Shown here in pieces: positions 1 through 64,000 of a DNA stretch of 64,000 nucleotides. This DNA comes from Hymenobacter negativus. Lineage in GTDB: Bacteria; Bacteroidota; Bacteroidia; Cytophagales; Hymenobacteraceae. Each line of letters begins with the position of its first letter. Position 1 is the first letter of the stretch. Position numbers and translations under genes: made by a program. The stretch spans positions 372,001-436,000 of the forward strand of contig NZ_JAGETZ010000004.1 in the NCBI RefSeq assembly GCF_017571495.1, given 5' to 3'. The notes beneath the pieces were generated by a model. It was not told where the DNA came from and did no database searches. It saw nothing but the letters and a program-made list of their open reading frames with translations.

Positions 1-777
1 ATGCCATATGCTGCGGGCGGCGCGGTGGTGGGCCTGCTCATATTCGGGCTAATCGGCTGGGTATTGCCGGTGGGCAGCAAATCGCGGGTGGCATTTGAGC
101 GGGAGTATATCAAATTGCCCTATCGATTTCAGGGGCGCAACGTGCACATCAAGATTGGTCCGAAGAGTTACGTGTACATGGAAAGCTACACGAACACCAA
201 TAATATCGGCTATAAGTTTGCGCTGGAAACCATTGAGGGAACGGTACTGAAGCGCCGCATGACGGCCGATGTAATTAGCTGGGATTCGACTAAACATATG
301 TGGCATTTGTCGCCGCAATTGGTCCACACGTTTCGGGGTCCGCAGGATGAGTTTCTGCAAACCTTTCCCGCCCGCGATACCACACTGAACTTATATCCGA
401 AGGACTTTGCCAGCAATTATAAAGTAGCGGAAACCCTTACGTTGCCCGAGTTAAATGCATTTATCCGGACGAAGATTGAGCGCGGGGCAGATGACACACA
501 GATTTATTTGAGCGACAAATACGAACGGTATTCTTATCCGTTTGCCATCGTTGTGCTCACGTTGATTGGGGTTATTCTCAGTGCCCGGAAATCGCGGGCC
601 GGCGTGGGCGGGCAAATCGCGCTGGGGTTTGTGCTGGCATTTATTTTCATCATTTTCGTGATGCTGAGTCGCAACCTGGCCCAAGTGGGCAGTCTGTCGC
701 CGCTCATCGCGGCGTGGGTGCCGACCACCGTTTTTTCGGTAATCGGGCTGGCGTTGTATCGCTTCGTGCCGAAATAA
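1..777 (+). CDS. LptF/LptG family lipopolysaccharide export permease, C-terminal part (cut by window edge)
   Basis: The protein reads 258 residues to the stop. It looks like the C-terminal half of an LptF/LptG (YjgP/YjgQ) permease, the inner-membrane part of the LptBFG transporter that lifts LPS out of the inner membrane. Visible parts are one membrane segment near residues 5-25, a soluble beta-rich periplasmic section (about 30-170) and three closing membrane segments (about 180-255). The closing block LIGVILSARKSRAG, then LSRNLAQVG and IAAWVPTTVFSVIGL, matches the conserved end of this family. Family members are about 360 residues or more, so the first ATG in the window is probably internal and the true start lies upstream. 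The gene is followed 6 nt later by an exporter gene on the same strand. Which paralogue it is (F or G) cannot be decided. Confidence 0.8.
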   Translation: MPYAAGGAVVGLLIFGLIGWVLPVGSKSRVAFEREYIKLPYRFQGRNVHIKIGPKSYVYMESYTNTNNIGYKFALETIEGTVLKRRMTADVISWDSTKHMWHLSPQLVHTFRGPQDEFLQTFPARDTTLNLYPKDFASNYKVAETLTLPELNAFIRTKIERGADDTQIYLSDKYERYSYPFAIVVLTLIGVILSARKSRAGVGGQIALGFVLAFIFIIFVMLSRNLAQVGSLSPLIAAWVPTTVFSVIGLALYRFVPK

Positions 778-783
778 GCAGTT

Positions 784-1731
784 ATGCTCCGCGACTACCT
801 TAAGCTTCATTTCATTGTGCTCCTGTGGGGCTTCACGGCCATTCTGGGCAAGCTGCTGACGGTGCCGCCGGTGGAGCTCGTGTTTTGGCGCACGCTGTTG
901 GCCTCGGTAGGCTTGGTGGTGCTGATTGCAGCGCGGGGGCAGCAGTGGCGGGTTTCTGGGGGGCAGGCGGGGCGGCTGCTGGCGGTGGGCGCGCTGGTAG
1001 CGGCGCACTGGATTACCTTTTTCCTGGCGGCCCGGCTGTCGTCGGTGAGCGTGTGCCTGGCCGGGCTGGCCACGCTGGCTTTGTGGACCTCGTTGCTGGA
1101 GCCGCTGCTGCTGTGGCGGCGGGTGCGCGGCTACGAAGTGGGCTTGGGCCTGATAACAATGGTGGGCTTGTACCTGGTAAGCCAAGCTGAGCTGGACCAG
1201 CTGCTGGGCTTGGGCGTGGCAGTGCTATCGGCCGGGCTATCGGCGCTGTTCAGCGTCTTAAATTCGAAGCTGATTAAGACGCACCCACCGTTGCGGCTGA
1301 CGTTTTACGAGATGCTGGGCGCTTGTCTGAGCATTGCGCTGTTCTTTCCCATTTACAGCCGCTACTTCACGCAGGGCAAAGGCTTGCAGCTGGGCTGGCA
1401 CGGCTACGACTGGCTGTGGCTGGCCCTGCTGGCCGGTGTTTGCACAGTGTACGCCTTCTCTACGTCGGTGGAACTGATGAAGCGCCTCTCCCCTTTTGCC
1501 GTGAACCTGACCATCAACCTGGAGCCGGTGTATGGCATCAGCATGGCGGCGGCTATCTACTGGCTACACACGCAGGGCCTGCTTCACGCGCCGCAATTCA
1601 ATCAGGAACGGATGTCAACGGGATTCTACATTGGCACCCTACTCATTGTGCTCAGCGTGCTGATTCACCCCCTGGTGGCGCGGCTAATGAAAGACAAGCA
1701 GCCCGATTTAGAGCCAGTGATTCCGGTATAG
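784..1731 (+). CDS. EamA/DMT-superfamily transporter
   Basis: A 315-residue, very hydrophobic protein with about ten predicted membrane helices arranged as two EamA repeats (roughly 5-135 and 150-295). The N-terminus (KLHFIVLLWGFTAILGKLL) and the segment LTINLEPVYGISMAAAIYWL in the second repeat are typical of drug/metabolite transporters. It would move a small metabolite across the inner membrane; the substrate cannot be read from sequence. It starts 6 nt after the upstream permease stop and is probably cotranscribed with it. A compact hairpin follows the stop at 1740-1780. The tail ends in a short charged cytoplasmic stretch. Confidence 0.85.
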   Translation: MLRDYLKLHFIVLLWGFTAILGKLLTVPPVELVFWRTLLASVGLVVLIAARGQQWRVSGGQAGRLLAVGALVAAHWITFFLAARLSSVSVCLAGLATLALWTSLLEPLLLWRRVRGYEVGLGLITMVGLYLVSQAELDQLLGLGVAVLSAGLSALFSVLNSKLIKTHPPLRLTFYEMLGACLSIALFFPIYSRYFTQGKGLQLGWHGYDWLWLALLAGVCTVYAFSTSVELMKRLSPFAVNLTINLEPVYGISMAAAIYWLHTQGLLHAPQFNQERMSTGFYIGTLLIVLSVLIHPLVARLMKDKQPDLEPVIPV

Positions 1732-1739
1732 GGCCGCCT

Positions 1740-1780
1740 GGCCCGTGTACCCCGAATTTCCAATCCGAGGTACTAGGGCC
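1740..1780. repeat. Short hairpin copy of the GTACCCCGAATTTCC repeat family
   Basis: GGCCC (1740-1744) and GTACCCCG (1747-1754) pair with CGAGGTAC (1766-1773) and GGGCC (1776-1780), with one mismatch and a 2-nt internal loop. The sequence GTACCCCGAATTTCCAAT is shared with the larger elements at 9303-9393 and 63329-63428. It sits 8 nt after the EamA stop, between convergent genes. No U-run follows, so simple intrinsic termination is uncertain. Confidence 0.65.
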
Positions 1781-1789
1781 ACAACTTCC

Positions 1790-2611
1790 TTACAACACGC
1801 CCTGCCACACGGTATATTCTGCTGGCCACGCTAGCGTTGGTGGCTGCTCATTTTCCCACAAGCCGTACACGGCCGAGCCGGAGCCCGACATGCTGGCATA
1901 TGTTGCCCCAGCGGCGTAAAACTGCTGTTTGATTTCGGCCAGAACCGGGTGCGCAGGCGTGAGGGCCGTTTCAAAGTCGTTGCTAACGGTGTTGCGCCAC
2001 ATGCTCATGGGCTGCACTAAGGCCTCGCGCAATGGGTGCTCCGGCAGCTGTGGTGTGATGCGGGCGTAGGCTTCGCCCGTGCTGATGTGTAGATTGGGAT
2101 ATACTACCACGCAGCTGGTACCGGCCAGACGCAGGCTGATTTCTTCGAATACATCGCCGCGCTCCACGGCCAGTACGGGCTGGTTGCGAATGAAAAAGGC
2201 GCAGTCGGAGCCCAGATAGCGGGCGTAACTCTCCAATGCTTCGACGGAAAGATTCAGACCGAACAGCTCATTGGTGGCCTTCAATGCAAACGCGGCGTCG
2301 GCCGAGCCGCCGCCCAGGCCCGCGCCGATAGGCACGATTTTGTGCAGGTAGATTTGAGCCGGTGGCAGCTGCGGAAAATCGGCTTGCAACAACTCGTAGG
2401 CGCGGAGGCAAAGGTTCGTGGCAGGCTCGCCGGGGATGGGGCGGCCGGTGAGGGTGAGGCTGGTGGCCTGGCCGGCGGGGGCAGGCAGGATTTCCAGGGC
2501 ATCGGTCCAGGGCAGGGGCAGAAATACCGATTCGAGGGTGTGGAAGCCATCAGGACGACGCTGGGTAACGTAGAGGCCAAGGTTGAGCTTGGCGTTGGGG
2601 AAGACGAGCAT
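1790..2611 (-). CDS. ispE: 4-diphosphocytidyl-2-C-methyl-D-erythritol kinase
   Basis: A GHMP-family kinase of 273 residues that phosphorylates CDP-methylerythritol in the non-mevalonate isoprenoid pathway, in the cytosol. PNAKLNLGL at residues 5-13 holds the substrate-side lysine, and the glycine-rich ATP loop PIGAGLGGGSADAAF lies at 94-108. A DCAFF motif follows near residue 150 and SGSGSAVYGL near the C-terminus. The start at 2611 (MLVFPNAK) is chosen because the family begins a few residues before the PNAKLN motif; an upstream in-frame ATG at 2683 would add 24 unsupported residues. The gene converges on the EamA gene and diverges from the sugar transferase. Confidence 0.93.
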   Translation of the reverse strand: MLVFPNAKLNLGLYVTQRRPDGFHTLESVFLPLPWTDALEILPAPAGQATSLTLTGRPIPGEPATNLCLRAYELLQADFPQLPPAQIYLHKIVPIGAGLGGGSADAAFALKATNELFGLNLSVEALESYARYLGSDCAFFIRNQPVLAVERGDVFEEISLRLAGTSCVVVYPNLHISTGEAYARITPQLPEHPLREALVQPMSMWRNTVSNDFETALTPAHPVLAEIKQQFYAAGATYASMSGSGSAVYGLWENEQPPTLAWPAEYTVWQGVL

Positions 2612-2623
2612 GGGCGCTTCGCT

Positions 2624-2662
2624 TAATAAGGAATGAATAATCGGGAATGAAGAATGCTTATG
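2624..2662. repeat. GAATGAA heptad-like repeat remnant
   Basis: The ispE/sugar-transferase gap contains GGAATGAATAATCGGGAATGA-type repeats, the same low-complexity unit seen at 4084-4200. It is a short intergenic repeat with no coding sign. Confidence 0.4.
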
Positions 2663-2732
2663 GGTAAGCGCCTTCGACACCACGGCTGCTGGGCCGTACG
2701 AGCCATAAAAGTACCGTCAATCTGGGAGCGGC

Positions 2733-2740
2733 TACTTTTG
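2733..2740 (+). promoter_or_regulatory. Putative -7 promoter box TACTTTTG, 3 nt before the ATG
   Basis: An exact match to the Bacteroidota -7 consensus TAnnTTTG. Transcription would start at or next to the ATG at 2744, giving a leaderless mRNA. No clear TTG -33 element is visible. Confidence 0.5.
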
Positions 2741-2743
2741 TGC

Positions 2744-3391
2744 ATGCCCGCGGCAATTCCTCATTCTTTTTACGTTCGCCGAGGCAAGCGCCTGCTGGAT
2801 GTGGCTTTGGCGCTGCCGCTGCTGCTGCTCACATTGCCGCTGCTGCTGGGCGTAGCGGGGCTGGCGGCATTCCAAAATCGGGGGCGCTGGCTGTTTCGGC
2901 AGGTGCGGCCGGGCTGGCAGGGACGGTTGTTCACGCTCTATAAGATTCAGACCATGACTTCGGCGCACGATGCTAACGGCCAGCTCCTGCCCGATGCCGA
3001 GCGCCTGCCACGGCTGGGCCGCTGGCTGCGCGCTACCTCGCTAGATGAGCTGCCCCAGCTCTGGAACATCGTGCGCGGCGACCTCAGCTTGGTGGGGCCG
3101 CGCCCGCTGCTGCCAGAGTACCTGCCGCTGTACTCGCCCGTGCAGGCGCGCCGCCATGAGGTACGCCCCGGCCTCACGGGCTGGGCGCAGGTGAATGGTC
3201 GCAACGCCATTAGCTGGGAAGAGAAATTCACCTATGACGTATGGTACGTCGATAATCTGTCGTTTGGGCTGGACCTGACCATTTTGTGGCGCACGGCCGG
3301 CCGGGTGCTGCGTGGCAGCGGGGTTAGCACGCCCGGCCAGGCCACCACCACGGCATTCCAGGGCAGTCCTCCGCCCGCCGTTTCCTCGTAG
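2744..3391 (+). CDS. Bacterial sugar transferase (undecaprenyl-phosphate sugar-1-phosphate transferase, PglC/WcaJ-type)
   Basis: A 215-residue monotopic phosphoglycosyl transferase. A hydrophobic N-terminal helix (residues about 17-42) follows the RGKRLLD motif. The catalytic Asp-Glu pair is in SLDELPQLWNIV (101-105), followed by GDLSLVGPRPLLPEYLPLY and RPGLTGWAQVNGRN, all diagnostic. It would attach the first sugar phosphate to undecaprenyl phosphate at the inner membrane, starting a surface glycan or glycoprotein oligosaccharide. The start at 2744 leaves the normal family N-terminus; an earlier in-frame ATG at 2654 would add 30 residues unlike the family. It is followed 11 nt later by a PglD-like acetyltransferase, so it probably heads a small operon. 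Confidence 0.92.
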   Translation: MPAAIPHSFYVRRGKRLLDVALALPLLLLTLPLLLGVAGLAAFQNRGRWLFRQVRPGWQGRLFTLYKIQTMTSAHDANGQLLPDAERLPRLGRWLRATSLDELPQLWNIVRGDLSLVGPRPLLPEYLPLYSPVQARRHEVRPGLTGWAQVNGRNAISWEEKFTYDVWYVDNLSFGLDLTILWRTAGRVLRGSGVSTPGQATTTAFQGSPPPAVSS

Positions 3392-3402
3392 CTTTCACAC
3401 TT

Positions 3403-4104
3403 ATGACCCAACTTTTCTTTTCTGATTACGAAATCGAAGCCGCCGAAACCCTGGTGCCGCTGGTGATTTTTGGGGCCGGCGGCCTGGGCCGGGAAGTGCT
3501 GCTGCTGCTCCAGCAAATCAACGCCAACCGCCCCACCTGGGATGTGCGCGGCTTCTACGACGACCAGGCCCCGGCCTCCCCTGCTGTGGCTGGCCTCCCC
3601 TACCTCGGCACCAGCGCCGACCTCAACGCCCACCCCGAGCCGCTGGCGGTGGCCCTGGCTGTGGGCAGCCCCGCCGGCCGCGCCGCCGTGGCGGGACGGC
3701 TTACATCAGCTCAACTCAGCTTTCCCAGCCTCGTGCATCCGCGGGTGGCACTGGCCCGCCAGCACCGCATTGCGCTGGGCGAGGGCTGCATCATCCAGCA
3801 GGGCTGCATCCTTACCTGCGACATTACCCTGGGCCGCTTCGTGCTGCTCAATCTGGGTTGCACAGTGGGCCACGATGCCGTGCTGGCCGACTTCTGCTCC
3901 CTTATGCCCCATGCCAACGTGAGCGGTACGGCGCGACTGGAAACCGGCGTGTACCTGGGCACCAGCGCCACTATTATCCAGGGCGTCAGCATTGGGGCGC
4001 ATGCTATTGTGGGTGCCGGGGCGGTGGTGGTCCGCGACCTGCCGGCGAATGTGACCGCCGTGGGCGTACCGGCGAAGGAGTTAAGAGTGAGGAATGCAGA
4101 ATGA
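3403..4104 (+). CDS. PglD/NeuD-like sugar O/N-acetyltransferase (left-handed beta helix)
   Basis: A 233-residue two-domain enzyme. The N-terminal Rossmann-like domain carries VIFGAGGLGREV (21-32) and binds the nucleotide sugar. The C-terminal half is a hexapeptide-repeat beta helix (about 115-230) that binds acetyl-CoA, with the probable catalytic base H157 in CTVGHDAVLADF and the closing VRDLPANVTAVGVPAKE. Lying between a sugar transferase and a DegT aminotransferase, it probably N-acetylates an amino sugar (as in bacillosamine synthesis). The last residues and stop are encoded inside a GAATGAA-type intergenic repeat, so the C-terminal tail VRNAE is probably not native to the enzyme. Confidence 0.88.
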   Translation: MTQLFFSDYEIEAAETLVPLVIFGAGGLGREVLLLLQQINANRPTWDVRGFYDDQAPASPAVAGLPYLGTSADLNAHPEPLAVALAVGSPAGRAAVAGRLTSAQLSFPSLVHPRVALARQHRIALGEGCIIQQGCILTCDITLGRFVLLNLGCTVGHDAVLADFCSLMPHANVSGTARLETGVYLGTSATIIQGVSIGAHAIVGAGAVVVRDLPANVTAVGVPAKELRVRNAE

Positions 4105-4200
4105 AGAATTCGCAACTGTCAATTCCTCCTTATTCACTATGTAGGCAAGGAATGAAGAATTTTCAACGGCTCATTCTTCGTTTCTCATTCTTCATTCCTC
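4084..4200. repeat. GAATGAA-type low-complexity repeat with inverted ends
   Basis: GAGGAATG with AGAATGAAG (from about 4091) is mirrored by CATTCTTCATTCCTC (ending near 4200), and further copies (GGAATGAAGAAT near 4149, CTCATTCTTC near 4172) lie between. The left end overlaps the end of the acetyltransferase gene. It resembles the short tandem repeats common in Bacteroidota and cyanobacterial spacers. Confidence 0.55.
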
Positions 4201-4215
4201 ATCAAGCGAAGCGTC

Positions 4216-5358
4216 ATGCGTAGCCAGGATTACGACCGTCTCTACCTATCTCCGCCCCACCTGGGGCGGCACGAGTTGAACTATGTGCACAAGGCCATTG
4301 AGGACAATTGGGTGGCCCCGGCCGGCCCCAACATCACGGGCTTTGAGGCGGACATCTGCGCGGCGGCGGGGGTAGCGCACTGCGTGGCACTGAGCTCGGG
4401 CACAGCAGCTATTCATCTGGGCTTGATTTTGCTGGGCGTGGGGCCCGGCGATGAAGTGCTATGCCCTTCGTTCACGTTTGTGGCCACAGCCAATCCCATT
4501 GTGTACCTGGGGGCCACGCCGGTGTTCCTCGACAGTGAGCCCGACACCTGGAACCTCTGCCCGGTGCGCTTACGTGAGGCCATTCTGGACCGCATCAGCA
4601 AAGGCCGGAAGCCCAAGGTCCTCATCCTGGTGCACCTGTATGGCATGCCCACCAAGCTGACCGAGCTGTTGGCCATCGCGCAGGAATTTGACATTCCCGT
4701 TTTGGAAGATGCCGCCGAGGCGCTGGGGGCTCGTTTCAACAACCAGCCGCTGGGTAGCTTCGGACGGGTGGGCGTGTTTTCCTTCAATGGCAACAAGATT
4801 CTGACGACCAGCGGCGGCGGTGCCTTGGTGACCAATGATGCCGCTCTGGCCCAGCAGGCACGGTTTCTGGCTACGCAAGCCAAAGACGATGCCCCCTACT
4901 ACCAGCACTCGCAGGTGGGCTACAACTACCGGCTGAGCAACATCCTGGCTGGCATCGGACGCGGCCAGATGGAACTGCTGGACGAGCGAGTGAAGCGCCG
5001 CCGCGAAATCTTTGCCTGGTACCGCGAGCACCTAGCGGGCCTGCCCGGCCTTACCGTGGCCCTGCACCCCGAGCCCGCCGGCAGCCGCGCCAACCGCTGG
5101 CTCACCACCATTCTGCTCGACCCGCAGGAGAGTGCCGCCACACCCGAAACCCTGCGCCTGCACCTCGAAACGCGCAACATCGAGAGCCGCCCGCTGTGGA
5201 AGCCCCTGCACCTGCAGCCGCTATTTGCCGCCGCGCCCATGTATGGCGGAGCGGTATGCGCCGACTTATTTGCCCGAGGCCTGTGCCTACCCAGCGGCAC
5301 AGCCATGGGCGACAACGAATTGCGCCGGGTGAAAGAGGCATTGGCCGAAACGCTCTAG
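4216..5358 (+). CDS. DegT/DnrJ/EryC1/StrS-family sugar aminotransferase
   Basis: A 380-residue PLP-dependent aminotransferase of the kind that converts a 4-keto nucleotide sugar to the amino sugar. ALSSGTAAIHLGL (about 55-68) is the phosphate-binding part, VLEDAAEALGARF holds the PLP-pyridine aspartate, and SFNGNKILTTSGGG carries the Schiff-base lysine K194. NYRLSNILAGIGRGQMELLD and the C-terminal ARGLCLPSGTAMGD are also typical. Together with the two upstream genes it makes a PglC/PglD/PglE-like set; the matching dehydratase (PglF type) is not in this window. The start at 4216 (MRSQDYDRLYLSPPHLGRHEL) fits the family. It probably belongs to the same operon despite the 111-nt repeat-filled gap. 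Confidence 0.92.
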   Translation: MRSQDYDRLYLSPPHLGRHELNYVHKAIEDNWVAPAGPNITGFEADICAAAGVAHCVALSSGTAAIHLGLILLGVGPGDEVLCPSFTFVATANPIVYLGATPVFLDSEPDTWNLCPVRLREAILDRISKGRKPKVLILVHLYGMPTKLTELLAIAQEFDIPVLEDAAEALGARFNNQPLGSFGRVGVFSFNGNKILTTSGGGALVTNDAALAQQARFLATQAKDDAPYYQHSQVGYNYRLSNILAGIGRGQMELLDERVKRRREIFAWYREHLAGLPGLTVALHPEPAGSRANRWLTTILLDPQESAATPETLRLHLETRNIESRPLWKPLHLQPLFAAAPMYGGAVCADLFARGLCLPSGTAMGDNELRRVKEALAETL

Positions 5359-5417
5359 GCAGTCAGCGCGCCATATTATGGCTTGGTAACGCTTGGGTTA
5401 AGGTTGCTTAAACTGCA

Positions 5418-5447
5418 TTGTGGCCCTTACGCCCAGCAGTAGCTTTG
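5418..5447 (+). promoter_or_regulatory. Strong Bacteroidota-type promoter: TTG-N19-TAGCTTTG
   Basis: TTG at 5418-5420, exactly 19 nt, then TAGCTTTG at 5440-5447. Geometry is identical to the tRNA-Gln promoter at 20158-20187. Transcription should start near 5453. No credible protein gene follows on this strand before the terminator at 5584-5623. Confidence 0.65.
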
Positions 5448-5452
5448 TGCCG

Positions 5453-5625
5453 AAGAGGAAAAAAAGCCTTGCCAATTACAGTCTGTGGGTGGGCCAGGCA
5501 GGGCCCGATTTCTACCGTATGCCTATGCAATATTCACTGGATTCTGGTAGGAAGTGTATCATATTATAAGTGTATCATTATAAACAGAAACAGCCCCAAC
5601 CTGCAAGTTGGGGCTGTTTCTGTAA
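5453..5625 (+). ncRNA. Candidate small RNA (orphan transcription unit, about 170 nt)
   Basis: This stretch lies between a near-consensus promoter (5418-5447) and a perfect 17-bp terminator stem (5584-5623). It holds no recognisable protein: the only ATG-led reading frame inside is a 16-codon one at 5519-5569 with no strong support. Visible features are an A-rich start (GAGGAAAAAAAGCC), a small GGGCC/GGCCC hairpin near 5490-5506, CTACC/GGTAG complementary segments (about 5513 and 5545), and a direct repeat GTGTATCATATTATAA / GTGTATCATTATAA (5554-5583). I do not recognise 6S, SRP, tmRNA or RNase P signatures. Inference only. Confidence 0.4.
5584..5623. terminator. Perfect 17-bp terminator hairpin (bidirectional)
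   Basis: ACAGAAACAGCCCCAAC (5584-5600) and GTTGGGGCTGTTTCTGT (5607-5623) are exact reverse complements around a 6-nt loop. It serves the minus-strand gene ending at 5670 and the plus-strand orphan unit. The upstream DegT gene ends over 200 nt before it. Confidence 0.85.
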
Positions 5626-5669
5626 TAGGCAACTGGCAGACTTGGCACGGTGCCAACGCCTGAAAATAT

Positions 5670-6296
5670 TTACTCCGCCGGAGCGGCTTCTGGCTCGGCG
5701 GGGGCTGGGGTGGTGGGCTTGGCCGGGGCACGTTTGGTGGCTACCGAGCGGCGGGCTGGGGCAGCCGTAGCGCGGGGGGCAGTGGTGGAGCGGGCCGCCT
5801 TGGCAGCCGGCGCTGGGGCTACCTCAGGAGCAGGGGTTTCTTTGGGAGCCTGCTTGGTTTCTTTAGTGGTTTGCTTGGCTTGATGCTTGGCTTCTTTGGC
5901 AGCCTGCTTGGCGTCCTTGGCGGTTTGCTTGGCCTGCTTGCGACGCTGCTTTACCACTTCGGCGGCCAGACGCTTCATAGCTTTGGTTATGCCTTTGGGA
6001 GCTTTGGCATCCGAGGCATCGGTGGTGGGCTCCAGGTAGGGCTGGAGGGCGGTAGCCAACTCGCCAGACAGGGCTTTGCGGGCCCGCTTGGCGGTGAGGG
6101 GCGTAGGAACTGAGGCCGCTTTGGCTTGCTTGGCCTGTTGTTTGGCGTGCTTGCTCTGCTGCTTGGTGAGCTGTTTGGCCAGCTGGCGCAAGGTTTTGGC
6201 TACGGCTTTAGAGGGCTGCTCGGCGGCATCGCTGCCAAGGTGGGGTGCCACGGCTTCGGCCAACTGGCCGGCCAGGATTTTTGGGGAGGTGCTCAT
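5670..6296 (-). CDS. Ala/Lys-rich basic protein, histone H1-like tail
   Basis: A 208-residue protein of unknown family, dominated by Ala, Lys, Gln, Thr and Pro. Residues 1-45 (LAGQLAEAVAPHLG) and about 75-92 (LSGELATALQPYLEP) look like two copies of a short helical unit, each followed by a Lys/Gln/Ala-rich coil (QSKHAKQQAKQAK; KQAKQTAKDAKQAAKEAK). The C-terminal third is Pro/Ala/Lys/Arg-rich, like H1 tails and AlgP-type proteins. A nucleic-acid-binding or nucleoid role is likely but not shown. No signal peptide or membrane segment. It shares its terminator with the orphan transcription unit at 5418-5623. A second basic protein lies at 26637. Confidence 0.75.
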   Translation of the reverse strand: MSTSPKILAGQLAEAVAPHLGSDAAEQPSKAVAKTLRQLAKQLTKQQSKHAKQQAKQAKAASVPTPLTAKRARKALSGELATALQPYLEPTTDASDAKAPKGITKAMKRLAAEVVKQRRKQAKQTAKDAKQAAKEAKHQAKQTTKETKQAPKETPAPEVAPAPAAKAARSTTAPRATAAPARRSVATKRAPAKPTTPAPAEPEAAPAE

Positions 6297-6664
6297 AAAA
6301 AGAAATTTGGGGAGGGCCCCACCACGCGGCAGGCCCAGTGAGAGAAGTAGCGTAGCAACACCGAGGCCTGGACCACTCCAACCGTCAGGGCCAGAAAGCC
6401 ACTCACATTTAGGGTATCACAGCCAGGCAATTCGAAGAATGCGATGGGCCAAAATTACGAAATCATTACCCGCAAGCTCGACCAAAAGCATTTTTCCAAT
6501 GTTATGTTTTACGGCAGCGGCTGAGCGCCCAGCCGTCTACGCTCCCCATTTCCCTCGCCACATTTCCATAAAAGGCCGCACCAGGCAATTGCGAGCTTAT
6601 ATTAGAGCGGCCGCATAATCATGGTCGTATTACCAAGTGGCTTTCACCTTGTCAGGCATACCCC
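6297..6664. other. Divergent intergenic region (368 bp)
   Basis: No gene seen. It separates two divergent genes. The only signal I can point to is a TAATTTTG box on the minus strand (6450-6457). The rest is mixed-composition sequence without clear repeats. Confidence 0.6.
6450..6457 (-). promoter_or_regulatory. Putative -7 box TAATTTTG for the basic protein
   Basis: Minus-strand CGTAATTTTGGCC matches TAnnTTTG and closely resembles the atpD promoter box. No TTG is found at 19-20 nt. The leader to the ATG at 6296 would be about 145 nt. Confidence 0.4.
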
Positions 6665-7450
6665 ATGGCAACCCCTTACGCACCCAAACAGCTAACCACG
6701 CACGGGCAAACCGTCGCACTCGGCAACCTAGAACTATACTACGAGGAGTACGGAGTCGGAAAACCGTTGGTACTCCTGCATGGATTCGGCGGTTGTACCC
6801 AGAATTGGCGGCCCTTTATCCCCGAGCTTGCCGAACGCCACCGCCTGCTCGTCGTGGATTTGCGCGGCCATGGATACTCCACTAATCCCGAGCACACGTT
6901 CACCCATCGGGACGCGGCCCAAGATGTGTTCCGGTTACTTGACCACCTGGGAATAGAACGCTGCTCAGCAATGGGCATGAGTTCGGGTGGCATGACGCTG
7001 CTGCACATGGCCACGAGTCAACCTACGCGCATCGACACCATGGTGTTAATCAGTGCCACCACTCATTTTCCGGCGCAGGCGCGGGCCATCATGCGCGCAG
7101 CGTCGTTTCGCACCATGCCCCCACCCGTTCAGGAAATGTATCGGGAGTGCGCTAAACGCGGAGACGAACAAATTCAGGAACTTCTGTTGCAGTTCAATAC
7201 GCTGGCCGATAACTACGACGATATGGATTTCACGCAGGAGCATTTAGGGGCCATTACCGCACGCACGCTAGTGGCGCACGGGGACCGTGACCGCTTTTTT
7301 CCGGTGGATATTCCCGTAACCATCTACCGTTCCATACGCAATGCTGCGCTATGGATTATCCCGGGCGGGGACCATGTTCCCGTTTACGAGGCCACGGTTC
7401 CTTTTATGGCAACCGCGCTGCAATTTCTTGCGGGCTCCAACCGCCTGTAA
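6665..7450 (+). CDS. Alpha/beta hydrolase
   Basis: A 261-residue alpha/beta-hydrolase-fold protein. The oxyanion-hole motif LLHGFGG lies near residue 38, the nucleophile elbow GMSSGG places the serine at S106, the acid is in AHGDRDRFFPVD (near 200) and the catalytic histidine in GGDHVPVY (near 238). FHPGPNP-like and cap features are not specific enough to name a substrate; esterase, lactonase or haloperoxidase-like activity are all possible. No signal peptide, so probably cytosolic. It stands alone, divergent from the basic protein gene. Confidence 0.85.
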   Translation: MATPYAPKQLTTHGQTVALGNLELYYEEYGVGKPLVLLHGFGGCTQNWRPFIPELAERHRLLVVDLRGHGYSTNPEHTFTHRDAAQDVFRLLDHLGIERCSAMGMSSGGMTLLHMATSQPTRIDTMVLISATTHFPAQARAIMRAASFRTMPPPVQEMYRECAKRGDEQIQELLLQFNTLADNYDDMDFTQEHLGAITARTLVAHGDRDRFFPVDIPVTIYRSIRNAALWIIPGGDHVPVYEATVPFMATALQFLAGSNRL

Positions 7451-7572
7451 CAAGTAGAAAGCCCTTTTAGGGACCTCCTGTTTGGCAGCGCCGGTGGTGG
7501 CCAGACCACCCGGTCAGCGGCTACTATGCGACAGCTCCACGTCAATAGAAACGGAGTTCGTCAAGGGGGCAC

Positions 7573-7661
7573 CTGTCATCCTGAGCAAGGCGAAACACAT
7601 TCTTATTACTGAACAAATATTTCTAACCAGATAAGAATCTTCGTTTCACTCAAGATGGCAG
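7573..7661. repeat. Dispersed palindromic repeat of the TGTCATCCTGAGC type
   Basis: CTGTCATCCTGAGC...ATTCTTAT (7573-7606) is mirrored, with mismatches, by ATAAGAATCTTCG...GATGGCAG (7631-7661). The core resembles a repeat (TGTCATCCTGAGC-GAAGGATCTTA) widespread in many bacterial genomes. It lies between convergent genes (hydrolase, membrane protein). Confidence 0.6.
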
Positions 7662-7707
7662 ACGAGTCAAAAAATTAGTCCTCAACCTAAGACGCGCTTC
7701 AAAATCT

Positions 7708-8409
7708 CTACACCAGTTGCACTGCCCCTACCGGCACTGCTACCACCTTGGTGGCAAATACCTTGCGTAGCACTAAGTGCGTAGGCAGATAAATCACCAC
7801 AAAAAGCACCGCCATCCAGGCCAGCAAGTAGAGCGGGGCGGGCAGCATGGTCTGGGCTTTGGCATCATCGAAACCAAAGACGTAGTTGATGTTAACTGGG
7901 ATTTTGGCATCGGCCAGCACCGTGCCGGCGGCCGGTAGGAAGAAGTAGGCCACTAAGCACAGGCTCCAACCCAGCGCCGTCCAGGCCCAGAGCGCCCGAC
8001 GGTCGTAGCCCAAGCGCTTGAGCAGAAAGAGCAGTAAAAAAGGCAGCCAGCCATGGAAGAACGACAGCCCGCGCAGAAACAGCGAGCGGTTTTCATCGAA
8101 CATGTAGGACGTAAGACCCACCAGGCGTACGCCCGCCAGCTCGCCGACGAAGTCCACGCACCACAGCACCTGCGGCAGCAAAATGCCCACCGCTGCCATG
8201 GATGCCGGCAGCGCCCGCTCGGTCCAGAGGCTGATAAAGCTCAGCAGCAGCGCCACGTCGCAGAAGTACAGGAAATTGGTGGGGCCGTAGTTGCGGTAGT
8301 ACACGGGCACCATCACCAGCAAAAAGGCGCTGACCAACAGCTTCAATGGCAGTGGCAAGCGGGGCGAAACGGGAAGGAGCGGCATCATGGCCAAAAGGGG
8401 CGCTACCAC
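7708..8409 (-). CDS. Uncharacterised multi-pass membrane protein
   Basis: A 233-residue protein with about six hydrophobic segments: near 20-40, 45-62, 68-85, 115-132, 140-160 and 190-215. Recognisable landmarks are YRNYGPTNFLYFCDVALLL, MFDENRSLFLRGLSFFHGW and FLPAAGTVLADAKIPVNINYVFGF. I know similar uncharacterised membrane proteins from other bacteria but no function. Alternative starts at 8388 and 8385 (MMPLLPVSP) would drop 7-8 residues and cannot be excluded. It is monocistronic, flanked by a repeat on the 3' side. Confidence 0.75.
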   Translation of the reverse strand: MVAPLLAMMPLLPVSPRLPLPLKLLVSAFLLVMVPVYYRNYGPTNFLYFCDVALLLSFISLWTERALPASMAAVGILLPQVLWCVDFVGELAGVRLVGLTSYMFDENRSLFLRGLSFFHGWLPFLLLFLLKRLGYDRRALWAWTALGWSLCLVAYFFLPAAGTVLADAKIPVNINYVFGFDDAKAQTMLPAPLYLLAWMAVLFVVIYLPTHLVLRKVFATKVVAVPVGAVQLV

Positions 8410-8702
8410 CGGGCTGCCACACGAGCAACCGGCTTAGCTGAAGCGAAATACGGCGAAGCTTTGCGGGCAGCCGCACCAGAATTCAGACTTCCGGGACTTT
8501 CTTCACACCACAATTACCTATATAACTACTTGATATAAAGCAATTATATCTTTCATCTTATTAGACTTTTTACATTAATAAAATAGCCTCTTAATCGGTG
8601 TATTTTACCACTTCTGATTTGGCCGCATTATTGCCAAGGCGGGACCGGGGCAGCCACGGCGGCCCGCTTTGCCGTTAAAGGCCCATCCAATCTTTTGCTC
8701 CC

Positions 8703-9290
8703 ATGAAAAACATCCATATCCTCGCCGCTTTGTTGTTGGCCCTGCCGGTAGCCGCCGTGGCCCAAACCACCAAGCCTACAACCACTACCACAACCAAGCC
8801 CACCACAACCACCACTACTGCTCCGGCAGGCACCCAGCAGCAAACCGAAGTAACCGAGGACCTAGACCCCGCCACCGGCAAGGTCATTCGACGCACCACC
8901 CGTACCATCAATGTGCCAGTGGGCACCGCACCCGCACCGTCGTCTACCAGCACAACGATTAGCGACGAAGACGCTCCCGTAGCTGCCGCGTCTGATGCCC
9001 AGGTCAGCACGTTTCTGCGCAAGAAAACGACTGTGAGCACCCTCACTACCTCCGGCCTGCTCAGCGCCTATGATGCCTTTATGAACCGCGTGCGCGACGA
9101 CCGGTCGAACTGGAAACCGAGCGACTGGACCGCTGCCGCTGGCATTCTCAGCAGCCTCAATGGCCGTTACCAGCAGCTCCGCAGCAGCTTTTCGCTAGAT
9201 GACAAGCTGACCATCCGCTCGCAGCAAGCCGAGTTCCAGGCCCTGCGTACCGCCAAGCAGATTTCGACGCAGGTGTCAGACAAGCTGTAG
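8703..9290 (+). CDS. Secreted Thr-rich protein of unknown function
   Basis: A 195-residue protein. A signal peptide (residues 1-20, cut after AVAQ) is followed by a low-complexity Thr/Pro/Lys linker (TTTTTKPTTTTT, about 22-40), a charged section with RRTTRTINVPVGTAP and a folded-looking C-terminal domain from about 100 on (FMNRVRDDRSNWKPSDWTAA, LNGRYQQLR). The repeat-rich linker suggests an exported protein tethered or extended from the surface or in the periplasm. I do not recognise the family. The gene ends 13 nt before a large hairpin element at 9303. Confidence 0.75.
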   Translation: MKNIHILAALLLALPVAAVAQTTKPTTTTTTKPTTTTTTAPAGTQQQTEVTEDLDPATGKVIRRTTRTINVPVGTAPAPSSTSTTISDEDAPVAAASDAQVSTFLRKKTTVSTLTTSGLLSAYDAFMNRVRDDRSNWKPSDWTAAAGILSSLNGRYQQLRSSFSLDDKLTIRSQQAEFQALRTAKQISTQVSDKL

Positions 9291-9302
9291 CCTGCGCAGC
9301 CA

Positions 9303-9393
9303 GCACGTGTACCCCGAATTTCCAATTCGGCCGCCTGAACGGATGCTAATAGCTTGTTCAAGCGGCCGAATTGGAAATTCGGGGTACACGTGC
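9303..9393. repeat. Long perfect-arm hairpin element (GTACCCCGAATTTCC family), full copy
   Basis: The 32-nt arms at 9303-9334 and 9362-9393 are exact reverse complements, starting GCACGTGTACCCCGAATTTCC, around a 27-nt centre. It lies 12 nt after the stop of the secreted protein gene. Related copies are at 1740-1780 and 63329-63428, with a diverged form at 24255-24343. It could stop transcription or protect the mRNA 3' end; no T-run follows on the plus strand. Confidence 0.85.
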
Positions 9394-9471
9394 TTATGAG
9401 CCTTGCTGCCCGCCGTGCACAACCTCAGCCGCAGGAATGGGGTATTACCCGCACCTCCACTCCCCTTTCTG

Positions 9472-11259
9472 ATGGCAAAACACACTTATAACCTTGGCCT
9501 GATTGGCAACTGCGCCTTCCTCGGCCTCATTGGGACCGATACCGCCGTGCGCTGGCTCTGCTGGCCCCGATTTGATAGCAGCTTCGTGTTCGGCAGCCTG
9601 CTCGATGACAACAAGGGCGGCGAATACAGCATTCGCCCCGCCGCAGCCGGTACGTTCGAGTCGGAGCAGTACTACGAGCCCAACACCAACGTGCTGCGCA
9701 CCGAAATCACGACGGCCGACGGCCGCTACCGCGTCACGGATTTTGCCCCGCGTTTCGCCCAATACGAGCGGTACTACAAGCCGCTGATGTTTATTCGGAA
9801 AGTAGAGCCGCTGCTGGGCACGCCCCGCGTGCGGGTGGCCTGCCGCCCGGTGGGCAAGTACGGCGAGTTGGAGCTTACGCGCCGCCGCAGCTCCAACCAC
9901 ATTGCCTTTTTGGGTTTGGAAGAGGAAATCCGCCTCACCACCAACATCCCACTCACCTACGTGCTTGATGAGGAAGACTTCGTGCTGAACGAAACCAAAT
10001 ACCTCGTGCTCACCTACGGCGCGCCGCTCGAAGCGCCCCTGGAACGCACCGCTGAGCAGTTTTTGGTGAATACCGAAGAGTATTGGCGCAAGTGGGTGAA
10101 GAGCACCAGCATCGGCAGCTTCCATCAGAGCGCGGTTATTCGGTCAGCGCTGGCGCTCAAGATTCACCAGTACGAAGACACCGGGGCCATCATCGCGGCC
10201 ACCACCACCAGCCTGCCCGAAGCCCCCGGCAGCACCCGCAACTGGGACTACCGCTACTGCTGGATGCGCGACACGTTCTATATTCTCACGGCCTTCAATA
10301 GCATCGGCCACTTCGAGGAAATGGAGCGCTACTTCCACTTCATCGCCAACATTACCACCAAGGCCCAAGACAAGTACCAGCCACTCTACAGCATCAGCGG
10401 CCGGGCCGATTTGGTGGAAACCGAGTTGCCATTGGCCGGCTACCTCGGCAACCAGCCCGTGCGCATCGGCAACGACGCCTACACGCATATCCAGAACGAT
10501 GTGTACGGGCAGGTGCTGGTGGCCCTGCTGCCGCTCTATGTCGATGCTCGCTTCGTGCACCCTACCCAATTGCCCCCCGAAAAGCTGGCCTCAGAAGCCC
10601 TGCACTTCATGGAAACTACCCTCGACCAGCCCGACGCCGGCCTCTGGGAGTTCCGCCACATCGCGCAGCGCCACTGCTATACCTTCCTGTTTCACTGGGC
10701 TGGTGGCCACGCGGCGCGACAGGTAGCGCGCCGCCTCGGCCACACCGAGATGGAAGCTCGGGCCACCCGCCTTATAGACGCCGCTACTGACCGAATCGAG
10801 CAATGCTACGACGCCGAACGCGGCGCATACACCAACGCCATCGGCTCCGAAAACCTCGACGCCAGCACCCTACAGCTCATCCTCATGGGCTACCTCGACC
10901 CTAGTTCTGAGAAAGCCAAAAAGCACCTCATTGAGCTGGAAAAGGAGTTAAAAACCCCCGAAGGCCTTTTCTACCGCTACCGCCACCCCGACGATTTCGG
11001 TACACCCGAAACTACGTTCCTCATCTGCTCCTTCTGGTACGTGGAGGCCCTAGCCTGCGTCGGCCGCCTCGAAGAAGCCAAAACCGAGTTCGAAAAGCTC
11101 ACCCAATACACCAACCACCTCGGCCTCCTCTCCGAAGACGTGGACGCCAAAACCGGCTCGCAGTGGGGCAACTTCCCCCAAGCCTACAGCCATGTGGGCA
11201 TGGTGAACGCCGCCTACCGCATCGCCCAGCGGCTGGATAAGCCGCATTTCGTGGGGTAG
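9472..11259 (+). CDS. Glycoside hydrolase family 15 protein (glucoamylase/trehalase-like)
   Basis: A 595-residue cytosolic GH15-type enzyme. The N-terminal beta-sandwich domain starts MAKHTYNLGLIGNCAFLGLIGTD and continues WLCWPRFDSSFVFGSLLD; the (alpha/alpha)6 catalytic domain begins near residue 235 with RNWDYRYCWMRDTFYILTAF, and GLWEFRHIAQRHCYTFLFHWAGG holds the likely general-acid glutamate. The lengths and motifs match bacterial proteins annotated as glucan 1,4-alpha-glucosidase or trehalase. The fused trehalose synthase/phosphatase gene 640 nt downstream suggests trehalose or short alpha-glucan turnover, but substrate cannot be fixed. The start at 9472 is chosen because the conserved N-terminus begins there; an in-frame ATG at 9403 adds 23 non-family residues and overlaps the hairpin region. 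Confidence 0.88.
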   Translation: MAKHTYNLGLIGNCAFLGLIGTDTAVRWLCWPRFDSSFVFGSLLDDNKGGEYSIRPAAAGTFESEQYYEPNTNVLRTEITTADGRYRVTDFAPRFAQYERYYKPLMFIRKVEPLLGTPRVRVACRPVGKYGELELTRRRSSNHIAFLGLEEEIRLTTNIPLTYVLDEEDFVLNETKYLVLTYGAPLEAPLERTAEQFLVNTEEYWRKWVKSTSIGSFHQSAVIRSALALKIHQYEDTGAIIAATTTSLPEAPGSTRNWDYRYCWMRDTFYILTAFNSIGHFEEMERYFHFIANITTKAQDKYQPLYSISGRADLVETELPLAGYLGNQPVRIGNDAYTHIQNDVYGQVLVALLPLYVDARFVHPTQLPPEKLASEALHFMETTLDQPDAGLWEFRHIAQRHCYTFLFHWAGGHAARQVARRLGHTEMEARATRLIDAATDRIEQCYDAERGAYTNAIGSENLDASTLQLILMGYLDPSSEKAKKHLIELEKELKTPEGLFYRYRHPDDFGTPETTFLICSFWYVEALACVGRLEEAKTEFEKLTQYTNHLGLLSEDVDAKTGSQWGNFPQAYSHVGMVNAAYRIAQRLDKPHFVG

Positions 11260-11338
11260 CATCAACACACGCAATGCGCCCCAATGCGTCTTTGTGATGC
11301 AACCAAATGCCAGAAGCGGTAAACCCCATTATTGAAAG

Positions 11339-11364
11339 GCCCCAACACTACGCAGTGTTGGGGC
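11339..11364 (+). terminator. Terminator after the GH15 gene (bidirectional)
   Basis: GCCCCAACACT (11339-11349) and AGTGTTGGGGC (11354-11364) pair perfectly around ACGC, followed by TTTT. It also faces the minus-strand gene ending at 11386. Confidence 0.85.
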
Positions 11365-11385
11365 TTTTCTATACATTAATGATGT

Positions 11386-11820
11386 CTATCTAGCTTCGTT
11401 AATAGCAATTTCCCCCTCCCAAAAACAGGCTATCAAGTAATCCATATAAGGGTCTTTACCCGTTTCATTCAAGCACCACTGCCAGTCGACAATTTCTTCA
11501 TTGGTTGGAATGACTAATTCACTATCGTTCTCAAAATGAAGTGTCAGATTGTAGGCAATATCAAGCGTCACGCTCGCAACTTCCTTTCTCATATGGGCCG
11601 CCACAATTGTGCTCTTAGCTACAAAATCTTTATCAACTACCGTTTCAAATGATTTATAGTTAGTACGCAACCAGGCATTTAACATTCCTTCATCAGGCGA
11701 AATCAGATTCTGGGCAGAGAGGTAATAGTCGCCGAAGTCTAAAGTCCAGTTGTCGCCTATACGAAACGAATGGATGAATGAGCCAACCAGCTTGTCGTTA
11801 AGTATTTCCAGTGCTTTCAT
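11386..11820 (-). CDS. Hypothetical protein, AT-richer than neighbours
   Basis: A 144-residue soluble protein without a recognised family. It has alternating hydrophobic/polar strands (SFRIGDNWTLDFGDYYLSAQ, ASVTLDIAYNLTLHFENDSELVIP) that suggest a small beta-rich fold, and an acidic C-terminus (WCLNETGKDPYMDYLIACFWEGE). This general look is shared by immunity-type and DUF6188-like small proteins, but I cannot assign it. Codon use is clearly AT-richer than the flanking trehalose genes, suggesting a later arrival. It stands alone between a terminator and the trehalose gene. Confidence 0.7.
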   Translation of the reverse strand: MKALEILNDKLVGSFIHSFRIGDNWTLDFGDYYLSAQNLISPDEGMLNAWLRTNYKSFETVVDKDFVAKSTIVAAHMRKEVASVTLDIAYNLTLHFENDSELVIPTNEEIVDWQWCLNETGKDPYMDYLIACFWEGEIAINEAR

Positions 11821-11894
11821 TTACCTACTCATTGACTGATGCGTCCTTATTCGTAGGCACCAAAGTAGTTAATGAATGAGGACGCATCAAGAAT

Positions 11895-14078
11895 TTATCC
11901 AATCAGCTTCCGCAGCAGCTGGCGCACCTCGGTGGGCGAGCCCACGTGGAACCGCGCCGACGAATGCGGCGCCGACCCCACACGCACGGTATAGGCCTCA
12001 GCCGGCAGGGCGCGGAAGGTATCTTCATCGGTGCGGTCGTCGCCCAAAGCGAGGATGAAATCGGGGTTGTACAGGCTGAGCCAGCGGGCCGCTGCCGTTC
12101 CTTTATTGATGCCAGCGTTTTTGATTTCCAGCACCTTGTTGCCTTCCATCACCTGCAGGTCGGTATTAGAGGTCATGAAGGTGAGGTGGTTGAGCAGCTC
12201 GCGGGTGCGCACAGCACCTAACTCGGCATCGACGCGGCGGTAGTGCCACACCAGCGAATATTCCTTTTCCTCGATGAAGGCGCCGGCGGTGCGGGCCACG
12301 TAGAGCTCCAACACCGGGCGAAGCTCTCGTTTCCAGTCGTTGCGCATGGCCTGGAAGAGACTCCAGTCGTCGCCGACGGCGCGGACCCACACACCGTGCT
12401 CGGCAATGAAGTCAATGGGCATGTCACCCAGCCATTTCTCCAGTGTCTGCCGGTCGCGCCCGCTGATGACAACCACGCGGTTTTGTGGGTTGTCGCTCAG
12501 TGCCTTCAGTAGCAGTCGTAGCTCCTGGTCGGGCTGGGCGCGTTGCGGGTTGGCGTGGAAATTCACCAAGGTACCATCGTAGTCGAGCAGCAAAAGGCGG
12601 TGCTTAGCGGCGCGGTAGTCTTCCAGTAGCTGACCGGTGGGCGCGGGCGTGAGGGTTTCGGTGGCCAGGGTTTGCTGCTTCATTTTGGTATAAGCCAGTT
12701 GATTGAGGAAGAGCTTGGTCCAGGAAAAGACGTTATAGCGCTTCACCAGCACTTGCATGGCGGCCATGCGCTGCACCTGGTCTTCCTCGGGCATCACCAA
12801 GGCCTCGTGCATGGCCTCCGCCAGTTGGTTGATGTCGGTTGGATTGATGATGAGGGCATCGGACAGCTCCCGCGCGGCCCCAGCCCGCTCGCTGAGAATG
12901 AGTACCCCGCGCTGGTCGGCTTTGCTGGCGATAAATTCCTTCGCCACGAGGTTCATGCCGTCGCGCATGGGCGTGACAAGCGCCACCTCGGCCAGGCGGT
13001 AGAGGGAGGCCAGCTCTTCCAGCGGCAGTGAGCGGTAGAAGTAGTGAATCGGGTTCCAGGCAATGGTGCGGTACGACGCGTTGATGCGGCCCACCAGCTC
13101 ATCGATTTCTACTTTCAAATCGGCGTATTGTGCCACCTGGTCGCGCGAGGGCACCACTAGCATAATCAGGCTCACCTGCTCGCGCCACTCTGGGTAGCGC
13201 TGCAGCAGCAGTTCGAAGGCCCGTAGGCGCTGGGCAATGCCCTTGGTATAGTCAAGCCGGTCGATGCTCAGAATCACGCGGGTGTCGCGCAGGGCTTCGC
13301 GGTAGGTAGCCTCGTGCTGCTGAGCGGTGTCGGAGGCCGCGGCTTCGGCGTAGCGGTTGTAGTCGATGCCCATCGGGAAAGCATCGACCCGCACGGCACG
13401 GTTTTCCACTTCAATCTGGCCATTGGCAGCCGACAGGCCCAGCACCTGCGACACCGAGCTGAGGAAATGCCGCATGTAGCCGAAGGTGTGGAAGCCAATC
13501 AAATCGGCTCCCAGCATGCCGCGCAGCAACTCGGCCCGCCACGGCAACACCCGAATCAGCTCATAGCTTGGAAACGGGATATGCAGAAAAAAGCCAATCG
13601 TGGCTTCGGGACGAACTTTGCGCAGCATTTCAGGCAGCAGCAGCAGCTGGTAGTCGTGCACCCAGATAGTGTCTTCCGGACCCGCCTGGGCCAGCACCGC
13701 TTCGCAGAATTTTTCGTTCACGGCCACATAGGATTCCCAATGCGACTGCTCGTAGGTAGCAAACTGGGCGAAGTAGTGGAAGGTGGGCCAGAGCGTAGAG
13801 TTGCTGAAGCCCTCATAGAAATCCCGGATTTCGGCTTCGGTCAGAAAAACCGGGGCCATGCTGTCGGCCTGGAGCTGTTCGGTGACGTATTGTTCTTCTT
13901 CAAAGTCGTGCACAAACAGTCCCGGCCAGCCGACCCATACGTTGCCATCGGCCCGGTAGATGGAGCCCAAGCCCGTGGCCAGCCCGCCTTCGCTGGGCTG
14001 AAACGTGAGGCTTTCTTCGGAACGCAAAACTTTTGTGGGGAGGCGATTAGAGACGATTATAGTGCGGGACATAGGCAA
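11895..14078 (-). CDS. Bifunctional trehalose-6-phosphate synthase / trehalose-6-phosphate phosphatase
   Basis: A 727-residue fusion that makes trehalose from UDP-glucose and glucose-6-phosphate. Residues 1 to about 465 are a GT20 OtsA domain: IVSNRLPTKV, GGLATGLGSIY, WVGWPG, VHDYQLLLLPEMLR, GFFLHIPFPSYELIRVLPWR, GFHTFGYMRHFL, SIDRLDYTKGIAQRL, RDGMNLVAKEFIASK and ERAGAARELSDALIINP. Residues from about 495 on are a HAD-type OtsB domain with nucleophile motif DYDGTLVNF (D499), VVISGRDRQTLEKW, the ALGDDRTDEDTFRALP motif near residue 660 and a short tail. Either M1 or M3 (14072) can be the start. Such fusions are known in Bacteroidota. Probable role is osmotic and desiccation protection, supported by the GH15 neighbour. 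Confidence 0.94.
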   Translation of the reverse strand: MPMSRTIIVSNRLPTKVLRSEESLTFQPSEGGLATGLGSIYRADGNVWVGWPGLFVHDFEEEQYVTEQLQADSMAPVFLTEAEIRDFYEGFSNSTLWPTFHYFAQFATYEQSHWESYVAVNEKFCEAVLAQAGPEDTIWVHDYQLLLLPEMLRKVRPEATIGFFLHIPFPSYELIRVLPWRAELLRGMLGADLIGFHTFGYMRHFLSSVSQVLGLSAANGQIEVENRAVRVDAFPMGIDYNRYAEAAASDTAQQHEATYREALRDTRVILSIDRLDYTKGIAQRLRAFELLLQRYPEWREQVSLIMLVVPSRDQVAQYADLKVEIDELVGRINASYRTIAWNPIHYFYRSLPLEELASLYRLAEVALVTPMRDGMNLVAKEFIASKADQRGVLILSERAGAARELSDALIINPTDINQLAEAMHEALVMPEEDQVQRMAAMQVLVKRYNVFSWTKLFLNQLAYTKMKQQTLATETLTPAPTGQLLEDYRAAKHRLLLLDYDGTLVNFHANPQRAQPDQELRLLLKALSDNPQNRVVVISGRDRQTLEKWLGDMPIDFIAEHGVWVRAVGDDWSLFQAMRNDWKRELRPVLELYVARTAGAFIEEKEYSLVWHYRRVDAELGAVRTRELLNHLTFMTSNTDLQVMEGNKVLEIKNAGINKGTAAARWLSLYNPDFILALGDDRTDEDTFRALPAEAYTVRVGSAPHSSARFHVGSPTEVRQLLRKLIG

Positions 14079-14359
14079 TGGGAAAGGTGGAAGGCCTTTA
14101 TGGTTTACGGTATGTAACCGTTTTCAGCCCATATCCTCCCAACTCTGCTCGGCCGTAGTAAGACCGTGCCGGCTCCGAAGGCCTTCCATTGCGGTCTGCT
14201 TCGGCGCTGATTTCCCACTGGTTGTTGGCAGCTGTTAAGGCCCAAACGCGTTGCGCTGTCAGCTTTTTCTGGCACCAATTGTCCTGCTTGCGTATGCCCG
14301 GCTAGCTGCCGACGTTCAGCTACAGATGCACGACCTGCCACTCACCAGCCTTTTTCTCG

Positions 14360-15706
14360 ATGCCCTTCTCCATTACCCACTTCCTACGCGACCGTTTCAT
14401 CCTCACCGCTGACATGGCCGAGCCGGACGAAATTAGGACTGATGTAGAAGCCGGCGTCAGCTTTCGCGGGACCAACTTATGGGTCCTCATATTCGCCATT
14501 GTCATTGCCTCGGTTGGGCTCAACGTCAATTCCACGGCCGCCATCACCGGCGCCATGCTCATTTCGCCGCTGATGGGCCCCATCGTGGGCATCGGCTTCG
14601 GCGCAGCCACGATGGAAGTGCCACTGATGCGCCGGGGGCTCAAAAACCTGTTGCTGGCCATGGTCATCAGCCTAGCTGTTTCGACTATTTATTTCTACCT
14701 CACGCCCCTCAGCGAGGCGGGCTCAGAGCTACTGGCCCGCACCACCCCCAACACCTGGGATGTGCTTATTGCTCTGTTTGGCGGGGCAGCGGGAGCCGTG
14801 GGCCTTACCCGGCGCGGACGCGGCAACGTCATTCCCGGGGTGGCCATTGCCACGGCGCTCATGCCGCCTCTCTGCACGGCGGGCTACGGGCTGGCTACGG
14901 GCCAGTGGAATTATTGCAGTGGGGCGATGTACCTGTTTTTCATCAACTGCGTGTTTATCTGCCTCTCCACTTTCCTGGTGGTGCGGTTGCTGCCCCTGCC
15001 CCGCCGCACGTTTGTGGACGATGCCACGGCGCGGCGGGTGCGGGTTTCCATCTGGACGCTGGCTGTGCTCACGGCCGCACCCAGCGTGTATCTGGCCGTA
15101 GGCATCGTGCGCGACACCGCTTTCAACCACAATGCCCAACAATTCATTGAGCAGGAGCTTATTCGATTGCCGGGCACCTACGTCCTCACCCGCCGCATCA
15201 AGCCCGAAGAGCGCAGCCTCAACCTGCTGCTGGCCGGCAAATACCTCGACCGCCCCGCCATGGCTGCCCTCACCCGCAAACTACCGGAATACGGCCTGCG
15301 CCGCGCCAAGCTCACTATTCGCCAAGGCATGGCGCAGCTCGATTCGGCCACGGCCCAGGCGCTGCGCACCAACGTATTGGAAGATATGCGCAACCGCGAC
15401 CAGCAGGCCTATACCGAATACGAAGCCCGCTTCGCCCAGCTCCAGCAGCAGATGGCCAATCAGCAATTGGCTCCTTCTTTACCCAATGCCCTGCAAGTGT
15501 TGCGCGAGGCCCAAATCAACTTCCCCCAAGTACGCCAGCTCGGCCTGAGCCAACTCATCCGCCCCGCTACCGACTCACTCCACGCCGATACCACGGTAGT
15601 AGTAGCCGTACGTTACAAGCAGATGCTGAAGCCCGCCGAACAGCAGCGCTTCAGCAAGTGGCTGCAGGCCCGGCTCGGCCCACGCCCGGTACTGCTGGCG
15701 GAGTGA
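14360..15706 (+). CDS. DUF389 family membrane protein (TIGR00341-like)
   Basis: A 448-residue protein. The N-terminal DUF389 domain (about 30-250) has the diagnostic blocks LIFAIVIASVGLNVNSTAAITGAMLISPLMGPI and GVAIATALMPPLCTAGYGLATG, in six or so membrane helices. Residues about 260-448 form a soluble, periplasmic-looking domain (VLTRRIKPEERSLNLLLAGKYLDRP, then a Gln-rich coil near 360-375). The biochemical role of DUF389 is unknown. The gene stands alone; the 280-bp upstream region shows no clear promoter match. Confidence 0.88.
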   Translation: MPFSITHFLRDRFILTADMAEPDEIRTDVEAGVSFRGTNLWVLIFAIVIASVGLNVNSTAAITGAMLISPLMGPIVGIGFGAATMEVPLMRRGLKNLLLAMVISLAVSTIYFYLTPLSEAGSELLARTTPNTWDVLIALFGGAAGAVGLTRRGRGNVIPGVAIATALMPPLCTAGYGLATGQWNYCSGAMYLFFINCVFICLSTFLVVRLLPLPRRTFVDDATARRVRVSIWTLAVLTAAPSVYLAVGIVRDTAFNHNAQQFIEQELIRLPGTYVLTRRIKPEERSLNLLLAGKYLDRPAMAALTRKLPEYGLRRAKLTIRQGMAQLDSATAQALRTNVLEDMRNRDQQAYTEYEARFAQLQQQMANQQLAPSLPNALQVLREAQINFPQVRQLGLSQLIRPATDSLHADTTVVVAVRYKQMLKPAEQQRFSKWLQARLGPRPVLLAE

Positions 15707-15718
15707 AACCGCAGCATC

Positions 15719-16849
15719 TTAATCTAAAGCCTGGGCCAAATCAGCTAGCAAGTCCTCAATAGGCTCGATGCCCACGCTCAGCCGCACCAGCCCCACCGTG
15801 ATGCCCAATTCCGCCCGTTGCGCATCCGTCAAAGCCCGATGGGAAGTGGAGAGCGGGTGCGAGCACGAGGAGTCCACGCCCGCCAATGAAGGCGCAAATG
15901 GAAACCGCTCGCTTCGTTGCATAAAGCGGTTGACCACTGCCGCATCATCCGGTAGCCGGAATGAGAGCATGCCACCAAAGCGGCCCGCGCCCTGCGTCAC
16001 TGCCAGCGCATGCTGCGGGTGGTCGGGCAGGCCAGGGTAGTATACGGCCTGCACGGCCGGGTGCTCGGCCAGAAACTCGGCCACCACCAGTGCGTTTTCG
16101 CTGTGGGCCGCCACGCGCAGGCGCATGGTTTTCATGCCGCGCACGGCCAGCCAGCTTTCCATCGGGCTCAACGTGAGGCCAAATACGACGCCAATTTGCC
16201 GGAGCCGGGCCGCGTCTTCCGCCGTGCGGGCTACTACTGCGCCAGCCGTCACATCAGAGTGGCCGGCCAGGTATTTGGTTACGCTGTGCAGCACCAGGTC
16301 GGCCCCATAGGCCAGCGGCCGGGTGAGTACGGGTGTTGAAAACGTGTTGTCTACCACCAGTTTCAGGCCGTGGCGGTGGCACTCCTTAGCTGCCGCGTGC
16401 AGGTCTACCACGCGCAGCAGCGGGTTGCTCATGGTTTCGCAGAGCAGCAGCTTGGAATTTGGCTGTGCATAGCCCGCGAGGTCGTACAGGCTTTCAAACG
16501 GCACGTAGCTCACCGAAATGCCCAGCCGCGACAGCTCCAGATTCAGTAGCGCCGCCGAGCCCCCGTAGATGTCGGCCGCGCACAGCACGTGGTCGCCAGC
16601 CTGGCAGTACGTGAGCATGGCCGCGAAGATAGCCGCCATGCCCGAGCCCGTGGCCACCGCGCCGGCGCCGCCCTCCCAGCGGTTCACGGCCCCGGCCAGC
16701 TCGTCAGAGTTGGGGTTGCCATTGCGCGAGTACATGTAGCTACTTCCCGGCTCGTCGAAGTATTGCTGCACCGCGTCAAGGTCCTCAAACTTGAAAACCG
16801 ACGTTTGATAGATGGGCGTGATTTTGGGATGAATAGTTGGCTGGTCCAT
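15719..16849 (-). CDS. Cys/Met metabolism PLP enzyme (cystathionine gamma-synthase / beta-lyase family)
   Basis: A 376-residue fold-type I PLP enzyme of the trans-sulfuration family. Landmarks are YMYSRNGNPNSDELAGAVNRWEGG near the N-terminus, ATGSGMAAIFAAMLTYCQAGDHVL, the PLP-aspartate region LVVDNTFSTPVLTRPL, the Schiff-base lysine K192 in SVTKYLAGHSDVTAG, and the C-terminal GVDSSCSHPLSTSHRALTDAQR and LVRLSVGIEPIEDLLADL. The family covers cystathionine gamma-synthase, gamma-lyase, beta-lyase and O-acylhomoserine sulfhydrylase, and I cannot separate these by eye. No riboswitch is visible in the short upstream gap. It is followed upstream, on the same strand, by the AI-2E family gene. Confidence 0.9.
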   Translation of the reverse strand: MDQPTIHPKITPIYQTSVFKFEDLDAVQQYFDEPGSSYMYSRNGNPNSDELAGAVNRWEGGAGAVATGSGMAAIFAAMLTYCQAGDHVLCAADIYGGSAALLNLELSRLGISVSYVPFESLYDLAGYAQPNSKLLLCETMSNPLLRVVDLHAAAKECHRHGLKLVVDNTFSTPVLTRPLAYGADLVLHSVTKYLAGHSDVTAGAVVARTAEDAARLRQIGVVFGLTLSPMESWLAVRGMKTMRLRVAAHSENALVVAEFLAEHPAVQAVYYPGLPDHPQHALAVTQGAGRFGGMLSFRLPDDAAVVNRFMQRSERFPFAPSLAGVDSSCSHPLSTSHRALTDAQRAELGITVGLVRLSVGIEPIEDLLADLAQALD

Positions 16850-16905
16850 GAAAGCAAAAGCAGTGCGTTACGGTACAAAGGTCGGCAGCCGCTTTCAGCT
16901 TCCGG

Positions 16906-17964
16906 CTACTTGGCCATTTCCTCACGCCGCAGCCGGTTTTCGCGCCGAAACACCTCCATTAGCACCAGGAAATACGACACCAGCAGTGGCCCCACCACCA
17001 GCCCGATGAGCCCAAAAATCTCCACGCCCAGCACCAGGCCCACCAGCGTTACCAGTGGGTGAATGTCGCCCATGCGCTTGGCCAACATAATGCGCAACAA
17101 GTTATCCACATTGATAATCACAATGACACCCACCAGCAGAATGCCAATGGCCTGCCCATTGTGCCCCTGTGAAAACTGATACAGCGCCGCCGGCCCCCAC
17201 ACCAACGGGGTACCCAGAACGGGTAGAAACGCCATAAAAAACGCCACCACGCCCCAGAACAGCGCATCGGGCACCCCAAAAATCCACAGCGTCAGCCCCG
17301 TCAGAATGCTTTGCACCAAGGCTACTAATACCTGCCCCAGCACGTTGGCATTCACATTGTTTTTCAGCGACTCGCCCAGCTCCGTCAGCGTCTCATTGCG
17401 GAAAGGCAGGTAGCGGTGCAGTCCCAGCAAAAAGTACGTTTCCTGCATGAACAGGTAGTACATCGTAAACAACATCAGGCCCACAATCACCAGGAAGTTG
17501 AGCGCGCTGCTGGCCAGCGTAGGCAGCCAGCCGCTCACTTTAGCACCGCCTTGCAGCAACAGTTCCCGCACGTTCAGCTGCTCAGCTACTTTAAAGCCCG
17601 TAGCAGCCTCTATCTTATGCACCACCGTTAAAATCTGCTCCGGGTTCTTGGCAAAGGTCACCAGCCGGTCGAGCAGCAGGGAGCTCAGCGCGTAAAACGG
17701 TACCACCAGCACTACCACCGTCACCAGCAGAATGCCAATGGTAACCAGCCGCCGATTCCAACGGCGCCGGTGCACCAGCGCCACCCACCACGGCCGAAAC
17801 ACCACAAACAGGATGGCTGCGGCCAAAAAAGCCGTCAGGTACTGCGCCAAACCAAACAGCATCAGCCCCGCCAGCGCCAGGATGGAGCACACAAGCAGTA
17901 CGTAGCGCTGCCGCGGCGTATAAATATTTTCGACGGCCGTGAATGGAGTCCGAGTCTCTTTCAT
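16906..17964 (-). CDS. AI-2E family transporter (TqsA/PerM-like membrane protein)
   Basis: A 352-residue protein with the AI-2E family layout: paired N-terminal helices (residues about 20-65), a helix near 75-100, a long central soluble part (about 105-200), and a C-terminal block of helices with FWGVVAFFMAFLPVLGTPLVWGPAALYQF and DIHPLVTLVGLVLGVEIFGLIGLVVGPLL, both diagnostic. Family members have been linked to autoinducer-2 export or to ion/sodium-proton transport; the substrate here is unknown. The start at 17964 (MKETRTPF) is chosen over an ATG at 18036 that would run into the terminator shared with atpC. It is transcribed toward the PLP-enzyme gene 57 nt away. Confidence 0.85.
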   Translation of the reverse strand: MKETRTPFTAVENIYTPRQRYVLLVCSILALAGLMLFGLAQYLTAFLAAAILFVVFRPWWVALVHRRRWNRRLVTIGILLVTVVVLVVPFYALSSLLLDRLVTFAKNPEQILTVVHKIEAATGFKVAEQLNVRELLLQGGAKVSGWLPTLASSALNFLVIVGLMLFTMYYLFMQETYFLLGLHRYLPFRNETLTELGESLKNNVNANVLGQVLVALVQSILTGLTLWIFGVPDALFWGVVAFFMAFLPVLGTPLVWGPAALYQFSQGHNGQAIGILLVGVIVIINVDNLLRIMLAKRMGDIHPLVTLVGLVLGVEIFGLIGLVVGPLLVSYFLVLMEVFRRENRLRREEMAK

Positions 17965-18043
17965 GAAAAGGTTAGTAAGCGCAACAGCGCATGTAGCTAT
18001 ACGACAATATCGGAGTTGCGCCGTTTGTAAAGACATAAAAAAA

Positions 18044-18067
18044 CCGTTCCTGCTGAGCAGAAACGGC
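18044..18067 (-). terminator. Terminator after atpC
   Basis: CCGTTCCTGC (18044-18053) pairs with GCAGAAACGG (18057-18066), one mismatch, flanked by A7 on the left and T7 on the right, so it works in either direction. It ends the atpDC operon and insulates the AI-2E gene. Confidence 0.8.
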
Positions 18068-18092
18068 TTTTTTTATTAGAACTGATGTAGCG

Positions 18093-18338
18093 TTAGGCCA
18101 AAGCGCCTTCAGCCAGCACAATCACATTGTTGCGCAGTACTTCCACCACGCCGCCTTCAATGCGGATAACCTCACGGCCACTGCCGCTGGTCAGGGTCAC
18201 GTCGCCGGCCTTGAGCGCGGCAATCAGCGGGGCGTGGTTATTCAGCACTTCAAACGAGCCATCGGCCCCCGGGAAATGGGCCGACGTTACTTCGCCTTCG
18301 AAGACCTTGCGGTCGGGGGTGATGATTTCTAAGTGCAT
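18093..18338 (-). CDS. atpC: F0F1 ATP synthase epsilon subunit
   Basis: An 81-residue protein consisting of only the N-terminal beta-sandwich of epsilon: MHLEIITPDRKVFEGEVTSAHFPGADGSFEVLNNHAPLIAALKAG, then GGVVEVLRNNVIVLAEGA. The helical C-terminal domain found in E. coli epsilon is absent, as is usual in Bacteroidota. It couples the central stalk to the c-ring and beta subunits. It lies downstream of atpD in a two-gene unit apart from the rest of the ATP synthase genes, the standard Bacteroidota arrangement. A large stem-loop separates it from atpD. Confidence 0.95.
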   Translation of the reverse strand: MHLEIITPDRKVFEGEVTSAHFPGADGSFEVLNNHAPLIAALKAGDVTLTSGSGREVIRIEGGVVEVLRNNVIVLAEGALA

Positions 18339-18344
18339 TTTATT

Positions 18345-18435
18345 TTAGCTATTAGCTTTCAGCTGTTAGCTATTAGCTTCTTCTGCTAACGCCTTTATAA
18401 AAGCTAACAGCTAACAGCCAATAGCTAACAACTAA
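18345..18435. repeat. TAGCTAT/TAGCTGT repeat forming a large stem-loop inside the atpDC operon
   Basis: Left arm 18345-18379 (TTAGCTATTAGCT..., 35 nt) and right arm 18401-18435 (AAGCTAACAGCTAACAGCC...) are imperfect reverse complements around a 21-nt centre. The unit TAGCTnT recurs about every 7-13 nt. It fills the atpD-atpC gap. A smaller relative (AGCTAATGGCTACTAGCC) lies before the RND pump gene at about 59556. Confidence 0.7.
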
Positions 18436-18439
18436 ATAA

Positions 18440-19966
<1,527 letters not shown>

Positions 19967-19986
19967 TTATGCAGTTTTTCAGGCCG

Positions 19987-20017
19987 CAAAATTACGGTAG
20001 GGGCGTCGTTTTTCCAA
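19987..20017 (-). promoter_or_regulatory. atpDC promoter: TTG-N20-TAATTTTG
   Basis: On the minus strand TTG (20017-20015), 20 nt, TAATTTTG (19994-19987). The start would be near 19981, leaving a leader of about 36 nt before atpD. Confidence 0.7.
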
Positions 20018-20157
20018 CCATAACGTTTGCACTGGGTGGCGCCGAACAGAAGTTTCTTTCAGCACCTTATTCCATGAAAATCAGATGCAAACCACCGTCA
20101 AGCATCTTTCCAGCCCACTGCCAAGCAAATTTTCTCCAGATTTTTTTCACCAAAAAC

Positions 20158-20187
20158 TTGCGCTGAATATTTCCAGCCGTACATTTG
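20158..20187 (+). promoter_or_regulatory. tRNA-Gln promoter: TTG-N19-TACATTTG
   Basis: TTG at 20158-20160 and TACATTTG at 20180-20187, 19 nt apart. Start expected near 20193, about 28 nt before the tRNA. Confidence 0.75.
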
Positions 20188-20220
20188 CACTCCCAAACGG
20201 CACGTAGCCCGCCGGGAAAT

Positions 20221-20293
20221 TGTCCGATGGTGTAACTGGCAACACGCTTGATTTTGATTCAAGAAAGTCCAGGTTCGAGCCCTGGTCGGACAA
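20221..20293 (+). tRNA. tRNA-Gln (anticodon UUG)
   Basis: A full cloverleaf can be drawn. The acceptor stem TGTCCGA (20221-20227) pairs with TCGGACA (20286-20292), the D stem is GTGT/ACAC, the anticodon stem CTTGA/TCAAG encloses the loop TTTTGAT with anticodon TTG, and the T arm is CCAGG TTCGAGC CCTGG. The discriminator base is A; CCA is not encoded. It has its own promoter and terminator. Confidence 0.97.
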
Positions 20294-20314
20294 CGACAAA
20301 GCTCGAGTAAACGA

Positions 20315-20357
20315 AAAGGCGCTGGCTTCTCCAATTCCCGGAGAGGTCAGCGCCTTT
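20315..20357 (+). terminator. Terminator after tRNA-Gln
   Basis: AAAGGCGCTGGCTTCTCC (20315-20332) pairs with GGAGAGGTCAGCGCCTTT (20340-20357), with two mismatches, followed by CGCTTTTT. Confidence 0.85.
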
Positions 20358-20439
20358 CGCTTTTTCCACTTTTCGCATTTTCACCGGCCCCACTCCCTTT
20401 GGCCTTCTGCACACCAACTCATTATTAGTACCTTCCCCT

Positions 20440-21366
20440 ATGAAACAGGTCAAAATATTCGCCGGCAGCGCTTCTCGTGAGCTTGGCGAAAAAATTGCCG
20501 CCTCCTTCGGCACCTCGCTTGGCAACCTTTCGCTCCAGCGCTTCGCCGACAATGAAATGGGTCCGAGCTTTAATGAAAGTGTGCGCGGCTGTGAAGTATT
20601 TCTGGTACAGAGTACCTTTCCGCCCGCCGAGCACCTCATGGAACTCATGCTGATGGTGGATGCCTGCAAGCGGGCCTCGGCCTACAAGGTCAACATTGTG
20701 ATGCCCTACATGGGCTATGCCCGGCAAGACCGCAAAGACAAGCCCCGCGTGAGCATCGGGGCCAAAGTGGTGGCCAACATCATCCAAAGCGTGGGTACCG
20801 ACCGCCTGATGACCTGCGACCTGCACGCCGGCCAGATTCAGGGCTTCTTCGATATCCCGGTCGACCACCTCGACGGAGCTACCGTTACGGCCCCATACAT
20901 CAAGTCGCTGAACCTGGAGAACCTCATTTTTGCCTCGCCCGACGTGGGCGGCGTGGTGCGCACCCGAGCCTTCGCCAAGAAGTTTGGGGCCGAGATTGTG
21001 GTCTGCGATAAGATGCGTGTGCGGGCCAATGAAATTGCCTCGATGCAGGTGATTGGCGACGTGAAGGGCATGGACGTGGTATTTGTAGATGACATGGTGG
21101 ATACCGCCGGCACCATCTGCAAAGCGGCCGAGTTGGTGATGGAACGCGGCGCTAACTCGGTGCGGGCCGTCATCACGCACCCGCTATTGAGCGGCCCGGC
21201 GCATGAGCGCATCCGTGCCTCTGCCCTCACCGAGCTGATTACTACTGATACTATCCCGTTGCGCGAACAGAATGATAAAATCCGGGTGATTTCACTGGCC
21301 CCGCTCTTTGCTGCCGCCATCCGCAACGTGGTAACGCACGAGAGCATCAGCTCGCTGTTCGTGTAA
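20440..21366 (+). CDS. prs: Ribose-phosphate pyrophosphokinase
   Basis: A 308-residue PRPP synthetase (ribose-5-phosphate + ATP to PRPP + AMP), feeding nucleotide, His and Trp synthesis. Landmarks are VKIFAGSASRELGEKIA at the start, the ATP site GYARQDRKDKPRVSIGAKVVAN (about 93-115), the metal site CDLHAGQIQGFFDIPVDHL (about 127-146) and the PRPP loop VVFVDDMVDTAGT (about 214-226). A TACCTTCC box lies 3 nt before the ATG, a variant of the close-spaced -7 boxes seen elsewhere in this window. Monocistronic with its own terminator. Confidence 0.97.
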   Translation: MKQVKIFAGSASRELGEKIAASFGTSLGNLSLQRFADNEMGPSFNESVRGCEVFLVQSTFPPAEHLMELMLMVDACKRASAYKVNIVMPYMGYARQDRKDKPRVSIGAKVVANIIQSVGTDRLMTCDLHAGQIQGFFDIPVDHLDGATVTAPYIKSLNLENLIFASPDVGGVVRTRAFAKKFGAEIVVCDKMRVRANEIASMQVIGDVKGMDVVFVDDMVDTAGTICKAAELVMERGANSVRAVITHPLLSGPAHERIRASALTELITTDTIPLREQNDKIRVISLAPLFAAAIRNVVTHESISSLFV

Positions 21367-21436
21367 AATCGCCTTTCATTAGGAAACGCTGCCGAAGCAA
21401 CCCGTGCTCCGAAAGTGACTGACCTGATAGTGTGAT

Positions 21437-21466
21437 AAGCCCCGGTACCAGATGGGACCGGGGCTT
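21437..21466 (+). terminator. Terminator after prs
   Basis: AAGCCCCGGT (21437-21446) and ACCGGGGCTT (21457-21466) pair perfectly around a 10-nt loop, followed by TCTGG. Confidence 0.75.
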
Positions 21467-21647
21467 TCTGGCTAATACCAAAGCTTATCATTTTCAAAGA
21501 GAGCTTGCCACCACTATGGATTATCCGCTGATAGCAGGACGAATCACTTCGGCAGCACCTCCCAATGACAGGGCAGCTTCAAATCAGAACTTTGGCACAA
21601 TTTTGTAGAATAGCCTTCCCACACCGGAACCTTTTTCTGCAAACGTG

Positions 21648-22712
21648 ATGCACAAGCTCTACACCTCCGCCCTACTCTTTTTCGCACTGCTGCTGCTCGG
21701 CAGCTGCGCCTCATCGGTGCATATCCGGGCGCTGGCACCGGCGGCCGTGCCCATGCCGGCCAATCTACAAAGCGTTGCCACGGCCAATCGCATTATCCCA
21801 TTGTCGCGCCGTGATAAGTTTTTCGATGTGCTCGAAGGTGCGTTCACCGGCGAAGGTGTAGGCGTGGACCGCGCCGGAGCAGACGAGTGCGTGAACGTGG
21901 TAGGCCAGGCGCTGGCCAACAATAGCTACCGCTTTAAAGTGACGCAGGCGCAACTGCAGCTGCTGGGCCGGGGCCGCGAGTTTTTTCTGCCGCCGCTGGC
22001 ACCGCGCTACATTCAGGACCTGTGCCGTCGCACCCAAGTCGATGGCTTGGTGGTGCTCGAAGCCTTCGACTCAGACATGGCTTTGAGCCACACCAACGGC
22101 ACGCGTACCGTGAAAGACAAAGAAGGCAAGGAACACCAGGTGCCCACGGTGCACGTCGAAATGGTGATGAAGGTGGTAACCGGGTTCCGCACCTACGGCG
22201 CCACCCAAGGCTTCGTGCTCGACCAGGCTCGGCAAGAAGACCAGCTCGTATTTACCGGCAACGGCGATAACTACCGCGACGCCCTCCGCCAGCTGCCTCC
22301 ACCCGAGGAGTGCATTCGCCGGGTGGCCCAGCGCGCCGGCGATGGCTACGCCCGCCGCATCGCCCCTTCTTACATTGAGTTCAACCGCGATTTCTTTACC
22401 TCGGCTAAAAAGGACGAGCTAGTGAAGCAGGGGGCCCAGCGGGCTGAGGCCGGCGACTGGGCCGGGGCCGAAACTGTGTGGCAGCAAGCCGCCCGTAACC
22501 TGCACCCCCAGGTTGCTGGCCGCGCTTTCTACAACTTAGCCGTAGCCAGCGAAGTGAAAGGTGACCTGCCCGGCGCAATTGATTGGGCGAAGAAATCAGC
22601 TTTCACTTGTAATAACTCGCAGGCCCGCTCCTATCTGCGCATCCTCAACGACCGGCTGCGGGCGCAGGAGTTGGTGCGGGAGCAGTTGAAGAGTGTGCCG
22701 AAGATGGAATAG
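21648..22712 (+). CDS. DUF6340-like lipoprotein with TPR-like tail
   Basis: A 354-residue lipoprotein. The signal peptide ends in the lipobox LLLGSC (Cys near 20). The middle contains ALANNSYRF, FLPPLAPRYIQDLCRRTQVDGLVVLEAFDSD and a block on a variable loop (SHTNGTRTVKDKEGKEHQVP), as in the Bacteroidota family DUF6340. The C-terminal part (RAEAGDWAGAETVWQQAARNLHPQVAGRAFYNLAVASEVKGDLPGAIDWAKKS) reads as two TPR-like repeats, suggesting a scaffold at the envelope. Function unknown. ATG at 21648 is preferred over the GTG at 21645. Confidence 0.75.
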   Translation: MHKLYTSALLFFALLLLGSCASSVHIRALAPAAVPMPANLQSVATANRIIPLSRRDKFFDVLEGAFTGEGVGVDRAGADECVNVVGQALANNSYRFKVTQAQLQLLGRGREFFLPPLAPRYIQDLCRRTQVDGLVVLEAFDSDMALSHTNGTRTVKDKEGKEHQVPTVHVEMVMKVVTGFRTYGATQGFVLDQARQEDQLVFTGNGDNYRDALRQLPPPEECIRRVAQRAGDGYARRIAPSYIEFNRDFFTSAKKDELVKQGAQRAEAGDWAGAETVWQQAARNLHPQVAGRAFYNLAVASEVKGDLPGAIDWAKKSAFTCNNSQARSYLRILNDRLRAQELVREQLKSVPKME

Positions 22713-22808
22713 CGTTTAATATTGGCTTACGCTCAGATAGCGCCTCGGCTCATCAGGACTTCAACAGCAATTCTGTGTAACGCACTGGTTTTTCAGCCAA
22801 TTTCACGC

Positions 22809-22816
22809 TACCTTTG
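22809..22816 (+). promoter_or_regulatory. rplY -7 promoter box TACCTTTG
   Basis: Exact TAnnTTTG. The -33 region has only TGG at the expected distance. Transcription would start near 22822, at the foot of the leader hairpin. Confidence 0.6.
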
Positions 22817-22817
22817 C

Positions 22818-22853
22818 GGCCCGTTTGCCGTCTACTCTGGTGGCAAACGGGCC
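22818..22853 (+). promoter_or_regulatory. Leader hairpin of rplY followed by a U-run
   Basis: GGCCCGTTTGCC (22818-22829) and GGCAAACGGGCC (22842-22853) are exact reverse complements around a 12-nt loop, and ATTTTTA follows. It lies in the expected 5' leader of rplY, 31 nt before the ATG, so it looks like an attenuator-type or protective hairpin. Confidence 0.6.
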
Positions 22854-22883
22854 ATTTTTATCATCCCCAAAACCACTTCCTTT

Positions 22884-23456
22884 ATGAAAAGCCTCGAGAT
22901 TGTAGGGTTTAAAAGAGCGAATCTCGGTAAAACGGACGCCAAGGCATTGCGCCTCGACGCTCAAGTACCGTGCGTATTGTATGGCGGCAAAGACACCGTG
23001 CACTTCTCCGTGCCCGCTATCCTGTTCCGCGAGTTGTTGTACACGCCGGAGGCGCACATCGTGGACCTGAACGTCGAAGGTACCCTGTACCGTGCCATCG
23101 TGCAGGACGCCCAGTTCCACCCCGTAAACGAAATGCTGCTGCACGTTGACTTCCTGGAATTGCAGGAAGGCAAAGAAGTGAAAATGGAAATCCCCGTGAA
23201 ATACGTGGGCGTTTCGCCCGGCGTACTGGCCGGCGGCAAATTGGTGAGCAAGCTGCGCAAAGTGAAAGTGCGTGCTGCCGCTGAAAACCTGCCTGACTTC
23301 GTAGAAGTAAACATCAGCGAGCTGGAGCTTGGCAAATCCATCAAAGTGGGTGCTGTGAAGCCTGAGAACTATACCATTCTCACCAACTCGGCTGCTCCTA
23401 TTGCTACCATCACCATCCCGCGTGCGCTGAAAGGCGAAATGGCCGGCAACAAGTAA
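22884..23456 (+). CDS. rplY: 50S ribosomal protein L25/general stress protein Ctc
   Basis: A 190-residue two-domain L25 (TL5/Ctc type) that binds 5S rRNA. The N-terminal part MKSLEIVGFKRANLGKTDAKALRLDAQVPCVLYGGKD is the 5S-binding beta barrel; the C-terminal domain holds VDFLELQEGKEVKMEIPVKYVGVSPGVLAGGKLVSKLRKVKV. The start at 22884 matches the family; an upstream in-frame ATG at 22722 would read through the promoter and leader hairpin. It precedes pth, a common Bacteroidota and wider bacterial pairing. Confidence 0.95.
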   Translation: MKSLEIVGFKRANLGKTDAKALRLDAQVPCVLYGGKDTVHFSVPAILFRELLYTPEAHIVDLNVEGTLYRAIVQDAQFHPVNEMLLHVDFLELQEGKEVKMEIPVKYVGVSPGVLAGGKLVSKLRKVKVRAAAENLPDFVEVNISELELGKSIKVGAVKPENYTILTNSAAPIATITIPRALKGEMAGNK

Positions 23457-23458
23457 GA

Positions 23459-23690
23459 CCACAGATTAAGCAGGTTTTAATAGATTAAACGAATTTTTGT
23501 GGTTTCAGAATTTTTCGTTTTTCGACCCTAATTTGCTTTCTACTGGCTTATGGCTCATAAAAAAACCGTCCCTTCCGGACGGTTTTTTTATGAGCCATGT
23601 CATTGGTCACTCTTATTTTGCAGCTCATACCGCGTGTTTCAGGCGCTACAAAAATTCCATATAATCCATTAAAACCTGCTTAATCTGTGG
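23459..23690. repeat. Nested palindrome filling the rplY-pth gap (CCACAGATTAAGCAGG arms)
   Basis: Left arm 23459-23502 (CCACAGATTAAGCAGGTTTT...TTTTTGTGG) is mirrored by the right arm 23646-23690 with about seven differences over 44 nt. The terminator 23550-23598 sits inside. The left arm begins 2 nt after the rplY stop and the last bases of the right arm contain the GTG start of pth. Similar CCACAGATTAA repeats are common in Bacteroidota intergenic DNA. Confidence 0.75.
23550..23598. terminator. Perfect 22-bp terminator between rplY and pth
   Basis: ATGGCTCATAAAAAAACCGT plus CC (23550-23571) and its exact reverse complement (23577-23598) with a 5-nt loop; symmetrical A7 and T7 runs make it bidirectional. 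Confidence 0.85.
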
Positions 23691-24256
23691 CTAAGATTCT
23701 GGTTCTCTGCCTGGGCAACATTGGCCCCGAATACGCTGATACGCGCCACAACATCGGCTTTATGGTAGCCGATTACCTGGCGGCGAAATTTGACGCGCCG
23801 CGTTTCGAAATAGGCCGTCATGCCTTCACCACTGAGTTCAAGCACAAGGGCCACACGTATGTGCTGGTCAAGCCTACTACCTATATGAACCTCAGCGGCA
23901 AAGCAGCCGCGCACTGGCTGGCTACGCTCAAAATAACGGCCGAAAATATGGTAGTCGTGACCGATGACCTTGCCCTCCCCTTTGGCAAGCTGCGGCTCAA
24001 AGGCCAGGGCTCGGCTGGTGGCCACAATGGCTTGAAAGACATTCAGGCCACGCTGGGCACCGACGTATACGCTCGTCTGCGCTTCGGCGTGGATGCAAAT
24101 TTTCCCAAAGGCCGGCAGGTAGACTATGTATTGAATCCGTTTTCAGCGGACGAGTTAATTGAATTGCCGACGCGCATCGAAAAAGCCGCCGATGCTGTTT
24201 TGGCCTTTGGTACCATGGGCCTGGAGCGGGCCATGAATATTGTGAACGTGAAGTAA
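23687..24256 (+). CDS. pth: Peptidyl-tRNA hydrolase
   Basis: A 189-residue enzyme that releases tRNA from prematurely dropped peptidyl-tRNA. Active-site positions are all present: N11 in LGNIGPEY, H21 in TRHNIGF, the KPTTYMNLSG motif (Met/Asn), the Asp in VVTDDLALPFGKLRL, and the Asn in GSAGGHNGLKD. The start is a GTG at 23687 (no ATG fits), and it lies in the final bases of a dispersed repeat arm; the distance from start to LGN agrees with the family. Because a strong terminator lies between rplY and pth, pth probably needs a promoter within the repeat. A hairpin related to the GTACCCC family begins right at its stop. Confidence 0.93.
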   Translation: MAKILVLCLGNIGPEYADTRHNIGFMVADYLAAKFDAPRFEIGRHAFTTEFKHKGHTYVLVKPTTYMNLSGKAAAHWLATLKITAENMVVVTDDLALPFGKLRLKGQGSAGGHNGLKDIQATLGTDVYARLRFGVDANFPKGRQVDYVLNPFSADELIELPTRIEKAADAVLAFGTMGLERAMNIVNVK

Positions 24257-24343
24257 AAGCGAGTACCCCAGCGTTTCTCTTCGGTCCAGATGAACGGTTG
24301 TCGTTCGTCGGTGCCAAAAGGAAACCCTGGGGTACTTGCTTTT
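24255..24343. terminator. Long hairpin at the pth stop, between convergent pth and metG
   Basis: A 30-nt left arm (24255-24284, containing GAGTACCCCAGCGTTTC) pairs with 24314-24343 (GAAACCCTGGGGTACTTGC) with a few mismatches; A4 and T4 runs end it. It overlaps the pth TAA. The GTACCCC core, size and 3'-end position resemble the hairpins at 9303 and 63329, but the inner sequence differs. Confidence 0.65.
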
Positions 24344-24361
24344 CTAATTTCTGCTATTGCG

Positions 24362-26404
24362 CTAAGCCACGCTGCTGCCGTTGCGCACCGGTTTACTGGG
24401 CTGCATCAGTGCCAGGCTGCCATCTGCGTTTTCAGCCATGAGCAGCATGCCCTGGCTTTTAATGCCTTTGATTTCGCGTGGCGCAAGATTCAGCAATACC
24501 TGTACCTGCTGGCCAACCAGCGCTTCCGGAATAAAATACTCGGCAATACCGCTGACGATAGTACGCTCTTCCAAACCTAAATCAACGGTGAGTTTGAGCA
24601 GCTTTTTGGTCTTGGCTACTTTCTCGGCGGCCACGATGGTGCCGATGCGCAAATCCATCTGGCCGAAATCATCAAACGAAACATCATCCTTAGCCGGCGT
24701 GACGGGCGTACTGGCAAGCTGATTTTCTTTTTTGGTATCGAGCAATTTCTGAACCTGCGTCTCTACCACTGCATCTTCAATTTTAGCAAAAAGCAAGGCG
24801 GGCTCCTGCATCTGATGGCCTACACTCAGTGCGTTGGAACGTCCGGCACTGGCCCAATTGCCCAACTCCAAGTTGAGCATTGTGGCAAGCTTCTGGGCCG
24901 ATTCCGGCAGGAAGGGCTCCAATAGCGGCGCTAGCGCCGCGGCAATTTGCAGGGATACATTCAGCACTGTGCCGGTCCGGGCGGCATCGGTTTTGATGAG
25001 GTGCCAGGGTTGCGTTTCAGCCAGGTATTTATTACCGAGGCGGGCCAGATTAATTACTTCAGCCAGCGCGTCACGGAAACGGTAATTTTCAACTAGCTCG
25101 CCAATTTTAGCGGGAAACTCCGCTAATTGGGTGAAAGCATCTTGGTCAAGCTCCGTTAATTCGCCTAATTCCGGCACTTTGCCTTCGAAAAATTTGTGCG
25201 TGAGCACAGCAGCACGATTCACGAAATTACCGAGCGTAGCAACTAATTCATTGTTGTTGCGGGCCTGGAAATCCTTCCAGGTGAAGTCGTTATCTTTCGT
25301 TTCGGGAGCATTGGCACACAACACGTAACGTAATACGTCGGCCTGGCCGGGAAAATCGGCTAAATACTCATGCAGCCACACTGCCCAATTTCGTGAAGTG
25401 CTGATTTTATCGCCTTCCAGGTTCAGGAATTCATTAGCAGGCACATTATCCGGCAAAATAAATTCGCCATGCGCTTTCAGCATTACCGGAAAAATGATGC
25501 AATGGAAAACGATGTTGTCTTTCCCAATGAAATGCACCAGTTTGGAATCCTTGTCTTTCCAATACGTTTCCCACTCATCGGGGAAAGCCTCTTTAGTGGC
25601 CGAGATATAGCCAATAGGCGCATCAAACCACACGTAGAGTACTTTACCATCGGCACCGGGTACTGGCACTGGCACGCCCCAGTCCAGGTCGCGCGTAACG
25701 GCCCGGGGATGCAGACCCTGGTCAATCCAAGACTTGCACTGGCCGTACACGTTGGTTTTCCAGTCGTTTTTATGGCCGTCAATTATCCATTCGCGCAGCC
25801 ACGGCTCATATTGGTCGAGCGGTAAAAACCAGTGCTTGGTATCGCGCAGAATAGGTTGCGCGCCACTGAGCATGCTGCGCGGATTAATTAATTCGGTTGG
25901 GCTGAGCGAGGTACCGCAGCGCTCGCATTGGTCGCCGTACGCATTTTCATTGCCACAATTCGGACATGTACCGACGATGTAGCGGTCGGCGAGAAATTGT
26001 TGGGCCTTTTCGTCGAAATATTGCTGCGTGGTTTGCTCGATGAATTTTCCTTCATCATTCAGCTTGGTAAAAAACCCACTGGAAACTTCTGCATGCGTAG
26101 CCGATGATGTGCGCGAATACACGTCGAACGACACGTTGAAATCCTTAAACGAATCACGAATCAGGGCGTGGTATTTATCTACCACTTGCTGTGGCGTAAC
26201 GCCTTCTTTTTGAGCTCGAATGGTGATAGGCACACCGTGCTCATCAGAACCACAGATAAACTTAACATCGCGGCCAGCCGAGCGCAGGTAGCGTACATAA
26301 ATATCAGCGGGTAGGTAAACACCAGCTAAATGCCCGATGTGTACCGGACCGTTGGCGTAAGGCAGCGCAGCCGTAACTGTGTAACGCTTAGGAACAAAAG
26401 ACAT
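24362..26404 (-). CDS. metG: Methionyl-tRNA synthetase with C-terminal tRNA-binding domain
   Basis: A 680-residue enzyme. The N-terminus [30 protein letters not shown] carries the HIGH motif, a zinc knuckle [18 protein letters not shown] lies near 142-160, the KMSKS equivalent is [12 protein letters not shown] near 335, then the anticodon-binding helical domain. Residues about 565-680 are a Trbp111-like domain ([58 protein letters not shown]). The start at 26404 matches the family; the ATG at 26413 adds three residues. Codon use is somewhat AT-richer than in neighbouring genes. It converges on pth. Confidence 0.97.
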
Positions 26405-26636
26405 AATTAACAAAAAAAGGATGGCCCAAGAGAACGTAGTCGATTTAAATAGACTGCCGCTTAATTAGCCTCTGACAAAAAGAAATAACAGAAAAAAAGC
26501 AGAACCAAATCAACAAAAAAACTATGCAAACCGTTTGACGCTTAATTGATTTTATATTTGAGCGGAGGCTTTTTATTATTGCATCAATTGGTCCCAACTT
26601 TCCTCTCTTTCACCTTAACTAAACAATTTTTTTCAG

Positions 26637-27329
26637 ATGAAAAAACCTGCTTCTCCGGTTCAAACAGAAAAAAGTGCGAAACGCACGCCGGAAGAAAAAG
26701 CGGCACACAAATCGGCCAAGAAAGCTAGTCGCGCCACTACTGACCTCACTGATGACCGCGCCAGCAAAAAAGCCAGCCAGAAAAAGACCCTCAAGTCGGC
26801 GGCTAAGCAATTGCAAAAGGAGCTGAACAACCGCATGAGCGAAGTGGTGACACGCATCCGCAAAGAAACGAAGGCGAAGCTGAAGGAAGTAGTAAAAGAA
26901 GCCACGCGACGGCTCGATGTCGACACGGAACGAATGTTTGAAGAGGCCCTGCACACCATTGTGCGGCATTATGACTCTGTTGCGGGCAGCGCTACCACAA
27001 CTAACGGCAGCGAGGGTGGCATAGGTAAAGGCAAAAAAGACCAGACGCTGCATAAAGACGGCTCGCCGCGCAAGTCCCACTCCCAGCGCTCTGATGATGC
27101 CACCGAGCTTACTCCTGCCGCACCCCAGCCACGTGGCCGCAAGCCCATCGCAACGGTTACCAAGCCTGCCACCACAGGTGCCAAGCGTGGCCCAAAGCCT
27201 GGCGCTAAAGCTGCGGCGGCTACCGGCGCTAAGCGCGGCCCCAAGCCCCGCGTTCAGGCCACTACCCAGCCCGAGGCGGATGTGTCAAGCTCCGCGGCCA
27301 GTCCCAACACCGGTGAGGTGAGCGCATAG
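26637..27329 (+). CDS. Basic AT-hook protein (nucleoid-associated, histone H1-like)
   Basis: A 230-residue Lys/Ala-rich protein. Residues 1-60 are a basic tail, about 60-115 a predicted long helix/coiled coil (AAKQLQKELNNRMSEVVTRIRKETKAKLKEVVKEATRRL), and the C-terminal third bears three AT-hook-like motifs, PRGRKP, KRGPKP and KRGPKP, in an Ala/Thr/Pro-rich background. AT hooks bind the minor groove of AT-rich DNA, so a nucleoid role is likely; the exact family is not recognised. The layout (basic tail, helix, basic tail) parallels the protein at 5670. Monocistronic with a strong terminator. Confidence 0.78.
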   Translation: MKKPASPVQTEKSAKRTPEEKAAHKSAKKASRATTDLTDDRASKKASQKKTLKSAAKQLQKELNNRMSEVVTRIRKETKAKLKEVVKEATRRLDVDTERMFEEALHTIVRHYDSVAGSATTTNGSEGGIGKGKKDQTLHKDGSPRKSHSQRSDDATELTPAAPQPRGRKPIATVTKPATTGAKRGPKPGAKAAAATGAKRGPKPRVQATTQPEADVSSSAASPNTGEVSA

Positions 27330-27411
27330 GTACAACCGATTACTACCGAGGCGGCTGTGGAATTGGATATCAGACCAAACCGCCCCGACTCCCAATAACC
27401 GCTTCATCAGC

Positions 27412-27449
27412 AAAAAGCCCACTTCCAATATCCTGGAAGCGGGCTTTTT
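27412..27449. terminator. Bidirectional terminator after the AT-hook gene
   Basis: AAAAAGCCCACTTCCA (27412-27427) pairs with TGGAAGCGGGCTTTTT (27434-27449), one mismatch. It also ends the minus-strand lipoprotein gene at 27470. Confidence 0.85.
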
Positions 27450-27469
27450 TAGTGATACAAAAGTGGCTT

Positions 27470-27838
27470 TTAACGTCGACGGGTTGTATCGGGCAGAGGC
27501 GCATCGTAATTGAGACGCTGGAGGCGGGTTTCCGGCGAAGTGTTGTTGGGGTCATTGGTATTCACGTTTTCGATGCGCTTCTGGTTGTTAATGCCAGCCG
27601 CCTGTTCGCCCAGGCGCACACGGTTGGGCGTGGCGTCGGGCACGGCGTAGCCGCTGCTACTGGGCACGCCGTTGCTGTTATAGATAGCGCGCCGGTCGGC
27701 ATCAGTACGCACTTCGGTGGGCACGGCCGTTGGCGCAGCGGTTTCGGCGGTTTGCTCCGAAACGGAGCAGGCTGATAGCAGCACAGCCATACTCAGGGCC
27801 AGACGGGTATCGATGGCAGAAAAACGAAAATCCAGCAT
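27470..27838 (-). CDS. Small hypothetical lipoprotein
   Basis: A 122-residue protein with a lipoprotein signal: a hydrophobic stretch (residues about 11-23) and the lipobox LLSAC. The mature part is polar and probably disordered (VRTDADRRAIYNSNGVPSSSGYAVPDATPNRVRLGEQ, then a C-terminal RRR). No family recognised. The terminator of the upstream DUF3050 gene ends 5 nt from the ATG, so this gene has little room for a promoter of its own and may depend on read-through. Confidence 0.65.
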   Translation of the reverse strand: MLDFRFSAIDTRLALSMAVLLSACSVSEQTAETAAPTAVPTEVRTDADRRAIYNSNGVPSSSGYAVPDATPNRVRLGEQAAGINNQKRIENVNTNDPNNTSPETRLQRLNYDAPLPDTTRRR

Positions 27839-27851
27839 GGGGTATAAAAAA

Positions 27852-27875
27852 CAGGCCGCCGGAATAGGCAGCCTG
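27852..27875 (-). terminator. Terminator after the DUF3050 gene
   Basis: CAGGCCGCC (27852-27860) and GGCAGCCTG (27867-27875) pair with one mismatch; on the minus strand TTTTTTATA follows. It lies just upstream of the lipoprotein ATG and might act as an attenuator for it. Confidence 0.65.
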
Positions 27876-27911
27876 CTTCAAACGAAAAATAAGCCCCGCT
27901 GGTTGAGGCAA

Positions 27912-28703
27912 TTATACCAATGCCGGGCTGGGCTGCAAGGGCTTAATACTGTCCCAAAGCACCATGCGCGCTTCTAAGCAGCGAATGGTTACCTGTTGGG
28001 CCTCCTGCCAGCACATGGGGTCGTCGCCACACATTTCGCGCACCATTTGCTGGGCTAGTGGTGCGTGCACCTCCTCATCAAGCTCAATGTGTCGGTCAAG
28101 GTAATACGTAAAGGTATCGAGTTGGCCAGGAAATCGGTCGCGCAACTCGTGTACCAACTGCCGGAACATGGACGGAATCAGGTCCTCACGGCCAAACGTG
28201 AAGGCCGCTGCCACCGCATGAGGTTTACCCGAATTAATAACATCGAAAGTGGTTTCGACGAAGTGCCGAACCGATTCCGGGGCTTGGGCTTCGCTTAGGG
28301 CCTGGGAAACGGTACACCCCGCCGCCACTGCTGCCACCAGCCGGCGGATGGGTGCCGTGTTGGCCCCACATTCTTCCATGGCGCGTAGATAGAGCTCGAA
28401 GTGGCTGGCTGGCTGGCCTTCCGGGTCCACGTCGGTTTCCTCTTCGAGCACAATTTCGTTGATGAGCCGCCGCGTGGCCGGGTTAGCAGTGGGCACCCAG
28501 GGCACCTGCACGCAGGTCAGTTCGCGCTGCAGTGCCTTGAGCAGCGACATAAAATCCCACACTGCATACACATGGTGCTCCATGAAATGGCGTAGGTCAG
28601 GTAAGGTGCGCAGGCGGTAATACAAGCCATTGTTGAGTAGTACCTGACGTGTGGGTTCAACGGCCTTTTGCAAGTAGCTGATGGGGGATGAATTCGTTTC
28701 CAT
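27912..28703 (-). CDS. DUF3050 family protein (heme-oxygenase-like fold)
   Basis: A 263-residue soluble protein. FMEHHVYAVWDFMSLLKALQ (about 40-60), the acidic EIVLEEETDVD near 83-93, AFTFGREDLIPSMF near 170 and YYLDRHIELDEEVHAPLAQQMV near 207-230 are the conserved blocks of DUF3050. His and Glu residues at these positions (EHH, EEE, H-IELDEE-H) look like metal ligands of the all-helical heme-oxygenase/diiron-oxidase-like fold. Substrate and pathway are unknown. No signal peptide. It stands upstream of the small lipoprotein gene with a terminator between. Confidence 0.85.
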   Translation of the reverse strand: METNSSPISYLQKAVEPTRQVLLNNGLYYRLRTLPDLRHFMEHHVYAVWDFMSLLKALQRELTCVQVPWVPTANPATRRLINEIVLEEETDVDPEGQPASHFELYLRAMEECGANTAPIRRLVAAVAAGCTVSQALSEAQAPESVRHFVETTFDVINSGKPHAVAAAFTFGREDLIPSMFRQLVHELRDRFPGQLDTFTYYLDRHIELDEEVHAPLAQQMVREMCGDDPMCWQEAQQVTIRCLEARMVLWDSIKPLQPSPALV

Positions 28704-28789
28704 AGAAGATTAAGTATGAATTTTTAACTAACACCTTCTGTGGTTTCCCACCCACAACTGGTATTATAGTGACTTAATACCAACGAAAA

Positions 28790-28816
28790 GCCCCCCGGCT
28801 TGGATTGCCAGAGGGC
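28790..28816 (-). terminator. Terminator after msrB
   Basis: GCCCCCCGGC (28790-28799) faces GCCAGAGGGC (28807-28816); in the minus-strand RNA the two mismatches become G-U pairs, giving a 10-bp stem with TTTT after it. Confidence 0.7.
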
Positions 28817-28854
28817 CTCGATTTGTGAATTTTCCTATAATAGTGCAGGCTGTT

Positions 28855-29406
28855 CTACTTTTTCTTCTCAAACACCAGCGCATTACCGTCCATACAATAG
28901 CGCTGGCCAGTAGGCTTGGGCCCATCGTCGAAAAGGTGGCCGAGGTGGCCGCCACACTTGGCACAGACTATCTCGTCGCGGCTCATACCAAAGCTATTGT
29001 CTGAAGCCACCTTCACGCTGGTATTGGTGGCCGGTGCGTAGAAGCTAGGCCAGCCGGTACCTGATTCAAACTTGGCATCGGAAGTAAAAAGCAGGTTGTG
29101 GTCAGCAGCGCAGTAGTAGGTACCAGCGGCGTGGTTATCGTGGTATTTGCCAGTGAAAGGGCGCTCAGTACCCTGCTCGCGCAGGATGTAGAACTGGTCG
29201 GGTGTGAGTAATTTCTTCCATTCGGCCTCGGTGTGGCGTACAGGAAACTCATTGGGCTGGCCGGTCACGGGCTGGGGCTGAAAGTACGTTTTGCCAGCTA
29301 CGGTGCGGGGTGGGCGGGGCGTATTAACTGCAACATCGCGCTTTTGGGAGCAGGCCGAATTGAGCGTAAGCGCCGAAATAAATAAGAACAGCAAGGGAAA
29401 ACGCAT
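28855..29406 (-). CDS. msrB: Peptide-methionine (R)-S-oxide reductase, lipoprotein form
   Basis: A 183-residue MsrB that repairs oxidised methionine. The start MRFPLLFLFISALTLNSACSQ is a lipoprotein signal, so it acts at the envelope. The family motifs are SGTGWPSFY, CAKCGGHLGHLFDDGPKPTGQRYCMDGNALVF, with the catalytic cysteine in RYCMD. The usual zinc site uses two CxxC pairs; here the second pair is intact (CAKC) but the first reads CAAD, so one ligand is changed to Asp. Whether zinc still binds is open. Monocistronic. Confidence 0.93.
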   Translation of the reverse strand: MRFPLLFLFISALTLNSACSQKRDVAVNTPRPPRTVAGKTYFQPQPVTGQPNEFPVRHTEAEWKKLLTPDQFYILREQGTERPFTGKYHDNHAAGTYYCAADHNLLFTSDAKFESGTGWPSFYAPATNTSVKVASDNSFGMSRDEIVCAKCGGHLGHLFDDGPKPTGQRYCMDGNALVFEKKK

Positions 29407-29617
29407 GGCAAGAATTTGCTAGAATGGTGAATGGCCAACATACGGAGCCGGAGGCCGGTTTGGTCGGTGGGTTAGACGATTGCGCTGCGGGAACCTTACA
29501 CCCTACTTCTGGAATTTAGCGCACTGGACCCAACCATAACATCTTGCGCCAATAGCCCGACCCAACTAGGTGCATGTTAATAGTTGAGTACCACAAGGCT
29601 TTGCGCCTTTTTCTCTG

Positions 29618-29625
29618 TACCTTTG
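29618..29625 (+). promoter_or_regulatory. typA -7 promoter box TACCTTTG
   Basis: Exact TAnnTTTG followed by C, 20 nt upstream of the ATG. No TTG at 19-20 nt. Confidence 0.55.
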
Positions 29626-29645
29626 CACCCGCAAAACCAATCCAT

Positions 29646-31457
29646 ATGGCCCAGAATATTCGGAACATTGCCATCATCGCTCACGTTGACCACGGCAAGA
29701 CCACTTTGGTGGATAAAATCATCCACGCATCTAAAATTTTCGACGCCCACCAGCAGTTCGACGACCTCATCCTCGACAACAACGACCTGGAGCGCGAGCG
29801 TGGCATTACCATCGTTTCCAAAAACGTATCGGTACGCTACAAAGACGTAAAAATCAACATCATCGACACCCCTGGCCACGCCGACTTCGGTGGTGAGGTA
29901 GAGCGCGTGTTGAAGCTGGCCGACGGCGTGCTACTGCTCGTGGATGCCTTCGAAGGCGCCATGCCGCAGACCCGTTTCGTGCTGGGCAAAGCCATCGATT
30001 TGGGCCTGAAGCCCATTGTGGTGGTAAACAAAGTAGACAAAGAAAACTGCCGTCCCGACGAGGTGCACGAGCAGGTATTCGACCTGATGTTCAACCTCGG
30101 TGCCACCGAGGACCAGCTTGATTTCGTGACCCTTTATGGTTCGAGCAAGCAAGGCTGGATGAGCACCGACTGGAAAGTGAAGACCGACAACATCACGCCC
30201 CTTCTGGACGCTGTGTTGGCTTCAATTCCACCCGCACCGACCTTGGAAGGTACTCCTCAGATGCAGATTACCTCGCTCGACTATTCGTCGTTCGTAGGTC
30301 GTATCGCCATTGGTCGCGTGCACCGCGGCACCCTGAAAGAAGGTTCCAACATGAGCCTGATGAAGGCCGACGGCACCATTAAGAAGGTTAAAATCCGCGA
30401 ACTGCAAGTATTCGAAGGCCTCGGCCGGACCAAGGTAACGGAAGTGAGCAGCGGCGAAATCTGCGCGGTGTCGGGCATCGAAGGCTTCGACATTGGTGAT
30501 ACGCTGGCTGACTTCGAAAACCCGGAGGCCCTGGAGCGCATCAGCATCGACGAGCCTACGATGAACATGCTGTTCACCATCAACAACTCGCCGTTCTTCG
30601 GCAAGGAAGGCAAGTTTGTAACTTCGCGTCACCTGCGTGACCGTCTGTTCAAGGAAACTGAGAAAAACCTGGCCCTGCGCGTGCAGACGACCGACAAAGA
30701 GGATACTTTCCTCGTATTCGGCCGCGGGATTCTTCACTTGTCGGTACTTATCGAGACGATGCGTCGCGAAGGCTACGAGTTGCAAGTAGGTCAGCCCCAG
30801 GTTATTTTTAAAGAAGATGACAACGGCAAGCGCCTCGAGCCAATGGAATTGCTCGTGGTAGACGTACCTGAGGAGACTGCCGGCAAGGTGATTGAACTGG
30901 TGAGCATGCGCAAAGGCGAGATGACCATCATGGAGCCTAAGGGCGACCTGCAGCACCTGGAGTTCCGCATTCCGTCGCGCGGCCTGATTGGCCTGCGTAA
31001 CAACGTGCTAACCGCCACGGGTGGCGAGGCCATCATGAATCACCGATTCATCGACTTCGAAGAGCATAAGGGCACAATTCCCGGCCGCATCGCTGGTTCG
31101 CTGATTTCGTTGGAAACCGGCCCCGGCACGGCTTATACCATCGACAAGATGCAGGACCGTGGCTCGTTCTTCGTGGACCCGGGCGAGGAAGTATATGCGG
31201 GCCAGGTTATCGGCGAGCATACCCGCCCCAACGACTTGACCATCAACATTCAGAAAGGCAAGAAGCTAACCAACATGCGTGCTTCGGGTTCGGACGAAAA
31301 CGCCAAGATTGTGCCTAAGCGTCAGTTCTCGCTGGAAGAATCCATGGAATACATCCAGAAGGATGAATATCTGGAAGTGACGCCGAAGTCGATTCGGATG
31401 CGTAAGATTCTGCTCGACGAGAACGAGCGTCTGCGCTACGCCAAGACGGCTGAGTAA
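29646..31457 (+). CDS. typA: Translational GTPase TypA/BipA
   Basis: A 603-residue ribosome-associated GTPase involved in stress adaptation and 50S assembly. The G domain has AHVDHGKTTL (G1, about 11-20), GITIVSKN (G2), DTPGHADFGGEV (G3) and VVNKVDKENC (G4). EF-G-like domains II, III and V follow, and the C-terminal domain has RGLIGLRNNVLTATGGEAIMNH and GQVIGEHTRPNDL. The start at 29646 (MAQNIRNIAIIAHVDH) is canonical; the ATG at 29574 would run through the promoter. Full length. Confidence 0.97.
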   Translation: MAQNIRNIAIIAHVDHGKTTLVDKIIHASKIFDAHQQFDDLILDNNDLERERGITIVSKNVSVRYKDVKINIIDTPGHADFGGEVERVLKLADGVLLLVDAFEGAMPQTRFVLGKAIDLGLKPIVVVNKVDKENCRPDEVHEQVFDLMFNLGATEDQLDFVTLYGSSKQGWMSTDWKVKTDNITPLLDAVLASIPPAPTLEGTPQMQITSLDYSSFVGRIAIGRVHRGTLKEGSNMSLMKADGTIKKVKIRELQVFEGLGRTKVTEVSSGEICAVSGIEGFDIGDTLADFENPEALERISIDEPTMNMLFTINNSPFFGKEGKFVTSRHLRDRLFKETEKNLALRVQTTDKEDTFLVFGRGILHLSVLIETMRREGYELQVGQPQVIFKEDDNGKRLEPMELLVVDVPEETAGKVIELVSMRKGEMTIMEPKGDLQHLEFRIPSRGLIGLRNNVLTATGGEAIMNHRFIDFEEHKGTIPGRIAGSLISLETGPGTAYTIDKMQDRGSFFVDPGEEVYAGQVIGEHTRPNDLTINIQKGKKLTNMRASGSDENAKIVPKRQFSLEESMEYIQKDEYLEVTPKSIRMRKILLDENERLRYAKTAE

Positions 31458-31495
31458 GGACCGTAGATTTGGTGGATTATTGAATTTAATATGAT

Positions 31496-31527
31496 AAAAA
31501 GGCGCGACAATTAAGTCGCGCCTTTTT
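31496..31527 (+). terminator. Perfect terminator after typA
   Basis: AAAAAGGCGCGAC (31496-31508) and GTCGCGCCTTTTT (31515-31527) pair exactly around AATTAA. Confidence 0.88.
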
Positions 31528-31556
31528 GCTTTAGTTATTTTTTTACCCCCTCCTTT

Positions 31557-32072
31557 ATGAATATGGATGTAATAAATCAGTTTGTGCAGCTTTTCACGCT
31601 TGCTGATGAGGCCGCTACCGAGCGGGTGACTGAACGACTGACACTGGTGCTGAGCGACCCGGCCGGCTATCAGGAGCAGTATGCCGAAGAGTTGGCAGAA
31701 CGCGGCATTGTGGCCGGCTTGCCGGTACAGGAACTGCGGGATTTAGCGCTGATTGATGCACTCCTGAACGAGGAGTTGGTTTGGGAAAGTGACTGGAAAG
31801 ACGTGGCCTCCGACTTGGTTTATGGCCTTAATGAGACCTTGACGCAGCAGCATCGTGCTATGCAGCTTGGCGAGCCGGCTTGGGGACGCTCTGCGGTGAC
31901 CGGGCCCGAAGCGCTCGACATCGTGCAGGATTTATTAGAGCCTATTGGCCTGGCGCTGGTGCTGCTTACGCTGGACAGCGACTCTTATGCGCTAACGGTG
32001 GTGGCCGATGCACAGGCTGAAGAAACGCGCCAGTTGGCCAAGGAGTTGGGTTTTAGTGTGACGGTGTATTGA
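31557..32072 (+). CDS. Small acidic hypothetical protein (DUF6630-like)
   Basis: A 171-residue cytosolic acidic protein. Segments such as ELRDLALIDALLNEELVWESDWKDVASDLVYGL and LVLLTLDSDSYALTVVADAQAEE resemble the DUF6630 pattern, in which a hydrophobic D/Y-containing strand is followed by a V-V strand, but I hold that loosely. No catalytic motif or membrane segment. The 84-nt upstream gap is occupied by the typA terminator and an A/T-rich stretch. Confidence 0.6.
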   Translation: MNMDVINQFVQLFTLADEAATERVTERLTLVLSDPAGYQEQYAEELAERGIVAGLPVQELRDLALIDALLNEELVWESDWKDVASDLVYGLNETLTQQHRAMQLGEPAWGRSAVTGPEALDIVQDLLEPIGLALVLLTLDSDSYALTVVADAQAEETRQLAKELGFSVTVY

Positions 32073-32140
32073 TGCCAATCGGGCCTGCATCGGCAGTAAA
32101 GGGCATATTCGGCTCTTGGTTTCCAAGGGCTGGTTTGTGA

Positions 32141-32716
32141 TTAGACCGCACGAGATGGTTTACCCAGCCGGAATGCCGCCAGCAGAAAATAAAATGCTCC
32201 GAAAGCAGCATAGCCGGCCAGATTGACAATGCCCATGGTGGGTGCTTGGGCCATGGCGATGAATGAAGCACCTGCAATAATGGACTGGCCACCACTCAAA
32301 ATCATGGGCCATTGACCACCAAATGTGCGCCGGCGACGCAGCCCCAGCACCAACTGAATGAGCCCGGTGAGACCAGCCCAGGCACCGAAAACGACAAGTA
32401 CCGTTGGCACTCCCTGCTTCAGGGCCACGCTGACCGCCACGGTCGTTAGAAGGCCGATAACGATGTTGGTGAACTGCGGCAGTTTGGATGAGGGCCCACG
32501 ATTGGCGCGGATATCGAAGAAAGTGGCCGCCACATCCCAGGTAGGATACACCAGCAATAGGATGGCCGTGATGGTGGGCGAGGATTTTACGAAAGCGAGC
32601 AACAGGCCAACCCAAATGAGGGAAAAAGCGGCGCGCACGAAGTACAGGGTTCGCAGGGCCTGAGCGGTACTGGCTATGCGGAAAGGGTTGACGGCGGTAT
32701 TTGAGGGAGCGAACAT
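32141..32716 (-). CDS. DUF308-type membrane protein
   Basis: A 191-residue protein with about six hydrophobic segments, arranged as paired helices like the HdeD/DUF308 family: TLYFVRAAFSLIWVGLLLAF, ITAILLLVYPTWDVAATFFDIRAN, LKQGVPTVLVVFGAWAGLTGLIQLVLGLRRRR, GGQSIIAGASFIAMAQAP, and NLAGYAAFGAFYFLLAAFRL. Function unknown; HdeD is linked to acid stress. The start at 32716 (MFAPSNT) is preferred to 32797. It is divergent from a Crp/Fnr regulator gene, which may control it. Confidence 0.75.
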   Translation of the reverse strand: MFAPSNTAVNPFRIASTAQALRTLYFVRAAFSLIWVGLLLAFVKSSPTITAILLLVYPTWDVAATFFDIRANRGPSSKLPQFTNIVIGLLTTVAVSVALKQGVPTVLVVFGAWAGLTGLIQLVLGLRRRRTFGGQWPMILSGGQSIIAGASFIAMAQAPTMGIVNLAGYAAFGAFYFLLAAFRLGKPSRAV

Positions 32717-32906
32717 AGGGCTTTGGGGTGAAGGTTGATGATAGGACAAAGGTCCCGACCCGTCCCAAGCCGAATTTTCACCTATGTTAAAAAGCATCGA
32801 AACGTCGCTTCATTTGCCTCAATACCTATTTGCGCTCACACGTCCGTTACTTCCAGGGTCGTGAATAGTTGTAGCCGTGCTGCGTTCATTCTCTTGTCCA
32901 TTTGCC

Positions 32907-33512
32907 ATGCTTTCCGCTTCTCCTTACTCATTATTGTCCCAGAGCCTGCAAGCTTTTGCCGACCTTTCGGAAGATGATTTGCAGCTGGCTGATGGCTGCT
33001 GGACGTTGCGCAGCATTGCGAAAAACGAGTTTTTTAACTTCCGTAACTCTGTATGCCGACACGTTGGCTTCATCGTGAGCGGGCTTTTTCGGGTGTACTA
33101 TGTCGACCCGGAGACATCGGAGGAACACACGGTTTTCATTGTGACCGAGGGACAGTTTCTGACTTCACTCAAAAGCTTACTTACCGGCGAGGCTTGTCCC
33201 TACTACATTGCCGCGCTGGAAGACGCCGACTTGCTGGTGATTACCACCGAGCAGTTGCAGCGCCTCTACACGCAGTCACACGGCTGGGAGCGGTTTGGAC
33301 GCCGGCTTGCCGAGCAATACCTGATTTACCAACAAAGCAAGACCGAAAGCCTGCTCTTTCAATCGGCCGAGCAACGCTACCTGGCCCTGCTGCAGCAGTT
33401 TCCGGGCATTACCAATCGGGTATCGCTTGGGCACATTGCTTCTTATCTGGGCATCAGAGGACCTTCGCTCAGCCGGATTCGGGCGCAGCTGGGCAAGGAG
33501 AAAAGCACCTGA
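32907..33512 (+). CDS. Crp/Fnr family transcriptional regulator
   Basis: A 201-residue regulator. Residues about 15-130 form a cyclic-nucleotide-binding-type beta roll (RHVGFIVSGLFRVYYVDPETSEEHTVFIVTEGQFLTSLKSLLTG), then a dimer helix (AEQYLIYQQSKTESLLFQSAEQRYLALL) and a winged HTH (SLGHIASYLGIRGPSLSRIRAQLG, about 175-198). The roll lacks the cAMP-binding arginine/serine pattern and no Cys cluster is visible, so the ligand is unknown. The start at 32907 is 10 residues inside an alternative at 32877. The divergent DUF308 gene is the obvious candidate target. Confidence 0.85.
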   Translation: MLSASPYSLLSQSLQAFADLSEDDLQLADGCWTLRSIAKNEFFNFRNSVCRHVGFIVSGLFRVYYVDPETSEEHTVFIVTEGQFLTSLKSLLTGEACPYYIAALEDADLLVITTEQLQRLYTQSHGWERFGRRLAEQYLIYQQSKTESLLFQSAEQRYLALLQQFPGITNRVSLGHIASYLGIRGPSLSRIRAQLGKEKST

Positions 33513-33521
33513 GCAGGCTGC

Positions 33522-34352
33522 CTAAACGCCGGCTACCCGTTGGCGAATGGCCTCGAAAGTGAGCACGGCGGTGGCTACGCTCACGTTGAGCGAGTCAATG
33601 CGGCCCATCATGGGTATGATGAGGGTTTCGTCGCAGGCTGCGCGCATCTGGGGGGTGAGGCCGTCGGCCTCGGTGCCCATTACCAAGGCGGTAGGGCCCC
33701 GGAAGCTGTATTCGGTGTAGGGCCGGGCCTCGGGGGCGAGGGCAGCGGCGTGCGTCCGGATACCTTTCTCTTGCAGGAAAGCCAGAATATCGGCTACCGG
33801 CGCAGCCACGGTAGGCACGGTAAACACGCAGCCAATGCTGGCCCGTATGACGTTGGGGTTGAATAAATCGGTGCGCGGGTCGCCGATGAGGACGGCGTCA
33901 ACGGGGGCAGCGTCAGCGGTGCGGAGGATGGCACCGAGGTTACCGGGCTTCTCCACTGCTTCGAGCACGATAACAAGCGGGTTGGCTGGCAGGCGTAGGT
34001 CGGCGAGAGAGCGGGCGGGCGTTTTCAGTACAGCCAGCAGGCCGTCGGAACCTTCGCGGTAGGCTACCTTTTCGAAGACGGGGCGGGTGACTTCAAACCA
34101 CTCGGGCGCATCTTTTTTGCCCGAAAACAAAGCCCGCAGCTCAGCTAAACCCGTTTCGCCGGCCAACTCGGGGCAGGTGTAAATGGTAGCAACTGGTACG
34201 CCGGCCTCGACGGCAATGGTGAGCTCGCGCAGGCCTTCGACCAGGGTAAGGCCTAAGGCGCGACGCTCGGCCGACTTTTGCTGCAACTTGAGCAGTTGCT
34301 TAATGCGGGGGTTTTGGGGACTGCTGAGGCGGTCGGTGGGGACAAAAGGCAT
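33522..34352 (-). CDS. TrmH/SpoU family RNA 2'-O-methyltransferase
   Basis: A 276-residue SPOUT methylase. The N-terminal substrate-binding domain (LSSPQNPRIKQLLKLQQKSAERRALGLTLVEGLRE) is followed by the knot-fold domain: VIVLEAVEKPGNLGAILRTADAAPVDAVLIG (motif 1), VIRASIGCVFTVP, and the C-terminal ALVMGTEADGLTPQMRAACDETLIIPMMGRIDSLNVSVATAVLTFEA (motifs 2 and 3 with NVSVA). It methylates rRNA or tRNA; the target is unknown. The start at 34352 is family-like, and a TATCTTTG box 5 nt upstream suggests a leaderless mRNA. It is divergent from the histidine kinase gene. Confidence 0.92.
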   Translation of the reverse strand: MPFVPTDRLSSPQNPRIKQLLKLQQKSAERRALGLTLVEGLRELTIAVEAGVPVATIYTCPELAGETGLAELRALFSGKKDAPEWFEVTRPVFEKVAYREGSDGLLAVLKTPARSLADLRLPANPLVIVLEAVEKPGNLGAILRTADAAPVDAVLIGDPRTDLFNPNVIRASIGCVFTVPTVAAPVADILAFLQEKGIRTHAAALAPEARPYTEYSFRGPTALVMGTEADGLTPQMRAACDETLIIPMMGRIDSLNVSVATAVLTFEAIRQRVAGV

Positions 34353-34357
34353 GGGCA

Positions 34358-34365
34358 CAAAGATA
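34358..34365 (-). promoter_or_regulatory. -7 box TATCTTTG, 5 nt before the methylase ATG
   Basis: Minus-strand TATCTTTG (34365-34358) then 5 nt, then ATG at 34352. The implied start lies at the ATG. Confidence 0.55.
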
Positions 34366-34420
34366 CCGGCCCCAGCCCCGCCCCCAACCTTACCCCGAGC
34401 TCGGGCGTAGGGCGGGCCAG

Positions 34421-34428
34421 TACCTTCG
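34421..34428 (+). promoter_or_regulatory. -7-like box TACCTTCG, 6 nt before the kinase ATG
   Basis: One mismatch to TAnnTTTG (C for T), then 6 nt to ATG at 34435. It faces the methylase promoter in an 82-bp divergent gap. Confidence 0.45.
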
Positions 34429-34434
34429 CCCCTT

Positions 34435-35925
34435 ATGAAATCAAAAATTGACCTGAAAATCATTATCGGCTTCGCCCTGGCTATTGGGGTACTGCTGCTC
34501 ACGGCGGCGGCCTCCTTCTGGAGCATCCGGGGCCTGGGTGTGCAAACCCGAAACGTAGAGCATACCTATCAGGTGCTTCAGGAAGTGGAATCGGTGACGG
34601 CCGTGCTCAAGGACGCGCAGGCGGGCACCCGGGGCTACTTGCTCACCGGCGACACGCTGTACCTGCGGCCCTACAGCATGGCCAGCGGCCAGCTCCCCGC
34701 CAGCCTGAAGCGCCTAGAAGAGCTGACCGTAGATAACCCCGCCCAGCGCGCACGCCTCGACTCGCTGCAGGAGTTGGTGGAGCAGGAGTTCCGCATTCTG
34801 CGCCCACTCACGGAAATCAAAAAATCCATGAGCCAGTCGGCCATGCAAACCCTGCTCGACACCGACCGCCAGACCCTGCGGCAGGTGCGCTTGCTCTACA
34901 CCCGCATCAAGCAGAATGAGCTGGCCCTGCTGGCCCAGCGCAGTGCCCTGCAGGACATATTTGAGAAAGCTACGCCGATTGTAGTCCTGATTTCGGCTGT
35001 GCTGGCGGTGCTGATTGTGGTGTGGCTGGTGATGAAAATCATCCAGGAGTTGGCCGACAACCGCCGCCTGCAAGCCGAGTTGGCCGAAATTAATGCTGAA
35101 GTCAGCCGCCGGATTGCTCAGATTAGGGAGCTGGCTGAGCAGGTGGTGCAGGGCGACTACACCGTGAAAATAACCGATACAACTGAAGACAACCTCGGTG
35201 GCCTGGCCGCCACCCTCAACCGCATGACCCTGACGCTGGATGCCAGCTTCAGCGCCCTCGAAAAGCGCAACCAGGAACTTGACCAGTTTGCCTACGTGGC
35301 CTCGCACGACCTAAAAGCCCCGCTACGGGGCGTGACGACTATTGTGAAGTGGATTGAGGACGAGCTGGCGGCTGAACTCTCGCCCCAGATGCGTACCTAC
35401 CTCAACCAGATGAAAGGCCGCCTTAGCCGGCTCGAAGACCTGATAAATGGCCTGCTGGCCTACGCCCGCGTGGGCCGTACCACCCAAACCCGCGAAACTG
35501 TGGACGTGAAGCAGCTGCTCCATGAAGTAGGCGACCTAGTGGTGCCCCCCGATTTTCGGCTTGAAATCGGCCCCGGCATGCCCACCTTCGAAACCGAGCG
35601 GTTGGGCTTGCAACAAGTGTTCACCAACTTGCTCTCGAATGCCGTGAAGTATCACCAGCGCGGTGCCGGCCACCTCGCAGTAACTTGTCAGGACGCAGGG
35701 AGCTATTACGAATTCCGGGTGCAGGACGACGGACCGGGAATTGCACCGGAATATCACCAGAAGATTTTCCTGCTTTTTCAGACCCTACGTGACCGCAACA
35801 CGGCGGAGAGCACGGGCATTGGCCTGAGCATTGTGCAGAAAATTATCAACGAGCAGCACGGCAGCATTCGCGTCGAATCGGCGGTGGGCCAGGGTGCAGG
35901 CTTTATCTTTACGTGGCCAAAATAA
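34435..35925 (+). CDS. CHASE3-HAMP sensor histidine kinase
   Basis: A 496-residue membrane kinase. N-terminal membrane segment (about 10-30); CHASE3 periplasmic domain (about 40-180) with LKDAQAGTRGYLLTGDTLYLRPY; second membrane segment (about 182-205); HAMP linker with EQVVQGDYTVKITDTTEDNLGGLAATLN (about 235-262); HisKA with the phosphorylated His in YVASHDLKAPLRGV (about 288-300); and HATPase_c with NLLSNAVKYH, VQDDGPGIAPEY and STGIGLSIVQKII. It senses an unknown extracytoplasmic cue. The CheY-like partner gene begins 190 nt downstream. Confidence 0.93.
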   Translation: MKSKIDLKIIIGFALAIGVLLLTAAASFWSIRGLGVQTRNVEHTYQVLQEVESVTAVLKDAQAGTRGYLLTGDTLYLRPYSMASGQLPASLKRLEELTVDNPAQRARLDSLQELVEQEFRILRPLTEIKKSMSQSAMQTLLDTDRQTLRQVRLLYTRIKQNELALLAQRSALQDIFEKATPIVVLISAVLAVLIVVWLVMKIIQELADNRRLQAELAEINAEVSRRIAQIRELAEQVVQGDYTVKITDTTEDNLGGLAATLNRMTLTLDASFSALEKRNQELDQFAYVASHDLKAPLRGVTTIVKWIEDELAAELSPQMRTYLNQMKGRLSRLEDLINGLLAYARVGRTTQTRETVDVKQLLHEVGDLVVPPDFRLEIGPGMPTFETERLGLQQVFTNLLSNAVKYHQRGAGHLAVTCQDAGSYYEFRVQDDGPGIAPEYHQKIFLLFQTLRDRNTAESTGIGLSIVQKIINEQHGSIRVESAVGQGAGFIFTWPK

Positions 35926-35935
35926 ACCCACTTGA

Positions 35936-36110
35936 ATATTGATTGGTGATGAATGGTTAATGATTATTAATCAACCGTTCATTATTGCTTGCAAATGGGT
36001 CAGGCCTCTATTTACCAACTAAAACGGTTCCATTAATTACTAATTGGCAATCATTCATCACCAGCCATTACCCATCAAATTAATCACTAAGCGTTAATCA
36101 TTAATCACTA
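35936..36110. repeat. AT-rich TTAATCA/GATTAAT repeat tract between kinase and regulator
   Basis: A roughly 175-nt stretch rich in TTAAT, GATTAT, CATTAAT and GGTGATGAATG units, direct and inverted (GGTGATGAATG near 35945, mirrored by CATTCATCACC near 36051). No gene or clear terminator. Similar in kind to the GAATGAA and TAGCTAT spacers. Confidence 0.5.
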
Positions 36111-36115
36111 AATCC

Positions 36116-36526
36116 ATGCGTTCTGTTTTACTAGTTGAAGACGATATTTTTGACACGATGACGGCGGAGAAATCCTTTGCCAAGTTCAATGTGCCGCACC
36201 AGCTACATACCGCTTTCAACGGCGAAGAAGCCCTTGACCTATTGCAAGGGCGCAACGGCGCTGCACCGCTGCGCCCCCTGCCCGAAGTTATTCTGCTGGA
36301 CCTGAACATGCCGCGCATGAACGGCATCGAATTCCTGACCGAGCTGCGGGCCAACCCCGAGCTTGCCCACATTCCGGTGTTCATCACCACTACATCCAGC
36401 ATGGATGTGGACCGCATCAATACCGACAAGCTGGGCGTGAGCGGCTATATTCTCAAGCCGCTGGACTTTGAAACCGGCAGCGACCTAGCCGACAGCCTCA
36501 GCCTGCTGGAAAAGCTCCTGAAGTAA
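36116..36526 (+). CDS. CheY-like response regulator (Rcp1-type)
   Basis: A 136-residue stand-alone receiver domain. VLLVEDDIFDTMTAEKSF has the acidic pair, VILLDLNMPRMNGIEFLTELR holds the phosphorylated Asp, FITTTSS the conserved Ser/Thr and YILKPLDFE the conserved Lys. The insertion between the second and third motif (ALDLLQGRNGAAPLRPLPEVI) and length are typical of the Rcp1 family that pairs with sensor or phytochrome-type kinases. It follows the CHASE3 kinase on the same strand and is the likely phosphoacceptor. No output domain, so it acts on a protein partner. Confidence 0.93.
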   Translation: MRSVLLVEDDIFDTMTAEKSFAKFNVPHQLHTAFNGEEALDLLQGRNGAAPLRPLPEVILLDLNMPRMNGIEFLTELRANPELAHIPVFITTTSSMDVDRINTDKLGVSGYILKPLDFETGSDLADSLSLLEKLLK

Positions 36527-36719
36527 GCGACTGAACCTCTGAAACTAGCCAGCGCTTCGCACGCATTTCAGGGGCTGAAAGCGGAATTTACAGTATCTGT
36601 TTTTCGTTCGCGGTTTGGGATATCGGCAGCCGGTTTACCAGCTTTGGGGGCCGGTTTGGCGTAATTCTGCCGAACGTTGGTACCTTGTTCGGCCTCCGGG
36701 CCTTCACCGCTGCCTTGCT

Positions 36720-37685
36720 ATGCTAAAAATTCCCATTCTTCTTCCAGCGCTGGCACTGAGCCTGCTGGGTGGGCGCGCCGCCAGGGCGCAAGACGATGCT
36801 CCGCGTCAGCTGGGAGCCCCGCCCGCCATGCCAGCTCCTGCCAAGCCCCGGGTAGCTCCGCCCCCACGCCAGCTCGACGCCGTGCCCGTGGCTCCGCCCG
36901 ATACTGCCCGCCGCGCTATCATTACGGCACCCCAGCCGGTTCCTACGCCTGCTCCGGCAGCTCCCGTGTACGCGCCCACGCCTGCGGGCCAGCTACCGGG
37001 CAATAATGCCCGCCCGACCCGCTTCCAGGTGGGGCTGAAAAACGGCATGGTGTACAGCGCCAACGATGTGGAAACAAAGAACCCGCTCTTCGGCCGCTCC
37101 TACCTGCTGCTGGACGGGCAGCGGAAGTTTGAACTGGCAGAAGTGGGTTTTTACGAAGATGAAACCGGGCACTACGTGCGCACCACGCTGCCCAACTCCT
37201 CGCGGGAGACTACGCTGCGACGCGAGAAAACCGGCCGCCTCAGCCTCTACTCCATCACCTCGACGCAGTATAGCTCGGGGCCGGGCGGCTTTGGCTACCC
37301 CGGCTATGGTGGGTACGGTTACGGTGGTTTTGGTGGCTACCCCTACGGCGGCTACCGCACCATCAAAACCGAGTATTTTTCCAAAGACAACGGCCCTATT
37401 CAGAACCTGACCTCCAAAAACCTGCTCCTGGCCACCCAGGACAATGCCGGTGCGCAACAGCTGCTGCTGGAGTCGCGGCGCTACCAGCAGCTTACCGTGG
37501 GCAGCTATGTGGCGGGCGGTGCTCTGCTACTCTACGGCCTCACCCAGACGCTACGGCCCGGCGTCAACGGCGTGTCGCCGATTACCTATCTGGCGCTGCC
37601 GGTGCTCATCGTGCCTATTGTGCTGCAAAGCAAGCAGGCCAACAACCAGCGGCAGGCCATTGCCCTGTACAACGCGGGGCGGTAG
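36720..37685 (+). CDS. Secreted Pro/Gly-rich hypothetical protein
   Basis: A 321-residue protein with a signal peptide (about 1-23, ending ARAQ), a Pro/Ala-rich linker (about 25-95) and a domain with RPTRFQVGLKNGMVYSANDVETKNPLFGRSYLLLDGQRKFELAEVGFYEDETGHYVRT that reads like a beta-rich sensor or SH3-like fold. A Gly/Tyr-rich stretch (GYPGYGGYGYGGFGGYPYGGY, about 200-220) resembles a flexible linker, and two hydrophobic segments near the C-terminus (about 265-283 and 290-307) may anchor it. No known family. The start at 36720 is set by the signal peptide. Confidence 0.65.
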   Translation: MLKIPILLPALALSLLGGRAARAQDDAPRQLGAPPAMPAPAKPRVAPPPRQLDAVPVAPPDTARRAIITAPQPVPTPAPAAPVYAPTPAGQLPGNNARPTRFQVGLKNGMVYSANDVETKNPLFGRSYLLLDGQRKFELAEVGFYEDETGHYVRTTLPNSSRETTLRREKTGRLSLYSITSTQYSSGPGGFGYPGYGGYGYGGFGGYPYGGYRTIKTEYFSKDNGPIQNLTSKNLLLATQDNAGAQQLLLESRRYQQLTVGSYVAGGALLLYGLTQTLRPGVNGVSPITYLALPVLIVPIVLQSKQANNQRQAIALYNAGR

Positions 37686-37721
37686 CAGCCCGACAAGCTG
37701 CATTTCCGCCGCAACCAAAGC

Positions 37722-37760
37722 AAGGTACTGCGAACCCCAGTCGGTGGTTTGCAGTACCTT
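37722..37760 (+). terminator. Hairpin before the endonuclease gene
   Basis: AAGGTACTGC (37722-37731) and GCAGTACCTT (37751-37760) are exact reverse complements, with additional AACC/GGTT pairing inside, followed by CTTTT and the ATG at 37766. It ends the upstream gene and may also limit expression of the next. Confidence 0.7.
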
Positions 37761-37765
37761 CTTTT

Positions 37766-38503
37766 ATGCCCGCTCCTATTGTTGTTGATGTTGATTTCGC
37801 AGCCCGCCAGGCCAAAGCCCTGCTGGTGCACGCCCGCCTGTGTGCCGAATACGGGGCTCCTTTTCCTTTCTTCAGCACCAAAGACCCGCTGAGCGAGCTG
37901 GTGAGTGCGCTGCTCTCCCACCGCACCAAAAACGCCGACTCGCACCGCGCCTACCAGGAGCTGCGGGCCACGTTTCCCACCTGGGAGGCCGTGCGCGACG
38001 CGCCTACTGAGGCCGTGCAGCATGCCATCCGGGCCTGCACCTGGCCTGAGCAGAAGGCTCCGCGCATTCAGGCTGTGCTGCGCGAAATCAGCCAGCGCTG
38101 CGGCACCGACGCGCCGTGCTCGCTCGATTTTCTGGCCGAAATGCCCATTCCCGAGGCGCGGGCTTGGCTGGAAAGCATCAGCGGGGTGGGGCCAAAAACC
38201 AGCGCAGCCACGCTGCTGTTCAGCACGCTACGCATCCCCGCCATGCCCGTTGATAGCCATCACCACCGCGTGGCTCAACGCCTGGGTCTCATCGGGCCGA
38301 AGGTGGGCGAAGGCCCGGCCCACAAGCTGCTCGAAGCCCTGCTTCCGCCCGGCTGGGACGCCCAGCAGGTATACGACCACCACGAAGCACTCATGTTTCA
38401 CGGTCAGAAGTGCTGCTACTTTAGCGGGCCGGCTTGTGGGCGCTGCGTGGTGCTGGACCAGTGTCCCTTCGGGCAGGCGCGCCTGGGCCGGACCGAAGAG
38501 TAG
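37766..38503 (+). CDS. Endonuclease III-like DNA glycosylase (HhH-GPD, 4Fe-4S)
   Basis: A 245-residue base-excision-repair glycosylase. The helix-hairpin-helix SISGVGPKTSAATLLF carries the catalytic lysine K144, and the aspartate is D163 in PVDSHHHRVAQRLG. The C-terminus has an iron-sulfur loop C-X6-C-X2-C-X5-C (within CYFSGPACGRCVVLDQC). The region around LLSHRTKNADSHRAYQELR is the usual Q41-type wedge site with changes. Substrate (oxidised pyrimidine vs adenine or alkylated base) is unresolved, because residues differ from classic Nth. ATG at 37766 follows a terminator stem by 5 nt. Confidence 0.88.
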   Translation: MPAPIVVDVDFAARQAKALLVHARLCAEYGAPFPFFSTKDPLSELVSALLSHRTKNADSHRAYQELRATFPTWEAVRDAPTEAVQHAIRACTWPEQKAPRIQAVLREISQRCGTDAPCSLDFLAEMPIPEARAWLESISGVGPKTSAATLLFSTLRIPAMPVDSHHHRVAQRLGLIGPKVGEGPAHKLLEALLPPGWDAQQVYDHHEALMFHGQKCCYFSGPACGRCVVLDQCPFGQARLGRTEE

Positions 38504-38505
38504 CG

Positions 38506-38513
38506 TATTTTCG
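38506..38513 (+). promoter_or_regulatory. -7-like box TATTTTCG, 7 nt before the ATG of the DUF167 gene
   Basis: One mismatch to TAnnTTTG, then 7 nt, then ATG at 38521. It starts 2 nt after the endonuclease stop. Confidence 0.4.
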
Positions 38514-38520
38514 CCGTCGC

Positions 38521-38799
38521 ATGGCCATTCTACACCTCAAAGCCAAGCCCGGCAGCCGCATCAATCAACTCCTTATTGGGCCCGATGGCACCGCCGTTGT
38601 TCGCCTCAATGCCCCCGCGCAGGAGGGCAAGGCCAATGCTGCCCTGCAAGCCTACCTGGCTACCACGTTCGGCATTGCCAAAAACCGGGTAACACTACTG
38701 GCTGGCCACACGTCGCCCTTCAAAAAAGTAGAACTGGCCGATGTGAGCAACGAGCAGCTTCAGCAGGTACTGGCCCGGTTGCGGAGTGCGGTTGATTGA
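38521..38799 (+). CDS. DUF167 (YggU) family protein
   Basis: A 92-residue protein with the DUF167 pattern: AILHLKAKPGSRINQLLIG, VVRLNAPAQEGKANAALQAYLATTFGIAKNRVTLLAGHTSPFKKVEL. The function of this conserved small family is unknown. The start at 38521 is chosen over an overlapping upstream ATG at 38434 inside the endonuclease gene. It follows the endonuclease gene by 17 nt and may be cotranscribed as well as separately started. Confidence 0.93.
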   Translation: MAILHLKAKPGSRINQLLIGPDGTAVVRLNAPAQEGKANAALQAYLATTFGIAKNRVTLLAGHTSPFKKVELADVSNEQLQQVLARLRSAVD

Positions 38800-38811
38800 T
38801 GCGATGAATTA

Positions 38812-40677
38812 CTATTTCTTCCGCTTCCAGCGGTAGTATTTGCGGTACCAGGTGGCAGTTTTCTTGAATAAGCTGCCAGCCGTTTCATTGGGAAACATGT
38901 TGACCCGAAACACCTGCATACGGTCGTCTTCCAGGTGCAGGCCGCCGGTGTCGGTGGCTACGCCGAAGGCAAAGCCGGCGGCCCGCACAGCTTCTTTCAC
39001 GTCCTCGTTGAGGTCGCCGTAGGGATAGGCGAAGCTCACAAGCTGGGTTTGCAGCGCGGCTTCCAGCGCCGTTTTGCTGCGCTGGATTTCGGCGGCAGCT
39101 TCGGGCAGTGGCAAGGTGGTCAGCCGGGGGTGCGACATGGTATGGGCTCCGATTTCCCAGCCTGCAGCCACGAAGGCTCGTTTTTGGGCCGCGTCCATGA
39201 TTTCGGAGCGGGGTTCGGAGGGGTCGAAGTCGGCATCCCAGCGGTTGTAGCGCACGTCGAAATCACCGAGCAAGTAGAGCACGCCGCGGTAGCCGTATTG
39301 TTGCATCAGCGGCAGCAGGTTGGTGTAATTATCGGTGTAGCCGTCGTCGAAAGTGAGGATGATGGGGCGGGGCGGGAAGTCGGTCAGGGGCCGCTCGCCA
39401 CTGGCAAATTGCAGGTAGTCGACGAAGGTGATGGGTGTCAGCTTGTGCTGCTTGAAGTAAGCCAGGTGCTTTTCAAAGTTCTCCTTCGTGACGTAAATCT
39501 GGTGCTTGGTGGCCAGTGGCGCGTCAGGAATTTTGTGGTACATGAGCACTGGAATGAAATTCGGCACGGCCTTACGCATGCGAGCGGCCTGGTAGGTTTC
39601 GAGAACCCGCGCAGCCACCGTGGCCAAGCTGTAGCGCGCCCGTACCCGCTGGCATAGCGCCGCAGCCACGGGCTGCGGCGCTAGCAGAAAGGCTCGCGCA
39701 TCGGCCAGCAAGGTCGCAAAATCGACCTCTGAAGGAGATTGCCGGGCCGAAATATCGCCGAAATTGGAAGCCGCAGCGGTAGCAAACGTAGCCTCCGTTA
39801 CCAGGCCTGCGTAGCTGGATTCGCCTAGTGCCAGTACGGCCCGTCCGGCCCCCAACGCCTCGATAGCCACGCGCCCTGCACCAATGACCAAGCTAGTACG
39901 GGCCAGCCAACCAACCACATCCTTAGTAAACCCTACTACTTCGATGCGCTCCCCAAACTCGGCCTGCACCTGCGCAAGGGCCGCCTTACCCGCGGCCGGC
40001 AGATGCTCCAGCTCGCCGCCGATGAGTGCCAGCCGCAGCGCGGTAAATTCCCGCAATAGCGTCGGAAATACCTGCTGCAACAGCGCCGCCGCCCGCTCCC
40101 CTTTCCCTCCATTAAAACGACCAATAAACGCGAGGCGTAATGGCTCACCTGAGGAATTGTTTGTGCCAGCAACGTCAGCGACAGCACTGGCGAATTCCTC
40201 ATTCTGAAAGGTTATTCCGTTGGGAATTTCCACGATTTTGGCGGGCGCCATCTTCACTTCCGTTATCAGATGCTCGCGCAGGTTGCCGCAAATGGCAATA
40301 ACGGTATCGCCGTAGATGTCGAACAGGGAAGTGGATGCGTGTAGGTGCTGGCGGCCGTGCACGGTGCTCACCAGTGGCACTTTGAGGCCGCGCAGGGCCA
40401 CGTAGCTCACCCAACTGGCCGCCCGTGAGTGCGCGTGCACAACGTCAATATGTTCGGTTTGGATGAGCTGGCGAATGAGCCGGGCATTGCGCAGGCGCTG
40501 GCCGTAGCGCCGGTTGCCGATGGGCGCTTGCACCTGGGTAGCACCGGTGGGAAGCTGGTCGGAATCAGCCACCAGCCACACGGCGTGGCCCTGGGCACGG
40601 TGAGCTTCGGCCAAAGACACGGCGTAGGCAACAGAACCCGCAAAGAACTCAGCCGATAGAACGTGGAGAATGCGCAT
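38812..40677 (-). CDS. GT4 glycosyltransferase fused to polysaccharide deacetylase
   Basis: A 621-residue fusion. Residues 1 to about 365 are a GT-B glycosyltransferase of family 4: MRILHVLSAEFFAGSVAYAVSLAEAHRAQGH, HAHSRAASWVSY, VPLVSTVHGRQHLH, IPNGITFQNEEFASA and FIGRFNGGKGERAAALLQQVFP. A short linker leads to a NodB/CE4 deacetylase from about 372: PVLMYHKIPDAPL, ILTFDDGYTDNYTNLLPLMQQYGYRG, AAGWEIGAHTMSHPRLTTLPL and FAYPYGDLNEDVKEAVRAAG, with the TFDDG and HTxSH metal motifs. No signal peptide, so both activities would face the cytosol. A -7 box TACCTTTG lies 4 nt before the ATG. Probably works in surface glycan building. Confidence 0.9.
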   Translation of the reverse strand: MRILHVLSAEFFAGSVAYAVSLAEAHRAQGHAVWLVADSDQLPTGATQVQAPIGNRRYGQRLRNARLIRQLIQTEHIDVVHAHSRAASWVSYVALRGLKVPLVSTVHGRQHLHASTSLFDIYGDTVIAICGNLREHLITEVKMAPAKIVEIPNGITFQNEEFASAVADVAGTNNSSGEPLRLAFIGRFNGGKGERAAALLQQVFPTLLREFTALRLALIGGELEHLPAAGKAALAQVQAEFGERIEVVGFTKDVVGWLARTSLVIGAGRVAIEALGAGRAVLALGESSYAGLVTEATFATAAASNFGDISARQSPSEVDFATLLADARAFLLAPQPVAAALCQRVRARYSLATVAARVLETYQAARMRKAVPNFIPVLMYHKIPDAPLATKHQIYVTKENFEKHLAYFKQHKLTPITFVDYLQFASGERPLTDFPPRPIILTFDDGYTDNYTNLLPLMQQYGYRGVLYLLGDFDVRYNRWDADFDPSEPRSEIMDAAQKRAFVAAGWEIGAHTMSHPRLTTLPLPEAAAEIQRSKTALEAALQTQLVSFAYPYGDLNEDVKEAVRAAGFAFGVATDTGGLHLEDDRMQVFRVNMFPNETAGSLFKKTATWYRKYYRWKRKK

Positions 40678-40681
40678 GCCG

Positions 40682-40689
40682 CAAAGGTA
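40682..40689 (-). promoter_or_regulatory. -7 box TACCTTTG, 4 nt before the glycosyltransferase ATG
   Basis: Exact TAnnTTTG on the minus strand (40689-40682), then CGGC, then ATG at 40677. It implies a leaderless transcript. Confidence 0.6.
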
Positions 40690-40754
40690 TTGCCTTGCCG
40701 AACGTCGGCGGCCCGGTCCGACGGCCCGGGCATCCTACTAGCTGAGCAAAAGGT

Positions 40755-40762
40755 TATATTTG
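40755..40762 (+). promoter_or_regulatory. -7 box TATATTTG, 4 nt before the lipoprotein ATG
   Basis: Exact TAnnTTTG, then AAGC, then ATG at 40767. Opposed to the box at 40682-40689 in an 89-bp divergent gap. Confidence 0.6.
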
Positions 40763-40766
40763 AAGC

Positions 40767-41288
40767 ATGACAACCTGCTGGCCCACGGGCATATTCGCAC
40801 TAGCGCTTTTAATGATTGCGACGGCCTGCCAGCGGGCCCCCTACCGCTACCAGCCCCTGCCCGATGCCGCGGCTACTACCAGTGTTGGAACTACGCCGCA
40901 GCTGCTGTTTCTGTCGTTTCGGATGAGTACGGCTGCTACCGGCACGCACCAGTTGGAGCCGCTGATGCTAAAAGCCACGCCAGGCCAAGCCAATCCCGCG
41001 GCCGATGATGAGGAACCCTCCGGGACGTCTTACCTCCTGCTCTCGCAGCTGGATGCCGCCAATGCGCCCTGCGGCCCGTCCCGCAAGCTGCCGCACCCGC
41101 TGCTGCAGGATGTGGAAGCCCCAGCCGCTCCCGGCACCGGCGCCATGCAGCGCCACACTATCTCCCTGGCCCAGGCCGAGTTTTTCGTGCGGGTGGCCCG
41201 CCAGCCCAAGGCCCGCGCCGTGCGGCTGGAAGAGGTTGGGCCAGCCGCCATATCCCCTATTTCCGTCACATTCCCACTGCCAAATTAG
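40767..41288 (+). CDS. Hypothetical lipoprotein
   Basis: A 173-residue protein with a lipoprotein signal (hydrophobic residues about 8-20, lipobox IATAC). The mature part includes QLLFLSFRMSTAATGTHQLEPLMLKATPGQ and HTISLAQAEFFVRVARQPKARAVRLEEVG, and looks like a small beta-rich domain; no family recognised. It lies 6 nt before the secreted M64 peptidase gene, so the two are probably cotranscribed and may act together at the cell surface. Confidence 0.75.
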   Translation: MTTCWPTGIFALALLMIATACQRAPYRYQPLPDAAATTSVGTTPQLLFLSFRMSTAATGTHQLEPLMLKATPGQANPAADDEEPSGTSYLLLSQLDAANAPCGPSRKLPHPLLQDVEAPAAPGTGAMQRHTISLAQAEFFVRVARQPKARAVRLEEVGPAAISPISVTFPLPN

Positions 41289-41294
41289 CTTCCC

Positions 41295-42704
41295 ATGAAA
41301 AACTTTTTACTGTTATTGAGCTGTGCGCTGCTGTTGGCCCTGCCCGGCCGGGCCCAGGTATTTCCAGTGGATACCCTCATCAAAAATGGCCCGCTGAACA
41401 ACCGCATCAACCTTGTTTTCGTGGGCGATGGCTACCAGGCCAATCAGATGAGTACCTACCTGGCCGATGTGAACCGGGCGGTATCGGCTATTTTTCAGCA
41501 ACCACCGTTTTCACAGTACCAGCAGTATTTCAACGTGTTTGCTATTCGCGTGCCCTCCACGCAGTCGGGCACGAAGCACCCGCGCACGGCGAGCGACTGC
41601 ACCACTGTGCCCAACTTCGGGATAGCCAACCCCACCACGTATTTTAACACCACATTTGATTCGGGCAACATCCACCGGCTGATTGTGACCAGCGGACAGA
41701 GCGCGCTGGGCTCGGTGCTGGCCGCCAGCTTTCCGCAGTACACCAAGGCCATTGTGATGGTGAATAGCCCGGAATACGGCGGCTCGGGTGGGTCCATCAT
41801 CACGATGACGGCCAATACTTCGGCCCCGGAAGTCATGATTCATGAGATGGGTCACACCTTCGGCGCACTGGCCGACGAGTACTGGGCCGGCCAGCAATAC
41901 GCCGCCGAAAAGCCCAACATGACCCAGCCGGCCGTGGTAACGCCGTTGCGCTGGCAGAGTTGGGTGGGCCTGAATGGTGTGGGCAACTACCCTTTCGCCG
42001 CCACCGAAAATCCCGCCTGGAGCCGCCCGCACCAAAACTGCAAAATGCGCTTTCTGGGCGTACCCTTTTGCAGCGTCTGCATCGAAACACTGATTGAGCG
42101 CACCCACGCCGCGGCCCGCGGCCTGCAGGGCTACACCCCCACCAATACCACCATCAGCAACCCTACGCAGGACATCACCTTCCGCCTCGACCTGCTGCAG
42201 CCCAACCCCAATACCCTAAAAGTGACCTGGAAGCGCGATGGCGTGGTATTCAACCGAAATACCGCTGTGGTGCGTGTAGGCACAACCCTGCTCACGGGCG
42301 GTCCGCACATCATTCGGGCCGAAGTGGTGGATACCACTGCGCTCAGCAAAAACGTCAGCCACAACACGGCGCACCGCTACGTGGTGGAATGGAACGTGCA
42401 AAACACTGTGACGGGCACCCGGCTCGACGCCAGCACCGCCGAGTATAAAATTGAAACTTATCCCAACCCGGTCACTGATGTGCTAAACCTTTCCTACACC
42501 CTCTCGCGCGCCACCGACGTGCGCCTGGTGGTGCTGGATGCCGCCGGCCGCCGCGTGAAAACCCTCACCAAAGCCCGCCAGGCTGCCGGCACCTATGACT
42601 ACCAGCTGCACACCGAAGAATTAGGGCTTCGGCAGGCTGGGGTGTACACCCTGTTGGTTGAAATTGACGGTTTGCCCACCACCCGCCAGTTGGTGAAGCA
42701 GTAG
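41295..42704 (+). CDS. Secreted M64 (IgA peptidase-type) metallopeptidase with T9SS sorting domain
   Basis: A 469-residue secreted zinc peptidase. The signal peptide spans 1-20 (cut after GRAQ). LINLVFVGDGYQANQMS-like start of the domain (INLVFVGDGY) leads to the zinc site HEMGHTFGALADEY (H183, E184, H187 and the downstream Asp), and NPAWSRPHQNCKMRFLGVPFCSVC follows, with conserved cysteines. After a linker, the C-terminus (from about 388: IETYPNPVTDVLNLSYTLS..., ending TLLVEIDGLPTTRQLVKQ) is a type A sorting domain for the type IX secretion system. It is therefore exported and possibly anchored at the surface. Its 3' end overlaps the convergent L,D-transpeptidase gene by 84 nt. Confidence 0.92.
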   Translation: MKNFLLLLSCALLLALPGRAQVFPVDTLIKNGPLNNRINLVFVGDGYQANQMSTYLADVNRAVSAIFQQPPFSQYQQYFNVFAIRVPSTQSGTKHPRTASDCTTVPNFGIANPTTYFNTTFDSGNIHRLIVTSGQSALGSVLAASFPQYTKAIVMVNSPEYGGSGGSIITMTANTSAPEVMIHEMGHTFGALADEYWAGQQYAAEKPNMTQPAVVTPLRWQSWVGLNGVGNYPFAATENPAWSRPHQNCKMRFLGVPFCSVCIETLIERTHAAARGLQGYTPTNTTISNPTQDITFRLDLLQPNPNTLKVTWKRDGVVFNRNTAVVRVGTTLLTGGPHIIRAEVVDTTALSKNVSHNTAHRYVVEWNVQNTVTGTRLDASTAEYKIETYPNPVTDVLNLSYTLSRATDVRLVVLDAAGRRVKTLTKARQAAGTYDYQLHTEELGLRQAGVYTLLVEIDGLPTTRQLVKQ

Positions 42705-44201
42705 TGTTGCGGGCCGCGGCGCTGGAGCTTTAGCCACCAATGCGGAGCCGAACAGCTGCTGCCGCAACAACTCATCCTGCTGATAAACATCGGGGTAAAA
42801 GTGCAGCTGGCCCGCTACTACGGCACAGGTGGCGTAGCGCACGTGCAACGGCACCTGCCGCCGCAGGGCATAGCGGCGCGGGCTGGGCGCAGCCTCGGCA
42901 ACGCCTTCGGGTGGCAGGGCAGCTTGGGTACTGTCGGCCCCGAGCAGGAAAGTAGCCAGCCGACGCGGGTGCTCCAACCGGATGCAGCCGTGGCCCAGTG
43001 CCCGGTAAGCCAAGGCAAAGTCGTGGGGCCGGGAGGTGGCGTGCAGAAAGATTTCGTAAGGATTAGTGAAGCGGAAGATGGCCGTGCCCAGTGCATTGCC
43101 CTTGCCGGGCTTCTGCTTGATGGTGTAGGGAAACCGCTCGGGGCGCACGTCCCACCAGTCTACGCTGCGGGCCTCTATCGGCTCACCCTTCGCATTATAG
43201 ATGACGTAGTTGTTCTTTGCTGCGAAGCCGGGATTATCGCGCAGCTTGGGCAGGAGTTCCCGGGAGGCAATGCTGTAGGGCACACGCCATTCGGGCGTGA
43301 GGGTGAAAGCCTTGAGCTGGCTGCTGAGCGTGGGCGTGGGGCTGTCAGGCTTGCCAATGATGAGGCGTTGGGTTTGCACTGCCTGGCCCCGGCGCACCAC
43401 TTCCAGGGCATATGCCGGCAGATTCACCAACACATAGTCGGAGTCGGGCATGGGGATGGCGTGCCAGCGCCAACGCTCCAGGGTCACGGCCATTTGCTGA
43501 GCCCGGCGCTGCCAGGCCTGCGATTTGGTCGTGGCAGGCTGGTGCAGCCAGCGGGCCAATGCCTGCTGCAACAGTTGATATTCGCGCTGCTGGGGCTGGC
43601 AGCGCAGCAGTGCCAAGCTAAAATCGGGCGCCGCTAATGCCTGCGTCAGCCATGCCCCAGCATCGAACAACGAATTCGGTTTTTCCAGGGGCGAGGGCGT
43701 GCATTCGCGCAGCTGACCTTGGTGCAGATGCTGGGCAAAGCGTACTAAGCCATCGGTCAGCAGTACCTCAAAGCGGGCTTGCCGCCCAAGGCGGCGGGCG
43801 CTGTTGGTATCGGGCTGCGCTAGTAGAGCCGCCAGTGCACGCAGGGCGGGCGCGTGGTAGTTGGCAGCCTGGAGACCATAATCCTCGGCTTGCAGCAACA
43901 GGCCCAGGGCAGTTTGTCCCGGAGCGTGGGGGTCCGGGCCGGCTGGCCAAGCGGGCGCATATGCTCGCCGCGCGTAGAATGCCCGGGTGGCGCGGAGGTC
44001 GTGCCAGCGCACCAACCGGTGGCTGGGACTGGCCACTGTATCATTTAGCAACGCCTGCAGTGCGGCAGGCAGCGTATCCGGCGAGGCCCAGGTGATGGAT
44101 GTCGAGTGGGCAGTGGTCGGTAGTGGGTCAGTTTTCCGCGGCGGGTCTGCGGCGGCCTGCACCAGCACTACGGCCAGCGACAGGCACCCAATAAGTTGCA
44201 T
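42621..44201 (-). CDS. L,D-transpeptidase, YcbB-type (YkuD domain)
   Basis: A 526-residue envelope enzyme. It has an N-terminal signal segment (about 1-18), a helical peptidoglycan-binding-like region (about 60-240) and a YkuD catalytic domain (about 250-430): YVLVNLPAYALEVVRRGQAVQTQRLIIGKPDSPTP, PEWRVPYSIASRELLPKLRDNPG and IFLHATSRPHDFALAYRALGHGCIRLEHP, with the catalytic cysteine C406. The usual SHGC motif reads GHGC here. The domain ends near PLHVRYATCAVVAGQLHFYPDVY; about 50 further residues run antisense through the end of the M64 gene. It would make 3-3 cross-links or attach proteins to peptidoglycan. Monocistronic. Confidence 0.9.
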   Translation of the reverse strand: MQLIGCLSLAVVLVQAAADPPRKTDPLPTTAHSTSITWASPDTLPAALQALLNDTVASPSHRLVRWHDLRATRAFYARRAYAPAWPAGPDPHAPGQTALGLLLQAEDYGLQAANYHAPALRALAALLAQPDTNSARRLGRQARFEVLLTDGLVRFAQHLHQGQLRECTPSPLEKPNSLFDAGAWLTQALAAPDFSLALLRCQPQQREYQLLQQALARWLHQPATTKSQAWQRRAQQMAVTLERWRWHAIPMPDSDYVLVNLPAYALEVVRRGQAVQTQRLIIGKPDSPTPTLSSQLKAFTLTPEWRVPYSIASRELLPKLRDNPGFAAKNNYVIYNAKGEPIEARSVDWWDVRPERFPYTIKQKPGKGNALGTAIFRFTNPYEIFLHATSRPHDFALAYRALGHGCIRLEHPRRLATFLLGADSTQAALPPEGVAEAAPSPRRYALRRQVPLHVRYATCAVVAGQLHFYPDVYQQDELLRQQLFGSALVAKAPAPRPATLLLHQLAGGGQTVNFNQQGVHPSLPKP

Positions 44202-44549
44202 GACGAGTTGAGAAGAGTACGTTTTCGCTCATATTAATCAGTCGGAAGATTTAGTTGAGTCCGGGGGAGCCAACTGGAATTTCAGCAGATTATGCGGCCG
44301 TCAGTTCTTCTCTTTTAGGCTTGGCTTACAAGGCCTAAGGCCGCAGTTGGCTTTACTTAAATATACGGCATCTATTGGGTTTCGGCCATCGGAATACCAT
44401 AAAATATATTCCAAACAGCCGCCATGAAAAAAGCCACTTGATGGCCGGCTAAATGCGGGGAAGCATTGGAATAATTAACCCACGTTGACGGAGTAGCTGC
44501 GTTCTAGCAACTTGCTTGCCAGCACACTTACACCTGACGAGCCTGTCAC
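44202..44549. other. Intergenic region (348 bp) with a nested palindrome
   Basis: No gene seen. GCGGCC (44295-44300) and TTAGGC (44315-44320) are mirrored by GCCTAA (44333-44338) and GGCCGC (44339-44344), an uneven nested palindrome. The rest is AT-richer sequence without clear promoter boxes. Confidence 0.55.
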
Positions 44550-45413
44550 TTACAGTGCCAGCACGGCCCCAAACACGCCGTTCACCACCTGCGCCATGCG
44601 CGCAAAGTCCAGCGTGTCGATGGTGTCGGAGGGTTCGTGGTAGTTGGGATTGCGCAGGAAAGACGTGTCATTTATCATCACGGCGTCGTAGCCGTAGGTC
44701 CAGTAGTTGCGGTGGTCGGAGAGGCGGGCCAGCGGCATGCTCTCGGGCAGGCTGATTTGCTGCACATCGAGGTTATCAGCATGGGCCTGCATATGATGCT
44801 GGATGTACTCGGTAAACTTCTCCTGGCCCGTTTTGCCCACTACGATGATAAAATTGCCCACGCTGGGGTACCGGGCGGCCAGCGCCTCGTTAGGGAAATG
44901 CTGCGAGCCGGGCTTGTTGCTGAAGTAGCCAATCATCTCGTAGCACAGCATGGCCCGCACCGGCACGCCGGCCGCGTACAGGGACTGGGCATGCACGGCG
45001 CTGCCCATGTGCTCGGTGCCGAAAAAGGGCGGCTCTTCGTTGGGGTAGGCCACAAAATCGACGCGGTAATGCAGGGGTAATTGGTGCTGGTGCAGCAGGC
45101 GAGCGGTTTCGAGCAGGCCGGCCACGGCGCTGGCGTTGTCATCGGCGCCGGGCTGGTCGCCGCACACGTCGTAGTGCGCGCCGATGACGATGCGCGCCGC
45201 GTCCGGCGGGCCGAAAGAGGCAATGATGTTGCGGTAGCGACGGCCATCGGCCTCGAACGCCTGCTCAGTGACGGTGCCGCGCAGCTTGGCCAGTTCGGCT
45301 TTGATGTAGTCGGCCGCCCGGTTCAGGGATTCCAGGTTGAGGTAGTTGCGGGCAGGTTGCAGGCCGGTCAGGAAGGCAACGTCGTCGTAGAGGCGGATTT
45401 GGTCGGCGGGCAT
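44550..45413 (-). CDS. M28 family metallopeptidase (aminopeptidase-like)
   Basis: A 287-residue zinc peptidase of clan MH. The metal-site sequence starts IVIGAHYDVCGDQPGADDNASAVAGLLETARLL (His, then the bridging Asp), followed by the catalytic Glu region YPNEEPPFFGTEHMGS, CYEMIGYF, and the closing His in NPNYHEPSDTIDTLDFARMAQVV. No signal peptide with the start at 45413 (MPADQIRLYDD), which is chosen because earlier in-frame codons to 45593 show no family match. Substrate unknown: aminopeptidase or glutaminyl-cyclase-like. A TACGTTTG box lies about 140 nt upstream. Confidence 0.88.
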   Translation of the reverse strand: MPADQIRLYDDVAFLTGLQPARNYLNLESLNRAADYIKAELAKLRGTVTEQAFEADGRRYRNIIASFGPPDAARIVIGAHYDVCGDQPGADDNASAVAGLLETARLLHQHQLPLHYRVDFVAYPNEEPPFFGTEHMGSAVHAQSLYAAGVPVRAMLCYEMIGYFSNKPGSQHFPNEALAARYPSVGNFIIVVGKTGQEKFTEYIQHHMQAHADNLDVQQISLPESMPLARLSDHRNYWTYGYDAVMINDTSFLRNPNYHEPSDTIDTLDFARMAQVVNGVFGAVLAL

Positions 45414-45553
45414 GGCAGTATGGGGTTTAGTAGCGCATGAGGTGAGTAATGCAGCGTGGAAACCACGGTTAGCTGCTTCACAGACTGGGTGCAGAGGCAA
45501 TACGGGGCCCGGCAGGTGGCCGACGCGATGCCACTTGGTAGCCCGGCACACCA

Positions 45554-45561
45554 CAAACGTA
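45554..45561 (-). promoter_or_regulatory. Putative -7 box TACGTTTG for the M28 gene
   Basis: Exact TAnnTTTG on the minus strand; a TTG lies 15 nt upstream rather than the usual 19-20. Leader about 135 nt. Confidence 0.35.
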
Positions 45562-45596
45562 AGCCAGTATTCCCAGCAACGGCGGACTGACACCGG

Positions 45597-45678
45597 CTGC
45601 TAGGGCCGTTTCGTAAAAACAAACTTGCCCTAGCAAAACTGCTAGGGTCATACCGTCAAAAAAATCTCACCCTAGCAG
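45597..45678. repeat. Two tandem stem-loops of equal geometry with a compensatory base pair
   Basis: Unit 1: CTGCTAGGGC (45597-45606), 20-nt loop, GCCCTAGCA (45627-45635). Unit 2: CTGCTAGGGT (45639-45648), 20-nt loop, ACCCTAGCAG (45669-45678). The closing pair is C-G in one and T-A in the other. Loops share an A-rich middle (CGTAAAAA / CGTCAAAA). Starts 23 nt after the CAT-like gene stop; on the minus strand a TTTT follows unit 2, so terminator use is possible. Confidence 0.75.
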
Positions 45679-45700
45679 CTATTACGCGCCCAAACAGCTC

Positions 45701-46327
45701 CTACCCCAGCCGCCGCTGAAATGCCGCCAGAAACAGCCCGACGTGGTAGCCATCGCCCAGCCCATGGTGCAGGTTGACGGACACCGGCATTTGCAGCGTA
45801 TTGTTTTCGGTGAACACCTGGCCGAAGGAGATTTTCGGGCAGCTATCCGGGTGGCGGAAGCTGCGGGCATGGGTGAGCCCAGTGAAGCGCACCCACGGCA
45901 GGGCCGAGCAATGCACAACATCGGGCCGGGCGGTGGCGTCGGAGAGGCGCAGGCCGGAGCTGGCCTGCACGGCCGCTATTTCCACTTCGGCCGCGGCGAT
46001 GAAGCCGGCCAGCGTATCGTCTTGTTCAATGAAGGAGAAGGCAAACGTGTGGTCGGGCCGGCCGAGGGTGGCGGAGACGTGAATGCGGTCGTAGCAGACC
46101 ACTTGGCCGTCTTCGATGCGGTAGCGAAACTCCTCGATTTCGTTGGCCGCTTCCAGCGCGTGGTAGAGATAGTAGAGAAAAAATGACACGCCCAGCCGCT
46201 TGGCTTCGGCCTGCGCGGCCGTGCAGTCGACGTTGGCCACGAGGCCGAAGAAGGGTTCTTCGAAGGCGGAGAAGAAGGCAAAATGCTCGCGGCGGGGCCA
46301 GGTTTCGAGGTCGATAAGGTGCTTCAT
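45701..46327 (-). CDS. Chloramphenicol acetyltransferase-like acyltransferase
   Basis: A 208-residue protein of the trimeric CAT fold. MKHLIDLETWPRREHFAFFSAFEEPFFGLVANVDCT is the family N-terminus, FFLYYLYHALEAANEIEEFRYRI follows, and the catalytic histidine lies in VNLHHGLGDGYHVGLF near residue 185-200 (HHxxxDGxH pattern). CoA-dependent O-acetylation of some hydroxyl substrate is likely; chloramphenicol itself is only one option for this family, and no resistance can be claimed. The start at 46327 fits the family. It is divergent from the HAD gene. Confidence 0.85.
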   Translation of the reverse strand: MKHLIDLETWPRREHFAFFSAFEEPFFGLVANVDCTAAQAEAKRLGVSFFLYYLYHALEAANEIEEFRYRIEDGQVVCYDRIHVSATLGRPDHTFAFSFIEQDDTLAGFIAAAEVEIAAVQASSGLRLSDATARPDVVHCSALPWVRFTGLTHARSFRHPDSCPKISFGQVFTENNTLQMPVSVNLHHGLGDGYHVGLFLAAFQRRLG

Positions 46328-46343
46328 AGGGGGCAAAGTTCGG

Positions 46344-46351
46344 TAGCTTTG
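46344..46351 (+). promoter_or_regulatory. -7 box TAGCTTTG upstream of the HAD gene
   Basis: Exact TAnnTTTG, no TTG at 19-20 nt. Leader to 46485 would be about 128 nt. Confidence 0.4.
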
Positions 46352-46484
46352 CGGCGTTCGTTGGGTAATTGAACGGACGTCGGGGCTGGGTCCTGTTCCC
46401 GCCCACCGGTCGCGCCGCTACCAACGTCACCGTTCAACAACGGGCGGGGGCAGACTCTGCTCCTACCCCTGATGGCTCCACCCC

Positions 46485-47180
46485 ATGCCTATCCAAACCT
46501 TTATCGCCTTCGACGCCGACGACACGCTCTGGCCTAACCAACCGCATTTTGACCATGTGGAAGCCCAGCTGCTGAAGCTGCTGGCCCCCTATGCTGACGA
46601 CGCTACCATCAATGCGCGGCTCTACGACGTGCAGCGGGCCAACATGCAGCTGTTTGGTTATGGGGCCAAGTCGTTTATGTTGTCGATGATTGAAACCACG
46701 ATTCAGCTTTCGGGCGGGGCCGTGGTAGGCGCCGAAATCCAGCAGATTCTAAACCTGGGGAAGGACTTGTTGCGCTTCCCCATTGAGCCGTTGCCCGATG
46801 TGGTGGACGTGCTGACCGAACTGAAGCAACGTGGGCACAAACTCATCCTGCTCACGAAAGGCGACCTGTTCGACCAGGAAAGCAAAATAGCCCGCTCCGA
46901 CCTGGGCGACTTCTTCGACTACGTCGAAATCGTGAGCGAGAAGGACGTGCCCACGTACCAACGCCTCTTTACGCGCCTTGGGGCCACGCCTAAAAATTTC
47001 GTCATGATTGGCAACTCATTGAAGTCGGATGTTCTGCCGGTGGCTCGGCTAGGCTTCTCGGCCGTCCACGTGCCCTACCACGCCAACTGGATTCACGAAC
47101 ACGTGCCGGCGGAGCTACTGGCAGAGGTGAAGTTCTGGGCGGTGGAGCGGCTACGGGAGGTACTGGAGTTGGTGAAGTGA
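46485..47180 (+). CDS. HAD-superfamily hydrolase
   Basis: A 231-residue haloacid-dehalogenase-type phosphatase. Motif I is FDADDTLWPNQP (D-x-D near residues 9-11), motif II LLTKGD near 122, motif III K in the following region, and motif IV FVMIGNSLKSDVLPV near 183-195. A helical cap lies between motifs I and II. Substrate unknown; phosphate-ester hydrolysis is expected. No signal peptide. It is followed by the alpha-2-macroglobulin gene 146 nt downstream. Confidence 0.88.
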   Translation: MPIQTFIAFDADDTLWPNQPHFDHVEAQLLKLLAPYADDATINARLYDVQRANMQLFGYGAKSFMLSMIETTIQLSGGAVVGAEIQQILNLGKDLLRFPIEPLPDVVDVLTELKQRGHKLILLTKGDLFDQESKIARSDLGDFFDYVEIVSEKDVPTYQRLFTRLGATPKNFVMIGNSLKSDVLPVARLGFSAVHVPYHANWIHEHVPAELLAEVKFWAVERLREVLELVK

Positions 47181-47326
47181 CGTTCTGATGTTAGGCCTTA
47201 CCCCCGGCCCCACGCCTGCAACCAGCCATGCCGGGAGGCAAAATATTGCACCTCCGTAGTATTCATCTAACGCAACGCTGGCGCTTTTCTGCTACCTTCC
47301 GGCCGGTTTTCACTCCTTCCTTTCCC

Positions 47327-50300
47327 ATGTTGGCCAAATACCGTTTTTTGCCCCTGCTGCTTGTGCTGCTGGCGGCTGCTTCGTGCTCGAAAAAAACCGC
47401 TCAGGAGCAAGCCGTTGAGGCGGCCCAGACCGACGGCGACGAAATCGACCCGTACTCCAACCTCGTGTTCACCTTTGATGAGAAGGTGGTGGATGAGGGC
47501 AAGCTGAACCGCTGGGACACCACGCGCTATGTTACGTTTTCGCCTAATATCCGGGGCAAGTTCAAGTGGACCGGCGACCGGGAGCTGACGTTTTCGCCAC
47601 TGGAGCCATTCCGGCCCAGCACGGTTTTTTCGGCAGCGCTGCGGCCCGAAGCACTGCCCAGCGACAAGCAGAAGCTGGCCCTGAACCGGCCTAAGTTCCA
47701 CACGCCCTACCTGGATATGAGCGCGCCGCAGGTGTTCTACGGCAGCTCGAAGCGGGCGGCGGGCACGGCGGAGCTCAAGGCCAACCTGGTGTTCAACTAC
47801 CCCGTGCGGCCCTCCGACGTGAAGTCGCGCCTAACCGTGACCCAGGACGGCGCGCCCGTGGCCGTCGAGGTGAACTCGGCCGAACCGGACGATATGGTGG
47901 CCATCACCTTCATGCAGGAGGTGAAGCCGGGCATTGCGTTGCAGATTAACGTGGCCCCCGGCCTGCGCCCGGCCACTGGCACCGCCCCCACCACCAAGGC
48001 CCTCAGTGCCCCGGCCGACGTGCCCTACCAGAGCACGCTGGAAGTGCGCGAGCTCACCGGCTCGCTGCTTAACGGGCAGCCCGTGGTGACGGTGCTCACC
48101 AACCAGCCCGTGAGCGTGGCTGACATCCAGAGCAGCCTGAAAGTGACGCCTACAGTGGCCTTTACGGCCGAAGCGCTGGAAAGCGGCTTCGCACTGCGCG
48201 GCGGGTTTGAAGTGGGCAAAACCTACCAGGTTTCGTTGGCGCAGGGCGCGCGTGGGCTGCTGGGCGGCACGTTGGACAATGCGTATAGTCAGGCGGTTTC
48301 GTTTGGTAATGAGCGGCCGAGCCTGAGCTTCACCAGCAACGACAAGGCCATGTACCTGGATGCGCTGGGGAACCGCAACCTGGGTTTGCGCATCAACGAA
48401 GTGGGCAAGGTGAAAGTGACCATTGCCAAGGTATACGCCAACAACATTCAGCAGCTGTTGCGCGGCGAAAAGCAGTACGGCTACCCCGGCATGGACGGCG
48501 AGGACTCGGAGGACTCCGGCGAGTCGAGCACCGACGAAAACGGCGAGTACGTGGACCACAGCTTCCAGTATTACGACACCGAAAACATTGGCAACGTGAT
48601 TTCGGAGCGCACTATTTCGGTGAATGGCCTGCCCAAAGAAGCGGGCCTGCGCCTGCTCAACCTCAACCTGAAGGACCTGGAATTTCAGGGACCGATGAAG
48701 GGGCTGTACGTGGTGCGCGTGCAGGACACCGAGCGCCAGTGGCTGCAAGTGAGCAAGCTGGTGGCCGTGACCGATGTGGGCCTGATTGTGAAGCAGGGCG
48801 CCACGGGCGGCACGGTGGTTTTCGCCAATTCCATCCGCACAGCCGAGCCGCTGAGTGGGGTAACGGTGAACCTTGTGAGCTCCAACAACCAGGTGATTGG
48901 CACGACCACGACCGACAAATCCGGTGTGGCGCAGTTCGACTCGGCGGCCAGCATGAAGCGCTTCACGCTGGGCATGATTACGGCGGTGAAGGATGCCGAC
49001 TTTTCATTCCTGGATTTGACCAAAAGCCGGGTCGAAACCTCGCGCTTTGAGGTGGGCGGGCTGACCTCGAACGCGGCCCACTACCAAGCGTTTCTATACG
49101 GCGACCGCAACCTGTACCGGCCCGGCGACACGGTGCGAACCAACACGGTGATTCGGACCGAAGACTGGAAGCTGCCGCCCACTGGCCTACCCATGAAAAT
49201 CCGTCTGCTGATGCCCACCGGCAAGGAATACAGCATCTTGCAGAAGAAGCTAAACGGCGCGGGCTCGTTCGAAAGCAGCTTTATTCTGCCGCCCACCGTG
49301 ATGACCGGCCAGTACACCCTGGAGGTGCTGACCGGCAACGACGTGCTGCTGACTTCGCGGCCCATCAGCGTGGAAGAATTCATTCCGGACCGCCTGAAGG
49401 TGACCGTGACGGCCGCGCCAAAAATCCTCAAGCCGGGCCAGGACGTAACGGCCAGCATCACGGCCATGAACCTGTTTGGCCCACCCGCGTCGGACCGCAA
49501 GTACGAGGTCGAATTCTCGCTCAAGCAGAAGTCCTTCCAGCCTAAAGGCTACCCCAACTACAGCTTTGAGATAAACAACGGCCAGAGCAAAACCAGCGAC
49601 GACTGGGTAAGCACCCTTGGGAAAACCGTGCGCGAAGGCACCACCGACGCCACCGGCCACGGCACGGCCTCCTATACCGTGCCCGACTACCACGACATGG
49701 GCACGCTGGAAGGCGTGGCCTTCACCACGGTGTTCGACGAAACCGGCCGGCCCGTGAACCGCCTCGCCACCTTCGACGTGCAAACCCAGACCACCATGTT
49801 CGGCATGCGCGACCTGCCCAGCCTGGTGAGTACCCGGCAGGAGCTGCCCCTCAAGCTGGTGGCCGTGACGCCTGCCGGCAAGCCCACCACCGCCGAAGCG
49901 CAGGTAACTATTTACCGCATGCTTTGGGAAACCGTGCTGGAACGCCAGGGCGGTCGGTTCGTGTACAATTCGCAACGCCGCGCCCAGACCGTGATGAACG
50001 TGGACTACACGGTGAAGGGCCAGACCGATTTCAACTTCACGCCCATCTACTCGGGCGAGTATGAGGTGCAGGTACGCCGCCCAGGCGCCACCAGCTACGT
50101 CAGCCAGACTTTCTACGCCTACGGCTACGGCGACACCCAGGGCAATGCCTTCGAGGTAAACAACGAGGGTGAGGTGACCATTGAGGCCGACAAGCCCAAG
50201 TACGCTCCCGGTGAAACCGCCAACCTGCTGCTGAAATCGCCCTTCGCCGGCCGCATTCTCGTGACGGTGGAGCGGGCCAATGTGCTCGACCATTTCTACG

Positions 50301-52861
50301 TGAACACCGACGGCAAGGCGGCCGAGGTCAAAATCCCCATCAAGGGCGAGCACGTGCCCAACGTGTACGTGACGGCCACCGCCGTGCGCGCCCACACCGC
50401 CCAGGACCGCCTGCCCCTCACCGTGGCCCGCGGCTTCCTGCCCCTGACCGTGGAAAAGGAAGACTCGCGCCTGGCCGTGGCCATTGCCGCGCCGGCCGCC
50501 AGCCGCTCCCAGACCTGGCAAACCGTGGAAATCACAACCGCGCCCCGCGCCCAGCTCACCCTGGCCGTGGTGGACGAGGGCATTCTCCAACGCAACGGCT
50601 ACCAGAGCCCTGACCCGCACGCCTACTTCTACCAGAAGCGCGCCCTCGAAGTGTCGGCGTTTGATGTGTACCCCTTCCTGCTGCCCGAGCTGGGCACCAG
50701 CAGCAGCGGCGGCGACGCCGCCGACCTGGCCCGCCGCACCAACCCCGTGCCCAACCGCCGCGTGAAACTGGTGTCGAAATGGAGCGGCGTGCTGACCGCC
50801 GACGGCGACGGCAAAGTGCGCTACCGGGTCCGCGTACCGCAGTTCAGCGGGGCACTCCGCATCATGGCCGTGGCTTACAAGGACGATGCCTTCGGCTCGG
50901 CCGAAGCCACGATGAAGGTGGCCGACCCGGTGGTGATTTCGACAGCGCTGCCGCGGTTTGCCAGTCCTGGCGATACGGTTGACGTGCCCATAACTTTTAC
51001 AAACACGACCAATAAACCCATCCAGTGTTATGCTGGTATTGCCGTGGATAATAAGCAACCTCAGCCTAGTGCAAGAGTGGCTTTTTTCAACGGTTTTGAG
51101 AAAGGAAAACAAGGGGACGCTAACGAAACCGTACTTTCCGCTAATGCTGAACGCCGGTTTATATTTCACATGGTTGTTGGCAATCAGATTGGCTCCGTTC
51201 AGCTCAAAGCAACGTGTAATCCGGAAGCAAAGAGTGGGTACACAAGCATCTTTTCCGAAACCATCGAACTCCCCATCCGCCCCGCCGCCTCGCTCGAAAA
51301 GCGCACCGGCAGCGGCGTAGTAGCCGGCGGGGCCACGCTTCCGCTCAACCTAAAAACCGATTTCCTGCCCGCCTCGCTCACCAGTAGGCTGGTGGTGAGC
51401 CGCTCGCCGCTCACAGAGTTCAGCAAGGACTTGCGCTACCTGCTGCAATACCCCTACGGCTGCCTGGAGCAAACCGTATCGGCCGCTTTCCCGCAGCTGT
51501 ACTACGCCGATTTGGCCGCCACCTTGCAGCAGAAAACCGGGGCCGCCGCCAAGGCTCAGCGCTACAACCCCAACTACCACGTGCAGGAAGCCATCCGCAA
51601 GATTGAGAGCATGCAGCTCTACAACGGCAGCCTGAGCTACTGGCCGGGCGGCGACTACGACAACTGGTGGGCCACTGCCTACGCCGCGCACTTCCTGCAG
51701 GAAGCCCAGCAGGCCGGCTTCGCGGTGAATAAGTCGGTGCTCGACAAGGTGCTGAAATACCTGGCCTTCCGCCTCAAAAAGCGCGAAACCGAGCCCTACC
51801 AGTACTTCGACGTGAACAACCTGGCCCGCCAGCGCACCATCGCCAAAAAGGAAATTGCCTACACGCTCTACGTGCTGGCCCTGGCCGGCCGCCAGGACCC
51901 CGTGGCCCTGAACTACTACCGCGCCAACCGCCCCCTGCTGGCCGAAGACTCCAAGTTCCTGCTGGCCTGCACCCAGAGCCTGCTCGGCAACCAGCGCGCC
52001 TTCCGCGAGCTGCTGCCCACCAAGTTTGGCGGCGAGAAAGCGGCCGGCCGTGCCCTTGATGGCTCGTTCTACTCGCCCATCCGCGACGAGGGCCTCATCC
52101 TCAATGCCCTCGTCAGCACCGACCCCAACAACCCGCAAATTCCTGGCATCGCCCGCCAGCTCAGCCGCCAGATGAAGCAGGCCGGCTGGCTCAGCACCCA
52201 GGAGCGCGCCTTCGGCCTGCTGGCCCTCGGCAAAATAGCCCGCCAGAACGCCAAGAGCACCGCCACTGCCAGCCTGTTCATCGACGGCAAGCCGGCCGGC
52301 AATTTCGATGGTAAGGACTTCACCCTGCGCAACGTGGCCAACCGCAACCTGAGCATTCGCACCGCCGGTAAGGGCAACCTCTACTACTTCTGGGAAACCG
52401 AGGGCATCTCGGCCAGCGGCCAGGTGCACGAGGAAGATGCCTACCTGAAAGTGCGCCGCGAGTTCCTTACCCGCGACGGCGCCCCGTTGGGTGCCCCCAG
52501 CTTCCGTCAGAACGACTTGGTGGTGGTAAAAATCACCCTCGAAGCCGGCGATGCGGCGGGCGAAGTGAAGAACGTGGCCATCACCGACCTGCTCCCCGCC
52601 GGCCTCGAAATTGAGAACCCACGCATCGGAGCGCTGCGCGAGCTGAACTGGGCAAAAGACGCCAGCACGCCCGATTATCTGGACGTGCGGGATGACCGGA
52701 TTAACCTCTTCACCACCGCCACTGGCACGCCCAAGCACTTCTATTACCTCTGCCGCGCCGTGAGCAAAGGCACTTTCAAGCTGGGACCAGTGAATGCGGA
52801 TGCGATGTACAACGCCGAATACCACAGCTACAATGGGGCCGGCGTGGTGAGCGTGCGGTAA
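47327..52861 (+). CDS. Bacterial alpha-2-macroglobulin lipoprotein (YfhM-like)
   Basis: An 1844-residue periplasmic lipoprotein with lipobox LLAAASC. It has the tandem MG domains (MG1 LVFTFDEKVVDEGKLNRWDTTRYVTFSP onward), MG2 and bait-type regions (SFILPPTVMTGQYTLEVLTGND), the A2M family block TLAVVDEGILQRNGYQSPDPHAYFYQKRALEVSAFDVYPFLL (near 1085), and a thioester domain with GCLEQ (C1379) around YPYGCLEQTVSAAFPQLYY. Such proteins trap attacking proteases and pair with PBP1C, which lies three genes downstream. The start at 47327 is set by the lipoprotein signal. A stretch at about 50985-51265 is markedly AT-richer than the rest of the gene. Confidence 0.94.
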   Translation: MLAKYRFLPLLLVLLAAASCSKKTAQEQAVEAAQTDGDEIDPYSNLVFTFDEKVVDEGKLNRWDTTRYVTFSPNIRGKFKWTGDRELTFSPLEPFRPSTVFSAALRPEALPSDKQKLALNRPKFHTPYLDMSAPQVFYGSSKRAAGTAELKANLVFNYPVRPSDVKSRLTVTQDGAPVAVEVNSAEPDDMVAITFMQEVKPGIALQINVAPGLRPATGTAPTTKALSAPADVPYQSTLEVRELTGSLLNGQPVVTVLTNQPVSVADIQSSLKVTPTVAFTAEALESGFALRGGFEVGKTYQVSLAQGARGLLGGTLDNAYSQAVSFGNERPSLSFTSNDKAMYLDALGNRNLGLRINEVGKVKVTIAKVYANNIQQLLRGEKQYGYPGMDGEDSEDSGESSTDENGEYVDHSFQYYDTENIGNVISERTISVNGLPKEAGLRLLNLNLKDLEFQGPMKGLYVVRVQDTERQWLQVSKLVAVTDVGLIVKQGATGGTVVFANSIRTAEPLSGVTVNLVSSNNQVIGTTTTDKSGVAQFDSAASMKRFTLGMITAVKDADFSFLDLTKSRVETSRFEVGGLTSNAAHYQAFLYGDRNLYRPGDTVRTNTVIRTEDWKLPPTGLPMKIRLLMPTGKEYSILQKKLNGAGSFESSFILPPTVMTGQYTLEVLTGNDVLLTSRPISVEEFIPDRLKVTVTAAPKILKPGQDVTASITAMNLFGPPASDRKYEVEFSLKQKSFQPKGYPNYSFEINNGQSKTSDDWVSTLGKTVREGTTDATGHGTASYTVPDYHDMGTLEGVAFTTVFDETGRPVNRLATFDVQTQTTMFGMRDLPSLVSTRQELPLKLVAVTPAGKPTTAEAQVTIYRMLWETVLERQGGRFVYNSQRRAQTVMNVDYTVKGQTDFNFTPIYSGEYEVQVRRPGATSYVSQTFYAYGYGDTQGNAFEVNNEGEVTIEADKPKYAPGETANLLLKSPFAGRILVTVERANVLDHFYVNTDGKAAEVKIPIKGEHVPNVYVTATAVRAHTAQDRLPLTVARGFLPLTVEKEDSRLAVAIAAPAASRSQTWQTVEITTAPRAQLTLAVVDEGILQRNGYQSPDPHAYFYQKRALEVSAFDVYPFLLPELGTSSSGGDAADLARRTNPVPNRRVKLVSKWSGVLTADGDGKVRYRVRVPQFSGALRIMAVAYKDDAFGSAEATMKVADPVVISTALPRFASPGDTVDVPITFTNTTNKPIQCYAGIAVDNKQPQPSARVAFFNGFEKGKQGDANETVLSANAERRFIFHMVVGNQIGSVQLKATCNPEAKSGYTSIFSETIELPIRPAASLEKRTGSGVVAGGATLPLNLKTDFLPASLTSRLVVSRSPLTEFSKDLRYLLQYPYGCLEQTVSAAFPQLYYADLAATLQQKTGAAAKAQRYNPNYHVQEAIRKIESMQLYNGSLSYWPGGDYDNWWATAYAAHFLQEAQQAGFAVNKSVLDKVLKYLAFRLKKRETEPYQYFDVNNLARQRTIAKKEIAYTLYVLALAGRQDPVALNYYRANRPLLAEDSKFLLACTQSLLGNQRAFRELLPTKFGGEKAAGRALDGSFYSPIRDEGLILNALVSTDPNNPQIPGIARQLSRQMKQAGWLSTQERAFGLLALGKIARQNAKSTATASLFIDGKPAGNFDGKDFTLRNVANRNLSIRTAGKGNLYYFWETEGISASGQVHEEDAYLKVRREFLTRDGAPLGAPSFRQNDLVVVKITLEAGDAAGEVKNVAITDLLPAGLEIENPRIGALRELNWAKDASTPDYLDVRDDRINLFTTATGTPKHFYYLCRAVSKGTFKLGPVNADAMYNAEYHSYNGAGVVSVR

Positions 52862-52916
52862 TGGCGCAAGTCGTATACGGTAGGGCTGTGCCTGCTATTC
52901 CAAGACTTCGGAAACA

Positions 52917-53780
52917 ATGAGACGCTTACTGCTTGTGTTGCTTGAGTCACTGGCTGCCTTCGAGGCGGGCAGTTCGGCCCTGTTGCCCCAAGCCAAAGCT
53001 GATGCATTGGTGTGGCAGCAGCTCGACCAAGGTCTGGCGCTGGGCGAATACACGCCCGTAAGCAAATCTGAGCTAGGCGATTCTAAAATCACCATTCTTC
53101 GCATCAACCCGAATTTCTACGCCTTCCGCTTGCTGGAGTCGGTCCGATTCAAAGACCAACGCAAGACAGCGGCGCAGTGGTGCCAACAGGAGAAGCTGGT
53201 CGCCTGCATCAATGCCGGTATGTACCAACCCGACGGGCAAAACACCGGCTATATGCGCAACTACAAGTCCATTAATAACACGGCCTTCAACGCCGACAAC
53301 TGCCTGCTGGCTTTCAACCCCACTGATAGTTCACAAGCCGAAATCAAGCTGATTGACCGGGGATGTGAGGCCGACTGGGAACAGCAGGCCCAGCGCTACC
53401 AATCCGTTTCGCAAAGCGTACGCATGATAGACTGCCACCAGAATAATACCTGGGCGCAACAGCCCAAAAAATGGAGTTCGGCGGTGTGGGGCATGGACAA
53501 GGAAGGGCAGGCACTGATGATATTCTGCCGCTCGCCCTACACCATGCACGACTACGTGGACATCCTCCTGCAAGCGCCACTGAACATTCAGCAGGCCATG
53601 TACCTGGAAGGCGGCCCGGAGGCCAGCTTGTACCTGAAAAGTGGTGCTACCGAGCGTAATTTATTCGGCAGCTACGAAACGGGCTTTACCGAAAACGATA
53701 ATTCTCAGGAAGCATTTGCACTGCCGAACGTGATTGGGATAGTGAGGAAAGGAGCATCCAGCGCCGCGTCAGGACGATGA
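52917..53780 (+). CDS. Phosphodiester glycosidase-like protein (NAGPA/DUF2233-type)
   Basis: A 287-residue protein. The N-terminus is moderately hydrophobic (MRRLLLVLLESLAAFEAGSSALL), an unclear signal. Conserved-looking blocks are ITILRINPNFYAFRLLESVRFKDQRKTAAQWCQQEKLVACINAGMYQPDGQNTGYM, WGMDKEGQALMIFCRSPYTMHDYVDILL and MYLEGGPEASLYLKSG, which resemble the phosphodiester glycosidase (NAGPA) fold with its INAGMY and GG-E-ASL motifs. In this setting it may act on peptidoglycan- or teichoate-like sugar phosphates, but that is inference. It lies between the alpha-2-macroglobulin gene and pbpC on the same strand. Confidence 0.75.
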   Translation: MRRLLLVLLESLAAFEAGSSALLPQAKADALVWQQLDQGLALGEYTPVSKSELGDSKITILRINPNFYAFRLLESVRFKDQRKTAAQWCQQEKLVACINAGMYQPDGQNTGYMRNYKSINNTAFNADNCLLAFNPTDSSQAEIKLIDRGCEADWEQQAQRYQSVSQSVRMIDCHQNNTWAQQPKKWSSAVWGMDKEGQALMIFCRSPYTMHDYVDILLQAPLNIQQAMYLEGGPEASLYLKSGATERNLFGSYETGFTENDNSQEAFALPNVIGIVRKGASSAASGR

Positions 53781-53888
53781 GTAAGCATTTCCAGTAGCGC
53801 GGACTTTGAAACTGGTCCAGGTAGCATTTGCGCTAAACTCGCGCCAGTAGCAAGCGTACGGTAGGTTCCTTTTCCATCAATTCTGTTT

Positions 53889-54221
53889 ATGTTCGTCTTA
53901 AACCGCCGCCTTCTGATTATCCTGTTGACCATGTTTCTCGCCATGGTCCTCTGGATGGCCTACTTCTTCTACTTCCGTACCGATGGCCGGGGCCACGTAA
54001 TCCGGGAGGCCGACAGCCCAGCCGCCGAAGCCCGGGGCCAGCAGCTGCTTAGCCGAGCCGACAACCTCATGAATCAGCATCAATACGATGTCGCTAAGAC
54101 CCTGCTCGACTCCCTCCGCGATGCCGACCTCAACCCAGCCATGTTCATTGCTGATGATGCGCTGGAGCAGCGTATGGACACGTTGCGCCGTCGCCGGTTT
54201 CGGGAGAAAGCGGCTCAGTAG
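53889..54221 (+). CDS. Small single-pass membrane protein
   Basis: A 110-residue protein: one N-terminal membrane helix (about 8-28, LLIILLTMFLAMVLWMAYFFYF), then a soluble helical part (AEARGQQLLSRADNLMNQHQYDVAKTLLDSLRDADLNPAMFIADDALEQRMDTLRRRRFREKA) with a TPR-like look. Unknown function. It ends 11 nt before pbpC, so it may assist PBP1C or the neighbouring protease-trap protein. Confidence 0.7.
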   Translation: MFVLNRRLLIILLTMFLAMVLWMAYFFYFRTDGRGHVIREADSPAAEARGQQLLSRADNLMNQHQYDVAKTLLDSLRDADLNPAMFIADDALEQRMDTLRRRRFREKAAQ

Positions 54222-54232
54222 TAACTTTCGGG

Positions 54233-56650
54233 ATGAGCAAGCGGCATTGGGTACGGAATGGAATTGGCATAGCCTGCGGGCTGCTGCTGGTTTTTGTCCT
54301 CGACCGCCTCTTCCCCCTGCCGCCGGCGCCGCGCTACTCCCCCATCGTGCTGGCGGCTGATGGCACCGTGCTTCACGCCTTCTTGAACCCCACTCAGAAA
54401 TGGCGCATGAAAACGGAGCTGGCCGAAATCACGCCCGCTTTACAGCAGGCCATCATCAATAAAGAGGACCGATACTTCCGCTACCATTTTGGGGTGAACC
54501 CGGTGGCAATAATGCAGGCCGCCGGGCGCAATCTGTTTGGCAAGGGACGCACCACCGGGGCCAGCACCATCACCATGCAGGTGGCCCGATTGCTGGAGCC
54601 CAAGGAGCGCACCTTCGGCAATAAGCTCAAGGAAATGCTGCGCGCCATGCAGCTGGAAGCGCACTACAGCAAGGCCGAAATTCTGCAGCTTTACTTGAAC
54701 CTGGTGCCCTACGGCAGCAATATCGAAGGCGTGAAGTCGGCCGCGCTGCTCTATTTCCAACAGCCCCCCGACTACCTCTCGCTGGCCCAGACCGTGACGC
54801 TGGCCATCATCCCGAACCAGCCCCGCGTGCTGGTGCTGGGCAAAAACAACGACCGTATTCTGGCCGAGCGCAACCGCTGGCTGCGGCAGTTTCAGCAGCA
54901 GCACCTGTTCCCCGACCAGGACATTGAAGACGCGGTGAACGAGCCGCTGGACGTGCAGCGCCACGCCGCCCCCACACTGGCGCCGCACCTGGCACGGCGG
55001 CTCGTGACGCAGTTTCCTGGTCAGCCCATCATCAGTTCTACGCTACGCCGCGCCCCACAGGCCAAAGCCGAGGATTTGACTAAAAACTACGTGCGCCGCC
55101 TGCACGAACTGGGCATTTCGCAGGCCGCTGTGCTGGTCGTGAACAACCGCACCCGCGCCGTGGAAGCTTATGTGGGCTCCGCCGATTTTCAGGATGCGGC
55201 CAGCAGCGGGCAGGTTGATGGCGTGCGCGCCGTACGCTCGCCGGGCAGCACGCTCAAACCCTTCCTCTACGCCCTGGCTGTGGACCGCGGCATCGTAACG
55301 CCCAAGCTGAAGCTGCCCGACGTGCCCACCAATTTCAGCGGCTTCCACCCCGAGAATTTCGACAAAACCTACGCCGGCGAAGTGACCGTGGAGCGCGCCC
55401 TCACCTATTCGCTCAACATCCCTGCCGTGCGCGTGCTGGCCGAAGTTGGCGTGCCCACTCTCACCGACAAGCTGCGGCAGGCCGGCTTCAAAAGCGTGGC
55501 CAAAGCCGCCCCGCTGCTAGGCCTCAGCACCGTTCTGGGCGGCTGCGGGGCGACGCTGGAGGAACTGATGGGCCTGTACGCGGCGCTGGCAGACGGCGGG
55601 CGGTACCGGGGGTTACGGCTTACCTCACTACCTGCCGGAACCTCACCCTCGACCCCTCTCCAAAAGAGAGGGGAGCCTGACGATTCAACTCCGCGCAAAA
55701 CCGGTGTCCCCTCTCTTTTGAATAGGGGGGCAGGAGATGAAATTCCCGCCGGAACGCCCCTCATCTCCCCCGCCGCTGCCTTCCTCATCACTGACATCCT
55801 GGCTCAGCGCACCCGCCCTGACCTGCCGATGGGCTACCAGAACAGCCGCCACCTGCCCAAAATTGCCTGGAAAACCGGCACCAGCTATGGCCGACGCGAT
55901 GCCTGGAGCATTGGCTACAACCAGGATTACACCATTGGCGTGTGGGTGGGTAATTTCAGTGGGCAGGGCAGCCCGTCCCTGACCGGCGCCGACGTGGCTT
56001 CGCCCCTGCTCTTCGACCTGTTCAACGCCCTGGCTTACAACTCCCCCAACAACTGGGCTGTGCCGCCCGCCACGCTGGACTTCCGGCTGGTCTGCGCCGA
56101 AACCGGCCTTGTGCCCGGCGAGCATTGCCCCAACCAACTGATTGACTACTACCTGCCGGGCGTGTCGACGGCGCGGCACTGCGAGCATCAGAAAGAAACG
56201 CTGGTATCGGGCGATGGGGCCATTTCCTACTGCCGGGCCTGCGTGCCGGCAATGGGCTTTCGGCGGCAGCTGTTCCCCAATCCACTGCCGGAAGTGCTGG
56301 CGTTTCGGGAGGCTCAGGGGCTGCCGTCCAGCCGCCTGCCGCCGCACAACCCCGCCTGCCAGTTGGTGCGCACGTCCAACGACGGCGCGGGCGCGGCCCT
56401 GGCCATCACCTCTCCGCTCGACCATGCCGAATACGTGCTCGACCGCAAGGAGAAGCAACAAATGCTGCTCACCTGCGCGGCCGGCAGCGAAGTGCGCCAA
56501 GTATTCTGGTACGTGAACGACCAGTTTTTGCGGGCCGCAGCGGCTACCGAGCGGGTATTTTTTTGGCCGCCCAGCGGCACGGTGAAAATATCCTGCGCCG
56601 ACGACCACGGGCGCAATGTGGACATTCAGCTGCAAGTGGCTGAATTGTAG
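54233..56650 (+). CDS. pbpC: Penicillin-binding protein 1C with in-frame repeat insertion
   Basis: An 805-residue bifunctional class A PBP. Signal-anchor at residues about 8-26, glycosyltransferase domain (about 55-215) with NKEDRYFRYHFGVNP and RTTGASTITMQVARLLEPKERT, then a transpeptidase domain with nucleophile S339 in SPGSTLKPFLYAL, an SLN-type motif (YSLNIPAVRVLAEVG) and KTGTSYGRRDAW. The C-terminal BiPBP_C-like region closes the protein. Residues about 468-505 are a 38-residue proline/charged insertion encoded by a palindromic repeat and bounded by the repeated coding GCCGGAAC (PAGT...PAGT). The insertion lies between the SLN-type and KTG motifs. With the upstream alpha-2-macroglobulin gene it makes the known YfhM-PBP1C pair. 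Confidence 0.93.
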   Translation: MSKRHWVRNGIGIACGLLLVFVLDRLFPLPPAPRYSPIVLAADGTVLHAFLNPTQKWRMKTELAEITPALQQAIINKEDRYFRYHFGVNPVAIMQAAGRNLFGKGRTTGASTITMQVARLLEPKERTFGNKLKEMLRAMQLEAHYSKAEILQLYLNLVPYGSNIEGVKSAALLYFQQPPDYLSLAQTVTLAIIPNQPRVLVLGKNNDRILAERNRWLRQFQQQHLFPDQDIEDAVNEPLDVQRHAAPTLAPHLARRLVTQFPGQPIISSTLRRAPQAKAEDLTKNYVRRLHELGISQAAVLVVNNRTRAVEAYVGSADFQDAASSGQVDGVRAVRSPGSTLKPFLYALAVDRGIVTPKLKLPDVPTNFSGFHPENFDKTYAGEVTVERALTYSLNIPAVRVLAEVGVPTLTDKLRQAGFKSVAKAAPLLGLSTVLGGCGATLEELMGLYAALADGGRYRGLRLTSLPAGTSPSTPLQKRGEPDDSTPRKTGVPSLLNRGAGDEIPAGTPLISPAAAFLITDILAQRTRPDLPMGYQNSRHLPKIAWKTGTSYGRRDAWSIGYNQDYTIGVWVGNFSGQGSPSLTGADVASPLLFDLFNALAYNSPNNWAVPPATLDFRLVCAETGLVPGEHCPNQLIDYYLPGVSTARHCEHQKETLVSGDGAISYCRACVPAMGFRRQLFPNPLPEVLAFREAQGLPSSRLPPHNPACQLVRTSNDGAGAALAITSPLDHAEYVLDRKEKQQMLLTCAAGSEVRQVFWYVNDQFLRAAAATERVFFWPPSGTVKISCADDHGRNVDIQLQVAEL
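55634..55755 (+). repeat. Palindromic repeat element inserted in frame in pbpC
   Basis: An element of 106 bp between direct repeats GCCGGAAC (55634-55641 and 55748-55755), 114 bp period. Its inner arms CAAAAGAGAGGGGA (55661-55674) and TCCCCTCTCTTTTG (55707-55720) are exact reverse complements, and CCCCTCTC/GAGAGGGG (55653-55673) forms a smaller hairpin. The type CCCCTCTC-AAA-GAGAGGGG is a common bacterial intergenic repeat. 114 is a multiple of three, so the frame is kept. Confidence 0.8.
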
Positions 56651-56908
56651 CGGCGGTTCAGCCTGACCTGGGCAGTCAGGTAATCCTGTGCTGATTAAAC
56701 AGCATAAGTATCTGACATACATAAGTATTAGACAGAAATACCCTGACAGTAAAAGACCCGAATCGTTTCTGATGGTTTTTTAGCTATCTGTAACCTTTCA
56801 GCCTGAATCGTGTTAACGAACCTTGGTTAAAGTGGCTTTTACCGGTTAGCCCATCCGAAGGTGATACCGAACAGTATTGCTTAGTGAGTTGCCTCTGCCT
56901 ATCTATTT

Positions 56909-58264
56909 ATGAAACAAACCTTGTTGGCGTTAAAACCGCTGTTTCGATTATTTCTGTTTGCCCCTTTTTGCGCATTATCCCAACCAGTTGCCCCACCCCC
57001 ACCCGCTAGTACCCTGACGCTGTCGCAGTGCCTGAACTACGCACTGGTAAACCAGCCCGTGGTGCGACAAGCCCGAATTGACGAGCAAGTCACGGATGCC
57101 GAAATCCGCATTGCCAAGGCTGCCTGGCTGCCGCAAGTAGGCGTCACGGCCTCGGCGCAGCACTATTTCCAGCTGCCTACTACCATTTTCCCCAACCTGA
57201 CCACCGGCCTGAATGAGCCCCGGCAGCTGGGGGTGAAAAACACTTCCACCATTGGGCTTTCGGGCACGCAGGTCATCTATAATAACGATGTAAACCTGGC
57301 GTCGCGGGGCGCCCGCTTCTCACGGCAGGCGGCCCAGCAGAACACCACAAACACGCGCATCAATGTGGTATCGGACGTGAGCAAGGCGTTTTACGACGTG
57401 CTGCTTTCGCAACGGCAGCTCGACGTATTTAATGAGGACATCGTGCGGCTGCGGCGCAACTACCAGGATGCCAAGGCGCGCTACGACGTGGGCATTGTGG
57501 ATAAAACCGACTACCTGCAGGCCGAGATTTCGCTGAACAACTCGTTGGCCGGCCGCAAGCAGGCCCAGGAAAGCATCAAGGCCAAAACTGCCTACCTCCA
57601 GCAGCTAATGGGCCTGCCGCCCGAGCGCCCCATCTCGCTGCAATACGACACGCTGAAGCTGGAAACCGACGCCGTGTTCGACACCACGGCTGGCCTGAAC
57701 GTAGCCAGCCGCATCGAGTTCCAGCAGCTCCTGACTCAGAAGTCGCTCCAAAGCGTTACCATCGACTACTATCGGCTGGGCTTCCTGCCGTCGCTCAGCG
57801 CGTTTGGCAACTACAACGCGGTGTACCAGAACAACGAGTTTGGGAACCTCTATGCTCAACGCTTTCCAAACTCCTACGCGGGTTTGCAGGCCGCGCTGCC
57901 CATTTTCACCGGTTTCCGGCGCACCCAGAACCTGCGCCGCGCCCGCCTGCAGGACAACCGCATCGACGAGGACATCAACAGCACCCGCAACCAGATTAAT
58001 ACCGAGTACACCCAGGCCCTGGCCTCGTACAAGAGCACCTTCAACGACTACCTGGTGGGCAAGCGCAACCTCGACTTGGCCAAGCAGGTGTACACCGTGG
58101 TCGACTTGCAGTACCGCGAAGGCATCAAAGCCTACCTCGACTTGCTGATTGCCCAAACGACGCTTCGCACCGCGCAGCTCAATTACTACACCTCACTGTT
58201 CCAGGTGCTGGGTAGCAAGGTGGAGTTGCAACGCACGCTGGGCACGCTGCCAACGGACTATTAA
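56909..58264 (+). CDS. TolC family outer membrane efflux protein
   Basis: A 451-residue outer-membrane factor with signal peptide (about 1-25, LFAPFCALSQPV) and paired OEP repeats (about 35-230 and 245-440). LTLSQCLNYALVNQPVVRQARIDEQ opens the first repeat, VSDVSKAFYDVLLSQRQLDVFNEDIVRLRRNYQDAKARYDVGIVDKTDYLQAEISLNNS the coil, and YKSTFNDYLVGKRNLDLAKQVYTVVDLQYREGIKAYLDLLIAQTTLRTAQLNYYTSLFQVL the second. It forms the exit duct for the following RND pump genes, an operon of three. The 258-bp upstream region shows no convincing promoter match and no regulator gene. Confidence 0.93.
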   Translation: MKQTLLALKPLFRLFLFAPFCALSQPVAPPPPASTLTLSQCLNYALVNQPVVRQARIDEQVTDAEIRIAKAAWLPQVGVTASAQHYFQLPTTIFPNLTTGLNEPRQLGVKNTSTIGLSGTQVIYNNDVNLASRGARFSRQAAQQNTTNTRINVVSDVSKAFYDVLLSQRQLDVFNEDIVRLRRNYQDAKARYDVGIVDKTDYLQAEISLNNSLAGRKQAQESIKAKTAYLQQLMGLPPERPISLQYDTLKLETDAVFDTTAGLNVASRIEFQQLLTQKSLQSVTIDYYRLGFLPSLSAFGNYNAVYQNNEFGNLYAQRFPNSYAGLQAALPIFTGFRRTQNLRRARLQDNRIDEDINSTRNQINTEYTQALASYKSTFNDYLVGKRNLDLAKQVYTVVDLQYREGIKAYLDLLIAQTTLRTAQLNYYTSLFQVLGSKVELQRTLGTLPTDY

Positions 58265-58365
58265 TTAAGTACGCTTCCAGGCCTTCATGCCAAGCGCAGC
58301 CGAGGCGTGGCCGTCCCTACATACTCTAAAAGCCGCTGCTTCCCCGCTGTCGGCGAACAGTTAAG

Positions 58366-59502
58366 ATGAAGATGAACAAGAAATACCTGGCGCTAAGCCT
58401 ACTGGCCCTGGCCTCGTGCGGTAAAAAGGAAGACGAGCAGAAGAAAAACGCGGCCCCACCGCCCACGCCCGTCAGCCTCGTAGCGGCCCGCACCACTGAG
58501 GCTGTGTATTACGACGAATACCCCGCCACCGTGGTGGCCCTCAATACCGTGGAGCTGCGCACCCAGGTTACTGGCTTCGTGACGGGCATCTATTTCAAGG
58601 AAGGCGAAGTGGTGCCCAAAGGCAAGCGGCTCTACGAAATTGACCAGCGCCAGTATCAGGCTGCTTACCAGCAGGCCCAGGCCGACCTGCGCAGCGTGCA
58701 GGCCAACGCCAACAACGCCGAAGTAAACGCCGGCCGCTACCGCCGCCTTGCCGAGCAAGACGCTGTGGCCAAGCAGCTGGTAGACAACGCCAATACCACC
58801 GCTGCTACGGCTCGTGCCCAGGTGGCCGCCGCCCAGGCCGCCGTGAACATCGCCCGCAACAACCTCGGCTTCTCCAGTGTCACGGCGCCGTTTTCGGGTC
58901 GCATCGGCATCTCGCAGGTGCGGTTAGGCTCGCAGGTGGGCGCCGGCACCACGCTGCTCAACACCATTTCGAGCGAAGACCCGGTGGGCGTCGACATTGT
59001 GGTGACGCAAACGGACATTGCCCGCTTCGCCGAATTGCAGAATAGTAAAGTCGCCCGCGGCGACTCCTCTATCCGCCTGGTGCTGCCCGGTGGGAAAACA
59101 TACCCGCTGCCCGGCCACATCCGCACCATTGACCGCGGCGTGAACAGCGGCACTGGCACCATCACGGTACGCGTGGAGTTTGCCAACCCCAAGCGCGAGC
59201 TGAAAGATGGGATGAGCGCCGTGGTAAAGGTGCTCAATACGCAGTCGGGCCAGCGCATCGTCGTGCCATTTAAGGCCATCGTGGAGCAAATGGGCGAAAA
59301 CTTCGTGTACGCCGCCACCGACAGCAGCACCGCTCAGCAGCGCAAAGTGAAGCTCGGCCCGCGCCTGAAAGACCAGATTGTGCTGCTCGATGGCGTGAAA
59401 GACGGCGAAAAAATCGTGACCGAAGGTGTGCAAAAACTGCGCGACGGTGCCAAGATTACCACGGAAGTGCCCAAGGCCCCACCCGCAGCCCCCGGGAAGT
59501 AG
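58366..59502 (+). CDS. RND efflux periplasmic adaptor (membrane fusion protein)
   Basis: A 378-residue lipoprotein adaptor. The signal ends LLALASC (Cys near 18). Beta-barrel/lipoyl parts (VELRTQVTGFVTGIYFKEGEVVPKGKRLYEIDQRQYQAAYQQAQADLRSVQ), a coiled hairpin rich in Ala/Asn (about 85-150), then VTAPFSGRIGISQVRLGSQVGAG and VEQMGENFVYAATDSSTAQQRKVKLGPRLKDQIVLLDGVKDGEKIVTEGVQKLRDG. It links the inner-membrane pump to TolC. Middle gene of the tripartite operon; short repeat-like TAGCTAAT sequence lies in the next gap. Confidence 0.94.
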   Translation: MKMNKKYLALSLLALASCGKKEDEQKKNAAPPPTPVSLVAARTTEAVYYDEYPATVVALNTVELRTQVTGFVTGIYFKEGEVVPKGKRLYEIDQRQYQAAYQQAQADLRSVQANANNAEVNAGRYRRLAEQDAVAKQLVDNANTTAATARAQVAAAQAAVNIARNNLGFSSVTAPFSGRIGISQVRLGSQVGAGTTLLNTISSEDPVGVDIVVTQTDIARFAELQNSKVARGDSSIRLVLPGGKTYPLPGHIRTIDRGVNSGTGTITVRVEFANPKRELKDGMSAVVKVLNTQSGQRIVVPFKAIVEQMGENFVYAATDSSTAQQRKVKLGPRLKDQIVLLDGVKDGEKIVTEGVQKLRDGAKITTEVPKAPPAAPGK

Positions 59503-59588
59503 CCGCTTCTCTTATCAGCATGACGTTCCTCTTATTAGAATAGAATTGAACCTAAAAGCTAATGGCTACTAGCCAACAGCTATAGAAA

Positions 59589-62500
59589 ATGATAGCAGAA
59601 ACCTTTATTCGCCGTCCCGTTACGGCCATTGTCAGCTCCCTGGTCATCGTGCTGGTGGGCATGCTGGCCATGCTCAAGCTGCCCATCGGGCAGTACCCCG
59701 AAATCACGCCGCCTACGGTGTCAGTATCGGGCACGTACACCGGCGCCGATGCCCAGACCGTGGAGCAAACCGTGGCCACGCCGGTGGAAGTGCAGGTGAA
59801 CGGCACGCCCGGCATGACCTACCTCCAGAGCAACAGCACCAGCAACGGCCAGATGAGCATGACGGTGAACTTTGAGGTCGGTACCGACATCAACATCGCC
59901 GCCCTCGACGTGCAGAACCGCGTGGGCATTGCCACCCCCACCCTGCCCCAGGAAGTGCAGCGCCTCGGCCTCACCGTGCGCAAGCGAAACCCCAGCATCC
60001 TGATGCTGGTGGCGCTTTTTGCGCCCAAAGGCTCCCACAACGCCACCTTTCTCGACAATTACGCCAACGTATACATCAAGGACGCCCTGCTGCGCACCAA
60101 GGGCGTGGGCGACATCGTGAGCCGCGCCGATGACTTTTCGATGCGCCTTTGGCTGAAGCCCGATAAGCTTTCGCAGCTCGGCATCACGGCCAATGATGTG
60201 CTGGCGGCCATTCAGGAGCAGAACGCCCAGATTGCGGCGGGTTCCATCGGCGCGCCGCCCCAGCAAATGGGCCAGACGTTTGAGTACATCGTGACGGTGC
60301 AGGGCCGCCTGGCTACTACCGAAGAATTCGGCGACATCATTGTGAAAACCCGGCCCGACCAGGACGGCGGCATCGTGTACCTGCGCGATGTGGCCCGCAT
60401 GGAACTGGGCAAGTTCAACTATGGCAACAACTCCTACGTGGACGGCAAGCGCGCCGCCTACCTGCTGGTGTACCAGGCCCCCGGCGCCAACGCCCTCGAA
60501 ACCTTCGAGAACGTGAACAAAACCATGGAACAGCTCAAAAAGCAGTTCCCCGCCGACCTCACCTACATCGTGCCTTTCGAAGCGGCCAGCGTGGTAAAAG
60601 TGTCCATCCACGAAGTGGTGGAAACGCTGGTAATCGCCCTGCTGCTCGTTATTGTGGTGGTGTTTTTGTTCCTGCAAAGCTGGCGCTCTACGCTCATTCC
60701 GGTGCTGGCCATTCCGGTGTCCATCATCGGCACGTTCATGTTCTTTATTCCGCTTGGCTTTACCATCAACACGCTCACGCTGTTTGGTTTCGTACTGGCC
60801 ATCGGGATTGTGGTCGATGACGCCATTGTGGTGGTGGAGGCCGTGGAGCACAACATGGATGCCCGCGAAATGAACGTGCTCGATGCCACGCTGGAAGCCA
60901 TGCGCGAGATTTCGGCCCCGGTTATTGCCATTGCCCTGATTCTGGCGGCGGTGTTTGTGCCGGTGGGCTTCATTCCGGGCATCACTGGGCGGCTGTATCA
61001 GCAGTTTGCCATCACCATTGCCATCTCGGTGCTGATTTCGGCTTTCGTAGCCCTTTCGCTCACGCCGGCCCTGTGCGTGCTCTTGCTGAAGCCGACCAAG
61101 CGCGACGACCAGTCGAAAGGCTTAGACAAGTTCTTCTTCAAGTTCAACAACTGGTTTGGCCGCGTGACCGACAAGTATGGCAACGGCGTAGCCAAAGGCA
61201 TCAAGAATTCCAAGTTTGTGGTGGTCATCCTGGTGTGCATTGTGGCGGGCACCGTGCTGCTGTTCAAAGGCAAGCCCAGTGGCTTCCTGCCCACCGAGGA
61301 CGAAGGCCGTATCATCATCACCTTCAACCTGCCCGAAGCCTCCAGCACCTCCAGCACGGTGGCTACACTTCAGGAAATGATGAAGGAGCTGTCGCAGGTG
61401 AAAGGCATTGCGCACTACGCCGCGCTCGGCGGCCTGAACGCCGTGAACTTCTCCTCCAAATCGAACTCCGGCACCATTTTCTGCCAGTTGGAGCCCTGGG
61501 AAGACCGCAAGGACGAGGCCCTGCGCCTGCAAGGGCTGATGGCCAACGTGCAGCAGCGCATGGCCCGCTTCAAGCAGGCCACCACCGTGGTGATTTCGCC
61601 GCCTGCTATCCCCGGCTTGGGTAATACTGGGGGCTTTTCCTTCGTGCTGCAGGAGCGCGAAAGCTCGGGCGATGTAAGGACTTTTGATGCCAACCTGCAA
61701 GGCTTCCTCGGGGCCATTCGGAAGCGGCCCGAAATTGCCAGCGGCTTCAGCTTCTTCACGGCCAACACGCCGGGCTACCAGCTCGAAATCAACCGCGAGA
61801 ACACCAAGAAGCTGGGCGTATCCATCTCCGATGTAGCCACGGCCCTGCGCACCTACCTGGGCTCGGCCTACGTGAACGACTTCACGCTCTACGGCCGCAA
61901 CTTCCGCGTGGTGGCCCAGGCCGACAGCAGCTACCGAGGCGACATCTCCAACATCGGGCAGTACTACGTGCGCAACTCCGCCGGCACCATGGTGCCCCTG
62001 AGCAGCCTCACCACCTACAAGCGCACCGAAAGCGCCCCGCTCATCTCGCACTACAACTTGTTCCGCTCGGCCGAAATCAACGGCAACCCGGCCCCGGGCT
62101 ACAGCTCCGGCGACGCTATTAAAGCCCTGCAGGAGGAAGCTGCCAAGTCCCTGCCGCAGGGCTACGGTTACGAATTCTCGGGCCTGAGCCGCGAAGAATT
62201 ACTGGCGGGCGGCCAGACGATTTACATCTTTGCGCTGTCTATTGCCTTCGTGTTCCTATTCCTGGCGGCCCTGTATGAGAGCTGGTCGGTGCCGTTCTCG
62301 GTACTGCTGGCGGTGCCGGTGGGCATCTTCGGAGCCATCCTGGCGCTGTTTTTCCTGCCCAAGCTCACCAACAATATCTACGCTCAAATCGGGATGATTA
62401 CGCTGATTGGTCTATCCGCCAAAAACGCCATCCTGATTATCGAATTTGCCAAGGAACGGGTTGATAAGGGCATGCCGCTGGTAGATGCCACGCTCGAAGC

Positions 62501-62807
62501 CGTGCGCCTGCGCCTGCGCCCCATCATTATGACTTCGCTGGCCTTTATTCTGGGCATTGCGCCGCTCACGTTTGCCTCCGGCGCTGGCTCGCAAGCCCGC
62601 CAGACCTTGGGCTGGACGGTACTCGGCGGCATGCTGGCGGCCACAGCCTTGGCCATTTTCATCGTGCCGGTGCTCTACGTCCTCATCACCCGCTTCGCCT
62701 ACGGCAAGGAGAAACTGGCCGAGCTGGAGAAGAACTACAAGCCTGATGAGGAGCACGGCGGCCACCACGAGGAAAAAGGCCCCGCGCCAGAGCCCAGCCC
62801 GGCGTAA
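59589..62807 (+). CDS. RND efflux permease, HAE1 (AcrB/MexB) type
   Basis: A 1072-residue proton-driven pump with 12 membrane helices and two large periplasmic loops. MIAETFIRRPVTAIVSSLVIVLVGMLAMLKLPIGQYPEITPP opens it, and GIVVDDAIVVVEAVEHNM has the two aspartates of the proton relay in TM4; GFIPGITGRLYQQFAITIAISVLISAFVALSLTPALC and GMITLIGLSAKNAILIIEFAKE follow as usual. It exports hydrophobic or amphiphilic compounds; the substrate cannot be read. Last gene of the operon, ended by a perfect 19-bp terminator. Confidence 0.96.
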   Translation: MIAETFIRRPVTAIVSSLVIVLVGMLAMLKLPIGQYPEITPPTVSVSGTYTGADAQTVEQTVATPVEVQVNGTPGMTYLQSNSTSNGQMSMTVNFEVGTDINIAALDVQNRVGIATPTLPQEVQRLGLTVRKRNPSILMLVALFAPKGSHNATFLDNYANVYIKDALLRTKGVGDIVSRADDFSMRLWLKPDKLSQLGITANDVLAAIQEQNAQIAAGSIGAPPQQMGQTFEYIVTVQGRLATTEEFGDIIVKTRPDQDGGIVYLRDVARMELGKFNYGNNSYVDGKRAAYLLVYQAPGANALETFENVNKTMEQLKKQFPADLTYIVPFEAASVVKVSIHEVVETLVIALLLVIVVVFLFLQSWRSTLIPVLAIPVSIIGTFMFFIPLGFTINTLTLFGFVLAIGIVVDDAIVVVEAVEHNMDAREMNVLDATLEAMREISAPVIAIALILAAVFVPVGFIPGITGRLYQQFAITIAISVLISAFVALSLTPALCVLLLKPTKRDDQSKGLDKFFFKFNNWFGRVTDKYGNGVAKGIKNSKFVVVILVCIVAGTVLLFKGKPSGFLPTEDEGRIIITFNLPEASSTSSTVATLQEMMKELSQVKGIAHYAALGGLNAVNFSSKSNSGTIFCQLEPWEDRKDEALRLQGLMANVQQRMARFKQATTVVISPPAIPGLGNTGGFSFVLQERESSGDVRTFDANLQGFLGAIRKRPEIASGFSFFTANTPGYQLEINRENTKKLGVSISDVATALRTYLGSAYVNDFTLYGRNFRVVAQADSSYRGDISNIGQYYVRNSAGTMVPLSSLTTYKRTESAPLISHYNLFRSAEINGNPAPGYSSGDAIKALQEEAAKSLPQGYGYEFSGLSREELLAGGQTIYIFALSIAFVFLFLAALYESWSVPFSVLLAVPVGIFGAILALFFLPKLTNNIYAQIGMITLIGLSAKNAILIIEFAKERVDKGMPLVDATLEAVRLRLRPIIMTSLAFILGIAPLTFASGAGSQARQTLGWTVLGGMLAATALAIFIVPVLYVLITRFAYGKEKLAELEKNYKPDEEHGGHHEEKGPAPEPSPA

Positions 62808-62824
62808 TCTGCCATATTACGGGA

Positions 62825-62868
62825 ATAATAAAAATGCCTCTCTACTGTCAGAGAGGCATTTTTATTAT
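62825..62868 (+). terminator. Perfect 19-bp terminator after the RND operon
   Basis: ATAATAAAAATGCCTCTCT (62825-62843) and its exact reverse complement (62850-62868) around a 6-nt loop. The A- and T-rich ends make it bidirectional. Confidence 0.88.
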
Positions 62869-62935
62869 ATAGCCTGTTGGTAAAATGGGTCGAGTTGGTA
62901 TTATTGCAGCTTTCTATTTTACTGCGTTATACAAC

Positions 62936-63328
62936 ATGGGTACCTGGGGAACTGGCAATTTCGACAACGACATGGCGGCCGACTACGCTGCTGCTTTTCA
63001 GGACGACCCCAACGAAACCATGCTGCTCGAAACCCTGGCATCGGTCGCCGACGAAGGGTACCCCGAAGCTGACGAAGCCAGCGAAGCCCTGGCCGCCGCC
63101 GAAATCATCGCCGCCGCCTTGGGCAAACCCGTACGCGGCTTCCCCGAGGACCTGCTGCAAAGCGCTCAAAATCTGCACCTCACCAACCCCGAATCGGCCC
63201 AGCGACTGACGCGCAAGGCTATTAAGGTTATTCTTAAAAAGTCTGAGCTCAAGGAGCTTTGGGAAGAAGGTGATGAGTACGAGCAGTGGATTGCCATGCA
63301 GGACGCTCTCCTCGAACGCCTGGCCTGA
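62936..63328 (+). CDS. DUF4259 family protein
   Basis: A 130-residue acidic cytosolic protein with the DUF4259 signature MGTWGTGNFDNDMAADYAAAFQ, then EASEALAAAEIIAAALGK, and ELWEEGDEYEQWIAMQDALLERL. Function unknown; several such genes are found near toxin-immunity or accessory genes, but no such neighbour is seen here. The start at 62936 is fixed by the MGTWG signature. The stop is directly joined to a large hairpin element (63329). Confidence 0.9.
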   Translation: MGTWGTGNFDNDMAADYAAAFQDDPNETMLLETLASVADEGYPEADEASEALAAAEIIAAALGKPVRGFPEDLLQSAQNLHLTNPESAQRLTRKAIKVILKKSELKELWEEGDEYEQWIAMQDALLERLA

Positions 63329-63428
63329 ACGAGTACCCCGAATTTCTAATTCGGCGCACCTTGCGCATATAGCTCAGGCATCGGCCCGCGAGTCCTATGC
63401 GGGCCGAATTGGAAATTCGGGTACTCGT
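63329..63428. repeat. GTACCCCGAATTTCC-type hairpin element, compound copy
   Basis: Left arm ACGAGTACCCCGAATTTCTA (63329-63348, continuing to 63355) pairs with GCCGAATTGGAAATTCGGGT (63403-63422, continuing to 63428), with one mismatch and one extra C. An inner hairpin CGGCCCGC (63382-63389) / GCGGGCCG (63399-63406) sits in the loop. It begins at the base after the DUF4259 stop. Confidence 0.8.
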
Positions 63429-63510
63429 GCCAAGCGGATTTTCAAACCTGCCATGCCCCGGACGAGTTGTTAGCCAACGGCCGGTTAGTGCCGCTTAATC
63501 AATTGTATTA

Positions 63511-64000
63511 ATGGGATTACTGGTGCTCGTCCGACACGGCGAATCGACGGCCAACCTTGCAAATGTTTTCACTGGCTGGCTCGATGTGGCGCTCAGCCCC
63601 AAAGGCGACGAGGAAGCGCAGTTAGTGGCCGAAAAGCTGCGCGGCTACCACTTCGATGCGGCTTACAGCTCCACCCTCATCCGGGCCGAGCGCACGCTGG
63701 ACATTATTGTGGCCCGGCCGGCCTGGGCCACTATCCCGGTGCACCACATCGAGGCCCTGAAGGAGCGGATGTACGGTGACCTGCAAGGCCTCAACAAAGC
63801 CGAAATCGCCCTGAAATACGGCCAGGAACAGGTCGACATCTGGCGGCGCAGCTACGATGTTGCCCCGCCCGGCGGCGAAAGCCTCCAGCAAACCCAGGCC
63901 CGAACCGTAAAATTTTATGAAGCCGAAATCGTGCCCCAGCTCCGGGCCGGCAAGAATATTCTCATCGTATCGCACGGCAATACGCTGCGCGGGTTGCGCA
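63511..64000 (+). CDS. gpmA: 2,3-bisphosphoglycerate-dependent phosphoglycerate mutase, 5' part (cut by window edge)
   Basis: The frame opens at ATG 63511 (GLLVLVRHGESTANLANVFTGWLDVALSPKGDEEA) and runs to the window end without a stop, 163 codons. RHGES with the phosphorylated histidine (H9), TGW-D, ERMYGDLQGLNKAE, and SHGNTLRGL (second catalytic His) are the histidine-phosphatase/PGAM motifs; ERxYGxLQGxNK is characteristic of glycolytic dPGM. It interconverts 3- and 2-phosphoglycerate. About 50-80 residues should be missing at the 3' end. No repeat or terminator is visible between the hairpin at 63329 and the start. Confidence 0.9.
   Translation, partial: MGLLVLVRHGESTANLANVFTGWLDVALSPKGDEEAQLVAEKLRGYHFDAAYSSTLIRAERTLDIIVARPAWATIPVHHIEALKERMYGDLQGLNKAEIALKYGQEQVDIWRRSYDVAPPGGESLQQTQARTVKFYEAEIVPQLRAGKNILIVSHGNTLRGLR

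Follow-up and report, generated by a model that had tools for sequence, protein, structure and literature searches.

An in-frame palindromic element in pbpC of Hymenobacter negativus, at a loop occupied recurrently across the genus, and its possible link to a DUF559 nuclease

The window, the whole 64,000-nucleotide stretch of Hymenobacter negativus DNA that was analysed, includes pbpC, whose product is named penicillin-binding protein 1C (PBP1C) by TIGR02073 (709 bits against a cut-off of 494). Within this gene lies a palindromic element, here called family A, in which a spacer separates two inverted arms and each arm is itself a hairpin (Table 1). The arm CCCCTCTCCAAAAGAGAGGGG at 55653-55673 belongs to a longer imperfect inverted pair (55653-55674 and 55707-55728) that is 91% complementary over 22 nt. 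The reading frame of pbpC stays open across the whole element, as the sequence-only reading had claimed when it described an in-frame insertion. In an AlphaFold2 model of PBP1C (mean pLDDT 76.4, pTM 0.65, 33 sequences), residues 468-504 are the longest stretch with pLDDT below 50, the next being the 10 residues 712-721, and this low pLDDT suggests that residues 468-504 are disordered. The insert is thus read as a loop of about 37 residues, probably disordered, between the SLN and KTGT motifs of the transpeptidase domain.

Table 1. Features of pbpC and its linker in the window, and repeat families found at the same linker in relatives
Feature	Position	Strand	Description
pbpC	54233-56650	+	805-aa open frame encoding penicillin-binding protein 1C
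PBP1C domains			GT51, residues 44-219; transpeptidase, residues 299-573; BiPBP_C, residues 716-799
Variable linker, residues 461-508	55613-55756	+	flanked by conserved LYAALADGGRYRG and PLISPAAAFL
Family A palindromic element	about 55639-55744		ends set by eye, via other copies
Left arm hairpin CCCCTCTC-CAAAA-GAGAGGGG	55653-55673		
Right arm	55707-55728		imperfect reverse complement of the left arm
Left GCCGGAAC	55634-55641	+	overlaps the first bases of the family A element
Right GCCGGAAC	55748-55755	+	
Family B			AATGAAGAATTAAGAATGAGGAATT-like inverted repeat
Family C			CCCAATACC-like inverted repeat
Family D			AACCCCAAGC palindrome

The window has a single match to the family A hairpin pattern, and none of 100 shuffles has any. 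Genome-wide the pattern has 69 matches, with none for a reversed-pattern control, which bears out the earlier proposal of a dispersed palindrome, and the hairpin is present in 113 of 120 genus genomes. A comparison with Rfam returned two matches, both far under the gathering scores. Coding context was scored for a subset of the copies in this genome, comprising 49 distinct places, and only three of these are well-supported coding copies, namely those in pbpC, pnkp and hen1; at three places in the same genome (L396, L399 and L403) no open coding frame was found. Among 20 complete copies, at least one of the six frames is open in 18. The core lengths of these copies, counted from CTCACC to GGTGAG, fall into all three classes modulo 3 (remainder 0 in seven, 1 in nine and 2 in four), and therefore the element does not secure the frame by itself. 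Selection is likely to be what keeps it.

Two copies of GCCGGAAC are found in pbpC exactly where the sequence-only reading had placed them, 114 bp apart, but its interpretation of them as a target duplication did not hold. Other copies of the element carry the end sequences RACCTCACC...GGTGAGGTY, and judged by these ends the left GCCGGAAC reaches into the start of the element itself. In the 20 complete family A copies of this genome, including those of pnkp and hen1, a direct repeat of at least 3 bp abutting the element ends was found in none. Within 20-nt flanks, direct repeats of 5 bp occur at 8 of the 20 copies against a permuted mean of 5.7 and repeats of 6 bp at 2 against 1.3, so that from 6 bp upwards they do not exceed the permuted pairs; 8-bp flanking repeats, for which the sequence-only reading had proposed a check at other copies, are seen at none. 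Inverted extensions of at least 4 bp, reaching at most 16 bp, are present in 6 of the 20 (permuted mean 1.9, p 0.009). Family A is thus without target duplication, and the states before and after a single insertion event, which the pbpC copy had been thought to display, cannot be read off it.

The pbpC gene is encoded by 118 of the 120 genus genomes, and its linker was measured in 117, G036 being left out because the right part is off the same contig. Linkers were classed by aligning them locally to an arm consensus, with 100 dinucleotide shuffles for comparison; one (L125, likely a 39-nt false positive) was set by hand to the class without an element. Of the 117 linkers, 48 were assigned to family A, 22 to B, 3 to C, 2 to D and 36 to no element, with 6 unclear. 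The genomes that were classed are also those that supplied the consensus, and calls as short as 36-69 nt represent remnants at best. An element is therefore present in 75 of the 117, with insert lengths of 36-210 nt. Families A, B and C have no evident sequence in common, and in close relatives this linker bears A or B elements; the close sisters L025 and L027 have the same insert. Because relatives hold different, unrelated palindromes there, the loop appears to act as a bay in which repeated DNA can park. The element-free linkers are most often 39 nt long, both in the genus and among outgroups, and a length of 36-42 nt, seen in 22 of the 36 genus linkers that have no element and in 9 of the 15 from outgroups, is likely to be the ancestral state. 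That homologues lack exactly 38 residues, which the sequence-only reading would have taken as the sign of a recent insertion, is not supported: 36 of 117 are element-free and 75 carry an insert, many of them of another family. By the criterion of that reading the outcome is mixed, since the site is shared and the sequence mostly is not.

The supply of elements in each genome is reflected in what its pbpC holds. Family B has matches in 72 of the 120 genomes and family C in 15. The latter is abundant only in G061, with 59 matches including 3 in pbpC, and in G127, with 14; the third genome with C in pbpC, G126, has a single family C match, and G104 has seven at one place. Family D was found by pattern in the pbpC of G135 only, so that its dispersal is without support. 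The median count of A is 35 in genomes with A in pbpC versus 8.5 in those with no element there, and that of B is 7.5 in genomes with B in pbpC versus 1 (each p <1e-4, uncorrected for kinship). The pbpC inserts track local supply, in a comparison where kinship makes the genomes non-independent and the copy in pbpC adds to its own genome's count. The window also contains a family B-type inverted repeat at about 4089-4200 (GAGGAATGCAGAATGAAGAATT ... CATTCTTCATTCCTC).

The number of arrivals was estimated on a quick tree built from the pbpC flanks without the linker, which has many weak forks (46 of its 129 inner branches starred and 42 open). For the 82 firmly assigned rows (A 42, B 15, C 3, D 2, no element 20) parsimony gave 23 changes, and for all rows minus the 6 unclear ones 39 changes were needed. 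When a loss was charged at only 0.05, the cheapest history comprised one arrival of A, seven of B, two of C and one of D, that is, at least 11 arrivals even though loss was almost free. Family A lies in all three registers in pbpC (21, 5 and 3 of the 29 scorable among 39). The linker length is a multiple of three in 114 of 117 genus members, and the earlier suggestion that the insert is tolerated within the protein was right. Two of the three exceptions, L039 (G029) and L101 (G108), carry one and the same B insert, 116 nt long and containing a stop, and also share an identical TGA 25 codons past QKW in the GT51 part of pbpC. The pbpC of L101 is also broken by two inverted IS-like copies that are 99% alike over 734 nt. 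The third exception is L134 (G140), where bases in a C or G run may have been miscalled.

Two further proteins exhibit the same behaviour. The other coding copies of this genome are in Pnkp (TIGR04075) and Hen1 (TIGR04074), whose genes are about 6 kb apart. Pnkp was found in 96 genus genomes and its linker was read in 95, the match in G111 being without that part. The linker is short in 51 of the 95 (27-51 nt, mostly LGVRVTAPA-like) and filled in 44, of which 28 hold family A, 11 a loose family E pattern (GTAGAGACGCGA...), including one (L333) that resembles family F, and 5 other inserts, of which two belong to family F and two show no clear repeat. All but three of the 44 filled linkers are in frame. 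The three exceptions (L342, L393 and L394, in pnkp of G123, G019 and G005) are out-of-frame A inserts, which may reflect a broken gene, frameshifting or sequencing errors in C/G runs. In the pnkp linker of G061 (L311), a palindrome AAATGCGCATCAAGCATTT appears by eye to be nested inside the right arm of A. Hen1 was likewise found in 96 genomes; in the 30 where its linker was read, by-eye assignment gave 15 of family A, 7 of family G (GTGGACTCTGCGAGTCC...) and 8 of neither, and all 30 lengths are multiples of three. Thus, all three linkers with coding copies hold several families in relatives, and multi-family recurrence is a property of all three loops. Further candidate hosts, each seen once, are a PurM-like protein (L273), EgtB (L279), an alpha/beta hydrolase (L261) and a glycosyltransferase-like protein (L291).

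These observations bear on three simpler or different histories of the loops. A single recent insertion of the palindrome into the pbpC of this lineage, with an 8-bp target duplication, would fit the two GCCGGAAC copies 114 bp apart and the element-free homologues that are without a stretch of such length; it is nonetheless very improbable, given that none of the 20 complete copies has a target duplication, that the linker is occupied by A or B elements in close relatives as well, and that the flanking GCCGGC stretches of L020 look by eye like an inverted repeat. Alternatively, one insertion in an ancestor of the genus may have been reshaped later by divergence, by deletions and by gene conversion from other copies. 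A single origin of A does suffice in the parsimony with cheap loss, and sisters such as L025 and L027 carry the same insert, but this history demands 10 replacements by other families, when A, B and C have no evident sequence in common, and would have to accommodate the 39-nt length commonest in element-free genus members and outgroups alike as well as the three registers of A, though later indels could shift a register; we consider it unlikely. It is about as improbable that the loops are favoured rather than merely tolerated, a disordered insert rich in proline and charge altering the activity of PBP1C, Pnkp or Hen1 and being selected for it. The reuse of the same loop in three proteins, when just 3 of the 49 A places scored in this genome are well-supported coding cases, would be expected under such selection, yet insert length and sequence vary freely (36-210 nt in pbpC) and many genomes have no insert. 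Presumably, the loops are used because they tolerate inserts.

The identity of the mover is a separate question. The RAYT (TnpA-REP) transposases would be a natural choice if the palindromes were REPINs, as inverted hairpin pairs without target duplication fit that system, RAYT-like genes are present in 49 of the 120 genomes, families E and F start with GTAG, and at L431 E-type motifs adjoin the RAYT gene. In the 30 RAYT loci examined (of 63 matches), however, no A hairpin lies within 300 nt, whereas by the same method 25 have another hairpin and 5 have none. At one of these loci (L429) two CTCACCCC words lie outside any hairpin, and the two genomes rich in family C, G061 and G127, have no RAYT match. 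RAYT is therefore an unlikely mover of A, and the chance that it moves these palindromes in general seems slight; families E and F may be moved by it. The sole RAYT-like gene found in this genome (G000:C37:56408-56935; L069, L411) is flanked by GC-rich hairpins of the GCGGGCC/GGCCCGC type, a different repeat family.

A different candidate came from spaced family A arms, about 450-525 bp apart, that were noticed in genus genomes. Of five such pairs named beforehand, four (L471-L474) have DUF559, L471 and L472 being one site in two related genomes, and one (L476) does not. In this genome a DUF559 frame is flanked by A arms at L475 (G000:C3:119771-120900), and two more DUF559 genes (L479 and L483) have arms that are related by eye. 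All seven DUF559 genes in the Hymenobacter loci examined match PF04480 and adjoin A or A-like arms, the loci having come from stretches selected for A arms; the plasmid sample described below is the only unselected one. A single tblastn query found no DUF559 in 1.39 Mb of loci not selected for A, and G000 has 69 palindromes versus one DUF559 place among the stretches examined. In L473 the arm-DUF559-arm unit lies in frame within a UvrD-type helicase, where DUF559 occupies 226-331 and has UvrD segments on both sides. At L471 and L472 the unit forms an in-frame fusion with a glutamine amidotransferase. The DUF559 frame of L475 continues without a stop through the A arm into recQ. A possible coding copy of A, L014, proved to be the A arm that separates a DUF559 frame from recQ and for this reason was left out of the docking loops.

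Beyond the genus, tblastn found DUF559 in 42 records of a plasmid collection, of which 25 from other phyla were taken with repeats disregarded; the 17 left out comprised further Azospirillum and Sinorhizobium, E. coli and pathogens. Strong inverted repeats, defined by a flank-to-flank score of at least 20 (a limit fixed after the first 16 records), surround 14 of the 25 genes, 11 among the first 16 records but only 3 among the later 9, and are missing at the other 11. None was found around 22 small genes hand-picked from four of the same plasmids, in 2000 random windows on those plasmids, or in 1000 in the window analysed here. The contrast with the small genes (14 of 25 against 0 of 22) has a Fisher p of 1.4e-5, which is too optimistic, with several records from one species. 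Several of the plasmid units, from Cyanobacteria, Deinococcus and Alphaproteobacteria, have arms that are hairpins of a CCCCTCTCCC...GGGAGAGGGG-like type. On two Sphingomonas plasmids the DUF559 gene lies in an operon, with sufB and sufC on either side in one (L499) and between two transhydrogenase genes in the other (L513), and on a Pseudanabaena plasmid (L503) the unit with its inverted repeats is within one annotated 4.9-kb coding sequence. No DUF559 was confirmed in viral contigs, and phage records gave three distant matches. DUF559 is associated with hairpin arms.

Sixteen columns of the aligned DUF559 set are invariant, among them E41, D69, H86 and D95. Searched against the PDB, its profile matches 3hrl (endonuclease-like, 2.5e-35) and 3r3p (a mobile intron protein, 1.3e-5), the latter being of the EDxHD type. 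In PMC12907096 a DUF559 protein is grouped with the PD-(D/E)XK, Vsr-like enzymes. From the shared arms, family A may be the gene-less form of the arm-DUF559-arm element, and DUF559 would be the candidate mover of family A; it cannot account for families B to G. Empty sites have no clear similarity to the A terminus, and a homing target was not found by that comparison: at the median pbpC site without an element, 82% of the gene's other windows match the A terminus at least as well, the value for pnkp being 40%.

Overall, the best explanation, to which we give a probability of about 0.66, is that family A entered pbpC in frame at a recurrent docking loop, and that A derives from an element made of a DUF559 gene between two hairpin arms. 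A gene-less palindrome of family A would have entered the coding sequence in frame, at a site that appears to have been entered repeatedly, mostly by inverted-repeat families common in the lineage concerned, and from the pattern of lengths the frame-breaking copies appear to have been purged by purifying selection. The loops of Pnkp and Hen1 seem to behave like that of pbpC. The A copies may be non-autonomous forms of a compact element, hairpin arm-DUF559 nuclease gene-hairpin arm, and the nuclease, a relative of the mobile-intron protein, may promote copying into chosen sites without target duplication. For families B to G in the same loops, the simplest view would be loop tolerance together with a high element load. 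A wider proposal is more tentative, and we would put it at somewhat less than an even chance: DUF559 nucleases may drive mobile elements of a widespread and so far undescribed class, in which the nuclease gene lies between hairpin arms, and may copy a large population of gene-less palindromes, the one in pbpC included, into chosen sites, translated copies persisting as loops or as complete inserted nuclease domains (as in L473), with the pbpC, pnkp and hen1 loops among the preferred sites. Selfish palindromes that supply and replace the same loop of a housekeeping enzyme amount to a natural experiment in insertion tolerance with many replicates. To our knowledge no mover of such very common bacterial palindromes has been identified; the results point to a candidate nuclease, and the question of the mover becomes directly testable.

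Translated palindromes are known as a kind, from PMC2229807, PMC10969869 and PMC3733652. Multi-family docking at such a scale and the link to DUF559 appear to be new, as neither was found in the literature searched; the papers found to mention DUF559 together with palindromes appeared, from titles and abstract openings, to be unrelated. The Rickettsia palindromic elements (RPE) and their Wolbachia counterparts are described in PMC2229807 and PMC10969869 as palindromes of ~105-150 bp lying in frame in conserved proteins. Family A likewise is a palindrome translated in frame inside a conserved protein, has many dispersed copies and is missing from some homologues, and the likeness to the Rickettsia elements proposed from sequence alone is upheld. 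The two differ, by description and not by sequence comparison, in that several unrelated families occupy one loop across the genus here, and in the candidate partner gene DUF559, none being mentioned for RPE in the accessible text of those two papers.

The intragenic REPs of the GTAG and CGTC families, according to PMC3733652, are hairpin dimers that lie within coding sequences, frequently those of repair genes, and encode 20-30 residues, or 43-82 in clusters; in recB of two Xanthomonas species different REPs occupy about the same site. Family A differs from these in having by eye neither the GTAG nor the CGTC tag at its ends and in not adjoining the RAYT genes examined, and the recurrence seen here extends over dozens of genomes and three proteins. 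With REPINs and their RAYT it shares the inverted hairpin pair and the lack of target duplication, but A hairpins lie within 300 nt of none of 30 RAYT loci. Homing endonuclease elements are similar in that the DUF559 profile matches 3r3p (1.3e-5) and fixed sites in conserved genes are reused; in contrast, family A involves no intron or intein, its DNA is translated and stays in frame, its bounds are hairpin arms, and a target was not found. Finally, the MITEs of classical transposases are also short and non-coding with terminal inverted repeats, from which family A is set apart by the absence of target duplication in all 20 copies, and no classical transposase whose ends match was noticed; its arms also occur on DUF559-bearing units, which may represent the autonomous form.
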